Assembly: GCF_041146795.1 (NCBI RefSeq)
Contig: NC_135185.1
Location: forward strand, 10,287,529-10,351,528
Source: Maylandia zebra
Taxonomy: Eukaryota; Chordata; Actinopteri; Cichliformes; Cichlidae
DNA: 64,000 nucleotides
Direction of reading: 5' to 3'
Under the pieces are notes generated by a model, which ran no database searches, was not told the DNA's origin, and saw nothing but the letters and a program-made list of their open reading frames with translations. Shown here piece after piece: positions 1-64,000 of this stretch; the stretch's first letter is position 1, and each line of letters begins with the position of its first letter. A program made the translations under genes and the position numbers.

Positions 1-57
1 TCTTATTAAAAAGCTATGAATATTTTTTTTTCTGAAGTAAAAACTGAAGTCATAATC

Positions 58-130
58 GAGCTGCACATTTCAGCCAGTGTGCTGCTGATCAGTGTATCGG
101 CCTTAGCAGGTCTCATGTATTTTCATTAAT
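58..130 (+). repeat. IRG-type 3' flank copy
   Basis: This stretch resembles the sequence just downstream of the IRG gene in this window (about 32517-32587). Both contain AGCTGCACATTT, then AGCC, a GCTGAT or CTGATC stretch, and GGCCT(C/T)AGCAGGTCTCAT at matching spacing. The simplest reading is that this is the 3' untranslated or flanking part of a second IRG-family gene lying off the left edge, produced by tandem duplication. No coding part of that gene is visible here. A dispersed repeat shared by both sites is the alternative. Confidence 0.5.
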
Positions 131-539
131 ACACAAACAACAATTTAGGAAAAAAATGCAGATGTGGATATTTAAAAAAAGCTTTCAATTTTTACAAATA
201 CTACATAAATACTATGATTTTATCTGTCACAAAATATGCAGCCTCACTCTCACTGTAACCACAAAAACGGGTTACTATGGGAGTCATGAGGAGTGGGAGT
301 ACTTGTCCTCTGAGACTGAGGAAATATTTGTAAAAAGAAAAAAAAAGTTTTCTCTGTGTCAGAATAATAAAGACCAAGTTTCTGGAAAAATGCGATGCAA
401 ATGTCATGGTCTTGGTAATCTGAGGATTTTTTCCCTTCTGTCTTTTCTCCCTCTTTCTCACTGGTCTCCTACCTAAAAAGGGAATATTCACCTGCCTGCC
501 CACTCTTCTTCACTTTCCTTCCACTTCATTCACAGAATT
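131..539. other. No gene seen
   Basis: AT-rich sequence. Two overlapping ORFs of about 100 codons on opposite strands (156-476 and 201-503) show no recognisable domain and no splice context; I regard them as chance. Confidence 0.5.
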
Positions 540-880
540 TGTTGGTTGTTCCTTATTGAAGAATAAGGCTTAGGGGGGACAGAGCCTTCAAATCTGTGGC
601 TCCAAGACTTTGTAATAATCTCCCACTCTGAGTTCGTGTAGCTGACCACGTGGACTTAAAAAGTAGTTAGAAATTATTTTTTTTAATTTAACAAAGCTTT
701 CTGTTTAGAGTCTTATTAATAATAACAACTGTTTTTATCCGCTTTTGTTTATTTGATCTTGTTCTGGGTTTTAAGTTGGCCTTGTATTGCTGTGCTATTC
801 ACTGTATTTTTGTTTGCTATTGCCTGTTATTATGATTATTCCCATATTAAATTTCTGTTTTGTAAAGTCCCCTTTTAAAG
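540..880 (+). mobile_element. LINE 3'-end relic
   Basis: Translation of about 560-660 gives a degraded FKSVAPRLCNNLPL then VRVADHVDL. This matches the usual end of the fish L2-type LINE ORF, where a 'F..APRLWN.LP..IR..' motif precedes the stop. It is followed by T-rich 3' UTR-like sequence. A stop codon inside the motif shows it is dead. The assignment rests on one short motif. Confidence 0.4.
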
Positions 881-1107
881 AAAATTTTACTTAACGATTT
901 CTTCCTCTAAAACACCAGTGTTTCAATGTGGCTGTGATTAAAAAAATACTTAAAAAGTTTCTAATTGTTCCAAATGGCATAGCTAATTATTTGTAGAGCA
1001 AAGGTTTATTTGCAGACTTTTGCTCACGATGTAGAGTCATCATTTCATAACTGCTGAAAGCTACAGAAAGGACCAATGATGATCAGGATGGACGTTTCTG
1101 TTTTCAG

Positions 1108-1151
1108 GGGGCGGCATAGCTGGACTGGCAATTATCCAGCTATGCCGCCCC
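1108..1151. repeat. 17-bp perfect hairpin
   Basis: GGGGCGGCATAGCTGGA at 1108-1124 is exactly complementary to 1135-1151, leaving a 10-base loop. It is GC-rich in an AT-rich setting. It could be a transposon footprint or the core of a tiny MITE; no target duplication was identified. Confidence 0.75.
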
Positions 1152-1293
1152 AATGGTGATTTTTCGTTTTTATGGTCCGATGTTTTGTTTTTTGTAACGG
1201 TATAAACAATGAAAGCTGGTGGATTGGCCAGATGCTGGTCGATGTGTAAAAATAACTCAGTTGTTTGGTGGTGGCTAACGCGGAGCTTCCACG

Positions 1294-2009
1294 GAAAGTA
1301 ATGTGCAGTAGTTAGTGCTTTTTTAAACCGAGATTCCTGGGCTCATGTTCCTCATGCTCACATGTTTTCTTTTATCCAAAAACAGGTTAGTTTGGCGATC
1401 GTGTAACTTGTCCTTGACCTTTTTACTGGCTCGAGGAGGTGGTTCCTAATGCTGGCTGGTCCAAATATTTAGGATGGGTCAAATGCCGAGTCTCCATATG
1501 GAAACAAAAGGATATTTTCCATGTTATATCTTAAATGTGTATAAATGGGATCTGTTGATGTCCAATAAAAGTAACAAACAATGAATGTAAATCTGTTTTT
1601 TTAAACTTTGTAGACTCGTTTACCCGCTCCAGTGAAAGCAAACAAAACAAAACAACAATGATAGTGGCTTTAAAGAGATTATGAAAAAAATGCAATACAT
1701 TTGTTTTTTGCTACATTAACAGCTCCAAACTTTTCCCGTTTTCCCACTCTGACTTCCTGCAGGACCCACACGGACTTTAATTCAGAGTGAAATCCAGTTC
1801 AGCCACAACATTAACTGTGTTCAACCTTTCATGGTGCTGGAGGGCTTTCAATAAATATAAATAGATGGTTAAGGTGAGAGATTACTATTGTCTTTTACAT
1901 CGGTACAAAGGGAGGACTAAATGCCAAAAGAGAGAGACGTTTTTTAAAAAATGACGCTTTAAAACAGTTCAAGTATCTCTGTGTTTAAGGAGAGAGGGGA
2001 ATAACTGCA
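1294..2009 (+). repeat. Segmental duplication, copy A
   Basis: About 700 bp recur nearly unchanged from 4916. From 5507 the second copy is interrupted by a large transposon, then resumes at 14177. Differences are a few substitutions and single-base indels (for example ACATG versus ACATGG, GTAAC versus GTAGC). It contains TATAAATGGG and AATAAAAG, so an LTR origin was considered, but the edges lack clear TG/CA ends and target duplications. No ORF is conserved. Confidence 0.85.
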
Positions 2010-2766
2010 ATAAGCAACAGCAAAAACACGTAGCCCACCTGAGCTGACCGGGTAGACACAGGGACCATGACAGCTATAGATGAACTTAAGTCTGTTTTGA
2101 GAATATAAGTACTAGAAAGTACAGATATTTGTTTAAAAATGTTGGGATTAAAAGGAAAAAGTTGTCAGAAATACAAACACTCAAGTAAAGTGCAGGAACT
2201 TTACAATTCTACTTAAGTACACTAACAAAGTATCTGTAAAGCCACTGTCATTATCATAATGAAAATAACTCAGCCTTTACCAAGAAACTAGAAGTAATAT
2301 ATTAGAAGGAAAAATAAAAAGTTTCAAAACAGAAACTGCTGGTCAAAAGCCAGAATCAAGAAACTTTTATATATGTAGTTCCAACTGTCCGTGTCCTGCT
2401 GAGCTTAAGATGCTGAAAACTGTTGAACTCAGAGACTCTTCTTCTTTGAGGCAGTTGGCAAACAAAAAATTGCTAAAATCCAACAGAACCACAAAGCAGC
2501 AGGGAGTGCAGATCAAAATGTCAGGTAGCATATTCAGAGCTTTTAAATGAAGAAAACCTTAATTAAAAAAAGATAAAAGTTCAGACAGCTGGGGGTAGAA
2601 CTGCAGACTGCCCAGTAAATCAGCAGCCTCACTTTTACAGTAAGGGGGATAAATGTTGCAGTTCAACAAGTTAAAACTAATCATATAGGTAACTGATGAT
2701 GAACCAGAATCTTGATAATAATTTAGTTACATGAATTCTTGTGAAGAACATTTAAAAGTTCCACAT
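2010..2766. other. No gene seen
   Basis: AT-rich single-copy sequence without a usable ORF or a recognisable repeat end. Confidence 0.5.
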
Positions 2767-3071
2767 TGTAACGGCGGTCTGGCGAGGAAGGAGCGACCAG
2801 TAGGTCCAGAGGGGCACGTGGTGTGAAGGTTAGCCGGACATCTCGGAGGTCAGTCAGTCAAAGTAACAGTCCTTTATTTGGCGTTAACAGAACAAGACCA
2901 TACAAGCCAGGTCTCCGCGGCTCTACCCTGTTCATACATACGTACATGTGCCAGGGTTAAGTAGTCACCGACGCCATTTTACGTTCTCTGTAAACAGATG
3001 CACGGAGAGCAACGTGCTCGCCTGTAATGGCGGCCGCTGCACTCACACTAGTGAACCTTCCAACTATTACA
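2767..3071 (-). mobile_element. LTR-like segment, minus strand
   Basis: Read on the minus strand the segment starts TGTAATAG and ends CGTTACA. It has a polyadenylation signal (AATAAA, the complement of TTTATTT near 2873-2879) about two thirds along. It is GC-richer than its neighbours. No matching 5-bp target duplication was found (cacat versus ataat), so it may be truncated or old. Confidence 0.5.
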
Positions 3072-4395
3072 ATAATAGGACGACACCCCGTAGCAGTATT
3101 ATACCATAATAAGTGTTGTTGCAACATGTAGAACTAAATGTGTAGAAGTTTGAAATATTCAAAAACCAAAGCAACAACAAAGTAATGATTAGAAGTTTAA
3201 CAGAAATGTACCAGCTTTTAACAACCTCACCAGCTATTTGTGTAGAGATTGTTACGTTTACGAGGCGCACCCAAATGCATCACAGTCATTGATTTTTCAC
3301 TGAGTGCAGTGAGTCCGGGTTCATCTGCTGTAGATGTGCAGTTTGTCAGTGAAGATATCACTGTGACCTGACTGGTTACCGCCCTGTCATCGAAACTATG
3401 ATAAGACTCTACATTGTACTCATGCAGCTGGCTGTAAAACCAGGCTTTAAGCATTCAGTGTTTACAGTAGCTGATACTGAAACTCTAATTACTCTTACTG
3501 TTCATCATTAACTGACTGCAACATCTTGGGATGTTTTTTTTACATCTGTTTTCTGCTTTAAAATTTAAAATTACATAACTGATGTCAACAGTTCGTGGGC
3601 ATTATGCACAAACACAGAGGAGTATTTCCCAGCCTGGCAGTTCACAGACTCCAGGACCCTACAAAATTCAAACCTCACAAGTCACTTTGAGTTTTCAAGT
3701 CTCTGCAGAATCCTGCTTGTAGTGCTCTGTGCACGCTTGTCTTTGGAGCAGAGACCATTCTTAGCCACTCACAGCTACGGGACACGTACAGGTATGTGTC
3801 CCTGCTCTTGATTGGTTTAGAGGGTCGTTCTTGTGTTTCTGTGTCATTAATGCAGCAGATTTCATTCTGCTGTCACAGAGAAAGCACGTACACACCACTT
3901 TCAGGACATCTGTGGGTTTGTGGTTGTAATTAAGCTACGAATACAGAATTTCTACACACACACACACACACACACCTGGTAAGACGTGGTAAGATTTTGA
4001 GTTTTTGCAGTGTGGGGCTGGAAAAAATAATTCTCTTCATATTTGTTACGGTTTGTACGCGGTTCAGAGTTTGTAAGTGTTTTGGAGTTTTGTACGTGCT
4101 TTGTCTCTAGGGGCCACCATGGTTTGTTGGGTCTAAAACGTAAACCCCGCTGACTCAGAGACAGATCCGTGTGAACAAAGCAAGACCACACAGCGCTCTT
4201 TGTCTTTTTACTTGCAGCAGAGATGTCCGGTCAGGGTCTCAGAGTTGAAAGCTCTTCACCTGATCTCAGCCAACTTCCAACCTGACTTGTTGCCTCTTTT
4301 ATTGACAACAGCAGTTATAAAAACATCTCGTTAGTTATGTGACAGTTAAGGCGCGCGTACGTGAGCAAGTGAGTGTGTGTGTGTGACGTTTGCTA
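3072..4395. other. Intergenic, with CA repeat
   Basis: No recognisable gene. It holds a short (CA)n microsatellite at 3953-3975 and a (GT)n stretch near 4374-4385. Two 20-bp near-copies of TCACACCACATATGGCGTGA follow at 4396-4415 and 4436-4455; each is itself an imperfect palindrome. Confidence 0.5.
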
Positions 4396-4481
4396 TCACA
4401 CCACATATGGCGTGACCTCTGAACGACATCTCCAGTCACACCACATATGGCGTGAGCTTTCAATGAACCAACAAAGCAGAA

Positions 4482-4937
4482 GTGAGCGGTATAGCTGAAC
4501 TTATAAAAACAGGAACTTGTGGTTTCTTATGTGCAATGGAAAATTACAGCAAAGAGACCAGCCCCCACATCTTATGCATGCAAGAGAAGCTAAAACCTAA
4601 TATGGAAAAAACATTTTATCAGCACACATGTAAGCAATGGTTCTGTGACTTTCCCATCAATCTTTATGGTTTGATGGGAAATTGGTTAAATGATTGTTTA
4701 GCTCATGTCTGGATGACAGCAGATAATTCTGATGAAAAGGAAACTAAACCCGTAACTAACTGTAAGCACGTTGCAGCTGAGTCGAGGGCTAATAAAGATA
4801 AGACCATGTGGTGTCCAGCAGGACTACGCGTGCCACGGACAGTCCATTTGGGACATCTGAAAGACTCATTGTGTAACTCAGGGTGTAAGCAGCAACTCCT
4901 ATATTGTAGACATAAGAAAGTAATGTGCAGTAGTTAG
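4482..4937 (+). CDS. Cysteine-rich ORF, unknown
   Basis: An open frame of 151 codons with about 15 cysteines spread along its length and no recognised domain. It has no hydrophobic signal peptide or membrane segment that I can see. Its last 20 or so bases run into the second copy of the 0.7-kb duplication (from 4916), so the present C-terminus belongs to repeat sequence. Neither upstream splice sites nor a promoter could be defined. It could be an internal exon of a decayed gene, part of a retroelement ORF, or chance. I do not recognise it and assign no function. Confidence 0.2.
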   Translation: MSGIAELIKTGTCGFLCAMENYSKETSPHILCMQEKLKPNMEKTFYQHTCKQWFCDFPINLYGLMGNWLNDCLAHVWMTADNSDEKETKPVTNCKHVAAESRANKDKTMWCPAGLRVPRTVHLGHLKDSLCNSGCKQQLLYCRHKKVMCSS

Positions 4938-5506
4938 TGCTTTTTTAAACCGAGATTCCTGGGCTCATGTTCCTCATGCTCACATGGTTTTCTTTTATCC
5001 AAAAACAGGTTAGTTTGGCGATCGTGTAGCTTGTCCTTGACCTTTTTACTGGCTCGAGGAGGTGGTTCCTAATGCTGGCTGGTCCAAATATTTAGGATGG
5101 GTCAAATGCCGAGTCTCCATATGGAAACAAAAGGATATTTTCCATGTTATATCTTAAATGTGTATAAATGGGATCTGTTGATGTCCAATAAAAGTAACAA
5201 ACAATGAATGTAAATCTGTTTTTTTAAACTTTGTAGACTCGTTTACCCGCTCCAGTGAAAGCAAACAAAACAAAACAACAATGATAGTGGCTTTAAAGAG
5301 ATTATGAAAAAAATGCAATACATTTGTTTTTTGCTACATTAACAGCTCCAAACTTTTCCCGTTTTCCCACTCTGACTTCCTGCAGGACCCACACGGACTT
5401 TAATTCAGAGTGAAATCCAGTTCAGCCACAACATTAACTGTGTTCAACCTTTCATGGTGCTGGAGGCCTTTTAATAAATATAAATAGGTGGTTAAGGTGA
5501 GAGATT
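4916..5506 (+). repeat. Segmental duplication, copy B (left part)
   Basis: Matches 1294-1884 with only scattered differences. It ends in GAGATT immediately before the CAGGG terminus of the inserted element. Confidence 0.85.
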
Positions 5507-6455
5507 CAGGGTTCGTATGGGTGCTTGAAATCCTTGAAAATGCTTGAATTTTAATGCTGTCTTTTCAAGGTTTGATAAGTGCTTGAATTTCAGATGTGGT
5601 GCTTAAAAGTGCTTGAAAATGTAGCTGTATTTCATTCACAACAAATAACTATCTGATTAAATAGTTTTCTTATCAGATAGAGAAATAAAATGAGTCGCAA
5701 AATGTAAAAGCAAAATTTCCCTGCCTGGCTGCCTTGTGTCTGTTTCAACGTGTGACCCCGCCCCTCCCTCCTAACAGTCGGGGATGAGTGCGCTAACATA
5801 CCTGTAGGTCGCTGTTTTAATGTGTGTTTGATGGAAAACAACAATGGCGGAGTTTGTGCTCTCTAGTCGCATGATAGGTGAGTCCTAGTAAATAATTTTC
5901 CAGTACGTGTACGTTACACATGGTATTTTTTAAAATTATGATTATTATTTTGCTAGCTATCAAACTCGCTGGAGAAATGATTGAAATGCTCTGAGTGTGA
6001 TGCAGTATGGCAGCGCTGTTATGGAATATGCTGTGAACTTAGCTAACATTACTTAGCAGTAATATGAGTTAATTTACTCAAGTGAAAGCTTTAAACATTA
6101 GCCCGATATATAACTAGCCAACTTAAGGCTTTCTGGTTAACCCTCTGGGGTCCAACGTGCGGACTTCATACTATGTACCAGTTTTTAAATTGTGTTGATA
6201 GGCCACGTCAAACCGATGTTTTTTGTTTTTTTCTGAATACAACAGTGGCGTTTACTCGGGGAAGAAACGGTAAAAAAAAACTGCGTTTTTTTTTTGCAGA
6301 ACTGCGCTAGCAAACACGCTTTGCTTGTGAGTGAAAACAGAAAAAGAAAAAACAATTCTTCCCTATTGGTGGAAAAATGTACCATGTCGACCAATCAAAA
6401 AATGATATGGCAACATGTGCAATTTGGTCGTTTGGGAAGAGGGGGAAGCTTTAGG

Positions 6456-6591
6456 ATTTTTTCAGAAATCTCTCAGTCAGAACATGCAATATCATGCTTA
6501 GGTAACTAGCGAAACTAGCGAGCTAACTTCCGCTAGCTTCCTGCTAACTTCTAACTCCGTTAAATGTAATAAATTTTGTTTTCATGGATGC
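6456..6591 (+). repeat. 136-bp direct repeat, copy 1
   Basis: Matches 7088-7223 at a constant offset of 632 bp with no visible indel. It includes the 'AACTAGCGAAACTAGCGAGC' motif. The two copies sit either side of the palindrome inside the piggyBac-like element. Confidence 0.9.
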
Positions 6592-6963
6592 AAGAGAGAG
6601 CGAGAGCGAGTGAGCAAAAGAGAGAGTTTTGATACGTGAGAGATTTGTGACGTTTGCCGTGTTTGGAGTCTCAAGTTAGTGTGTTGTCTTGTGTAGTTAG
6701 TGTGTAGTTGTAGTTGTTGCTGTTGCTGCAAAAAAGCCACCAAAGGCAGATTGCAGTGTAAATGCTGAGTGACACAGCTGCTGTCAGACCTGCAGGTTTA
6801 TCCCTGTGCTGTTCTCATCTGTGTTATAGTGACACAAACTATTTTTTGGAGTTGCATAAATAATTTGTGTGCCTTCTTATTTGACGCAGAGCACCTGAGT
6901 GTTCTGTAAATAGTTTTAAATGGTTATATAAAAAACGTCTGAGTCTTGGCTGCATTTGCATTT

Positions 6964-7021
6964 GCGATCACGTAGCACATCATTATATACCATGGTATAT
7001 AATGATGTGCTACGTGATCGC
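6964..7021. repeat. 58-bp perfect palindrome
   Basis: The two 29-base halves, meeting at CCA|TGG, are exact reverse complements with no loop (starts GCGATCACGTAGCACATC). Perfect spacerless palindromes of this size are unstable and rarely kept, so it is probably recent. Confidence 0.95.
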
Positions 7022-7087
7022 TAGCCCAACTTCAGTAACCCTACAAACGTCACTGCTGTTTAGTTTCCTGTCTTCATTTATGTTTGA

Positions 7088-7223
7088 ATTTTTTCAGAAA
7101 TCTCTCAGTCAGAACATGCAATATCATGCTTAGGTAACTAGCGAAACTAGCGAGCTAACTTCCGCTAGCTTCCTGCTAACTTCTAACTCCGTTAAATGTA
7201 ATAAATTTTGTTTTCATGGATGC
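7088..7223 (+). repeat. 136-bp direct repeat, copy 2
   Basis: Second copy of 6456-6591, inside the piggyBac-like element. Confidence 0.9.
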
Positions 7224-8028
7224 CTGGAAGTTAAACTTCATAGTTACACCTGGTAAAGCAGCAATGCTGATCGTTTTATTAAAGATGAAAGAATTTAGAC
7301 AGTTTTTAACTCTCAGTGATGCTGCAGTGTTCGTTTGACCTGAAGCGTACGGAGTTTAGGACCCAGATTACTCCCAGATTTAAGAGCATCTTAGTCCGAC
7401 AAATACAGCGCTTGCATGTTCTGAAAAAAAATGTGCTTTGTCGTGTATCTGAAGGACAAACACCAAACCAGTTCCACATCACTGAAGTTGCACCATTTTT
7501 ACAAACCAATTCTGGTTCATCTGTTTCACTCAACAATCGGCCATGTGAACGGTATAATATGGCCCAGCCCTACTTGTGCATATGTTTTAAAAATGTACAA
7601 GTTGTATTTGCATTTCAAGTTATGAAAATGATTCGTTAAACATGATTATGGTTTTTACAGTCAAAAATATCACTTTCTACTCGTATTTTAAATTATGTCT
7701 GAATTTAGTTAAATTGTGCTGAAATAAAGGTGAAAGGTAAAGGTAAAGGTGAAATATAGAGGCGAAATCAAAAGTAGTCAAAAACGGCCAGTTATACCCT
7801 GAACACCAGAGGGTTAAAAGGCTAAAAGCAAAGTTGTCACCAAGTACTGTTTATATTTGTGTGTATTGCTGCAGCTTTTTTGAGTATTAACTTGGTGCCT
7901 TTGGGTGAAATAATGGTAATATGAGTGATCCATATGGTCACAAAGAATAGCCACTTGTTTCTGTGCTACCAAAGTTCCCTGGCTTTCATTCAAAATGTGT
8001 TTATGGTCAGCACCGACACACTAAACTA

Positions 8029-9379
8029 CACTCAACAAAAATATAAACGCAACACCTTTGTTACTGCTCCCATTCCCCATGGGATGGACGTAGAGACCTA
8101 AAATTCATTCCAGATACACAATATAACCATCCCTCCCAAACAGTGGTCACAAATCAGTCCAAATGTGTGGTAGTGGGCACATCTGCCATATTGAGATAAT
8201 CCATCCCACCTCACAGGTGTGCCACATCAGGATGCTGATCTGACATCATGAGTAGTGCACAGGTGTACCTCAGACTGCCCACAACAAAAGGCCACCCTGG
8301 AATGTGCAGTTTTTTGCGCTATTGGGGGTCTGGGGACCCAGAACCGGTCAGTATCTGGTGTGACCACCATTTGCCTCATGCAGTGCAACACATCGTCGCA
8401 TGGAGTCTATCAGATTGTCAATTGTGGCCTGTGGAATGTTGGTCCACTCCACTTCAATGGCTGTGTGAGGTTGTTGGATATTCGTGGGAACTGGTACACA
8501 CTGTCGTATACGCCGGTCAAGCACATCCCGAACATGCTCAATGGGTGACATGTCCGGTGAGTATGCTGGCCATGCAAGAACTGGGACATTCTCAGCTGCC
8601 ATCTGCCCTGAACAATGTGAACCATGATTCATCCGTGAAGCGCACACCTCTCCAACGTGCCAGACGCCATCGAATGTGAGCATTTGCCCACACAAGTCTG
8701 TTACGGCGACGAGCTGGAGTCAGGTCAAGACCCCGATGAGGACGACGGGCATGCAGTTGAGCGTCCCTGAGACGGTTTCTGAGTTTGTGCAGAAATTGTT
8801 TGGTTGTGCAAACCAATTGTTCCAGCAGCTGTCTGGGTGGCTGGTCTCAGACGATCTTGGAGGTGAACCTGCTGGATGTGGAGGTCCTGGGCTGGTGTGG
8901 TTACACGAGGTCTGCGGTTGTGAGGCCGGTTGGATGTGCTGCCATATTCTCTGAAACGCCTGTGGAGACGGCTTATGGTTGAGAAATGAACATTCAATGC
9001 ACGGGCGACAGATCTGGTTGACATTCCTGCTGTCAGCATGCCAGTTGCACGCTCCCTCATTGCTTGTGGCATCTGTGGCATTTTGCTGTGAGACAAAACT
9101 GCACATTCCAGGGTGGCCTTTTGTTGTGGGCAGTCTGAGGTACACCTGTGCACTACTCATGATGTCAGATCAGCATCCTGATGTGGCACACCTGTGAGGT
9201 GGGATGGATTATCTCAATATGGCAGATGTGCCCACTACCACACATTTGGACTGATTTGTGACCACTGTTTGGGAGGGATGGTTATATTGTGTATCTGGAA
9301 TGAATTTTAGGTCTCTACGTCCATCCCATGGGGAATGGGAGCAGTAACAAAGGTGTTGCGTTTATATTTTTGTTGAGTG
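8029..9379 (-). mobile_element. Tc1-like element, copy 1
   Basis: TA duplications (8027-8028 and 9380-9381) flank ends CACTCAACAAAAATATAAAC in inverted orientation. The terminal inverted repeats are long, about 285 bp. Length is 1351 bp. The interior encodes a broken Tc1/mariner transposase on the minus strand. It is the same family as 43934-45286 and sits inside the CAGGGTTCGTA element. Confidence 0.93.
8348..9081 (-). pseudogene. Tc1-like transposase, broken
   Basis: Cut-and-paste transposase relic. The start MPQMPQAMRERATGML leads into a paired-type helix-turn-helix (STRSVARALNVHFSTISRLH) and the second DNA-binding region (RNRLRDAQLHARRPHRG). The first catalytic Asp is kept in FTDESWFT and the last catalytic pair in SPDMSPIEHV. 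Two lesions are seen. A 2-bp deletion near 8781 (CTGAGTTT where copy 2 has CTGACAGTTT) shifts frame before the second DNA-binding part. An internal deletion after FRADGS removes the region that should hold the second Asp and shifts frame again. Family proteins are about 340 aa, so roughly 100 residues are missing. It cannot be active. Confidence 0.85.
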
Positions 9380-9555
9380 TACTTAAACATTATAAATGGC
9401 TTCAAGCTCACACTGAGGCCTGTGGGGCACAATCAGCCACTGAGACAGTACACACATTTTTGTGTATTTGTATATGAATATTTCATACTTGAAGGCTGCC
9501 TGTTTATTTAAGGGAGATGAACAAAATACATTGGAATTGTACATAATAATATCAC

Positions 9556-10161
9556 TGTTATGGCCCTGTCCATAATCTGTTTTGGTGGCTGTTGTTGTCT
9601 GTGCCTTTAAGTCTTTGCAGGTCCCGGAGTGGATGAGCTGATGGCTGCTGATTGGCCCCCTGGCCATGTGATCTTCTTCAAATCCCTCGCCAGCAGTTGT
9701 CCTGGGGCAGCCACTGACAGCAGCAGCAGACCTGACCCTGGCCTCCAAAAACCTGAGACTTTTGTGCCTGTGATTTTTGCAGCTTTTCTGAGTTTTGTAT
9801 ATAGTGTGTACATTAGTTTTCATTGTAAATAGCACTGCAACAGAAGGGGTGAGCTGCCTTATTGTTTTTCCTTGCACTGTTTTCTCCTGTTTATTTCAGT
9901 TAGGGAGTTAGGTGTAGCGCTTGTCTTTTGTTTGATGTTTGATTTCACATAGGGTTTTAGATAGCACCTCCTCCTGACTTAGCTTGTTTTGTTTGTTATT
10001 TTGGCCTTTGTTCACCCCGAAGCTTCATTTTTGCAGTGTAGATAATAAAACACGATTCACTAAGAGATTGGTTTCCCTCTGTGTATGGTTTTGGGGACCA
10101 GGGCGGGGCAGTCTTTTCAAACTTATGTTGCGTTCCTGTACCCCTAGACTGGGGCGTAACA
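9556..10161. mobile_element. Solo LTR with 5-bp target duplication
   Basis: ATCAC directly precedes TGTTATGGCC at 9556 and directly follows CGTAACA at 10161. TG...CA ends, a 5-bp duplication, 606 bp length and an AATAAAAC signal near 10045 are diagnostic of a solo LTR left by recombination. The lineage (Ty3/gypsy or ERV) cannot be told from this alone. It is probably plus strand, from the signal. Confidence 0.85.
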
Positions 10162-11358
10162 ATCACGGATGATAAATTAGATAGATTTTAAGTAGATGTT
10201 TGTGCATTCTTAAAGTCTTATATGTTGAATTGAACTATGTGATCTATTCAAGCCTCTCCCAGTCTGTGCTGTTCTCCATGCCTGTCTGACTGTACATGAT
10301 GTTATTAGCACAAACACTTTAAAGGTGACCGTTTAGGACTTCAGCAATAATACAGACAGCAATGTAGTTAACGGTTGTTGTGAAATCAGTTTCACCTCGG
10401 TTCTTTTTATTCCTTGAGCATCCAGAGATGGCACCGGACTCAGTAGTCATTTTCACAAAATCTTTATTCATCTTTACTCATCTTCATTTACTCATCTTCA
10501 TTTATCTTTACTCTTCTTCATTTATCCTCATTTAAGCATGCACTTCTAGAAGGGAAGACTAGGCCGGCGTCCCTCTCCAAATCTTCACCCCTTTGTTCGT
10601 TACAGCCAGCTTTATAGAGGCGTCCCCATCATAAAACCCCCTACGGTGTGCTGCAAACTCTGTCTGTGTCTATGTGCACGAGCACATGAATGCCTACATG
10701 TGCGCGTTCCCGCGTGTCTATGTGAGTGCTCGTGTGTGACTGTGTACGCATACCTGTGTGTATGTGTGAGTGCACATGAGTGAGTGTGCGTGTGGATGTG
10801 TGTGCGTGACAGTTAAAACACTGTGGGTGTAGGTAACTCCCTAGATCATAAAACCCATCTCCCTTCCAGACCACAGTTATCCAGTTACAAAATGTTGAGA
10901 CCCCCACCCAAACATCCTCTGGGGAAATTCCACTCAGCATTAACTCCTCTCTGTTTTACTTTCACAGTTCAAGTGGGGGAGGGGTCTCCTACAATCTACT
11001 CCTAAGTTCACGACACAGTGAAGCCTTTATTATATTGAGGGCAGTGTCAATGTCTCTACAATAGTTCTACATTCTATGTTAACACATTTCTAAACTCTAA
11101 AATAAGGTAAACACTCCTACACAGTAAAACAGTTTTATTGGGAATTAACTTAAAAAACAAACAAACATCTGTCTATTTTTTGTCACACAGGAAAGAAGCA
11201 TCAATATCTGATGAGAAGACTCATTTATTTCTTTTTTGTTTTTTGGGGGGGTTTTTTCAACAGGAGAAGAATTTCTAACAAGTTGATTTGTTCACGTTTT
11301 CACATCTTAATTTTTAAGTGAAATGTGCATTTTGAGTTTATACACTATGTATATAAGG
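10162..11358. other. Repeat-rich, no gene
   Basis: Contains a TCATCTTCATTTA-type minisatellite (about 10463-10537) and a GT/TGTGYR-rich stretch (10660-10815). The region 10375-10640 reads on the minus strand like an LTR R-U5 piece (GAATAAAGATTTTGTG...). No coding evidence. Confidence 0.4.
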
Positions 11359-13930
11359 CAGGGCTGCCACAAATGATTTGATAGTCGACTAATCAGATCA
11401 TCATCCATTGGACGTAAAACGTACAGCTTATTGCACCAGCATGCATCTGCTCTTATATAACTATTAGTGATGTGTGATACCACTGATTTCCTTTCCGATC
11501 TGATACCAAGTACTTTTCAGGGTGGTATCGACGATACTGATCCGATACCGATACTTTATACAAAAAAACGTATTTTATTTATTGTATCTCAAATTATAGC
11601 GTCATAATGATTACAGGACATTAGATTACTTGTTCTTATCACTTAATAATGCAGAGTTCATCATATAGAAATAAAAAAAACTGAAGTTGTGCGCTATTTG
11701 AACACCTTGCCTGCCTGCAGCACTAAAGGACTCCGTGAGAGACGTCACCTGTCCCTGTCTTCCTCTTCAGTTCATCTCAATATACGCGCCTCATATTCTG
11801 TGATATGATTTACTCTGAGGTGTTTGACAAGGTTAGTGATGTTGCCACAACCAAACATGCCAACCCTCCCGATTTTTCCGGGAGAATCCCGGAGCCACCA
11901 TTCTCCCGAATTTCCACCTGGACAACAAAATTGAAAAACCATATTGCAGAATTCATAGCGCGGCCGAGCCAATTCCAGTTTCCAACAATGGCGGCAGCTA
12001 CTTAGTTTTAATATTAGTCTTATTTCTCTTTCTGGGTCACAAAAAAACCCAACTTTTAACATGTTTTCAGGTGAGAATGTAGCTGTGTAAACTTCAAATA
12101 TCTGAGCCGATCGACACATCGTCTTCAAACCCCCGCGGGCTTTCACTACTCGGGTTAAACATGATATATAAGTCACTTTGATAATTTAAAAATGTTATTG
12201 TTTGGCTTTTTCAGTGTTTTGTTTGTTCGTGAGTAAATCGGTTTGGCTGAGATTAAAGTTATTAGATTAGATTAAATTAAATTTAACTTTATTAATCCCT
12301 CGGGTGGGTTCCTCCGGGGTTTTCACACAGCTGAATAAACATCAAACAGAAAACTAATTTAAAAAAGTGTGAGACGGTCGAGAGTTTACGCCAGCGCCCT
12401 GTTATATTTTAGATAGCAAGGAGCAGACAGCAGAGTTTCACTCCACCGAGGGAACTCATGACGTACTACCCGGCTTTCTTTAGACCGTGAAGGGCGGGTC
12501 CTCAGGTGGAAGCAGCCTCTGAATTTGGACACCCCCACTGTTTCCAGGCCGGCCAATTGACTATGTGCACGTTAGCATATGCTACTTCCGGTGCGGAAAC
12601 TCCTGTGCGGAGCTTTGTTTCCGGTGTCCTATTCGTGCCTGGTTTCCGGTCCAAAACAAGTTAAGCAAATGAATGAATCAAGTGGCAATTAACATTTCTA
12701 TAGATGTCTTGGGCATTTACCCAATATATCTGTAAATGACGTTCATCGACTTGTCGATATTTTTTCCCTGCGCCTCAGAGCAAAAGAGAAAAGGGATTCA
12801 AATGTCATATTTCTCAGCTGTCCCTCGTTTATCGCGGGTGTTATGTTCTAAAAATAACCAGCGATAGGTGAAATCAAGTAGCCAATTTTATTTTTTGACA
12901 GTGCAAAACGACATCGTGGACATCGTGGACATACAGTACTGCACTTCAGAGTCACACTGCGAGTGATCGATGCAGCGATTCTGTACTGTACAGGAGAGAC
13001 GTCACGGAGGAGATCGTCTGCAGCGATCAGGACGCAGGACACAATGTGACGTAAAAAAAAGCATGCAAACTTGCACTAAAAAATCCGTGAAACAGCGAGG
13101 TGAAAGGTGAACCGCGTTATAGCGAGGGACCGCTGTAATTTTGAAGGTAAGTCACAACATACCCTTCGTAAATACTAATGTATAGAAACCCTTACCAGCA
13201 ATCGTTCAGTTTTTGTGTACCTTTTTTCACGGTTTGTTAACATGCTGTGTAGGTGTGTACTTGACTAGCTGATATCGACATAACGGGGGAAACATCTGGT
13301 TTGACTATTCTTCACCCGTAGTTTGAATGCTGAACATTTGCCTGTTTGAATCATCAGACCAGTCACTATACAGAGATGTGCTTCTGAATGTGGACGATGT
13401 GTCTTCTGCATGCAGTAATGCAGTTCTGCTTGAGTTGAGTGATGTAAACAACTGATCGATCTAAACGCTTTAAACGTCAAAGTTGATCATTAGATTTTTT
13501 ATGACACAACAGTGGTGAGTGTTCCCACCTTCTCCTCTTTGTAACTTAACGCGATCTTTCCGTTTTCGAGTTTTGGACATGATTGTGGAGTATATCTTCG
13601 CAGTAGCGATTGACCGCAAAGTAAAGCTACCGGAAATGCACAACCCCACATCCGGTCTCAAACCAGGAAGTTAGCATTGTCTCGTGCACATAGTCAATTC
13701 TGGGACGCAGCTTCTTCTTCTTCGGGGTTTAACAGCAGCTGGCATCCTTGTACATGCGGTGCTGCCATCTTCTGTTTCAGTCCGTTATTACACTCTTAAA
13801 TCCTACTACTTATTCCTGCGTCTTTTGTGATCTTACAAAGCTTCAAACGACGCGTCGACTATTAAATTAGTCGTCGACGATTTTGATAGTCGACATAATC
13901 GTGACTAGTCGACTAATCGTGGCAGCTCTA
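11359..13930. mobile_element. hAT-family element, 2.6 kb
   Basis: An exact 8-bp duplication ATATAAGG flanks it (11351-11358 and 13931-13938). The ends are CAGGGCTGCCACAAATGATT and the inverse of TAGAGCTGCCACGATTAGTC. An 8-bp duplication with such ends is typical of hAT. Inside, minus-strand frame 11772-12176 ends in a BED-finger-like remnant (CGNITNLVKHLRVNH), and a second hAT-like terminus seems nested near 11465. There is no intact transposase. Confidence 0.88.
12815..13135. mobile_element. pogo/Tigger-like MITE
   Basis: The ends are CAGCTGTCCCTCGTTTATCG and the inverse of CAGCGGTCCCTCGCTATAAC, with subterminal 'GTTCTAAAAATAACC'. These are characteristic of Tigger/pogo MITEs. TA follows the right end (13136-13137); the left TA is not preserved. 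It is nested inside the hAT element. Confidence 0.6.
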
Positions 13931-14176
13931 ATATAAGGCGGCCGTTTCCTTTTGCAGTATTTTTGTGTGGTGTGTTTTTCTATTTCTTAACAAAAGGGGA
14001 GCAAAGGTGTCTTTTCACATGGTCTTACCGAGGTGATGCGAATTGAAACTTGCATTCTTTCTTTCTTTTTTTTTGGCGGGCGGTGGGGGGGGAGGGGGTG
14101 GAAAAGCTTGAAAAGGGACCTTGAAAGTGCTTAAAAACTGCTTGAATTTGACCCTGAAAAAGGCGTACGAACCCTG

Positions 14177-14636
14177 GAGATTACTATTCTGTATTTTACA
14201 TCAGTACAAAGGGAGGACTAAATGCCAAAAGAGATTGGGGTGGCTGTAGCTCAGCCACTAATCAGAAGGTCGGTGGTTCGATCCCAGGCTGCCTCCTGGC
14301 TGCATGCCAAATATCCTTGGGCAAGACACTAACCCCATGTTTGCCTACTGGTGGTGGTCAGAGGGCCCGGTGGCGCCTGTGTCCGGCAGCCTCGCCTCTG
14401 TCAGTGCGCCCCAGGGCAGCTGTGGCTACAATGTAGCTTGCTATCGCCAGTGTGTGAATGTGTGTGTGAATGTGAATGGGTGAATGACTGAATGTAGTGT
14501 AAAGCGCTTTGGGGTCCTTAAGGACTAGAAAAGCGCTATACAAATGCAGGCCATTTACTATTTACCATTTTAAAAAATGACGCTTTAAAACAGTTCAAGT
14601 ATCTCTGTGTTTAAGGAGAGAACGCAATAACTGCAG
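14177..14636 (+). repeat. Segmental duplication, copy B (right part)
   Basis: Resumes the match to copy A (AGATTACTATT... through GTGTTTAAGGAGAGA), interrupted by the SINE at 14236-14570. Confidence 0.8.
14236..14570 (+). mobile_element. tRNA-derived SINE
   Basis: Begins GGGGTGGCTGTAGCTCAGCC (A box) with GGTTCGATCCC (B box) at 14275-14285, so an internal RNA polymerase III promoter is visible. A non-tRNA body follows, ending in the 'AAAGCGCTATACAAATGCAG' 3' tail and ATTTACTATTTACC. The tail is shared with a 5'-truncated copy at 18956. It resembles SINEs common in percomorph fishes. It is not a functional tRNA because no acceptor or anticodon structure is kept. Confidence 0.8.
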
Positions 14637-14849
14637 CGGATGCTCTGAAAAGAGACGGTATGAGCTCTATGCCTCCTTGGTGTTAGCATACAATAAGTAC
14701 AATGTTTTATTGTCTCTGGTGTGGCAGGTGACATACTGGGTGAAGGTGGAGAGAGTGGAGGTCAGGGAGATGTGATTAAAGCTTCCAGAGATCAGGAAAA
14801 GGGCCTGAGGGTGCTGTGATTGGAGTCTGTTGGTTACAGTGTGCAGGAC

Positions 14850-15430
14850 CTCACAGGCTGCTGCAGCGCTATCATAATCACGTGTGTAAACTCTCGCGGT
14901 AGATAAAACGGTCTCATGCTAACCATAGCAGCTCAATGTCCTTACAGCATAGCGTCTGTTTGATAGATAAATGCCCAGAGTTACACCATCTATCGTTCAC
15001 AAACACAGCCAGACCCCCTCCTCTCTTCTTACCACTCTCCGTTGTTCTGTCTGCCTGGATCAGATGGAAACCGTCTATGTTTATGTGTGAGTCCGGAGTT
15101 AGCGCAGTTAGCTACGACTCTGTGAAGCACATCACGCTGCACTCCCTGGGTTTGAGCCGCCAGTTCATCCACTTTTTTGGGGAGCGATCTCACGTTCCAC
15201 ATAATAACAGATGGAATCGCTGGGAGGTACCGCCTAACCTTAACGCCCGATCCCGGCTCAAGTGCCCCCTCTCTTCCTCCTCACCTCGCGGGCGATGTTG
15301 GCTTGCTCGGCGGTAGGCAGAACAACGTAGGCACCGAGGGCTAACAGCTGATCCTTGCTGTAAATAATGGGTGGTCTGACCTCCACGCACTCTCCGGACA
15401 CAGATGCCGTAAAAAATGTGATAAAAAACA
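14850..15430 (-). pseudogene. LINE endonuclease relic, minus strand
   Basis: Minus-strand fragments in shifting frames read SKDQLLALGAYVVLPT, then REVRRKRGG, then PSVIMWNVRSLP, then RREEG and an altered GLAVFVNDRWC-like stretch. This is the start of the APE-type endonuclease ORF2 of a fish non-LTR retrotransposon, the same family as the relic at 53520-54300. Stops and frameshifts interrupt it. Confidence 0.6.
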
Positions 15431-15932
15431 CGATTGTTCATAAAATTCTGAGCTCCATTGTGGAGTAGTACAGTCCACAATAAAAAAAACAAAAAAAACC
15501 AAAAAAAACCAAGAAACAAAATAACAGCTCGGAGCGGAGCCGGAAGAAAGCAGCATAGAGTCCTGCATTTGGCTCCTCATTCCCCATCCCCCATGGTCTG
15601 CCTCGCTGACCGTGACATTCTGAGGCTAATGCCCCGTTGGTCTGGTTGGGAACTCTTCCCCCAAATCAAAACAGCAAATTCTTTGCGGTTCCCCCCTCTT
15701 TTCCTTTCCTCTTTCGATTTGTCAAAATTCAAAATGTGTGAGTCACAGAAGAGCATTTCGCAGTTCCCCTTTTCTTCTTTAAAAAATAAAAAAGAATTAC
15801 AACCTTGTTTTCTACTTAGCTGTCAGCTAGAGATTTACATCCCTGATAAGCAGAAAGAGTCCCACGATCTGCTTAACATCTCCCTTGAACTTACAATGGC
15901 CCCACTGTGTGTTTGCATATGTGTAATACCAT

Positions 15933-16985
15933 TAGGGATGGGTATTGATAAGATTTTCACGATTCCGATTCCATTTTCGATTCTGTTTAACGATTCGATT
16001 CTTTATCGATTCTCTTATCGATTCTTTTTAAAAAAGGAGAACACTAAGGTCGATTAGCTTAGAACTTTGTTTTATATCTTCTCTTTGAACAAGATAGAAA
16101 TTTAGGAGTAACATGGCCTTACAAACCCAGCAGTGAGATCTTAAGAGATCCAGCCTATGGCTCTTCAATGTGGTGTCACAGGGACCCCGGGGAAAGAAAT
16201 TGTAAATGTAAAATAATAAAATAAATATTCTTCTGTAGCAATAACAAAGTATAACATAAATTATTCTGTAGCAATTACACAAGAATATCCAGTAATGTCC
16301 CTGCCTACAATTAAACACATTCACTTACCGAAAATCGGGGCATCTGCTGTGGCAAATGGGTGCAAGCCTTTGACCACAAACTTAGTCACTGCTCGGTAAC
16401 ATTAGTCTATCCTGGCTTGAAAGGAGACGCTACCGGTAGACTGCAGCGAGAACTGCCAGCGAGCGCCAGCCAGACTCTGTCTCTCTCATCATGGTCACCT
16501 AAATGCACAGTAATGGCAGTAATGGCAGATAAGGCAGATCGCGCTAACATAATATGCACTGTTAGTTGATTATTTACCTGCCGCATTAACGGGAGAGGAC
16601 GTGCAAACGTTACCACTGCTGCTGGGTTGAGATTCACGAGTCCGGAGCGGAATTAAAAACACGACATTCATTTAAGGTCATCGCGTGTTTTGTGAGCAAA
16701 TGCTTTTGCATATTCGTAGTGTTTCCTCCCTTAAATGAAGTATCTACTTTGCAAGTATTGCAAGTTGCCCTGTTGTCATCCGTTCTTGTAAAGTATAACC
16801 AAACTTTTTAGCGTTTGAGCCGCCATGTTTCCTGCCAGGTAAATGACGCTCCGCAACGTGGTGACGTCATTCAGGGTGACTGGAATCGATAAGGGAATCG
16901 TTTGCAAAAATGGCAAACAATTCCAAGGAATTGAAACAGTGGGAACCGGTTCTCAACAAGAACCGGTTTTCGATACCCATCCCTA
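15933..16985. mobile_element. hAT element, family G copy 1
   Basis: TAGGGATGGGTATTGATAAG at the left and its near inverse (CGATACCCATCCCTA) at the right. An exact 8-bp duplication AATACCAT sits at 15925-15932 and 16986-16993. It is 1053 bp and colinear with 47105-48126. The minus-strand BED-finger frame present in copy 2 carries a stop here (TAA in the AAACGCTAAAAAG stretch). Confidence 0.92.
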
Positions 16986-17126
16986 AATACCATCCTGCAT
17001 GCGTACAACTGGTGACAATGTAATTCTACAGTTACTAAAGTGATATGGTTAAAATATGTGATCAATACATAGAATAAAGAAATTTCCACCACAGACCCTT
17101 CCATCCCCTACACCCATTCCAGTATT

Positions 17127-17360
17127 TTGGAGAAGGTGGCTAGGGCCCAGACGGTCGCTGAACCAGTTACTCAGGCAGCTCAGGCTCAGCAGGTCCCTGC
17201 ACCTATTCCACTTGCTCTGGTCAGTGCAGCTGGTGCCCTGCCATCACCTGTTCCTGTGCCTGCTCCCAGGGTGAAGACAGCTGAGACCCAGTCCACTCCT
17301 GCACCTGTACTCTTTCCTCAGGTGGGGTTGGCTGGTGTCCAGCGCCTGTCCCTAACTTGA
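17127..17360 (+). other. Pro/Ala-rich ORF, unknown
   Basis: A 77-codon frame made almost only of P, A, V, Q and L. Its composition resembles the low-complexity gag-like ORF at 21676-23316, so it may be a fragment of such an element. No motif identifies it. Confidence 0.2.
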
Positions 17361-17579
17361 GCTCCAGCCACAACATCCAGAGACGGCTGTGAGCTCTGCC
17401 TCAACCCAGCCAGAGGTTTCCCTGCTTCATCTCCGCCAGCAACCTGCCAAGCTGTTGGAGTACTGAAAGAAGGGTCTCTGATGCCCAATATTGGCCAGAC
17501 TGCAGCATAGTTTCCTTTTCAGTAGAGACCCCAAAGCTCAGCGCAGTACGAACAACATGGAAAAAAGGTGTAAGAATTG

Positions 17580-17860
17580 TAAGAATAAAGAGCTTGGAAA
17601 GAAAAGCATCTGGACTTCTTTAAGTTGCTTAAAGACGTTTCATCCAAGGAGCTTCTTCAGGTCTAGAGTCAAATGTTGGAGAGTCCCAGATTTAAGCGCT
17701 GTGGGAGTGTCCCCTCTGAGAGGGACAGTGGACCCCCTAATGATCCTCTACCTAATCACATGAGCCAAGGTGTGAAAATGGGTGTATCAATCAAAATCAG
17801 CCAAATCATTTCACAATGAGCTCAGTTTCAGGTGAGCTCATTGTGAAACCTACCCCCCCA
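17580..17860. mobile_element. Penelope-like terminal fragment
   Basis: The stretch 'GGACTTCTTTAAGTTGCTTA' followed by AAGACGTTTCATCC and GAAG-type GAGCTTCTTCAG is the recurrent terminal sequence of fish Penelope-like elements. The matching reverse transcriptase debris lies 2 kb downstream (19739). Recognition is from familiarity with the repeat, not from structure. Confidence 0.45.
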
Positions 17861-18246
17861 TCATGTCAATCCTATCATCATATCAAAACTGGGTATGGAC
17901 GAATCAAGTGTGTGATCATGTATGAGTTGTATAGTTTTAATGTTTTATTTGGGAACAGAATGGTGTGTATGTGTAAGTTTGGTGATGGAGTTTTTATTAT
18001 GAATGAATGATGAATTTTTATGAATTATTATGTCTATTTTTTATGCTTAAGGACAACAGATGGAAATTAGCCCTTGGCTATAATCTGGTATGTTTACATT
18101 CATGTAATTTTTTTTTTTTACATTTATGTTCATTAACATGCACCGTCCTAAATAAATAAATAAAATGTGATTTCCTGAGGTCAGATGGCCCAGGATGTGA
18201 GTGGGCGTTAAGGCGTCTGGGAAGGATCTCAGAACTGGATTATAGA

Positions 18247-18675
18247 CAGGGCTGCACATAAGTGGTCCGCAGGTGCGCATTCGCTGTCAAAGTAAAAGAC
18301 GCGCACCAGATAAGAAGTTGCAACGTGCGTTTGCGTACATAAGATTTTCTGGAGGAGGACAGACATTTGTTCAGAACTCTTAAAGATGTTGAAGAAGCGA
18401 GCTCCTTTAAGCAATTACTTTGGTGTTCCTCCACCTCCAAAGAAATGTCAGGAGTCCGAACCTGCAAAAGAAGCGCGTGTTCTTGGAAAAGTGGTTGCAG
18501 GAGGTGAGCTGAACGCACAGAGATGTGGTGCAGAATATGCTGTGAAAATCCCACTCTAGCAGACAAAACAGTGCCTTTTATATGTACGCAAGCACGTGTT
18601 GCAACTTCTTATCTGGTGCGCGTCTTTTACTTTGACAGCGAATGCGCACCTGCGGACCACTTATGTGCACCCGTG
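18247..18675. mobile_element. hAT MITE with roughly 75-bp TIRs
   Basis: An exact 8-bp duplication ATTATAGA sits at 18239-18246 and 18676-18683. Starts CAGGGCTGCACATAAGTGGT and ends with the near-perfect inverse; the inverted repeats cover roughly the outer 75 bases. Confidence 0.93.
18386..18559 (+). pseudogene. hAT transposase N-terminal remnant
   Basis: A 57-residue frame (MLKKRAPLSNYFGVPPPPKK...) inside the MITE, beginning with a basic, proline-rich stretch and ending in the right inverted repeat. It looks like the first exon of the parent transposase kept after internal deletion. No catalytic part remains. It could still be spurious. Confidence 0.35.
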
Positions 18676-18779
18676 ATTATAGATGGCAGACAGTTGGTGT
18701 CGTAAGCCACCGCCTCTGTTCAAAGATGGTCGCTCACAGTGGACATGGATGCTTCTTTCACTCTTCTTTGCCCTGGCAA

Positions 18780-19440
18780 ACCGTGGGGACGTGGGGAAGG
18801 AGGACCCGAAAGCCGGACTCTTTAGTGAGGACAGTACATTTATTTACAGTGAGGTAAATAACAGATGCACACAAAAATCCCCTTTGCTCCCTAGACTCCC
18901 ATGTGTGTGTTCCCCGCTGTCGTGTTCCTGCACACCCTGTGCGTGCTGTCCTTCTGGTCCTGGCTGCATGCCAAATATCCTTGGGCAAGATACTAACCCC
19001 ATGTTTGCCTACTGGTGGTGGTCAGAGGGCCCGGTGGCGCCAGTGTCCGGCAGCCTCGCCTCTGACAGTGCGCCCCAGGGCAGCTGTGGCTACAATGTAG
19101 CTTGCCATCGCCAGTGTGTGAATGTGTGTGTGAATGGGTGAATGACTGAATGTAGTGTGAAGCGCTTTGGGGTCCTTAGGGACTAGAAAAGCGCTATACA
19201 AATGCAGGCCATTTACTTGTTCCGCCTGCAGGACAATAACAGAAGCAGCCGTCAACATTGACCCCCGCGGGCATACACGATCAGCACTACCTTATACTGA
19301 CTTGGGATGGGATGCAATGATACTGCGCCGGTGGGAGAGCCAACACGCTCCTAAATAGCTCCCCCGACGAGCCCTGATCAGCAACAGGTGTGTGGCAGGG
19401 ACTTCAGGTGTGGCCAATCTTCCAGCAGGGCCACATCCAT
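18780..19440 (-). mobile_element. LTR-like fragment, minus strand
   Basis: On the minus strand an AATAAA signal (complement of 18840-18845) is followed by GGGTCCTCCTTCCCCAC, as in fish Ty3/gypsy LTR ends. A truncated SINE (18956-19217) sits inside. Edges are not defined. Confidence 0.35.
18956..19217 (+). mobile_element. SINE, 5'-truncated
   Basis: Matches 14293-14565 from 'CCTGGCTGCATGCCAAATAT' onward and lacks the tRNA-like head, as expected from incomplete reverse transcription. Confidence 0.8.
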
Positions 19441-19738
19441 CAGGACTGCAGGTGCCTGTCCTCCGTCCTACAGCCACACCCGCAGACACACACACCCACA
19501 CCCTGCTGATACATATAACGACTGGAACACAGATAACACAGCATCGTGCAGAAAACAAACATCACCAAATAATAACAATAATTATAATAATAATAGTCCA
19601 CGCTACTCACGGACCCCGAGTCCCCAGAGCCGGGTCCATGACACTCGAAAGAGTGACCTTTGACCTTTAGATGCAGATGGGCAGCCGAGTCTTGTCCTGT
19701 GGAGACTCGGCTGACCCAATCAGACATGCACACTGTTA

Positions 19739-20146
19739 GACCTCTGCCTTACCACCACATGTTTCAAATACAACGCGGGTTTTTACAGACAGAAACATGG
19801 CTGTGCTATGGGCTCCCCCGTGTCACCTATTGTAGCCAACCTTTACATGGAGGAAGTGGAAAGGAAGGCTCTTGGCTCTTTTAAAGGGAGAGTACCCAGC
19901 CACTGGTACAGATATGTAGACGACACCTGGGTCAAAATCAAAACACAAGAAGTGGAATCCTTCACTGCGCACATTAATGCCGTGGATAAAAACATCAAGT
20001 TCACCAGGAAGACACAAAGGACAACTGCTTGCCTTTCCTGGACGGCGCTGTGTGCATTGAAGGGAATGGTAACCTCAACACTGAAGTTTACCGGGAGTCC
20101 ACACAGTACCGGTACCTCCTCTGACTCCCTGAGTCTTTCCCATGTT
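19739..20146 (+). pseudogene. Penelope-like reverse transcriptase fragment
   Basis: The frame contains FYRQKHGCAMGSPVSPIVAN (RT motif B) and WYRYVDDTWVKI (motif C with the catalytic YVDD). This is the PLE form of reverse transcriptase. About 25 codons later a frameshift near 20015 disrupts the LPFLD-type motif. No GIY-YIG endonuclease is present. It is a short, dead piece of a roughly 700-aa ORF. Confidence 0.85.
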
Positions 20147-20149
20147 GTA

Positions 20150-20431
20150 GTTGTGTGTCTTATTTTGAAAGAAATATTTACGCGTTACCATAGCGACCAG
20201 AGACCATTAAGGGGCAGAGAGGAGGACGTTACTCTCAATGTTGTTGGTGCATTTCAGGAGACGCTGCTAATAAAGTTATACAACTACACAGTGAATTCGG
20301 GTTTGTTATTATTTTTACAAAATACCACAGTTTTCGTTTTGGTCGTATCATTTTATTTTGTTGTATTTATCCGTGACAATATTGCCTGACATTAAACTGG
20401 TCCGTGGCACAAAAAAGGTTGGGGACCACTG
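20150..20431 (-). mobile_element. hAT-Charlie-like MITE end
   Basis: Ends at 20431 with the inverse of CAGTGGTCCCCAACCTTTTT followed by the inverse of TGTGCCACGGACC, a widespread hAT terminus. The other end is not seen, so it is truncated against the Penelope-like fragment. Confidence 0.6.
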
Positions 20432-20433
20432 GA

Positions 20434-20655
20434 GAAGTGCAGCTGGCTAAAACTCTCAGTAATGGAAATTTGTTGATAGCCGTTAAGACAGAAGAACAGA
20501 AAAATAAAGTGTTAAATGTTGAAAGCATCTGTAAGAAGACTGTGGGAGAGAAAAGATGTATCAAAGGATGTATTAATATCAAGTGGTGTATTGATGATGG
20601 TGAGGTCAGCAAAGTAAAAAGACTATTAAAAACAATTAATGATGAGAGGTGTTAA
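20434..20655 (+). pseudogene. LINE ORF1-like fragment
   Basis: The 73 or so codons (VQLAKTLSNGNLLIAVKTEE... KGCINIKWCID) resemble the RNA-binding N-terminal domain of I/Tx1-type LINE ORF1 proteins, which carry '..L.NGNLLI.....EQ..K...' and 'KGVI'. No zinc knuckles are visible before the stop. Weak evidence. Confidence 0.35.
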
Positions 20656-21660
20656 GGTTCAGATATTGAGGAAGGAGAGTACAAACAACCATGGTCCAGA
20701 AGCTCTTGGTCAAACAATGATTTTAATGACCACACACGCGTGGGAAGACAACTCTGTACGCAGACAGGAATTGATCTTCGACTTAATCAAAGCATACACA
20801 GATTTTTATAGCATCAGGGTTTGAATTAATGACGCCCCTTCATATGTCACAGACAGGATATATACATACGTCAACTCAAAACCACAATGACTTTTAACAC
20901 AGTTCAAAAGAACATTGTCTTCTATCTTCATAACAGGTGCATCCTGTCACTGCCGGATGCTCGCTTGTCATCTTGACACCTCAGCAGCAGTTCTGCGACA
21001 AACTGCTCTTTTGCAACCCCAGCAAAACATGATTAAACTTTCATCTATAAATGATTCTCTCTAACTGAGTGTGTGTGTGTCTGTGTGCTAACCACAATTG
21101 CACCCTATTTCACCTCGCCGACTAGCTCCTGACCTCTAACCAGACAGAGAGACAGAAGCCACTCTCAGATATGTAATAACCGAACTGAAACTATGTATGT
21201 GTCATCTACTAAATAAATGTTTTAATCAAGAACCTCTACTAAAAACTTAATATAAAAATGACCTGATATAAGTGTTTTGTAAGCATGTATTGCAGTCCTT
21301 CTATGTTCTAGTTTTCCCTCAGCATGTATCATCTGGACACTCTCACCAGTGAAGCTTAAGACCCTTAATGAACTGAACATCAACTCAAAATAAGCACAGA
21401 TATGCAATATGTATAAAATAGTTATAACTGCATCTGGAATACAAGGTTAATATAATAACTGTATGCAAGGCCTTCTTAAAGCTATCTGTTACTTTGTTAA
21501 AGCAATGATCAATTTGAATAACCTAGTAATTCAAATAGCCTCGTCTAGCCAGCTGCTCAGAATAACTTAAGACTCTGCTTTCACTTCTGCAAACTCTCTG
21601 CAAGCCTGTTTCCTGTCAGCCTGTGACTTTTAGCCTTTCTGAAAGACACACACTGTTACA
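20650..21660 (-). mobile_element. LTR-like block, minus strand
   Basis: Read on the minus strand it begins TGTAACAGTGTG and ends ACCTTAACA, with CTATAAAAAT and ATTAAA in promoter/polyadenylation order near its 3' part. Length is about 1 kb. The flanks (agagg, tctct) do not match, so ends may be wrong or eroded. Confidence 0.4.
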
Positions 21661-21675
21661 TCTCTGAATGCAATA

Positions 21676-23316
21676 TCAATGCTTGTTGAAATAAGAAGAG
21701 AAAATGCTCTCAATTATGGAGACAGTCAAATTGTCAAGGCTCGGAACATCTGCGGTCGCAGATGGCGGCTGGACAGGCTCCTCGGACCCTCCAGCGGAGA
21801 CGGGAGGCTGAACGGGCCCCTCGGACCCTCCAGCGGAGACGGGAGGCTGAACGGGCCCCTCGGACCCTCCAGCGGAGACGAGGAGGTGCTGGCCGGGCTC
21901 ACTGGAACCCCCAGCGGACGAGGTAGATGGCGGCGTGGGAGCCGCGGAGTCCTGGATGAGCTCATCCGAGCTTCCAGCAGGAGCTGATGTAGAGCCAGAG
22001 AGGTTTGGGACCCCTGGCTGAATGTTAAGCCGAACAGAAGACCGTATCGCTATCGGGGACTGGGCCAATGGTTCAGGTGCGAGCTGAGCTGCCGGACACA
22101 CGGGGACCTGAGCTGCCGGACACACGGGGACCTGAGCTGCCGGACACACGGGGACCTGAGCTGCCGGACACACGGGGACCTGAGCTGCCGGACACACGGG
22201 GACCTGAACTGATGTCTGTAGTAACGGTGGTGGTGAGAGTGGAGTAGGTGGTGGAGTTAATGACTTCACAGGAGAATGAACTAGAGGTAGTGACGGTTGT
22301 GGTGCTGGTGGTTGAGTGGGTGACTGTGCTAAAGGAGGCTGCACTGGGGACACTGGAGACTGCACTGGGGACACTGGAGACCGCACTGGGGACACTGGAG
22401 ACCGCACTGGGGACACTGGAGACCGCACTGGGGACACTGGAGACCGCACTGGGGACACTGGAGACTGCAGTGATGGTTGTAGTGGAGGTGTAACGGGTGA
22501 AGGAGTGGCTGAAGTGGCTGTGGGTCGGGCGGCTAGTGGCTCAGCTACAGGGTTTGGTAACGGCAGGGCTATGGGTTGAATGACTGACTGAGTAGCAGCC
22601 TGAGTGGCTGGGTGTAGCGACGGTTGTGGTGAAAGAGAAACAGGTGGTAGTGTGGATGACGGAACTAAGGGCGACTGAGTGGCAGACCGAACTGATGACT
22701 GAAGCGATGGTGGCTGCGAGGGAGCTAACTGAGCTGAGGGTGGCTGCGAGGGAGCTAACTGAGCCGAGGGTGGCTGCGAGGGAGCTAACTGAACTGCGGG
22801 TGGCGGCGAGGGAGCTAACTGAGCCGCGGGTGGCTGCGAGGGAGCTAACTGAGCCGAGGGTGGCTGCGAGGGAGCTAACTGAGCTGAGGGTGGCTGCGAG
22901 GGAGCTAACTGAGCTGGAAGTAGCAGCGAGGGAGCCGACGGAGCTTCTGGCAGCACAGAAGGTGAATTAGAAGGCCGAATGTCCGGCTGTGGGGTGGCGC
23001 GTCGGCGGCGTGAATGCCGTTTCTTTTTTGATGATGGCTCCGACGGGCCGAGCGGCTCCACATCCGGCCCTTCAGACAGGTGGGTAGTAGCGGCTGGGGG
23101 ATGAAGGTGGAGCTCGTTGCGGATTAAATCCTGTTCGAGTGGGTGGAGCGCACTGAGCAGCCAGGGAAGACCAGAGAACAAGCGCTGTAGCTTGGTTTCC
23201 ACAGCACGGCGAAATTCCTTCCCCTCATGTTCGAGCCACAGATGCAGGAGTCTTTCCACGGAGTAGATTATGTCCAGACGCAGTTCTTCTGGTGGGTTGA
23301 GTGCTGCTGGGTCCAT
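21676..23316 (-). CDS. Proline-rich gag-like ORF
   Basis: A 546-codon ORF starting only 17 nt inside the LTR end at 23334. The first roughly 75 residues form a helical, leucine-rich domain (MDPAALNPPEELRLDIIYSV...). A basic patch KKKRHSRRRR follows, then low-complexity proline-rich coding minisatellites: SQPPSAQLAP (about 8 units), SPVSPVR (about 6), VPVCPAAQ (5) and GGSEGPVQPPVSA (3). It has no protease, RT or zinc knuckle. The last residues (LDNLTVSIIE...) read through the residual LTR end into the Copia LTR, so the present C-terminus is a fusion made by insertion plus deletion. It is probably a structural gag-like protein of a non-autonomous LTR family. Function is inferred from position only. 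Confidence 0.5.
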   Translation of the reverse strand: MDPAALNPPEELRLDIIYSVERLLHLWLEHEGKEFRRAVETKLQRLFSGLPWLLSALHPLEQDLIRNELHLHPPAATTHLSEGPDVEPLGPSEPSSKKKRHSRRRRATPQPDIRPSNSPSVLPEAPSAPSLLLPAQLAPSQPPSAQLAPSQPPSAQLAPSQPPAAQLAPSPPPAVQLAPSQPPSAQLAPSQPPSAQLAPSQPPSLQSSVRSATQSPLVPSSTLPPVSLSPQPSLHPATQAATQSVIQPIALPLPNPVAEPLAARPTATSATPSPVTPPLQPSLQSPVSPVRSPVSPVRSPVSPVRSPVSPVRSPVSPVQSPVSPVQPPLAQSPTQPPAPQPSLPLVHSPVKSLTPPPTPLSPPPLLQTSVQVPVCPAAQVPVCPAAQVPVCPAAQVPVCPAAQVPVCPAAQLAPEPLAQSPIAIRSSVRLNIQPGVPNLSGSTSAPAGSSDELIQDSAAPTPPSTSSAGGSSEPGQHLLVSAGGSEGPVQPPVSAGGSEGPVQPPVSAGGSEEPVQPPSATADVPSLDNLTVSIIESIFSSYFNKH

Positions 23317-23908
23317 ATCTGGTGACGTCGTACTGTCAAGGCTCGGCTGTGTGGCAGGCAGGAGGAGGACCCAAACGCAAAACTCACAGACACGGGGATG
23401 AACTCAAAATCACAGCTTTAATGCTGGAGAGGCAGAACATAGGAAATACAAAACTAAACTGGGAAAAGTAAACTAACACTCGGAGAGAGAGACACAGGGA
23501 AATCCACGCAGCATGAGGGACGACGTCACAGAGAGCACAGGAAAACACAGGGCTTAAGTACACGGGGAGTAATCAGGGAATGGGCCACAGGAGGGAGACA
23601 CAGCTGGGAGCAATAAGGCTAACGAGACAGGGGAGAGGTAAAACTGAACACACTGACATGAGACATGAACTTTCAGAATAAAACAGGAAACTGACACAGA
23701 ATCAGACAGGACACTGAACATGACAGGCAGACTCATGAGCAGACACAATAACACCATGGACAGACAGAGGGAACACAGAGAAGTGGGAGCAGGCAGGCAA
23801 AGAACAGAAACCTAACAAATGGCAAAATCACAACAGAATACACACTCGGAATGAACAAAAGCATAAGGAAACACAAAACACTGAGTCCTCAGACTCAGGA
23901 CCATGACA
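21732..23908 (-). mobile_element. LTR element nested in Copia 5' LTR
   Basis: Flanked by CAAAT at 21727-21731 and 23909-23913, a 5-bp duplication confirmed by the uninterrupted 3' LTR. On the minus strand it has an LTR (23908 to 23334), the gag-like ORF, then only the last 13 bases of a 3' LTR (CCGAGCCTTGACA). Most of the 3' LTR and any pol region have been deleted, or never existed. A related LTR fragment is at 61916. Confidence 0.9.
23334..23908 (-). repeat. LTR of nested element
   Basis: Minus strand TGTCATGGTCCTGAGTCTGA ... CGAGCCTTGACA, 575 bp. The start matches TGTCACGGTCCTGAGTCTG at 61916, so the two belong to one family. Confidence 0.85.
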
Positions 23909-24101
23909 CAAATGGTCTATTTATGTTTGATGTGTGCTTTACATTTGTGTGGCTGTTAATAAAGTTAGCGCGCTCAAGGGGGCGTATGCGTTCATCAAAA
24001 TGGCCGATGGCTGATGTGTATTTTTTCCTCCCTAGAATATCGTCGGCGAAGTTTGCCATGCGCGTTAGATTTCACTGCGCATTTTCATACCTCTGCCAAC
24101 A

Positions 24102-24117
24102 GGTTATGGGCCCAGAA
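24102..24117 (+). other. Primer binding site, half tRNA-iMet
   Basis: GGTTATGGGCCCAG directly after the LTR is complementary to the anticodon arm of initiator tRNA-Met (CTGGGCCCATAACC). This is the half-tRNA priming known for Copia elements. Confidence 0.85.
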
Positions 24118-24207
24118 AGCTAAGAAGTTTTCATGTGGTTTTGCCACCGAGAGAAACGCCGCGACGTACTGCGCACTCGGTGAGGATTAGCATACCATGC
24201 TAGCGCC

Positions 24208-27200
24208 ATGAGCCGACGAGCCGCTGAGTCAAATAGCCATTGGGCTCGGCTAGTTTTTGATGGAGACGAAAAGAATTACGAACTATGGGAGACGAAATTT
24301 TTGGGCCACCTTCGTTTGCAGGGTTTAAGAGACATTATTTTGAAGCAGCCTACCGACGTGGAGGGAGAAGAAGACAGAGCAAAGAATGCAGAGGCCTACG
24401 TGGAGCTGATCCAGTTTCTGGATGACAAAAGTTTGTCTCTTGTTATGCGAGAAGCAGCGGATGATGGACGGAAGGCGCTGGGGATTCTAAGAAACTATTA
24501 TGCAGGTAAAGGAAAGCCTCGTATAATTAGCCTGTATACAGAACTCACTTCGCTCCAAAAGTCCAGCAGTGAGAGTGTGACTGAGTATGTGATACGAGCA
24601 GAGACAATAATCACAGCCCTGAGGAATGCTGGTGAAACATTGAGTGATGGGCTATTGGTAGCAATGGTTTTGAAGGGACTGCCAGAATCGTTCAAACCGT
24701 TTGCTATCCATGTCACACAAAGTGAAGTTGAAGTGACTTTTGCTGAATTTAAAACTAAACTGCGAAGCTTTGAAGACACAGAGAAAATGCGCGCCGCAGC
24801 GTCAGATGACAACATCATGAAAGCACGTGCAAGACCGAGCGACAATTCCACGTTTGAAAAATCGAACGACCGTGGGGCCGGCAACGCAGACATAGTGTGT
24901 TTCAGATGCGGACTAAAAGGACACAAAGCCAGGACGTGTCAGCGCAAGCAGTGGTGTAGCGAGTGTAAAAGCACCACCCATCGAGACTCAACATGCAGAC
25001 GGAAACGGCGGCAAGACAACGCACGGAAAGTTTCCGAGGAGTCGGGTAGCAAAGACTACGCATTCCGGGTGAGCAGCGAGGATGCAGCGTTCCAGTCAGA
25101 GCATGGCATCAACAAAAAGGGTCTGATGGTGGACACAGGGGCAACTTCGCATATTGTCACAGATATAACGAAGTTCAGGAGATTCGACGACAGTTTCCAG
25201 CCCAAGTCACACTACGTAGAGTTGGCTGACGGCACAAAGTGCACTGGAGTTGCAGAGCAAAGAGGGGAGGCAGAGTTTTGCTTGATGGACAGCAGGGGGC
25301 AGTGCCACAAAACAACCTTGAAACAGGCACTGTACATCCCATCGTATCCACAAGACATCTTCTCTGTGAAAGCAGCTACCTCACATGGAGCAACTATGAT
25401 CTTCAAGCAAGGAAAAGACACCCTGCGACACAAAGACGGTACAAGGTTCCCAATATATGAGTACAACAGACTGTACTACCTACAAACAGTAAACACTGAA
25501 GGTAAAGACCAGTGTAAGGGTTGCTATGACATGCAAACATGGCATGAAATTCTTGGTCACTGTAATTATGAGGACATTCAGAAATTACAGGGGGTTGTTG
25601 ATGGTATGGCAATCAAAGGAAAAACAGACAAATCTGTCTTGCATTGTGAAGTGTGCACACAGGGAAAGTTTGTTCAAACTAGAAACAGGGACCCTGATGC
25701 ACGAGCCAAAACCGCCTTAGAGCTGGTACACACAGATCTAGCTGGTCCAGTAGACCCAGAGTCCAGAGATGGATGTAGATTTGCACTATCATTCACTGAT
25801 GACTATTCCAGCGCAGTGTTTGTGTACTTTCTGAAAAACAAGAGTGACACAGCAAAAGCGACACAGAAGTTTTTGGCTGATACAGCCCCGTATGGGCAAG
25901 TTAAATGTATCAGGTCTGACAATGGAACAGAGTTTATGGGAAATGAGTATCAGGCGCTCCTTAGCAAAAATGGAATCAGACATGAGACCTCAGCACCATA
26001 CTCACCACACCAAAATGGTACTGCAGAACGCAATTGGCGCACTCTTTTTGATATGGCCAGGTGTATGTTAATAGAGAAACAGTTACCTAAAGAGTTGTGG
26101 ACTTACGCAGTGCAAACAGCAGCTGTAGTGAGGAATAGATGTTTTAACAGACGCACAGAACAGACACCATATTTAATGCTGACAGGAAGAAGACCAAACC
26201 TTTCCAGGATGCAGACTTTTGGGTCAGTGTGTTATGCCTACAGGCAGAACAAGAGAAAACTAGACTCAAGGTGTGAGAAAGGAATTTTTGTTGGCTATGA
26301 CAAGAACAGTCCAGCTTATATGGTCTACTACCCAGACAGTGGGAAAGTACAGAAGCATAGACTGGTGAAGTTTGAGACTAAAACAAGAGTAGAGAGACAA
26401 ACACAGACTGACAAGGTGCCAGATGATGAGGGTGACTTTGAGACACCAAACAGGTTCACCAAGACCAGAGAACAGACTGATGTGAGTACAGAACACACAG
26501 ATACTCAGGAACAGATCCCAGTAAGCATGTCTGAGATGAGCAGCCAGTCACAGGAGAATGAACTCGACTGCGAGGCTGCAAGGTATCCTTCCAGAGTGAG
26601 AAAGAGGCCTGGGTATTTAAGTGAATATGTTACTGATAAGGAGGATTGTGATCAAGTACTCACAAACATGGATTATTGTTACAGAGCAATGTGTAACATT
26701 CCCCAAACATTCAAGGAAGCAATAACTTCATCTAACTCAGAGAAATGGGTCAGTGCAATGGATGAAGAGATGCAATCACTAAGAGAAAATGACACATTTA
26801 CCTTAACCACTTTGCCTGAGGGTAAGAAGACAGTGGGGGGTAGATGGGTGTACGCAGTCAAAAACAATGTTGATGGATCTGAGAAGTACAAGGCACGTTA
26901 TGTTGCTAAAGGATATAGTCAGAGGATAGGTGTGGATTATGAAGAAACATTTTCCCCTACTGCTAACCTGACTAGTATCAGAGTGTTGATGCAAAAGGCA
27001 GCACAAGAAAATATGCTTTTACATCAGATGGATGTTAAAGCTGCCTATCTTCACGCACCAATAGATTGTGAGGTATTCATGGAACAACCTGAGGGTTATG
27101 AGGTAAAATCCGACACAAATGAAAAACTGGTGTGCAAGTTGAAAAAGTCGCTATATGGGCTTAAACAATCAGGCCGAAATTGGAACAAGTTGTTGCATGA

Positions 27201-28242
27201 ATATCTGAGTGAGAACAACTTTGTGCAGAACCCCGCTGACCATTGTGTTTACACAAAAATGACAGAAAATAAGAAGGTGATTCTGACAGTATGGGTGGAT
27301 GACCTGATCATTGCTGCTAGTGATGAAAGTGAACTGACTGTTGTGAAGAAAATGCTTGCAGCAAAATTCAAAATGAAGGATTTGGGTAAACTGAGACATT
27401 TCATTGGTATAGATTTTGACCAGAGTAATAACTGTGTAAAAATGTCACAAAAACAATATGTGGAAAAAATACTTGAAAGATTCAACATGCAGGATTGTAA
27501 AGAAAGACAGACACCTTGTGAGCAAAAACTGAACTATGCTGATGATGCAGAAAGGATGAGTGATGTCAAAAGGTACAGAGAGGCAGTTGGTAGTCTGATC
27601 TATTTGGCTACATGCACAAGACCAGACTTGAGTTTTATAGTCAGTAAACTTTCACAGTACTTTACTGAGCCAACTGAAGACCAATGGACTACAGTAAAAC
27701 ATGTACTGAGGTATCTGAAAGGGACAACCGAGAAAGAACTGTGTTACAAGAAATGTGACAACAAAGAACTGAGGTTGTGGGCATACAGCGATGCTGATTG
27801 GGCAGCTGATGTGACAGACAGACGGAGTACAATTGGTTATTGCATAAGCTTGTCTGTAGATGGTCCTTTAATCTCATGGAAAACTAAAAGACAACCTACT
27901 GTTGCATTATCTACCTGTGAAGCGGAGTACATGGCTTTAGCTGCAACCCTACAAGAAGTTTTGTACCTAATGCAACTGTTACAAGGTATTGATGGACAAA
28001 AATATGCACCGCCAAAAGTTCATGAAGATAATCAGGGTGCAATTGCGTTGGCGAAGAATCCTGTGACGAGACAGAGATGTAAACATGTTGACATAAAGTA
28101 CCACTTTGTGAGGTCAACTGTGAGTGCAGGAAAAATAACTCTGGAGTATTGTTCAACAGAAGAGATGGTTGCAGATGTAATGACAAAACCTGCAACAAAA
28201 GTTAAGTTGTTCAAGTTTGAGAAGTTTATGTTTGGACATTAA
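24208..28242 (+). CDS. Copia gag-pol polyprotein
   Basis: One open frame of 1344 codons encodes all functions in Copia order. Gag (UBN2-type) occupies about residues 10-200. Two CCHC knuckles follow, [14 protein letters not shown] from residue 231 and a second around 250-265. The protease motif VDTGATSH has Asp309. A pre-integrase WHEILGHCN motif is present. Integrase has D510 (HTDLAGP), D571 (SDNGTEF) and E607 (NGTAERN), i.e. D-x35-E. Reverse transcriptase has [30 protein letters not shown] and catalytic VDD around 1030-1032. RNase H has SDADWAAD from about 1194 and CEAEYMAL. No stop or frameshift occurs, so it is probably competent. Gag and Pol in one frame is usual for Copia. The start was chosen as the first in-frame ATG after the primer site. 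Confidence 0.97.
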
Positions 28243-28341
28243 CATGGTATACGGACATGTATACAGTACTGAGGAAGAAACCTTTTGTTTGTTGATTTTT
28301 TTGTTTACTTAAGAGCATCATAATATGAGAGCAAGTGGGGG

Positions 28342-28577
28342 TGTTGAAATAAGAAGAGAAAATGCTCTCAATTATGGAGACAGTCAAATGGTCTATTTAT
28401 GTTTGATGTGTGCTTTACATTTGTGTGGCTGTTAATAAAGTTAGCGCGCTCAAGGGGGCGTATGCGTTCATCAAAATGGCCGATGGCTGATGTGTATTTT
28501 TTCCTCCCTAGAATATCGTCGGCGAAGTTTGCCATGCGCGTTAGATTTCACTGCGCATTTTCATACCTCTTCCAACA
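28342..28577 (+). repeat. Copia 3' LTR
   Basis: 236 bp, TGTTGAAATAAG...CTTCCAACA, followed by the ATGCT duplication. Intact, so it shows the target sequence of the nested insertion in the other LTR. Confidence 0.96.
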
Positions 28578-28941
28578 ATGCTGCAGATTATATTATTAAT
28601 GCAATGGTAATGATGATTCTTTAACAATAGCAGTAAAATAATTTCCCTGCTCCACAGAGGGTTGATAGATTATCGGTACTCCTGGATTTTCAGGAGGCTG
28701 TCCTGCAGGATAAAGTCAAAACAGGATGTGTGAACTTTCTGGTGTTAAATATCAACACTTCCGAGTTATTTTGATTCCTCATAGGCATCTGATGGAGCAC
28801 AACACACTGCTCAGTAGATCATTTTATAGGATCTCGAAATGGTGGTATGTACTCAACAGTTTTATTACAGGCTGTCCCACTCTAGTCTAAACACCAGTGT
28901 TACACAGGCATTCAGTAGCCACGTTGCATAGCGTTATCAAC
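28578..28941. other. No gene seen
   Basis: AT-rich sequence between the Copia element and the hAT MITE; nothing recognised. Confidence 0.5.
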
Positions 28942-29648
28942 TAGGGCTGTTCGATATAACGATATATATCGGATGACGATATAAAAACGTCTATCGTTTC
29001 ATTTTATGCTATTGTTTGTTTCGTGGTGTCGCAAAATGAACTGTTTACGGCAATATTTTTTCATGGTTTTGATGGTGACTGTAGTGGCTATATTAATTTC
29101 TTAAAGTTCTCTCTTTCTCTTATATTTGATATAACCACACCACAGACGGACAAGCACCTGCATTATGCGTTGTCGTTAGCAACAACGACGGTAAAACCAT
29201 CGCATGTTGGCTTGTTTATCTTCCACATAAACCTTTCACAATAAAGTTCAAGATCCTGTTGAGACTTTTCAAAATAAACCGAATCACGTTAAAGAGTATG
29301 CAGAGTATTTACAGATGAGAAGCAAAAAAGAGCCGTCAGGTGCTCAAAAATAAACCTTAGACTCAAATGTTAGAACAGGCTTTTCCCCGCAGCACGCCGT
29401 GTAATAAATACTCACAAAGAAAACGGCGGCCGTTACAACTTATGTCTAAAAATGTATCGTTTCATGCATCGGTTAAAACACTCGACTCCAGCTACATGAC
29501 GCCCAGTTGGAAACACTTCACGCAAGTCGAGCTGCCCGAGATTCACAGAATTTACAGAAAATGTTACATTTTTTGTGATTTATATCGTTATCGGACGATA
29601 GATGTTTTATATCGGGATATGAGATTTTGGTCATATCGCACAGCCCTA
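28942..29648. mobile_element. hAT MITE, TAGGGCTGTTCGATA family
   Basis: An exact 8-bp duplication TTATCAAC flanks it (28934-28941 and 29649-29656). The left end is TAGGGCTGTTCGATATAACG; the right end is the inverse, ...GCACAGCCCTA, with complementary ATATCG-rich subtermini. 707 bp, no transposase. Confidence 0.93.
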
Positions 29649-29656
29649 TTATCAAC

Positions 29657-30110
29657 TCCTGCAGACAAACATGGGTGTGAGACTCCAGCTAAAAGACACA
29701 CAGTCTAAGACCTTCATTATCAGGGCCGCGTCCATTCAATACTACACTATATAATTATATGACACTTATTAATATAAAGCATAGCATTGAGGCACTTCAG
29801 GCATTTTAAGAGGGGGCAAACACTTTTTCCACACAGGAACATGTAGGTTTGGATTTTTCCTCTTCATAACAAACACCTTCATTTAGAAAGAGAATTTTGT
29901 GTTTGCTTGTGTTCTCTTTGTCTAATACTTAAATTTGTTTGATGATCTGAAACAAAGTGTGACAAGCACAAAAAAATAGAAAAACATTTTTTCACTCCAC
30001 TGTATAGTACACTGGGTTCTGCTGTGGAAACATGACTTCTTGTAAATCAGCTGCTTCTACATATCTTATTGTGGCCCTCAGGAAGACTCGCTGATTGGTT
30101 CATTCATTAT
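29657..30110. other. Upstream region of IRG gene
   Basis: No ORF. An inverted CCAAT box (ATTGGTT) lies near 30093. No clear interferon-response element was found by eye. Confidence 0.4.
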
Positions 30111-30234
30111 TATCTTGGGTGGAGCTTTTTCCTGTGACTAACCACAAAAGCTCAAAGCCAAACTGCGACTTCTCACATTGTTACTGACTGCAGTGTGCTG
30201 CTGTCTTCACTTTCAGCCTCACCAGGAATCCAGT
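30111..30234 (+). other. Probable non-coding exon 1 of IRG gene
   Basis: The sequence ends in CCAGT followed by a consensus donor GTAAGT at 30235-30240. Genes of this family usually have a short untranslated first exon and an intron before the ATG, and an acceptor exists at 31099. The start of the exon is a guess. Confidence 0.45.
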
Positions 30235-30559
30235 GTAAGTTCTTTTAATTTCTCTTGAATTAAACTAAAGTCACTTTCTTTCTATTGTCACCATTTTTAT
30301 TTTTCGAGATAAGTCACAGAAAATCTAGTTTTTTTTATGGATTTGGTGCTTTTTAATAATTATACAGGTGAGGTTGCTGAATGACTTCCTGCCCCCGTCT
30401 CTGATGTGATCTTATATGGACAAAATTAACTTTTTACCACACTCTGTGAGGGAAACTTCCTCTTTTAGCTTTGGGTGTTACTTCATCATCACATAGTCTG
30501 CTGATTATTGAGCCAGTTTTGCCCACTAACAAAGAAATGATCAGTCTGCAATTTCAATG

Positions 30560-30770
30560 GCGGGTTTATTTGAACAGTGAAAAACAGAACAATAACCAAC
30601 AAATCCAGAAAAATCCATTTTGAAAAAGTTATAAATTAATTTGAATTTTATGAACAAAGTATTTGATCCCCTATCAATTAGCAAAATTTCCGACTCCCAG
30701 GTGTATTTTATACAGGTAACAAGCTAATATTGGGAGCCTTCTCAATCTATTACCTGTATAAAAGATCTGG
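30560..30770 (+). mobile_element. Tc1-like 5' fragment in intron 1
   Basis: AAAGTATTTGATCCCCTATC followed by GACTCCCAGGTGTATTTTATACAGGTAAC and its partial inverse (ACCTGTATAAAAG) is the 5' end of a common fish Tc1 element. Transposase is absent. Confidence 0.55.
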
Positions 30771-31106
30771 TGCTTGGCCCGGTCCCGTAGCTATGGGAGC
30801 TGATCTTGATGCACCGCTGCCTGCTTCCAGTGCATGGTGGCTATTTCTGCCAGCATCATTGCCAGTACTTCCAGTGGCTGCAGTGGTCACGGGTCTGTTA
30901 TCCTGCACCTGGGTTTCAGCACCACTGTGACACTAAGGACCCACACAAACACAATGTTTATTTTCCTAAGATTCCTCTCTGCAGCTCTACAGCTGACTTG
31001 TTCCTGGTCCAGCTTGTTAAGTGTTGCTGTGTGCTGCAGGCACGATTGGACCCAAATGCAACCTTGCAAATTTTCTCAGGTTTTCTTCTTCTGTTTAAGG
31101 ATCAGC

Positions 31107-32448
31107 ATGGAGGATCAAAATGATTGGCATCCAGAAGAAATTCCTGGAGTTAGAGAAGCACTGAAAAACAATGACATTGCTGCAGCAGTTGCAAGGATTC
31201 AACAAGTTTTAGAAAGAGAAAATAATATTCCACTAAATATCGCCATCACAGGGGAAACTGGTTCTGGGAAATCCACCTTTGTTAACGCTCTCAGAGGGCT
31301 GTCCAATGGTGATGAGGGAGCTGCTCCTGCTGGTGTTGTGGAAACCACCTCAGAGGTCACACCATACCCCCATCCAAACTATCCCAATGTTACTTTATGG
31401 GATCTCCCTGGAATCGGCAGCACCAAGTTTTCAGCTGATGAGTACCTGATGCTTGTTGGATTTGAGAAGTTTGACTTCTTCATCATCATCTCAGACACTC
31501 GCTTCAGAGAAAATGATGTGAAACTCGCTCAGGAGATTCAGAGGATGAAGAAAAAGTTCTACTTTGTTCGTTCAAAGATCGACAACGATATAAATGCTGA
31601 GAAAAGAAACAGAGACTTCAATAAAGAGGAGACTCTTACAAAAATCAGAGACGACTGTGTTCACAGTGAGTTTCTGATCACTTAGAGCTCAGTGAGATCT
31701 GAGTTCACTTTATAAACATATTCAGATCCAAGTTTTAAATGATTTCTTATAAAGGTCTTCTGCATTTTTTATACATCATCTTAACATGTGTTTTTTCTGT
31801 GAAACAGGACTCAGAGATTTAGGCGTCGAGTCTCCGCAGGTCTTCCTGGTGTCCAGCTTTGAGCTCCACCTGTACGACTTCTCTCTCTTACATAAGACCT
31901 TAGAGAGAGACCTTCCTAAAAACAAGAGAGATGCTCTGCTGCGAGCCATGCCCAACATCAGCCTGGAGATCATCAACAAGAAGAAAAAAACTTTCAAGCA
32001 CCGATTGTATTGGTTGGCCGCTCAGTCTGCACTTGGAGCAGCTGTTCCAGTTCCTGGTCTTTCTATTGCTGTTGATGCTGCTTTGCTGGTTGGTGTTGTC
32101 ACAGATTATGTTTTTGCGTTTGGTCTCGATGTCCCGTCTCTGAAGAGACTTTCTGACAGAACAGGTGTGCCCTACGCTGATCTGCAGGCTGTCATCTTTT
32201 CACCACTGGCTGCAGCAGAAATAACTAAAGAGCTCCTCTTGAAGGTGATAGTCCAACTTGGGTCCGTAGCTACATTAATTGCAGCAGAGGAAGTGTCCAG
32301 ATTTATTCCTTTTATTGGAATCCCAATAGCAATGGGTCTCTCTTCAATCACAACCTACAACATTCTGAATTTGATCCTTGATAAGCTCGCTGATGACGCT
32401 CAGAAGCTGTTTGAAATGACTCTGAATTTAAAAATCAAAGATGAATGA
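31107..32448 (+). CDS. Immunity-related GTPase (IRG), 2 coding exons
   Basis: Coding exons are 31107-31665 and 31808-32448, joined at an intron 31666-31807 (GTGAGT...AACAG), and give 399 aa, the usual IRG size. The junction codon A|GA keeps frame. IRG proteins are interferon-inducible, dynamin-like GTPases that attack vacuoles of intracellular microbes. Seen: P-loop GETGSGKS (49-56), switch threonines in VVETTSEVTPY, G3 DLPGIG (99-104), G4-like SKID (156-159, where TKxD is usual), and a helical C-terminal domain with two hydrophobic stretches (AALGAAVPVPGLSIAVD-type and FIPFIGIPIAMGL). There is no N-terminal signal and no myristoylation glycine. The start is right after an acceptor (31099) and fits the family N-terminus; the longer upstream frame is intron. 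Intact. An AATAAA lies at 32808. Confidence 0.93.
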
Positions 32449-33329
32449 AACTTAAAAGAGTTCAAATGAAATTAGTTTAAATCATTAAATATAAATATAC
32501 TGAAACCAAATCATGTTGCAGCTGCACATTTGAGCCATTATCCTACTGTAGCTGATAAATGTGTCAGAGGCCTCAGCAGGTCTCATTTCTTCTCATCGCC
32601 TCAATACAGGAACAAATGTGATCTTATTATCCAGATATAACCTGCTAGAAGAGCTTTGTTCTAATCCTTTGTCTGATTTGGTGACGTCATCACTGTTTAC
32701 AGATCAGGTGATCTGATAGTTACTCCTGAAATGTCGTCATCTGAAATCTTTTGTTTGATTTACTTTGTGATAAAACTCTTTTATTATCATATCGTGGCTT
32801 ACAGCTTAATAAATACTTTTAATGCAGAGTGTTTGATGATGAACAGGCGTGTTTGAACAGAAACTGCTCTGTGGCGTTTTTGTCCTGTTGACTGTAGATT
32901 GTGATGAGAGTTCACTGCCCACCAGTGGTCACAGTCAGGAACTACCACACAAATAATACTGCTATGAATGCAGAGGTCTACCATCATTCCTACTTCTCAT
33001 AAATAAATTGTTCTTGAGAAACATTTTACCTTTAATGTCACTATCTAAGGAGTGTTTTAAATTAAATATACAAGGAGAGTTCTTCACTTCTCTCAGCATT
33101 GGTGAGTTGGACACAATATTACCACTTAGCAGTCTTTGAGCAGATTAGTGAACATGCATGAATCTGCACTGAAAAAAATGCAATAGGGTGGTTGTTGAAT
33201 CTGCATAGAATTACTTCATATATCCAGCATGACTAATTTAAATTTCATATCTAAACATATTTTTGTCTTTTAATTTTCACATATTCTTTAAGAATATTCA
33301 TTCTTTTAGAACAAATCATGTTGAAAAGA
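32449..33329. other. IRG 3' flank
   Basis: Includes the segment 32517-32587 that recurs at 58-130. Possible poly(A) signals are ATTAAA at 32484 and AATAAA at 32808. No other gene. Confidence 0.5.
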
Positions 33330-33455
33330 AACAAGTTAGTCGTGTTTTACCCTCAAGCTCCGCCCCCTGGAAAGGAAAAATCGGCTGCACTGTCCGCCAT
33401 TTTTGTCTCTCGCTTTGGAAAATCTACTACCATCTGGAGTTTTACACTTGAAGGT
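33330..33455 (+). promoter_or_regulatory. Promoter/first-exon-like segment, copy 1
   Basis: CTCCGCCCCCTGGAAAGG and GTCCGCCATTTTTGTC are followed by a donor-like GAAGGTAAAT at 33450. It resembles 42480-42594 (CTCCACCCCCCAGG, GTCCGCCATTTTTTGTC, GAGGTAAAC). Such GC-box plus CCGCCATTTT segments are typical of 5' ends of ubiquitously expressed genes. No coding exon was found for this copy. Confidence 0.45.
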
Positions 33456-33539
33456 AAATAAGACTTTAAAGACTTTAAAGCTAACACGTCTTCTTAGGAA
33501 AAGGAGGGGCAGCGTGCCTGTGCTGCAGCGGGCACACTC

Positions 33540-33690
33540 GCGAGCACACGCGCGGTGTGTGTGTGTGTGGTAGAGAAAAAAGGAAAAGCGTCTCTCTCTC
33601 TCTGTCTCAAGCAGCTGCAGAGAGGGGGGCTTGGTGAACCCCGCAGTCTGTGTGTGAGGAGAGACAGAGACAGAGAGGAGGGGGGGCGCA
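33540..33690. repeat. Low-complexity GT/GA tract
   Basis: Runs of GTGTGTG, CTCTCTCTCTGTCTC and GAGAGACAGAGAC; ORFs across it are meaningless. Confidence 0.7.
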
Positions 33691-36419
33691 TGTGCCCATT
33701 GAGTATTAAAGGAAGATAGGGGAAACTGTTTTTCTCTATTTGTTTAACTGTTCAACTGTTCAACCGGTACAGAGGTTCTGTTGAGGTGATAAGGAACCGT
33801 TGAACAACTTGTCTTGGCATCTGGTGTCTTTTGTCATGTGATACAGGCCTGAGTATATAAATAAAGTGTGAATCGGCTGTATAAAGTGCTTACATTGATT
33901 ATAACTGCGTGTGTTTGTGAAAATGATTTGATTCAGAAGCTGAGTGTGTGTGGTTTTATATTTTTTTAAAAAAGAGAAGCCGCGGCCACGCGCTCTGTGT
34001 TGAGAAAGAAAAGGTGGGGGCTGTGAGAGTGTGTGTGAGACAGGAAGTGTGCATGCCCATATAAGGAGTGAGCACTCAGAGAGAAATGAAAAGGATATTA
34101 ATTGTATGTTTTAGTGTGCCAATACAGGTTACAGATAAATAAAGTTGGACTTCTCTCAACCTGGAATTTTGAGTACGGCGCTAAAACCAGTAGAGTAGCA
34201 TTGTTTGGGAGAAACAAGCCAAAGTTTGGTTTAAAGTTTTACAGCTTGACCTCGCACTTGTCCCCATCCTGAGAAGAAGCTCAAAGGACAATTAATCCCC
34301 TGATGAAGACCAATAGAACATCGTGACAACTTGATAAGAATTAACAAGCAGCCAAAAGACAGTGCAACTGAACCGTTAACACTGAAACCAAACTGACGGG
34401 ACCAGCAGCATGTAAGGAACTACGAGATGGAAACATGCACTGTGAGTTACAGGCTGGACAGTTGAACGGTGGGAAAGCACTGGACACTGATTGTCAGATT
34501 TGCCATGCTTGGAGTAATCTTGAAGAGACGACTGAAAGCATCAACAGAAAAGAAGAAACCACGTGATGAAACATGGATGGCGAAAGTGCAAGTACCCTCC
34601 TCGACTAAATCGGTTTCAGTTATGTACTGAAATATAAGAATGGACATTAGAGGCTTCCTTCAAAGAAAAACTCAGGCTGGGACTTAATCCAAAAGGAAAA
34701 TACTGAAGAGAAACAGAGAGGAAACGGACTGTGTTTGCTGGAGAATTCAGGACAACAAAAGGACACTGAGAGAAGAGGACAGGGACCAGTGAGAGGTGAA
34801 GCCGGACGAGTTTGACTGCAAGAATACAGGGTATAAGTGGATTGAAACGAAAGCCTGAACTCAGGATGGTGTTTAGGGATGTCCACCAGAAAACTAACGA
34901 GGTAAACAAAAAGAAGGTAAAATAAAGAAAGAAAATAACTGACAATTACATGAATGAATGGAAAACACACATACACAAAGTGTTACATGTGAAATTATAC
35001 TCTTAAAAAGAATCAGAAGGGAGATAGTTTTGAATTAAGAAATCAGTGAAACGATGCATGAAGTAAACCTGATTATAACATACAGAGGCAATGAAGAAAG
35101 CAGCTTACACTCACCGAACATTAACAAAATACATAGGAAAAGCAATGAAGACCTGCTTACACTTATACACATGACATAAGCTGGTATTTCTGACCAGAGA
35201 GAGGGAAACTGGTAGTTTAAGTACTCATGATAATAATAAAATGTCTCAGTTGTGTTTCTTCAGGTGCAAAACAGACCTGGATCGATTCTCCACATGCAGC
35301 AGTCGGAAGAAAGTTATAGGTCAACATGATTGGATATGTTAAGGCAAGTTTCTGGTTGAATTGTTCACAAGCGCCATGTCTCCATAAACCTGACAAGTGG
35401 GCCCTAACTTCTGGCTGAGGACCAGGAATGCTGTTAATAAGGTGGGAACTTAAAATTTGGGTTAGCAAATTTGGGAAAGAAAACTGACGGCTTAAGTGGA
35501 GAAATGTGCAGGAGTCTGAAACACTGCAGAAGCAACATATGCAAATTCACATACACAAGCAGAAAATGCATTAACCTTACAAGGACAAGCTCATAAAGAT
35601 TAATGCATAGACATTGATTAAACCTGGCTAAGAACACAAACATACGCAATGAAGAACAGCTTGCTGTTTGTATGAGTGATAGAATGGTGTGAATGTTTAA
35701 TAAAAACATTTGAGTATGTTGAATCTAGGTAAAGAGTTAAATTAACCCACATACAGACGCACCCACACATGCAATGAAGAAACAGCTTACATACGTGTGC
35801 ACGTACAAGCAAGGTTAAAGTAGCGACACTTAACATACACCTGTTTTTAAAGGATATAGTTTATCCATTACTGACAAATAAACTCTCTGGGTTGCAGGAC
35901 AACAACTTAACTTCGAAAGAAAAAGACACTGGTCTGACCATCCAGTGAGGACACGACAAATTTAGTGGTTAAAAGAGTCAAATTGGGACATGTTTTGTTG
36001 ATTGCTTAATACAAATGGTTACTGAATGACAGATAATTCCTTTTTAGGTTTTTAAACATGATCTTATGAATTTTAACACGTACCTGTGTTGTCCTGCCAA
36101 CTTGGGGGGTTATGAGTTGATTATATGGTGGGAAAAAACAAAAAGGGGGGGAGAGGAGGCCCCGTTGTTTCTCCCCTCTCCGAATAACACAGCCAACACA
36201 ACATCATTTTCCTGTTCGCCTGTTTTTGTTTTGTTTTTGTTTTTTCTTTATGTTTGATTACAGGCTGCTTTGACGGCCCTGAAAGCCGAACCTGACCTGG
36301 ACTCCTGCTCTCCCCTCTACCATCTTTGCCCTCTCCGCTACCATCTTTGACCCTTTGACCCCTGAAGGCCACAGCAGCTGGACTCATAACAACAACTTGA
36401 GGATGTCAACAGTGCTGCA
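33691..36419. other. No gene; recurrent GCAATGAAGA motif
   Basis: A/T-rich. GCAATGAAGAA(A)xCAGCTTACA-like units recur near 35088, 35144, 35647 and 35771 (and 37166), often beside CACATAC-type stretches. No ORF has recognisable content. Confidence 0.4.
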
Positions 36420-37040
36420 GAAAACAATCTCATGCAGCGGAGATGGAGAACGCTAAAGCTTCAGCTGACAGAGCTGTGACGAGACGCGCATTAAGCCCGG
36501 AGGAAAAGGGAGGGTGAGCGAAAGAATGCTGACCTCTGAGAAGAGCCGAACAGCAGAGCTGCAGAAGGCCGTGGAGCAAAGTAAGGACAACATAAATAGA
36601 CTCCGATCTGACGTGGAAGGAAAAGATTCTGAGGTTTTTGCCCTCAGTAAGAGCTTAAGGCATCAGAGCAGAAACTGAGCATGGCTCCGGAGGAGCTGGC
36701 TGCTAATTGAACCCATCAGTCAGACTTGGAGTCCCACATACAGGACTTGAAATCAGGCGGAAGCTTGCTGGAGCAGGAGGTCGCCAGACCTGACGCAAAG
36801 CTCCAACAGCAGGAGCAAGCCCTGAAGGAGCTACAGAAGCAAAAGGGTCAAGTTACAAGGAGAAGATGCAGGCAGCTGCAACAACGGATGCAAACAGACC
36901 CAAAGAGGAGGGCAGGACCCCAGGGCATGCTTCAGGCCGCTGGTTTACCCAAACAACAGAACAGGAAGGTGATGAACACAAACACACCCCAACACACCAA
37001 CATACAAACACACACTTCTGCATGCGCTGACTTAGAATGA
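36420..37040 (+). pseudogene. Coiled-coil protein pseudogene
   Basis: Translation in shifting frames gives heptad-rich text: TAELQKAVEQSKDNINRLRS, then DVEGKDSEVFALSKSLR, then SHIQDLKSGGSLLEQEVA, then QEQALKELQKQKGQ. This resembles the long coiled coil of endosomal tethers such as EEA1. Stops (GAAACTGAGC, GCTAATTGA) and frameshifts break it, with no introns seen over 0.6 kb. It is therefore probably a processed or captured copy. The last part is open as 36726-37040. Identity with EEA1 is tentative. Confidence 0.4.
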
Positions 37041-40000
37041 AGAGAAACGCACACATGAACACTTATGCACTCATTGAGTGAGTGAAAACGGATACATACC
37101 CACGCACCAAAATCAAAATGTTGATGCAATTCATTAAGAAGTGACACACAATGCTCCAGCTGCTGCAATGAAGAATGCTTTATTGACAAAGGCTCAATGC
37201 TGCACACAACAAATCCAAATATAGAATCTGCTACAATAATAAGCCCAGAGGGCATTTGTGTGGTTTGGGGAGCAGAGTCCAGAGCAGTTTGGTTATGAAA
37301 ACGATGCCCGTGCGAGATATCTGGGGCTTAAGGCCTCGACTCAATTGTTTACTGTACACTAAAAAAGGAAGAAAAGAAAACAGCCTGAGCAGTGGCGCAG
37401 AGTGAAAAAGATGAATTAACAGTGTGAGTCTTATTTCAGAGCGCCACATCATTGTGATGGAGATTTAATAAAAGGAGGGACACACGGACAAAGAAGAAGA
37501 GAAAGGGGGGGGGGGGGGGGGGGCAGCCCTTGAACACGATTGCCTGAGGTATTAAAGATCTGTACTAAATTCTGGTTTCCAGCGTGAGAAAAGTCACGCA
37601 GTGCCAGTATTAGAGCTAGGTTGAGTGATGATTTTAAATTATTGTAAGTAAATCATTGTAGACCCGTTCAAGTTTCATGATAACTAGGATCTAGACTTTG
37701 TTGAACCCTAGGCAATTTTAACAGGTAAGATTTGAGTGACCAAGTAGCAGTTGAATAAAAGTCATTGAATAAGTGTTGAGATAAACTGGCAGAATTAAGA
37801 GAACTAAAACATTTCAAGAGCTCAAATTACTTAATATGGAAACGGTTCAATTTTGTTTCACGAACACAAAACATATAGGTTTATGAATATGAAAAGGTTG
37901 AGGTGGTGTTGATTTGACTCTGTTTAGGTTTAGGTTTGGCATTTTTACTGATAGGAGGAGTATTCAGTGACAAGTCCTAAGACCCGGGCGTCTGCATTTT
38001 TGTTTTTGTTATCTTTCATTTTATTTTGTTTTATATTTTGAACAGTGCACTGATTTTTGTTTGTGAATCTTTTCTTTAAGCAGATCTGCATATCGGAAAT
38101 TACAAGCGTTACACGTCGGCGAGGAAATTGTTGTGAGTTTCTCCGCATTGAAATGGGCTCTGGAGGAAACCACTTATGGGGACAATTAGAAAATGAGAGT
38201 CCCTGCCTAAGAAGGATTCAGCGAGGTAATCCGATCTAAAGTTCTTGTTTTCCTTTTTGAAATGAGCTCATTTTGCTGAAGGCGGAAATCTAAATGCGGC
38301 GATGGTTTCCACTATCAGCAAAGAAAGAAAGAAAGAAAGAATGGATGAATGGATGAAAGACTGGAAATAAAACAAACTGACTGACTGGTAAAAGATGACA
38401 AGACTTGACCACGACTCAAGGTTAATCTCCACCTAGATAGAACAAGAGGGTGGATGAATTTATGTGTGTTTCTTTTTACAGGAGTAGAAGGATGACAAAA
38501 TATTCGAGGATGAGTGAACGGTTAATTGCCACTTTTGTGTTGTGTGTTGCTTACAGAGGTAACTGCGCAGTGTTAACATTTACATTTTCTTCTCTACAGC
38601 GTTACAGTTCTTAATGTTTTTCTATTACAGGATTTCTGGGCTGAGGTGTGAAGAAACGGTGTTTATAGGTTAGGAATTGGGGATGCCATTACACTGTATT
38701 CTTGGGAGAGTGTTGGATAAGACACATCCTGTCTTGAAAACTGTGATTCTTTTTACAGGAAATCTTTTTATAGCACCTCTGGAATGTGGATGGCTGACCG
38801 CGGTCAATGTGCTGCTAATGTTTGCTTTGCTTTGTTAAGAATGCGTGAGGAGGGTGCAGTAGAAAACAGACAAGTGACATGAAAACAAAGAATAATAATA
38901 AAACAAGTAATAATAACAAATAACAAATTTGGGGACAGTTTGACGTAGAGCTCACTAACTGGCCATTAGGGGGCTCTTAGTGATAAACAAGTGGAGTAAC
39001 ATTGTCCAAGTGAGAATAAAACAAATTGCGGCAATAATAGTGATTTGATGATCGGAGAAAACCTGAACATGATACTTGTCTGTTGTGCGGAATCTTTTAT
39101 TACTCTTATGATTTACAGGGGGTTGTACATAAGCTGTTTGATTTAACAGATTTGCTTTTAGGTGAATTGGGAGTTAAAGGAGCTTAACATGTAACTGCTG
39201 ACTAATGTTTTTACACAGGGTTACAGGTTGGCGGGAGAGTGTTTTAGAGAGGATGTGTAATGTTCTTGTGCAGTTTGCAGTAGGGAAATTGCAAATACAA
39301 CTAGAACTATTAATTGAGACTAATTAAAACTAACCTGAAACTGAGGAGGTTCTAGATAAGGAAGAATTAAAACGGATATAAAATGCATCTGATCTTTAAT
39401 TGCAGGTGTAACCATGAAGATTTTTGGTACATATTGCAGGTTGTTGCTCATTATAGAATTGTGCTTAGGTTCATAAAGGCAAAAAGCTATATCAGGGGTC
39501 TATGATTTCGTTTATGTTTTAATAATTTAGGTATGGCAAAATTAAAGGTTTCTAGACAATTTAGAGAACCAGTGAGAAGCATAATTAGATGATCAGAAAC
39601 TGAGTACTACTCTTAAATGGAAGTTAGAATTAAGAATGCCCAATTTGTTTTGATGTCTGTTGTTCACTTTTATACACACATTGCAAATGTGCTTATAAGG
39701 AGCTGGCACTTAGTCTGTGAAGGTCAAAAGCTTCATCCGACAACGGATCGGATTGATATATTGGAGCTATTGACTTCAAGTGCAGAGGACTAAATGCATG
39801 CACGCTTACACACATAGGCATAGCATAGGATTGGAATAAACAAAGTCAACAACATTAGGTTAGGAGAGCCAGCGAGGGAGATGTGTTGGCTTTCTGTCTC
39901 TTGCAGAGGAAGGAGTAGACACCAGAACAATGAGGTCTCGGGGAATGCTTGGATGAGACGTGAGCGGAGAGAGGCGTCAGGGATCATCTTGAGCAGAACA

Positions 40001-40487
40001 GCGGAAATGGCACAGAGAGCTGTGCTAGTGAGCGTCCAGGAGATGGAGAGGAGCCTTCGCATAGTAACATGCTCTGCCTTAAACCTTCAGCAGCAGTGGA
40101 ACATGAAAACCGGAGGGATGGAGGGAGCGTGCCAAGCTCCGGAAGTAATAGTTCTGCTTCCAGTGGTCTCAAGGTGAATGAGCAGAGGGGAGCTCAGGGA
40201 AAAGCTCATTCCAAGTCACAACATGGGTGGTAAAACAGAGGCAGAATAATCCTCTGCAACGTGGCTGGCTCACTCAGTAGTCTACCTGGGGAGTTGAAGA
40301 AAGAAGAATCCGAGGGCGTTTCTTCACTCCAAGAGGAGGTGGCAAGGAGGCCTGAAGCGTGACAGGCTGAGACTCGAGTCTGAAGCTAGAAGGACAGCTG
40401 GGTTGTGGGGAAATTGGAAAATAAAGGGGGTGTTGACATGAATGAGTGTTGCTACATGTTTGTTTGTTTTTTTGACAGACGGGTGAA
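37041..40487. other. No clear gene; G19 run
   Basis: Mostly unrecognised sequence, possibly decayed retroviral interior. It holds a run of 19 G at 37505-37523 and an AAAG microsatellite near 38320-38341. Several short ORFs (for example 39881-40177) have no motif. Confidence 0.35.
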
Positions 40488-41172
40488 TTGCCCAGACGCA
40501 GAGGTCTACCCGCTCCAGAGTCCAAATTGATTGAGTCGCCGGATGGGATGGCTCAAATTGCTAAAGAACAGCAAGTAGATGATTGTGTTGCTTGTGCTAT
40601 TGCCAGGCCTCGTCTGTTTACTGAGCCTGCGCCTCTGTATCCAGAGGATGACTGGGGTTATCAGTGCATTTTGAAATTAACTAGAGAGGCTGTGGACACA
40701 GGTAACTGCACCACCTTATCAGGTTTATATCCGCAAATTGACAAACGTACGCAAACATGTCGATCCACGCCTAAACGAAATATTTACACGTCTTGAATTT
40801 GCGACGGACGTGGTGAAAAACACTTTAACAATGTATGTACATCCAGGTGTGAACACGGCGCTGGAGGATTGGATGACGTCTGTTTTTGGGCAATGGAAGG
40901 GTGTGTTTATGTCTGCCATGTTTTCTTTTGTTACTCTTATAGGTATATTGTTGTCTCATTCCTCTGGTAAGGCGGGTGTTGGTAAAACTGGTAAGCAGGG
41001 CCCTAGACTCTGGTTCAGCTGGTTCAGCTGGTCCGGGGTATATGATGCCGTTGCGAGAGGCCGCCTGGACGGAGGACTGAAACAAATTTTGGTAAAGGTT
41101 GGCCGATGGCCAAAGAGGAGGAGTGTGGACAAGAGATATTTTATTTTGTATTCTTATGGTGACAGTCTATAA
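40488..41172 (+). pseudogene. Retroviral envelope relic
   Basis: Two overlapping frames, 40488-40796 and 40738-41172, look like the C-terminal half of a fish endogenous-retrovirus envelope split by a frameshift near 40740. The second frame contains a hydrophobic span (SAMFSFVTLIGILL) fitting a membrane anchor, followed by a short basic tail. No signal peptide, surface subunit or matching pol was found. It is inactive. Assignment rests on layout, the cysteine-containing first frame and its position just before an LTR-like segment. Confidence 0.45.
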
Positions 41173-41212
41173 TCAGAACTATCATTGATCAATCATTCAT
41201 CATTGTCGAATC

Positions 41213-41752
41213 TGATGACAGTATAATCTCTGAATTATATCTATGGTAATCTGAGCAAAGATTAATGTATGCATATTATCATCATTTTAATCAGTCTCAA
41301 ATGGTATCCACACCACTTGAACTGGAGGGTCCAGCAGGACCTTGTTCCAATTCACTTGCAGGTCTACACAAAACATGCACATAGAGAGTTATGTAAAACA
41401 CGCACGTTCACATACACACTTATTAATGACAGGGAGGTCGTGTCAGGACATCCTCTCTGTTGGACACACAGTCTCACAAACTGCACAACATATCACACAC
41501 TTGTTTGTCTCTAAAGTAGCATCTGATGTCTATATAAGGAGAACTTTTTGAGTGTGGGGAACTGTTATCATTTCCAGTAAGATCTAACTGTGACGTCATC
41601 AGGGTAATATAAGGATGGGGAGCGGTCTGCTTGGAGAAGTCCGGCTCTTCCCACACTGTACTGTGTGTTATAATAAAATAATCTGTGTTGACCCACTACT
41701 ACCAGTCGTATGTCTCTTCCTCAAAAATCCGAACCGCGACACCAGTGAGAAA
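41213..41752 (+). mobile_element. LTR-like segment after envelope relic
   Basis: TATATAAGG (41531) and TAATATAAGG (near 41606) are possible promoters, AATAAAAT (near 41672) a poly(A) signal, and the end CCGCGACA closes a possible LTR. No matching 5' LTR was found upstream and no target duplication was identified. Confidence 0.4.
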
Positions 41753-42479
41753 GAGTGTAGACCCTTTTATATATGTGGAATTTTACTGGGGTGTTGTTAT
41801 TTTACAGGTATGTGGGCTGTTTATCGAAAACCATGAAAGGCCAATGTTAGGCTCCAGTTAGCTAATGGTAACCGAAATTATGCGATAAGCAAATTAGTAA
41901 TTAAGTGAGTTAATATTGTTTGTATATTCTTTCAGTCTAAATTAACAGACTCTTACAAACTTGCATCGGTGTCTGTAGTAAGTGGTGGTACCTGCAGTGT
42001 CTTAACCATTAAACAAGCTAATGTAGGGCCGGGATATGACTAGTTTGTTGAAACATGTCTGCTGCCAATGTGACTGCTCACACACGGTAACATTACCAGC
42101 ACATAGCCACAGCCGCTATAAACATGCTGAAAGGTCAATCTAGCTTCTGTAGTCAGCAGCTGGAAGACTCAACACAGACCCAAGATTCAGTGTAACGGTT
42201 ATCTAAATGTTGTGTGTCCTGTTTGTAAGCCCAGAAAAAGAAATTAAATAAAATGACGACCTTGAGCTTCAAGCTAATGTAAGCGTAATGCTATAGCATA
42301 AAGCGACTAATGCAATGATGAGGTTGTTAAATTAGTAAAAATACAGTAAATATATCCAACATGAATCAGTTATATTTTTGGTCTAAACATAATTAAGTCT
42401 CACGCCTTTCACTTGTTTTAGAAGGATGTTCAGTCTTTTAAAACCAGTCATATCAAAATAACAGAAAATAGTTATGTTT
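41753..42479. other. No gene seen
   Basis: AT-rich, no recognisable feature. Confidence 0.4.
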
Positions 42480-42594
42480 TCTGTTGAAACTCCACCCCCC
42501 AGGGTGTGTTCTGCGAGGGAAAATTCACTGTGGCGGTCCGCCATTTTTTGTCTTTGCTTCGTTTATGTTTGGTGCTGAGCTTTACTTTGTCGAG
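42480..42594 (+). promoter_or_regulatory. Promoter/first-exon-like segment, copy 2
   Basis: CTCCACCCCCCAGGGTGTG, GTCCGCCATTTTTTGTC, then donor GAG|GTAAAC at 42595. An acceptor and coding exon follow at 43613. See copy 1 at 33330. Confidence 0.45.
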
Positions 42595-42906
42595 GTAAAC
42601 TGAAAACTACATGTTTGAGAGGAAACGAAGAGAACATCCATTAGATGGGGAAGTTTTTCTCATGAATTGCTGTTGAGCAACATAATGGAAAAAACAAGTA
42701 ATTCCTTAAGTTAACTAACGATAATGCTAGCTTAAGCTGCGAGACAATATTATGTGCATTAGCTTTTTTTCAGTGTGTGCCCAGTCACATTCGCTTGTTT
42801 TTTCTCAGTGAATACAGACTAACAAACTCGTGTCCATTTATTTAACTGGTTGTACCTAAAATGTTTTAGTTAAACAGTTAAATAAGCTAGTTTGTCATGG
42901 GGTGGG

Positions 42907-42908
<2 letters not shown>

Positions 42909-42974
<66 letters not shown>
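42909..42974. repeat. (GT)n microsatellite
   Basis: About 33 uninterrupted TG units followed by a G-run at 42976-42988. Confidence 0.95.
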
Positions 42975-42975
<1 letters not shown>

Positions 42976-43612
42976 GGGGGGGGGGGGGAGTCTTCACTAA
43001 AGTCGGTTTATTTAGGGCATGACACCTATGCAGTACTCATTAGGAGAGGAAGTGCATGACGTGGGGCTTTATTTCATGTTCTGGGGCAGTGAATGTAATG
43101 TATTGATAACATGTTAAAGACACACAAAAACCCAACAAATTGTTTTAACTGATTTATAGAGGGACTGAGAGGAGGGCTTAAAGAGATAAAAATAATTACA
43201 ATATAAATATGTTAAATTTATTTTTTCTGTATCGATATATGGTGCTTATCCCTGCTGAAGGGCAGATTGGTGTTGCTTCAGAACAATTCTCTGGCGCTGT
43301 TATGTAGAGGTGTTACAGTTAAGGTTTTAATAACATTTTATTTACTAGTGAAGATTTGCATATGTTATCTCACATTCTGTAAGGTAAATTTTCTGGAAAG
43401 GTCAAATTAACTAATTTAACTAAGTATTAATGACCCCTGCTGTGGTTGCAAACAGGCTTTGGGTGGTATGGAAGTAAGGGCAACTATGGAACTGCTCAGC
43501 AACATGGGACCCATAGCTAATAAATAGTAATATGACAAAAAATAACAACTTTGTGTGGATGTAACCTTGTGAGATTTTGACAGCATTTTTATGTGACAAC
43601 TTCTCTTTTTAG

Positions 43613-43768
43613 ATAAATGCAGAGTTTAAGCGCATTACCACCATGTCACTGCAGTCCAGATTACTCTCGCAGATAGATGTGCTATCTGACAAACTAATAA
43701 AGGTCTTCAAAAGGCGAGGAGGACAAATAGGAAGAAGACTTCAGAACATTCTGGAGCCCACGGCCCAG
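43613..43768 (+). CDS. Possible first coding exon, unknown gene
   Basis: A pyrimidine tract and acceptor (TTCTCTTTTTAG, ending 43612) lead into an exon with ATG at 43643 in the context CACCATGT. It codes 42 residues (MSLQSRLLSQIDVLSDKLIK...) and ends at CAG|GTAAGA. The peptide is amphipathic and basic (RRGGQIGRRLQ). I found no downstream exon; the intron holds the Tc1 element at 43934. It may pair with the non-coding exon ending 42594. The family is not recognised. Confidence 0.4.
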
Positions 43769-43933
43769 GTAAGAAAAAAATTAATTTGTGTATACACTTT
43801 AGGGAAAATAATAATTTTAACAAAATGCTGCTTGTCACTCTATGCCAGGAGTATGTTGAAAATCACCTGGGATTTTCACAATTTATCATGGGTGCGTTTT
43901 TTTTTTTTTCTTCTTTTACCTGCATTAGAACTA

Positions 43934-45286
43934 CACTCAACAAAAATATAAACGCAACACCTTTGTTACTGCTCCCATTCCCCATGGGATGGACGTAGAG
44001 ACCTAAAATTCATTCCAGATACACAATATAACCATCCCTCCCAAACAGTGGTCACAAATCAGTCCAAATGTGTGGTAGTGGGCACATCTGCTATATTGAG
44101 ATAATCCATCCCACCTCACAGGTGTGCCACATCAGGATGCTGATCTGACATCATGAGTAGTGCACAGGTGTACCTCAGACTGCCCACAACAAAAGGCCAC
44201 CCTGGAATGTGCAGTTTTGTCTCACAGCAAAATGCCACAGATGCCACAAGCAATGAAGGAGCGTGCAACTGGCATGCTGACAGCAGGAATGTCAACCAGA
44301 TCTGTCGCCCGTGCATTGAATGTTCATTTCTCAACCATAAGCCGTCTCCACAGGCGTTTCAGAGAATATGGCAGCACATCCAACCGGCCTCACAACCGCA
44401 GACCTCGTGTAACCACACCAGCCCAGGACCTCCACATCCAGCAGGTTCACCTCCAAGATCGTCTGAGACCAGCCACCCAGACAGCTGCTGGAACAATTGG
44501 TTTGCACAACCAAACAATTTCTGCACAAACTGTCAGAAACCGTCTCAGGGACGCTCAACTGCATGCCCGTCGTCCTCATCGGGGTCTTGACCTGACTCCA
44601 GCTCGTCGCCGTAACAGACTTGTGTGGGCAAATGCTCACATTCGATGGCGTCTGGCACGTTGGAGAGGTGTGCGCTTCACGGATGAATCATGGTTCACAT
44701 TGTTCAGGGCAGATGGCAGCTGAGAATGTCCCAGTTCTTGCATGGCCAGCATGCTCACCGGACATGTCACCCATTCAGCATGTTCGGGATGTGCTTGACC
44801 GGCGTATACGACAGCGTGTACCAGTTCCCACGAATATCCAACAACCTCGCACAGCCATTGAAGTGGAGTGGACCAACATTCCACAGGCCACAATTGACAA
44901 TCTGATAGACTCCATGCGACGATGTGTTGCACTGCATGAGGCAAATGGTGGTCACACCAGATACTGACCGGTTCTGGGTCCCCAGACCCCCAATAGCGCA
45001 AAAAACTGCACATTCCAGGGTGGCCTTTTGTTGTGGGCAGTCTGAGGTACACCTGTGCACTACTCATGATGTCAGATCAGCATCCTGATGTGGCACACCT
45101 GTGAGGTGGGATGGATTATCTCAATATGGCAGATGTGCCCACTACCACACATTTGGACTGATTTGTGACCACTGTTTGGGAGGGATGGTTATATTGTGTA
45201 TCTGGAATGAATTTTAGGTCTCTACATCCATCCCATGGGGAATGGGAGCAGTAACAAAGGTGTTGCGTTTATATTTTTGTTGAGTG
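43934..45286 (+). mobile_element. Tc1-like element, copy 2
   Basis: TA at 43932-43933 and 45287-45288, the same CACTCAACAAAAATATAAAC ends and long inverted repeats as copy 1, 1353 bp. Sequence is nearly identical to copy 1 apart from a 2-bp indel and scattered substitutions. Confidence 0.94.
44232..44967 (+). pseudogene. Tc1-like transposase, internally deleted
   Basis: The first part (44232-44723) is open: helix-turn-helix, second DNA-binding region RNRLRDAQLHARRPHRG, then FTDESWFT with the first catalytic Asp, ending at a stop straight after FRADGS. The rest continues in another frame (to 44967) with SPDMSPIQHV. Here the final catalytic Glu seen in copy 1 (SPIEH) is Gln. The segment with the second Asp is deleted at exactly the same place as in copy 1. 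Confidence 0.87.
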
Positions 45287-45447
45287 TATTAAACATTATT
45301 GTGCAGCACGTAAGATCGACAGCGCACAGTGTGCTTTGAGGTAGGTGCCAAAAAGGGTGTAGTTTGTGTGTGTGTGTGAGCACCCGTGTGTACACCTGTG
45401 AGCGCGTTTGTTTTTAAAAGGTTCCTTCATGTAATGATCTGCTAGAG

Positions 45448-45759
45448 CAGGGGTGTCAAACTCAAATACACAGTGGGCCAAAATTCAAAACTAGAACAAA
45501 GTCGCGGGCTAACGTTAATATTTATTGAAATATATTTATTCCTCCAGATATAAGAATGAATCTTTTCTTATGGACTCAAACACGTTTTGCTGAAAAACTG
45601 AATATGGAACAAGCAAAGTTTAATACTAAACAATATATATATATTAGCTGTATAATACCAGTAGGCCAGCTCTAATAGTAATTTGGTATGGCTTCGCGGG
45701 CCAAATGTAATTAGGCTGCGGGCCAAATTTGGCCCGCGGGCCAGAGTTTGACACCTATG
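45448..45759. mobile_element. hAT-Charlie MITE
   Basis: An exact 8-bp duplication TGCTAGAG (45440-45447 and 45760-45767) flanks CAGGGGTGTCAAACTC and the inverse of CATAGGTGTCAAACTC, both ends rich in GGGCCAAA/TTTGGCCC. 312 bp. Confidence 0.95.
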
Positions 45760-45767
45760 TGCTAGAG

Positions 45768-46470
45768 GGTGTGGGGGGGCCACAGCCCCGTCCTCCAGGG
45801 CATGAAGCAGGTATGGAGGAGATCAAAACTCCAGACATCCAGAGGCCCCCAGAACACAAGAGACCAAGGAAGACCAACAGAGAGGCAGCTGCGCCACTGT
45901 CCCAGAAAGAGCTGAAGAGAGCCCCAGATGAGGGGTCACTCAGCAGACCGTGAGCTCCGCCGGCAGCCAGCTGTGCCAGAGTGACCGAGCCCCAGGCCGA
46001 GAGGCCGAGGGCACCCCACCCCCGAAGTGGCCCAAGCGAGCCCCAGGCTCCAGGCCCCGATAAGCAGCCACCAAGGAGTGAGCCGGTGGGTACCTGGGCG
46101 CCCACCCCCGGACACAAAGAACCACCAACGCACCGATGTCTGAGGGAGTCCGCCACTGGCAGGGGAAGTGGTGGTGGGGGGAGATAGGCCTCCAAACCTT
46201 GGAGGGCCTGAGATGTCCCCAGAGAGGTGGCGTCTGATACCCAACCTGACATATAGACACAGACATACAGGCACACACAGATACAAACATCCATTCCCAC
46301 CCTCATGCTCTCATATGCAACTCAACACTCACCCAACGTGGAGAAAGACATAGAGAGACGCTGTACACACAATCACACTCCCCAAGCGTACTCTAAGCCC
46401 CGGGTCTAGGTACCCTTGCCCCTGGAGGGGGAAACTGCACCCAGACCCAGAAATAATGTTTATTTCTCTG
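45768..46470. repeat. GC-rich repeat-like block
   Basis: C/A/G-rich sequence (CCCCAGGC, GAGGCCCCCAGAAC) open in several frames on both strands, ending in CAGACATACAGG-type low complexity and an AATAAA. It looks like part of a dispersed element. No domain is visible in any frame. Confidence 0.35.
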
Positions 46471-47096
46471 GTGAGTCATCCCAGTGAATAAACTACACTT
46501 TAAGTTAACCTCTTGGTTTTGAGTCCTGCGTGTGGGCCCTCCATCCTACCTGCATCACAGCACACTACGACTGCTCCGTGACACTTTCTCTATCTCTGAG
46601 TGAAGTTAGCTCTTTTTCTTTTCTCTCCCTGTCAAATAAGCAGCTGGACCTTTAGCTGCAACATACCGTGAGACACAATGCACACAAACAGTTTGTGTTT
46701 GTTGAACTCATAGAAATGCTGCATTTCAAATGACCTGACACTTAAATAAAAGTCACTCCCTGGTTCTCCCTGATCTAAAAACAGAAGCATGAAATTTAGA
46801 GCTGACATGTCTGGGTTATGATCAACTTGGTGATGTCACAGAGTAGCAAAAACAGATTTGCCTGTAAGCCTGCCTCCCACCCTCGTTCATGCAAGTGAAG
46901 CCTGCTTAGGCAGATGGACCATAATTACTATATTTATATTTTCTAGTTTCACTTTTTGTCGTTAATTCAGTTTAGTTTGAGTGAGTCTCCACTGTGGTAT
47001 TCGTTGGTTCTTTAGTTTTCGTCCTTTAAATTATTAAAGTATGGAGGACACATGTCAGAGATAACATTTAGGAAAATCAGCACAGGTATAAACACA
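46471..47096. other. No gene seen
   Basis: Nothing recognised between the GC-rich block and the hAT copy. Confidence 0.4.
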
Positions 47097-47104
47097 TCCA
47101 TGAA

Positions 47105-48126
47105 TAGGGATGGGTATTGATAAGATTTTCACGATTCCGATTCCATTTTCGATTCTGTTTAACGATTCGATTCTTTATCGATTCTCTTATCGATTCTTTT
47201 TAAAAAAGGAGAACACTAAGTTCGATTAGCTTAGAACTTCGTTTTATATCTTCTCTTTGAACAAGATAGAAATTTAGGAGTAACATGGCCTTACAAACCC
47301 AACAGTGAGATCTTAAGAGATCCACAGCCTACGGCTCTTCAATGGGTGTCATTTGATAAATATTCTTCTGTAGCAATAACAAAGTATAACATAAATTATT
47401 CAGTAGCAATTACACAAGAATATCCAGTAATGTCCCTGCCTACAATTAAACACATTCACTTACCTAAAATCGGGGGCATCTGCTGTGGTAAATGGGTGCA
47501 AGCTTTTTACCACAAACTTGGTCACTGCTCGGTGACATTCGTCTATCCTGGCCTGAAAAGAGACGCTACCGCTAGACTGCAGCGAGAACTGCCAGCATCT
47601 GAGCCAGCCAGACTCTGTCTGTCTCTCTCATCATGGTCACCTAAATGCACAGCAATGGCAGGTTTTGTAATAAGGCAGATCGCGCTAACATAATATGCAC
47701 TGTTAGTTGATTATTTACCTGCCGCATTAACGGGAGAGGACGTGCAAACGTTACCGCTTTTGCTGGGTTGAGATTCACGAGTCCGGAGCGGAATTAAAAA
47801 CATGACATTCATTTAAGGTTATCACGTGTTTTGTGAGCAAATGCTTTTGCATATTGGTAGTGTTTCCTCCCTTAAATGAAGTATCTACTTTGCAAGTATT
47901 GCAAGTTGCCCTGTTGTCATCCGTTCTCGTAAAGTATAACCAAACTTTTGAGCGTTTGAGCCGCCATGTTTCCTGCCAGGTAAATGACGCTCCGCAACGC
48001 GGTGACGTCATTCGGGGCGACTGGAATCGATAAGGGAATCGTTTGCAAAAATGGCAAACAATTCCAAGGAATTGAAACACTGGGAACCGGTTCTCAACAA
48101 GAACCGGTTTTCGATACCCATCCCTA
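47105..48126. mobile_element. hAT element, family G copy 2
   Basis: An exact 8-bp duplication TCCATGAA (47097-47104 and 48127-48134), ends TAGGGATGGGTATTGATAAG and CGATACCCATCCCTA, 1022 bp. Colinear with 15933-16985. Confidence 0.94.
47775..48011 (-). pseudogene. hAT BED zinc finger exon
   Basis: The minus-strand frame contains RSKVWLYFTR, then CNTCKVDTSFKG and NTTNMQKHLLTKH. This is a BED finger (C-x2-C ... H-x4-H) as found at the N-terminus of hAT transposases. It binds the element's ends in functional relatives. The catalytic and dimerisation parts are absent, so the element is non-autonomous. The homologous frame of copy 1 has a stop. Confidence 0.75.
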
Positions 48127-48134
48127 TCCATGAA

Positions 48135-48584
48135 AGCTTCACCAGGCAAGTTGGAATAAAATAAAAACCAAATTTTTACCAACATAAACACTAAAATAAA
48201 CCCTCTGTTTTTTTTTGTTTTTTTGTTTGTTGTTGTTGTTTTTACTTCATTTTAAAATAATCGTTTTTAAGACTTTAGTTTTCATTTTAGTTAACTGAAT
48301 AGTTTTTCACATGTAGTCTTAGCTTTCAGGTTACATTAATAATAACCTGTAAACTATAATAACCTTGAAGTGGACACGATCGTGAAAACATCAGGCTCTA
48401 TGGGGTTTTTTCCAGCTTTGCTCTGATTGGTTGGAGGTCCACAGGAAGCTGCTGCTGACGACTGTCCTTAGAAATTGAAACTAAACAAAACTGGTGATTA
48501 CAACAACCATGTCAGGCACACCCTTAAACAGCTTGCGCTATTACTTAGTGGTTATTCAAAAATCTCTTCTGGCTTCGGAGCATA
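48135..48584. other. No gene seen
   Basis: T-rich with TTTTTGTTTG stretches; no feature. Confidence 0.4.
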
Positions 48585-49255
48585 TCTATTCAATTCAATT
48601 CAATTTTATTTACACAGCGCCAAATCACAACAACAGTCGCCTCAAGGTGCTTTATACTGTAAAGTAGACCCTACAATAAAAACACAGAGAAACACCCAAC
48701 AGTCATATGACCCCCTATGAGCAAGCACTTTGGTGACAGTGGGAAGGAAAAACTCCCTTTTAACAGGAAGAAACCTCCAGCAGAACCAGGCTCAGGAAGG
48801 GGCGGGGCCATCTGCTGTGATTGGTTGGGGTGAGAGAAGGAAGACAGGATAAAGACATGCTGTGGAAGAGAGACAGAGGTTAATAACAGATATGATTCAA
48901 TGCAGAGAGGTCTATTAATACATAGTGAGTGAGAAAGGTGACTGGAAAGGAAAAACTCAATGCATCATGGGAATCCCCGGCAGCCTACACCTATTGCAGC
49001 ATAACTAAGGGAGGATTCAAGGACACCTGGTCCAGCCCTAACTATATGCTTTAGCAAAAAGGAAAGTTTGAAGCCTAATCTTAAAAGTAGAGATGGTGTC
49101 TGTCTCCCGAATCCAAACTGGAAGCTGGTTCCACAGAAGAGGGGCCTGAAAACTTCAGGGCTGAGTACAATAACCTCAGTTTTATCTGAATTAAGAAGCA
49201 GAAAGTTAGCGGCCATCCAGGTCTTTATGTCTTTAAGACATTCCTGCAGTTTAAC

Positions 49256-49648
49256 TCATTGGTGTGTGTTATCTGGCTTCATGGACAGATAGAGCTGGGT
49301 GTCATCTGCATAGCAGTGTAAATGTATGCTTTGTCTTCTAATGTTGCTGCCTAAGGGAAGCATGTATAATGTAAACAGAATTGGTCCTAGCACTGAACCC
49401 TGTGGAACTCCATAATTAACCTCAGTGTGTGAAGAGGACTCTCCATTTACATGTACAAACTGGAGTCTATTAGATAGATATGATACAAACCACTGCAGCG
49501 CAGTACCTGTAATACCTACAGCATGTTCTAATCGCTCTAATAGGATATTATGGTCGACAGTATCGAACGCTGCACTGAGGTCTAGCAGGACAAGCACAGA
49601 GATGAGTCCACTGTCAGAGGCCATAAGAAGATCATTTGTAACCTTCAC
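49256..49648 (-). pseudogene. LINE reverse transcriptase core
   Basis: [20 protein letters not shown] (motif A), [17 protein letters not shown] (motif B) and [11 protein letters not shown] (motif C with catalytic ADD) mark an L2/jockey-type reverse transcriptase. Flanking frames are shifted, so the ORF is not continuous. Confidence 0.88.
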
Positions 49649-50081
49649 TAAAGCTGTTTCTGTGCTGTGATGAGCTCTGAAACCTGACTGAAACTCTTCA
49701 AATAAACCATTCCTCTGCAGATGATCTGTTAGCTGTTTGACAACTACTCTTTCAAGGATGTTTGATATGAAAGGAAGGTTGGAGATTGGCCTATAATTAG
49801 CTAAGACTGCTGGGTCTAGAGATGCTTTTTGAGTAAAGGTTTAACTACAGCCAGCTTGAAGGCCTGTGGTACATAGCTGATTATTAGAGATAGGTTGAGC
49901 ATATTTAAGATCGAAGAACTAATTAATGGCAGGACTTCTTTGAGCAGTTTTGTAGGAATGGGGTCTAAAAGACACGTTGATGGTTTGGAGGAAGTAATTA
50001 TTAAAGTTAACTCAGAAAGATCAATTGGAGAAAAAGAGTCTAACTTAACATCGATGGTACTAAGAGTAGCTGTAGATAATA

Positions 50082-50582
50082 TTACATCTGTGGGATGATT
50101 ATTGGTAATTTTTCTCTAATGATAAAAATTTTATTTGTGAAGAAGTTCATGAAGTCATTACTAGTTAACGTTAAAGGGATGGTTGGCTCAACAGAGCTCT
50201 GACTTTTTGTCAGCCTGGCTACAGTGCTGAAGAGAAACCTGGGGTTGTTCTTATTTTCTTCAATCAGTGACGAATAGTAAGATGTTCTGGCTTTGCGGAG
50301 GGCTTTCTTATAAAGCAGCAAACTCTTTCTCCAGGCTAAATGATGATCCTCTAAATTTGTGACACGCCATTTCCTCTCCAGCTTACGAGTCATTTGCTTT
50401 AGGCTACGTGTTTGAGAATTATACCACGGAGTCAGGTACTTCTGATTTGAGACCTTAGTTTTCACTGGAGCTACAGTACCCAGAGTCGTACGTAGCGAGG
50501 AGGTAAAATTATTAACAAGATGATCGACCTCTGTTGGAGTAGTGTTCAGATACCTGCTGTGCTCTATGTTGGTACAGGGCAT
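50082..50582 (-). pseudogene. LINE endonuclease-RT linker fragment
   Basis: Minus-strand frame (PWYNSQTRSLKQMTRKLERK ... FLFSTVARLT) is the region between endonuclease and RT of the same LINE; KQ.CRKLERKWR.T-type text is typical. It ends in an early stop relative to the RT frame. Confidence 0.75.
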
Positions 50583-50583
50583 T

Positions 50584-51907
50584 GAAGATGATAACAGTGC
50601 AGGGCCGTGCAGAAAGGTTTAAAGGGGCGGGTGCTCAAAGTTAAAAAGGGGCACATTGAACCAGGCTGAATAACAACAACACACATTCATCAAGAATCTA
50701 ATATGGGATCGCATCATACTATATCACTGTTCTGAGGTGGCGACAAGGCAAAGCAAACGTAGCCGATGTTTTACCTGATGGGTACAATGTTGCTGTGGAT
50801 AGTGCAGCACTGTGCTGATCTGAGACTGTAGACATTAAAAAGTCCATAGGAGAGATGGTAGCTGATTAAACAAGTATCATGAGATAATAACAAAATGCAA
50901 AGATTGGTGACAGCGCTTGGAACCATAAGGCAATAAAAAACTGTGAGAAATAATTTAGGCTCTGCCTGTGAATCACTCTTTGCTTCTCTTCTTCCTTCCA
51001 TCCCATCATTTCATATATCTCTCTCCACTTGCTGTCTATCTGAGAACAAGGCACAACTTGTTATTGCAATAAACTATAATCTAGTTATCCACACCTAACA
51101 ACTCTTGCACTTAATCTATAATAAAATGATGACAGAAAAATGTTATAGCGCTGCCTTTAGTAGCCTCACACAGCTCCTGTTTCCTCCTCATGTCCTTACC
51201 AGCCATGTCTGCACAATGTTATATCATGAGTAATAATTTTAAAAAATCCATATACATAAAACACACACATGCACGCACACACAGTAACATTTTAGACCTT
51301 CTTCAGAATACTGTATATACTATGGGCATCACGGTGCTGATCCAGAATCCTTACATTATTATTTATTACTAGAGCTACAATAATAAAGCAAAGAGGAGGG
51401 GGAAGTAATAAATATGAAATAATGTCATTATGATGATTCCATTTGTTTCACTATCCACTCTGTGCAGGGGGAAGCTTTTTACATTTTTAAACAGATACAA
51501 TAATTTTACTGCTGTAAAATCCAAATTTTGTCTTATTTAAAATATAAATCTAATATAATCTGCTTCTTAATGTATGTTCTTTAAAATACAGCGTGTTTTT
51601 TAAAATATTATAATAATGCATGATTATGTGGACATGCATATTAGATCGTTTTTTAGTGAAATATAATCCCTCCAGAAAGGCAGGAAAAGCCCTGTAACTT
51701 ACTTTAAAACTAAATATGTTCTAAATACTTTAAAACTAAATATGTTCCCTAAAACGGTGACAGAGCTACAGACCCATGACAGCCTTACACAGGTAGCCAG
51801 CAGCTATGACCAGCACTACCTGTGCAGTTAATAACAGGTCAGGTAATGTTTGTCGCGCTGTTGCACACACAGCACGCTCATTTCTTTCAGTTCGTCAGTT
51901 GCAACAA
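50584..51907. other. Intergenic; possible hAT end
   Basis: CAGGGCCGTGCAGAAAGG near 50601 followed by GGGGCGGGTGCTCAAAG resembles a DNA-transposon terminus and the loop of the inverted repeat at 52301-52354. Otherwise AT-rich without genes. Confidence 0.35.
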
Positions 51908-52753
51908 GTGTACGTAATAAGCCAATACTCCTGTGTGCTATACACTACAGTGTACGCTGTACACCTACTTACTGGTTTTGTCGCATCAGTCTGTGTCTCT
52001 GAGTTAATTTGTGTTTCTCCTACAGCTCCGGACTGCAAAAAATGAGCGTGCTCTTTGTGAGCTCGTTCCCGGCTCGTAACCAGCGCGTTCTGCCGTCAAG
52101 GGGGATCATTGGTTAAATGTGATCATGTGACTGATGCAAGCTAGATCCTTTTATTTAGCAAAACTGTGATTAATAGTATATATTATTGTTGAGGGGCACA
52201 GACAGGACTCCGCACCCACACACATAAAAAAAATTAATAAATTTTTTTTTTTTTAAAGTTGCCTCAACAAAAGGGCACTTTGGGCTAACATCAGGAAAGG
52301 CAGGGATGTGCAGAGGGGGGGGGGGGGGGGGCTAGAGGGGCTTGAGCACCCGCCCCTTTCCTGATGAGTGCCCAAAGTGCCCTTTTGTTGAGGCAACTTT
52401 TAAATTTTTTTTATTTATTTATTAATTTTTTTATGTGTGTGTGCGTGCGGAGTCCGTTCTGTGCCCCTCAACAATAATATTTAACTATTAATCATAGTTT
52501 TGCTAAATAAAAGGATCTGGCTTGCATCAGTCACATGATCACATTTAACCAATGATCGCCCTCGACGGCAGAACGCGCTGGTTACGAGCCGGGAACGAGC
52601 TCACAAAGAGCACGCGCATTTTTTGCGGTCCGGAGCTGTAGGAGAAACACAAGTTAACTCAGAGACACAGACTGATGCGACAAACCCAGTAAGTAGCTGT
52701 ACAGCGCACACTGTAGTGTATAGCACACAGGAGTATTGGCTTATTACGTACAC
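51908..52753. repeat. Large inverted repeat, ~395-bp arms
   Basis: 51908-52300 is the near inverse of 52355-52753 (for example GTGTACGTAATAAGCCAATA versus its complement at the far end). The 54-bp spacer contains a run of 17 G (52315-52331). The arms differ by scattered changes and small indels. It probably arose from two head-to-head copies of one transposon end (CAGGGATGTGCAGAGG at 52301). Confidence 0.9.
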
Positions 52754-52829
52754 GTTGGTAAGCTGTCTTGTATGGCAAGCCATTAGTGCCAAAATTCGCC
52801 ACTTTCCTAACCCGTTTGGTTAAGAAATG

Positions 52830-53085
52830 GCGTAAAAAACGCCGTTTAATTATTCAAAACGCCGAAAAAAGCGGCGTTCTGTTCCGACAAACGCCGCTTT
52901 TTCCGCCGCTCGGATGGCGCCCTGAACGCACCATCCGAGTGACGTAAAAAGCGGCGTTCAAAGACAGACGGAAACGCCGTTTTTTACGTTACTCGGCACA
53001 AAACGCCGTTTTTATGCATCTTTGAACGGCGTTTTTTACGGCGTTCTCTGCCAGCTGTAACGGCGTTTAAAACGGCGTTTTATTG
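52830..53085. repeat. AACGCCGTT/AACGGCGTT-rich patch
   Basis: Eleven AACGCC or GGCGTT cores occur in about 245 bp, many as AAACGCCGTTT or TAAAACGGCGTTTT, in both orientations and irregularly spaced, and with CpG in every unit. No ORF or tandem period is visible. Confidence 0.85.
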
Positions 53086-53519
53086 AAATTATGCAGGGCA
53101 CTCCCCATGGTTCCCTCATCCAATTACTTTCAACTCATTTCACCCAATCAAAGAAGAGGAAGTGCAGACCACACTAATGCATCACCGATTCACCTTGCTG
53201 CTAAGTGATTGCCTATTCAGTACCAGTGCTTGTCACAGTATTCACTTGTATTATAATCCCACTATGCATTTTGATGTGTTTAAGGCATGATCGAGCAAAC
53301 AAACGACAGAATACTTTTTCTGAAACCTTAACTGTGTTACCTGTTATGGCAGCTAACAGGTAATGAGCAGAGCTAGCTCTGCTCATTTCTGAGCTTCTTT
53401 CTTATTTTCCTCTTTACTTCTCTTAACCTTTAACTTATGTTTTAGCAATCAGATCCTGCCATCTTGCATTACCGCTTCGTGCTAGTTATGTTGACTTTTC
53501 TCTTCTTTTGTCTCCACTT
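53086..53519. other. No gene seen
   Basis: Unrecognised sequence between the CpG-rich patch and the LINE relic. Confidence 0.4.
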
Positions 53520-54300
53520 TTTTCACCCGTGTTTGGACACTCGGCGCATGGCTCCTTTGTTTACATTAGGGATCAGCTGTTAGCGCTGCGCCCTGCAGCT
53601 GCGCTACCGGCAAACAGACCCTACATCCCCAGTGAGGGAAGAAACGGGGGTGATGTCTCCCGAGGACACCTCACACACCATCTCTCCTTCCTGTAATCAC
53701 TTTAAATGTGAGATCGCTCCCTGATATGATTGAGGAGCTAATGACGCTAACCCGGTCACAGTGGCAGTATCCCGGCACTGCCCGGTACTCCCTCTGTGAG
53801 TAGGCTGCCCGGCTTCCAGCTGCTGCGGGCGGACAAGACGAGAGACAGCGGTGAGAGGAAAGGAGGGGGGCTGGCAGTGTTTGTTAAAGACGGTTGTGGT
53901 ATCTCTGGGCACATCGCTGTGAAAGAACAACTCTGCAACACAGACATTGCGCTATTAGCGGTTAGCATCCGTGGAGGTAGCCTGTGACTCTCTGTGGTCC
54001 GCAGACTGCAAACGCAATCTCCGAGAGCTCTTCTTCTAATATCAGGGGACTTTAATCATGTCTCGCTGGACTCCACACTGCCCACCTTCACCCAGTATGT
54101 GACCTGCCCCCACCGTAGGCAATAAAACATTGTACTTAATGTATGCCAATGAAAAAGTGGCATACAGTTCATCACCTCCCCCTGCCCAGGGAAGATCCGA
54201 TCGTAACCGAGTGCGTCTTGTCCCTGTGTGTGCAGCCCTTACTGTGCAGGGAGCCACTAATCGCCCACGCAGTGCAGAGATGGTCCGCGGAGGGCATATA
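53520..54300 (+). pseudogene. LINE endonuclease relic, plus strand
   Basis: Frames read HGSFVYIRDQLLALRPAAAL, then FQLLRADKTRDSGERKGGGL with AVFVKDGCGISGHIAVKEQL, then LLISGDFNHVSLDSTLPTFT and QYVTCP. The GDFNH motif is the APE endonuclease core of fish non-LTR elements. Frameshifts, stops and a deletion separate the pieces. Same family as 14850-15430. Confidence 0.8.
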
Positions 54301-54809
54301 AATAAATAATAAAAGCAAGTAAATGACAGTATGCTCTTTCTGAAACAAACGGAGACCTTAACTTTTATCAAAATACCGTTTTACTCAGTTTAAAGTAATA
54401 CCACTGTATAATAGCCTTCAAATTTAATAATGTTAACAGTATCTCATGAATATTTTTGCCCTTTCAACATGCATTAAAAAAATAGATATACAGTTTTGAA
54501 TCAGACCTGTATGTACGTTTTCTCAAAATTGACGTAAATAAGTAATCTCAAGAACCTGAAATAATAGTTTCCCACGTAAACTGGAGATGTCCTTGTCAAT
54601 GTCATCAGAGTACTGTGGATGTCTTACACGAATTTGAAACATAAAACCAGAGTGGCACATGACAGTGTTGCACATAACATAACTAGTTTATATGACATGA
54701 AGTTATAAAAAAAAAAAAGAATCCATGTAACTTGGTAATGGCTTCTTTCTGATAACTGTCGGCTGCAGTGTGCATTATCTTGACAAAAGTATAAGATACT
54801 GAACCCACT
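54301..54809. other. No gene seen
   Basis: AT-rich filler between two LINE relics; may be the decayed middle of one element. Confidence 0.35.
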
Positions 54810-55090
54810 GATATGATGTGGTGGAGGAGCACAAATACCTGGACACCCACATATATACATTTGCTGAACTGGAAGATCAAAACAGAAGCTGTACACAAGC
54901 AGTGTATGGGCAGGCTATTTTTTGTGAGCAAGCTTGTGCAGCGCACTTTGATGTGTTCTTCTTGGATCAGGAGAGCAAGCTCTGTGATTGGCTGCACTTC
55001 GGAAGCTGTGGTGGAGAGGAAGTGAGTGAACAAACTGCCATGCATCATGGATATTCCTCTCAATCCACCTCACCAGGTACTTCTCTAAAA
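54810..55090 (+). pseudogene. LINE ORF2 C-terminal relic
   Basis: VEEHKYLDTHIYTFAELEDQ matches the 'VEE.KYLG..I...L.W..N' signature after RT in the same LINE class. It is followed by degraded text. Same strand as 53520-54300, so possibly one element with the RT deleted. Confidence 0.5.
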
Positions 55091-55559
55091 GTGTGACTCA
55101 GGTCTGTTGCCCCAAAGGATACAGGAAATGTTAGATATTTTAGTATTTTGGGAGCATGTACTGAATACCTTTTTTGATGATATTATACAAAGGACCCTGT
55201 TTGTGCAATGCCCTTTGTTTGAACTTCATCTCCTCTTGCTGCGACCCCACGGGCAACTTCCTTTGGCCTGCTGGTCTGGAAAATCCAACAGTTCATCTAT
55301 ATGTAAAGAAGGCACTTAAACTGGAACAGGCATAGCTGCGTTGATCCTGCTGTGGTATAGTGGGACAGTGCATTCCTCGAGTGCACATCAAGTTTGCAGC
55401 CTGCTAAAGATCACACACCATTGATTATGTGCCTTTAGGTATATATGGTTAAACATTTCCTAATGCAAATAACTACATGCAGTATTCTACCATGTGCAAA
55501 CTTATATCACTAAAGGATTCTAACTGTCTAGTGTTTAATGGACCTGTCAAAAGTATGTT
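55091..55559. other. No gene seen
   Basis: No recognisable feature. Confidence 0.4.
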
Positions 55560-55770
55560 GAGATTATAGAAGGCCCCTTTCAGAGCTAGGGGGAACTTCC
55601 TTATATGGTTGTAACTTGTAACTTGAAACTTGTTGACACACTTTTACCCTTCTGCCTATAAAAACCCTGCACAGAAGAATAAACTTTGAGTTGATTTTGG
55701 GAAAGCAACCTGAAGCAGTCTCTGTATCATTTTGTTCTCCCAGGCTACTCCCGGCGCTGTAACTAACCCG
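55560..55770 (+). mobile_element. LTR-like promoter/poly(A) segment
   Basis: TATAAAAACCCTGCACAG followed 15 bases later by AATAAACTTTGAGTTG, then a CTCCCGGCGCTGTAAC end, is the order expected of a retroviral LTR (TATA, R, poly(A), U5). Ends and duplications not established. Confidence 0.4.
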
Positions 55771-55904
55771 CTGAACGGCATACCTGAGCTTACTTTGAAT
55801 AATTAATCTTATACAAAACTCTGCTTATCGCTGCCCATGTCTCGAAGGAAACTCGATCCACGGATGACCCGGAAGGAGAGATTTCTTTCAGGAAATGCAT
55901 TGAT

Positions 55905-56280
55905 TTCCATGACAGAATTCACAACAACACAGACACAGGTCGGTTCTTTGAAACGGGCGTTTATTACTTGGGCCTTCTCTCCTTGGCTTCACCATCACCA
56001 GTACGCCGATACACCATGAGAACTGGTCACAAGCGAACAGTACAAATCAATTAGCAACTTTAGAGTACACATATTAAGTCCAAACACAAATAACAACATT
56101 TCTCAAATGACAAATACCTCGTTGGCTGCTTGTCCTGAAAAGAGGTCCTTAAGTCCTTGTGTTGCTTTTTCTTTTAGTAAACTTTTAACTTAAAATCGCT
56201 TCATGAGAGACATCTGCTCCCTCGCAGTCCATGCAAAGTCTCGTGTACTCTCGTTAAGGGTATTCTCACGAGACACTAGC
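55905..56280 (-). mobile_element. LTR-like fragment, minus strand
   Basis: The minus strand shows AAGTAATAAACGCCCG then ACCTGTGTCTGTGTTGTTGT, resembling R-U5. It lies directly downstream of the integrase gene and could instead be that gene's 3' end. Weak. Confidence 0.25.
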
Positions 56281-56530
56281 TCTTACACTTTACACATGTA
56301 CATTTCAAATAAAGACATTTCAACACAAACTATATATATATTCATGATATTATGTAACTTATTACAAATCAGTCATCTACATCATGAAATCCACACAGAA
56401 CATTTTAACAGCATTTACACCACTACTCAATGGTACATAGTAAACACGTATCATAACTTTTCACATTATATGTATCCAGTCACCTAGATATTTTGAAGTC
56501 TTTCCACTTGCTGCTATTATGTTTCAGTCA

Positions 56531-58808
56531 TTAATTGAACTGTCTCAGTGATATGTGGAGTCCAGAAAGTAGGCCAGTGATGAGCTCAATACCATGACTC
56601 CCTCTGGTGCCACTTAGTGGATTAAACAGTTCTACCACTTGCTCCATCACCATTCCGTCCAGAGTAAATTCAATGTCTGGCACAGTAATCCTCTCAGGCC
56701 AGTCGACCAGCAATCCCAGCTCATCTGTACCATGAGCAGCAGCACCACCACCAGAATCTGCACCTGAGCCCTGAGCAGCAGTCGTCTCACTCTCAGTGGC
56801 TGTCACACCACCATCAGCTGTCCCACCAATAGTCCCATCAGCAGCAGCTGCTCTGGTCTGAAAGATGTCCTGCATGGCAGTTGAGGCTCGGCCCTGTTGC
56901 TGGAGGCTGCCTCGGACAAAAATCTGTAATGGGCTCAAGTGTCTCTCTGTCCGCAAGCCATGATTGTTCCACTGTTGAGTGAAGTCTTTCAAATCTCTGT
57001 TGATCCTTGGGAGATAGATGTAATGGAGAGCCCAAAGGTGCATTTCATTGTCAATGTCAATGATGCCTTCCTCCTCCAGGTGGTGAAATAAATCACAGTA
57101 CACATTGGTCATTCCTCGCCACAGATCACCCCAGAGCCTCTCAATTCTCTGATTATGGGTACTCCTTCCTCTTAGGGCACTTCCACGATCAAAGCCTCTG
57201 AAAATGTTCATCATCAGGCAGACAGCATTGTTTTCCCCTCCTCTGTCTGTCCGGACCCTCGAGGGTACACCATAGGATACCACGGCTCTGATGAAACTTG
57301 ATAAAACAGTACTGCTACGGTTGTTGTTTGAGGCATGAAGGAAGACCACAAGACGACTGTATCCATCAATAGCCCCATGAATGACTATCCTCCACCTAAA
57401 ACAGTGGTCCATAAGAAGAAAAATCTTATTTCTGCTTTGTTATTGAAACAATGGAAACACACACTCTTAATTGATTTACATGGCACTATTGCATGTCAAG
57501 TTTGTCTGTACGTTGCTTGCGATGTCTGTGTTCTCTCATTTTCCCCTTTAAACATAACCAGTTGTGTTAGAGGACTGCCCATCACAGGGCCTGGCTCTAT
57601 TGGATGTGTCTTACTGTTCAACAGTTATATTTGATGTAATGCTGAATTTCACTTTGGTCAAAATAGGTGTTCAACAAATCAGTGTGCTTGGTTACCTTAT
57701 CAGCTTGTGATTTCCATCAATGTGCCACAATGAGTTTGGACCTGCAACCTGATATGTTCTTCGTTCTGGTCTCCGCAAAACTGCTCTTATGGCAGCTGCT
57801 CCAGGATTTATCCGTAGCATGCTTGCTCGAACCCTCCTTCGCTGTACACGTAGTCCACGTACTCGCAGGGAGGCTCTGACAGCCTCAGGACCAATTTGTT
57901 CATTGCCAGCGACAATGTCCTGCACATGTTCATCCAGCGCACTGTCAGTCAGTTCCGCATACATTGATGCACGGGTGAAATTATACTGTCTGAAATCAGA
58001 CAAAAAGAACACGAGTATTTTATCACTGCCATAACAACACACATCATTACTTGACTAGTTAGTGCACATTCAAATATACTAATTTTTACAATTTCACAAT
58101 ACCATTTAATTTGAATAAACAGTGGGTGTGTGTCACAAAAGAACTGAAAGTCACACTGGTTTCAAAAGTCACTGACCGCAGACATCTTCGAATTGTACGA
58201 AGTGAAACATTCAAAATATCAGCCATCTGAGGTGCAGTGAATCCACATGACTTCAGGAATGAAAGCTGTTCCCGAGTGATAAGGTAAAGGGATCTGCCTC
58301 TACCTCTGTTGAAAACCACTGGTGCCTGGTATCCAAAAGAGCCTGAAAATATATAAGCGTTTGGTGTATTTGGAAAATAGGTTAAGACAGAGTCATAATT
58401 TATTTCACACTTTTGATCAGTCAAGGAATCGACACAATATGTGCTTACCTTGTTGGCCATGCTGAGTAGACAGTTCGACCTCCTGAATCAATTCAGCCAA
58501 GTCACGCAGAAGTTGATCTGCTGCAGTTACACTGATCAGTCTTCCTCTTGCCCACCGAAGGCTTCTCTGCATTGTCTCCAACCTCAAAGACATCAAAAAA
58601 TTACTTCTTAATTCATGTTATATTTTCAGGCCATATTCCCCTTAAACATTTTATGCAAGTTAAAATGTTAAATGTTTTCCATCATGCTTTCATCATACCT
58701 CCTTAACGCTAACTGTAGCACATCTGGTCCAACATCGTCCATCAGCAGCCGCCGTGTACAGTCATTATGAATGTTCTTGCACCTTGAGATGAAAATCCTC
58801 CAGGCCAT
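56531..58808 (-). CDS. Spliced DDE integrase/transposase, 522 aa
   Basis: Five coding exons (minus): 58808-58699, 58582-58449, 58342-58177, 57989-57696, 57395-56531. All junctions are GT-AG with matching phases (2, 1, 2, 2) and no stop. The N-terminus is helical. A helix-turn-helix lies at about 107-137 (QLSFLKSCGFTAPQMADILN...). The integrase core (rve) has D228 (WHIDGNHKLI), D285 (VRTDRGGENN) and E320 (NQRIERLWGD), i.e. D-x56-D-x34-E, all catalytic residues kept. The C-terminal 160 residues are Ala/Gly/Thr-rich then acidic-hydrophobic. It should cut and join DNA ends in the nucleus. Neighbour: a divergent gene from 60362. It may be the transposase of a mobile element or a domesticated copy; no terminal repeats were identified. 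Confidence 0.9.
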
Positions 58809-60082
58809 ACTTTGTACTGTGATTCTACAAAGACAAAAATTTAAATTATTGCTTTCAACAGGTTTATATATTTAAATAAATCAAAAAATTTCATGTTAGT
58901 CTTCTGAAAATTGTGACTGAGCACTTTTGGAAACACTATGTCATCACTAAGTATTGGGACTGTGAACAGTTACAGAATGCATCTGAAATAAATGTCACAT
59001 TCTAACAGGTTATAGTTCTGTTAATAGAGCTTTTGAATCTACGTTTCATACATATTCCTATCTTTAATAGCAGTATGTCAACGATGTCAACCAATATTTT
59101 CATATTTCAAACACACACCCAAGTTAAAAATTTGAATCTCCGCATCTTCTACTCAGCAGATCTGAAAAATCATTTTTGATAATGTTCCGATTCCATTGTC
59201 AAATGTTCCCATCCATGTTATTCATCTTTGTTTATTTTAAATGCTGTCATTAGTTTTTTTTTTCCAACTAATTACCAAAATGAACATGGTCTACATTGTT
59301 TTGCTCACTTAAATAAAACGACATTTTTGTATTGTACCCTGGGTTCATGAAGACCATGCTGTCTTTTAACTTTATTATTTCTTTTCTGCATATACTGACT
59401 GTTCTTTATTCATTTCTCTACTTTCTCCTCTCTTCTTCTTCAGTCAAGTTTAACGGCAGCTTGCATCCACTTTCTCCTCTCAATTCCGCTGAGATTAATT
59501 CCCGCTCTACTGTACAAGACTTGTGAATGGTTACCTGGAGGGATGTACCACTGTGAGAGGGGTGATACGGAACAGTCCAGGTGATCGCTGCTTTAATTTA
59601 CCGGTCAGATATACCTAAATTGCACGTCGACATAGCTAGTGAACTGTAACTAGACCATAAATCAGTGATAACAAAAGAACATTCAATCTACTTTCTCCGG
59701 TACTTTATAGAAAAAAATCAACATCAATTCAATGTCGTCTTGCTATCTGGGATGGCAGTGCAGTAACGTGTAGCCTAATCCGGCTAATGTAACAAGTGAT
59801 ATAAAACCGTATTTTAAATAATATAAAGTGGCTAAACGGAGTACCATATTAAAGACCTTATTAACATGCCTCACCTAAAATGGCATGTTGGCAACATTCC
59901 TAACGGACAAAGGTTAGCATGACTTGTCTGTGAAGGTTCTCAGCATGACTTTTTTTTCGCTTACTACAATACAAAGCTAACATATAACATGTGCTTAAAA
60001 GGACAAAGCAATGTTTTTGAATCATCGCTTAGCTTTTAGTTAGCAAAGACGAACAATAATTGAGATTAACTAGGGTACTTAC
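58809..60082. other. First intron of integrase gene
   Basis: AT-rich, no ORF of interest. An acceptor (TTTGTAG, about 58817-58823 on the minus strand) precedes the ATG exon. The donor at 60082 belongs to the putative leader exon. Confidence 0.5.
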
Positions 60083-60210
60083 GGTGTTTTTTGTTGGCGC
60101 AGAGATTTCGCATGCATTCATCTGTATGTAGTTTGTCGCACATAGCTTGATTGAGACAACACAAATATGAGGTTGACTGTGATTGGTTAACACAAATTCT
60201 GATCACAGGT
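60083..60210 (-). other. Putative 5' non-coding exon of integrase gene
   Basis: Minus strand ...AACAAAAAACACC|GTAAGTACCC: a consensus donor at 60082. It contains no ATG-led frame joining the coding exons. The upstream limit is a guess. Confidence 0.45.
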
Positions 60211-60361
60211 TGTGGTAAGGGGTGGATTAAAAAAAAAACACAACCTTCAGTCTTGCTGATCCAATCACAAACAATGTACCTTCTCCCGCCGTACTTTGAA
60301 TTTTAGGGATGCTATATATATATATCTGCCCAGCCTTTTGGCGGACTTTTTGGGAACAGTC
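60211..60361. promoter_or_regulatory. Bidirectional promoter region
   Basis: About 280 bp separate the leader-exon donor of the integrase gene from the ATG of the plus-strand gene. A TATA-like CTATATATATATATC lies at 60312-60326, 36 bp before the plus ATG, and an ATTGGAT/CCAAT-type motif at 60257-60265. Shared regulation is inferred from head-to-head layout. Confidence 0.5.
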
Positions 60362-63300
60362 ATGTCCGAACGGAGCGCTGCATTTCGACGGAGAGTCACT
60401 GATATCAGAGACAGAATGAATGCCCAATTTAACCGGCTACTGAATCAAGATGACAGTGAAGAGGGGACATCTCTTCTACAAAGGTGAAATGCTTTGGTGG
60501 TGGTTACTCTATTGGCAAGCTTTTAGCTTTGCGCCTTTTTTGTTTTTGCAAAAGGAAATAACTTTTACATTTTTAAATAATAAATGGCTCGTTTACTAAT
60601 TATCTGTTACAATTCAACAACAAATTCTGTAATCATAAATGTCTATCCTAGATTGACGACTTCAAATGACAGTCATTTTAATCCCTGTTATGTGCATTTA
60701 TGCATAAAGATTTTAGTTTATAAATGTAGCATATCCCATATTTTCAGGGAGCATTTAATTTGCGAGACAATAGAAAAATGCATGCAATAAACACCGATTG
60801 AACACTCATTCCTTACTCTGAGTGTGTTGGGTGGTTTTTTTTTCTTTTCTTTTTTTTCTTGGGGGGGGTGTCTCTGTGTGATTAGTTTCACTAAAATTAT
60901 CTCATGGTCTAATGATAGCTTTGGAGTTTTCCGCCAACAGCACGGAGGTGGGCCAGTGCGCAGACCAAGAGGCGGGAGAACCAGACATCGCCAGTTAACG
61001 TTTAAGGTGTCAGTACTAAGGAATCCCACACTGACACACTACCGATCTCATAGGGGTAATCAATATTTATATTAATATTAATTATTTGGAGTGATGGGTT
61101 TGAAAAATGAGAATTACATCATGGTGTCAGTTGTTTACAAATTGTAGAATTTGGCATTAGATTTTTAGCACCTTTGTAATCTTTATTTCCTTGCACCAAT
61201 AAGTTGATGTTGAGACACTACAATGTGACAATTTACCCTTTTCCGTTTTTAGGGAAAGCTAATTTGGTTTAAATTTGATTACAGATGCCACTCCTGCTAC
61301 TCGGGTGGTCGTTCCTGTAAACCTAAATGCAGCTGAATTCAGGCAGGCACTACGGGACAATATTGCAGACATACCCTTGCAGTTCGATCTATGCAAAGTG
61401 AATGGACAGCGGCTCATTCTTCCTCTTGAAGAGGAGACGCCCCAAGAAATTAGAGCAAGAAACCTACTGGGTCGCTCCAATCTTTATATCCGTCCAAAGG
61501 TATTCAAATGTTCCACTCGGGTGGCTGATATGGCATAATTGTCACTATTACTGTAACTCAGTGGCACTCCAGTCACCCTAGTATTGTATAAGACATCTTT
61601 AACATGTTACTGCTCAGAATAATAAATGCTGTGATTTTCCCCAAAGGATTTGAGACATTCATCTGATCACTATGCCAGATGGCTATGCTTAAATAATGCC
61701 CCGCCAATTGATTCACTGTTAATAACAGAAATGCAGTAGAGCAAGCTTCAACTGTGGTCTAACAGTATTTTAGGGTTAGGGTCATTTTATTCTTGTAATC
61801 TTAGTTTCCTGGGTTCTGGCTTTTTCATTGTCTTTTGTTAATGTCCTTAACCTTTCCTTTATTTATTTATTTATTTTTTTCCCCCTCAGTTATCCTAAGT
61901 TCTACCTACCCAAAGTGTCACGGTCCTGAGTCTGTGGACTCGGTGTTTTTCTGTTTGTATTAGTTAGCTTTGATTTCATGATGTGTTTTGATTCTCTTGG
62001 GTTTGATTTCTGTCGCTAGTATTCCTAACTTCCTAGGTCCTGGGCATTTCTTGTGTTCTCCTTCTTAGGTCGTGGTTCTGTGTTCTGTTAGTATACAGTC
62101 GTCTCTGTCAGTGTGTCTCTTGTTCTGTCACCGTATCCCCTAGGTTAGTCCACGTCTGTTCAGTTTCCTGTTTTACTTTGAAAGTCTGTGTACTATGTCA
62201 ATGTGTTGAGTTTTGCCTCGTCATGTCTGATGAGTCCCAGCTGTGCTCTCCTCCTGTTTCACATTCCCTAATCACCTCAGTATGTATTTAAGCCTTGTGT
62301 GTTTCCCTGCCAGTTGGCGCGTTGTCCTCTGTTCTTGTTTGTCATTTGTTGTTCCATTTCTTTTATATTTTAATAATCTGGTGTTTTAGATTACAGAGGC
62401 CAATGAGGACTCAACTGGTGGAGAAGTTGTGCAGTCTGAGATGGCAATGTAAGTCTTTGACAACTGCCTTTGGACTGTAGCACTGTAAATGCATTACACC
62501 CTCTCATCAACAATATTTACCATATTGCAGTGTGCTGCATGACACCGAGACACCTGACCATAGCAGGCACAATGTACAGGAGCCAGAGGTTATCAGGTAA
62601 ATGGCACTCTGTTTGTTTATGAGTTGGAATTTTAATCTTAAACTATTGCACAATTTCATTTATTTTTTTGGTAAAAACTAGTTTGGTACAAACTAATTAT
62701 ATCATTATTATAACTTGGATCATTTTGTGTAGTCTAGATCAATAAATATCTGCATTGGGGTCCTCTTCCTGCTATGAAATATTTCTGCTATTCCTTTGCA
62801 GTGGTCTGCATGAAAACCATACAGCTCATTCTAGTAGGCATGGTCTCCAGGAACCAGAGGTTAACAGGCAAGTGGTAGTTGTTGAATAACATGCCAAAAC
62901 TTAAGTGTAAACTGGAACTTATAAAGCACACACTATAGGTAAATAGACACTCAATAAGTACAATATACGGGGTGAGACCAGCGAATATTAAAATTTGAAA
63001 GGTTGCATGTATTGAACTGATAACATTTATGTGCTCTGAATATAGACCAATGGTTTAATTGCCTCATTCGGTTTCTGTTTTGCTTTTTCATGTTTTTCAG
63101 ATTTGTTGATGTCATGATATAGGTATTTTTAATTGCTGAAAATGCATCGATAACACTTTAGTCAGCCTGACCATTCAGACACTTGGAACTACAAATCACC
63201 CAAACTATTCCCAGTAAATGGGCAGTTCCTTATGTTTCACAAAAAAAGGAAAAGAAGACACTGCTGGCCTGTGATAATCTTTTGTGCGCAGGAAAACTGC

Positions 63301-64000
63301 ACTGTCAAAACTTGAAAGTTGCATTTTATAGTTTATTGATCCATTTTGGCAACCAATAACAAGATCCATTTTTGTTCCTTCATGCTGCTTGTCTCTCAAA
63401 TTAAAAAACAAACAAACAAAACAAAAGGCCCATCTCAGTGCATGCTGGTCTTATACCAGTCTCTTAAGTTATCAAAAATAGCCCTGAAATTCTTCCTGGC
63501 TGACTTGATAAGATAAACAACAAAACAATGAAGTGAGCATTAACCTACAAATAAAAAAATGATTAACCCAGAAATAGAAGTAAACTAACAACAAACTTTA
63601 TATTTTAATATTTTGAAATTTGTTTAAATCCAAATGGCTCCAACAGATGCAATCAAGGACCAAATAATGTGAAATCAGATTCTTTTATCAGATGAGTCAT
63701 TCCATTTCAGTATGTATACATGATATTAAAAAAATCAAATGCATTTGTTCTGTTTAGGGAAGAGTTTTACATCGACTCTGCAGAGTCAGAAGTATCAGAC
63801 CTGGATGAGGCTGTCCTGGCTTCCCCTGAACAAAATGACTCGCATGTATGTCTCATGAACAACACTGCCAGAACTGCTGTGTATGTGTTTCATGTAGTCA
63901 TGACCCTTCTCTCTCTCCCCCCTTCCCCCCCCCCCCCCCCCCCTTCTTCAGGACGAGATGGACCTTGCGACTGTGATGAAAGATTTCCAGGAAACGCATC
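60362..64000 (+). CDS. Multi-exon gene, G2E3/HECT-like N-terminus (partial)
   Basis: Eight exons fit in one frame: 60362-60483, 60919-61055, 61285-61499, 62390-62448, 62531-62596, 62802-62867, 63758-63845 and 63952 onward (open at the edge). Phases match at every junction. Sites are GT-AG except a GC donor (GCAAGT) after exon 6. The product starts MSERSAAFRRRVTDIRDRMN, followed by an Arg/Gly-rich stretch and LTFKVSVLRNPTLTHY. A conserved block follows (FDLCKVNGQRLILPLEEETP ... NLLGRSNLYIRPK) and then acidic Ser/Glu-rich exons. The central block resembles the N-terminal part of fish proteins annotated as G2/M-phase E3 ubiquitin ligase-like, whose HECT domain lies C-terminal; that part would be outside the window. 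Function therefore unproven. Exons 5 and 6 are tandem duplicates. Confidence 0.75.
61916..62335 (+). mobile_element. LTR fragment in intron 3
   Basis: TGTCACGGTCCTGAGTCTGT... matches the start of the LTR at 23334-23908 and keeps GTTTCCTGTTTTA and CCCAGCTGTG stretches in order. The 3' part is lost before exon 4 (62390). Confidence 0.7.
62531..62867 (+). repeat. Tandemly duplicated exons 5 and 6
   Basis: 62531-62596 and 62802-62867 are both 66 bp, both phase 2-2, and code VLHDTETPDHSRHNVQEPEV and GLHENHTAHSSRHGLQEPEV. Confidence 0.85.

Follow-up and report, generated by a model that had tools for sequence, protein, structure and literature searches.

The 64-kb window analysed here, a stretch of the Maylandia zebra genome on contig C19 (10287529-10351528), contains most of a large DNA transposon in which genes for an integrase and for a HECT E3 ubiquitin ligase diverge from a common central region. 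The best explanation as a whole, to which we assign a probability of about 85%, is a two-gene transposon of the IS3EU superfamily that is moved by its integrase and encodes a HECT ligase acting in trans, most likely on host restraint. The observed part of this reading includes long terminal inverted repeats, 6-bp target duplications, and a divergent integrase and HECT gene between the ends in several dispersed, near-identical copies. An earlier note, made from the window sequence, had suggested a mobile two-gene system; this reading is supported, with the head-to-head layout limited to the family of the window copy and other pairings arranged tail-to-tail.

The window copy extends from 52771 to approximately 69979, a total of about 17.2 kb, with its right part past the window end, so that the unit of 56531-64000 delimited by the earlier note is too short on both sides. 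Its ends read TATGGC...GCCATA, and the final 16 bp at the right end are duplicated (69979 versus 69995). The inverted repeats at 52771-54405 and 68374-69979 are 97.7% identical over 1,635 columns, with 9 mismatches in 1,606 aligned bases, and in the comparison between copies similarity extends beyond the gene pair, out to 52771. Searches confined to the 64-kb window detected no terminal repeat, since only the left end of the copy is contained in it. The features are collected in the table below.

Features of the transposon copy, in window coordinates
Feature	Position	Strand	Basis
Transposon, window copy	52771..64000, on to 69979 outside the window (or 69995)	.	terminus TATGGCAAGCC at 52771, inverse at 69979/69995
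Left terminal inverted repeat, 1.6 kb	52771..54405	+	partner 68374-69979 beyond the window (locus L025)
IS3EU-type integrase/transposase, 522 aa	56531..58808	-	spliced frame without stops; Pfam PF24764 rva_4
Divergent upstream region between both genes, 1,553 bp	58809..60361	.	start-codon coordinates
HECT E3 ubiquitin ligase gene, 633 aa as modelled	60362..64000, last exons to 66812 outside the window	+	spliced frame; PF00632; homologues P0001, P0003, P0004
Conserved N-terminal domain of the HECT protein, ~70 aa	61285..61499	+	aligned with seven homologue pieces; no named family

The two genes are multi-exon, open and divergent, as had been proposed, with the integrase on the minus strand and the second gene on the plus strand. 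The integrase gene has five exons (58808-58699, 58582-58449, 58342-58177, 57989-57696 and 57395-56531) joined by GT-AG introns into 522 codons, and its product matches rva_4 with E=4e-93. The helix-turn-helix matches in Pfam fall below the cut-offs of their models. Four relatives (P0005, P0006, P0008 and P0011) match the NCBIfam models IS481 (E 3e-12 to 6e-17) and IS3 (E 5e-10 to 2e-11), in each case below the model cut-offs. The integrase matches seven Pfam families with E values of 1 or less, and the HHCC zinc finger that marks Ginger1 and retroviral integrases is not among them. The homologues P0005-P0007 begin at the same methionine, P0008 is 27 residues longer, and the 90%-identity cluster of P0005 has 42 members. 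In an alignment of 33 integrases, two of the residues that we take to be the catalytic DDE triad are invariant and one is retained in at least 90%.

Compared with the exons of the window copy, the integrase copies on C1, C6 and C33 are without stop or gap, those on C22 and C4 have a 2-base gap each, and that on C3 has one stop. Larger gaps or missing exons are found in the copies on C16, C14, C21 and C6:29.4 Mb, together with stops in C21. The last ~10 residues of the window integrase are unlike those of the other copies because nine of ten carry 5 extra bases near the C-terminus (the alignment is displayed for three). Pairwise dN/dS within the family ranges from 0.21 to 2.48, with few changes, insertions relative to the window left out and stop codons skipped, and is not clearly below 1. 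Scans of viral contigs with the integrase and with the alignment confirmed no relative. A scan of genome contigs found rva_4 in a sponge-symbiont MAG, on three contigs that are possibly sponge DNA; the 3.4-4.2 kb examined there contained no HECT match.

The plus-strand gene, tentatively linked by the earlier note to HECT ligases, proved to encode a HECT domain when it was extended to the right. Its frame, assembled in the window copy, reaches a stop codon at about 66812 in the adjoining DNA, and the modelled protein matches PF00632 with E=2.2e-9 and 37.9 bits (cut-off 23.9). No further Pfam family was found in the modelled 633-aa protein, and the part encoded within the window has no Pfam match; the exons between 62397 and 62871 are small and uncertain. 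A homologue from Sarotherodon galilaeus, P0001, is 87% identical over 94% of the window part and carries a HECT domain, as do P0003 (whose 90%-identity cluster has 48 members) and P0004, while P0002 scores under the cut-off. The HECT cysteine, in the window copy part of the motif YTSTCSLSL, is invariant in 25 of 25 aligned relatives, with the two preceding residues varying in a few, and it aligns with the cysteine of the HTC motif of AREL1, presumably the catalytic one. Profile searches with the N-terminal domain found, among the members listed, no Pfam family above cut-off and no significant relative among solved structures (best E=0.4). The conservation of the DDE residues and of the HECT cysteine supports the view that both genes may encode working enzymes.

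The distance of about 280 bp originally given between the genes did not hold: the start codons determine the far longer intergenic region of the table, and 280 bp can be measured only to an unproven 5' exon. The intergenic region presumably holds the promoters of both genes. In the Astatotilapia calliptera model P0002, DNA resembling 59453-59578 of this region is spliced to HECT exon 2, and the tail of the Sarotherodon P0001 matches terminal-repeat DNA.

A search of 962 Mb of genome with 127 bases of the terminus gave 41 matches, which were joined into elements by place and orientation; the ends of the window copy were recovered at C19 10340299 and 10357507. Paired ends of the large elements are spaced by 17.2 kb (C22, C19, C4 and C1), 16.4 kb (C33) and 18.0 kb (C6), and by 12.3 kb in the partly deleted element on C3. 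The same ends bound nine shorter derivatives, which are 2.0 to 8.6 kb long, and eight further ends are unpaired. The termini read TATGGC in the window copy, six further large elements and eight shorter ones, with the exception of one C3 end (TGTGGC); the left end of the shorter element at C21:5.97 Mb has no readable sequence.

Shared terminal repeats and target duplications, both named as support in the earlier note, are thus present in the family. Of the 15 family elements for which both ends were read, 7 are flanked by an exact 6-bp duplication, namely one of seven large elements (C33) and six of eight shorter ones, including C19:9.28 Mb, which occupies the same target site as C1. At C1 and C22 a duplication fits if one base was lost or gained (ungapped agreement 4/6 and 3/6, respectively). 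It is absent from the window copy, where 2/6 bases agree, from C6 (1/6), C4 (3/6) and C3 (4/6), and from the shorter elements at C4:0.88 Mb and C13. The flanks of elements without a duplication may have been rearranged since insertion.

The recurrence of the divergent pair, which the earlier note had made the test of its proposal, is found at 11 of 14 family integrase loci genome-wide, among the matches listed, with HECT encoded opposite to the integrase and divergent each time. At ten of the 14 the HECT match lies within 16 kb; C16 is just beyond this limit of the tally (16.07 kb) and was counted since its HECT N-terminal exons are nearer. No HECT partner was found, among the matches listed, at C14, C21:5.87 Mb and C15:33.99 Mb. 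Some of the 11 paired loci are deletion derivatives, such as C9 and C6:29.4 Mb, which retain only part of HECT. The tally used 133 integrase rows (among the matches listed of 155) and 39 HECT rows, with coordinates entered by hand and exon rows of one locus collapsed. Sixteen of its 39 HECT entries, C16 among them, have no integrase within 16 kb. A second tally comprised 101 of 141 HECT rows; the 40 left out, on contig C6 (11.9-13.1 and 15.2 Mb), are all more than 8 kb away from the integrase rows used.

These counts bear directly on the idea that a transposase copy merely inserted beside a host HECT gene. The window itself is consistent with such a chance neighbourhood, and nothing more is. 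Against it, both genes lie inside one pair of terminal repeats in seven elements read at both ends, on seven contigs, and the whole tally contains 24 integrase-HECT pairings within 16 kb where 0.17 would be expected by chance. Recurrence inside shared termini refutes this account, whose probability is practically nil, and an explanation of the neighbour as a syntenic host gene was likewise rejected.

The association also extends to more distant integrases, at which a HECT match lies nearby at 28 loci (5 of them weak) and is convergent, or tail-to-tail, in each. Among the matches listed, 24 of 119 non-family integrase rows are paired (14 and 10 across the two tallies, two rows sharing one HECT hit), and these integrases are 38-52% identical to that of the window. 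Five of six further loci of the 119 have a weak downstream HECT match (E 4e-5 to 1e-6), also convergent; for 90 of the 119 rows, searches of limited sensitivity found no HECT partner among the matches listed. HECT is therefore a recurrent neighbour of these integrases, and the two-gene make-up is wider than the window family. Head-to-head is the layout of the window family, and the gene order between the ends is swapped in other lineages. Two ~10-kb elements of one distant lineage, read at both ends, begin with TATGAGGGGCCGTACAAGCCAAAATT and end with its inverse (TATGAGG..CCTCATA). One of them is flanked by an exact duplication, CGTATA, in a TA-rich setting, and in the other a duplication fits with one base lost. 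TATG and GCCAAAATTC are common to both lineages at an equal distance from the end.

Outside cichlids, three gene models of the loach Triplophysa tibetana (P0133, P0140 and P0157) combine rva_4 and HECT in one model, so the two genes are probably neighbours in this fish too. Such fused models are evidence of linkage only and not of orientation. As judged by eye, the P0157 model lacks the segments that would carry the first D and the E of the DDE core. Same-strand fusion was rejected as a rule.

Comparison with known systems places the element in a described superfamily. The IS3EU transposase is of an IS3/IS481-like DDE type without the HHCC zinc finger, and the elements have terminal inverted repeats (PMC10045372, PMC12730594, in the portions available), TA..TA termini and usually 6-bp target duplications (PMC10045372, same portions). 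The cichlid element shares the transposase type, termini, duplication length and terminal inverted repeats; unlike IS3EU elements as described in those portions, it has a HECT E3 ligase gene, a length of 17 kb and 1.6-kb inverted repeats. On the basis of termini, duplication and transposase type it is assigned to IS3EU, a placement made without a tree among Repbase transposases. According to the main text of PMC12730594, in the portion available, fungal TET+ IS3EU elements have the ends TAYGG..CCRTA and an alpha-kinase gene opposite to the transposase, with a TET/JBP dioxygenase gene between. As far as this account goes, the cichlid element resembles them in combining a transposase with a second enzyme gene in opposite orientation, and differs in that this second gene encodes a HECT ligase rather than an alpha-kinase. 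In the available portions of PMC10045372, GingerRoot elements are grouped with IS3EU and have 6-bp duplications and mostly TA..TA termini, both of which the cichlid element shares, and relatives in animals are supposed. HECT is not mentioned in the accessible parts of PMC10045372, PMC12730594 (main text) and PMC9587614. Searches of the open-access literature, with Repbase and Dfam outside their range, found no paper on both HECT and IS3EU, nor, judged from titles and the opening of abstracts, on a HECT-carrying transposon. To our knowledge, GingerRoot has no HECT gene. What the earlier note called an undescribed mobile system is hence new in its HECT gene, within the reach of the literature searches, and familiar in its superfamily, which includes the alpha-kinase-bearing fungal relatives.

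The HECT domain is also shared with fish proteins named 'G2/M phase-specific E3 ubiquitin-protein ligase-like' (G2E3-like), several of which are ~45-56% identical to the cichlid P0003 and others 22-35%; P0004 of Maylandia zebra itself bears this name. G2E3 has an N-terminal zinc-binding PHD/RING-like region, whereas no zinc-binding N-terminus was detected by Pfam in the transposon protein. The G2E3-like name is an annotation rather than a demonstrated orthology.

In the proposed mechanism, the integrase would bind the ends via its putative helix-turn-helix, cut, and insert the element with a 6-bp stagger. Since shorter derivatives have exact duplications, complete elements would have mobilized them in trans. 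The HECT protein would be expressed from the central region shared by both genes and would act in trans as a catalytically competent ubiquitin ligase. Transposons often capture pieces of host genes, and many of the HECT matches genome-wide are not near these integrases, which would suit a passenger HECT gene, captured from the host and functionless in the transposon. This is improbable, given a full open HECT frame with its presumed catalytic cysteine, the invariance of that cysteine across 25 aligned relatives, and HECT matches that adjoin integrases only 38-52% identical to the window integrase. As the ligase is retained in several lineages, it is best explained as helping the transposon.

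The substrate of a helpful ligase could be of two kinds. The first choice is a host protein that holds the element in check, such as a silencing, repair or cell-cycle factor, and interference with host restraint is the inference we favour. The second is the integrase, whose level the ligase would control by marking it, either as self-restraint or to hand over the product complex. Location in the same element with a shared central region makes co-expression likely, and this alternative, in which no host factor is addressed, deserves consideration as a minority view. Within the favoured reading of interference with host restraint, a broader and rather doubtful conjecture is that HECT may be an ancient part of animal IS3EU elements, maintained by selection as a counter-defence that has host restraint factors degraded, as viruses do. 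Bacterial IS3 elements form a circular intermediate; in the same conjecture, the existence of both gene orders, tail-to-tail and head-to-head, between motif-sharing ends might record passage through such an intermediate.

Accessory genes of DNA transposons show the dealings of mobile DNA with its host, as with the TET/JBP dioxygenase of some fungal IS3EU elements. For fish genomes, the finding means that some HECT genes annotated as 'G2E3-like' are transposon genes, which should not be counted as expansion of a host gene family. Because both frames are open in the window copy and the integrase exons are intact in three further copies, the system could be assayed. A transposon-borne E3 ligase, if true, would provide a direct handle on the proteins that control transposition in vertebrates.

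The terminal inverted repeats of the window copy contain a stretch that resembles a LINE remnant, and the tail of the Sarotherodon galilaeus HECT protein model (P0001) runs into this stretch. Adjoining the left end of the transposon is an 846-bp palindrome, with a pair of repeats in inverted order on either side, the right-hand one past the transposon's far end. Elsewhere in the window lie two copies of a 1.36-kb element, a pair of direct repeats arranged as in an LTR retrotransposon, and a segment with an inverted second copy to the right of the window.

Coordinates of repeats and insertion sites (window coordinates unless a contig is named)
Feature	Position	Detail
1.36-kb element	8027-9384; 43929-45288	99% alike; 290-bp inverted ends
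Direct repeats	1294-5506	590 bp, 99%, ~3 kb apart
Segment and inverted copy	3307-5022; 71270-72929	
Palindrome	51908-52753	arm identity 88%
Bracketing repeats	50600-51788; 70054-71125	inverted order
LINE-like stretch	53607-53918; 68861-69162	
Flanking repeat, window copy	69996 onward (L025, locus extending right of window)	right end
Other family elements in this repeat	C1; C6; C4; C19:9.28 Mb; C4:14.58 Mb; C13:31.5 Mb	

HECT sequences were also found apart from the integrase. Contig C6 holds an array of 40 matches to HECT exons, some pointing each way, at 11.9-13.1 Mb with one of them out at 15.2 Mb; no integrase lies nearby among the matches listed in the genome search. A shorter derivative, C21:9666724-9675315, has an exact 6-bp target duplication and carries HECT matches; the same search listed no integrase there. 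Integrases of the same Pfam family (rva_4) also occur on three short contigs (L001-L003) of a MAG labelled as a Cycloclasticus symbiont of a sponge, and these contigs are possibly host DNA rather than the symbiont's.

The same short repeat, CACACCGAACGC...TTCGGAAGCAGATTTGCGTCGC, flanks 7 of the 15 family elements read at both ends, as judged by eye from the element flanks, and two of these seven are inserted at the identical base, after GATTTG. A search of the 962-Mb genome for its 23-base core, allowing at most one mismatch, gives just 194 sites (reversed control, 0). Because the core is so rare, yet almost half of the elements lie within this repeat, the family shows a marked preference for it as an insertion site.
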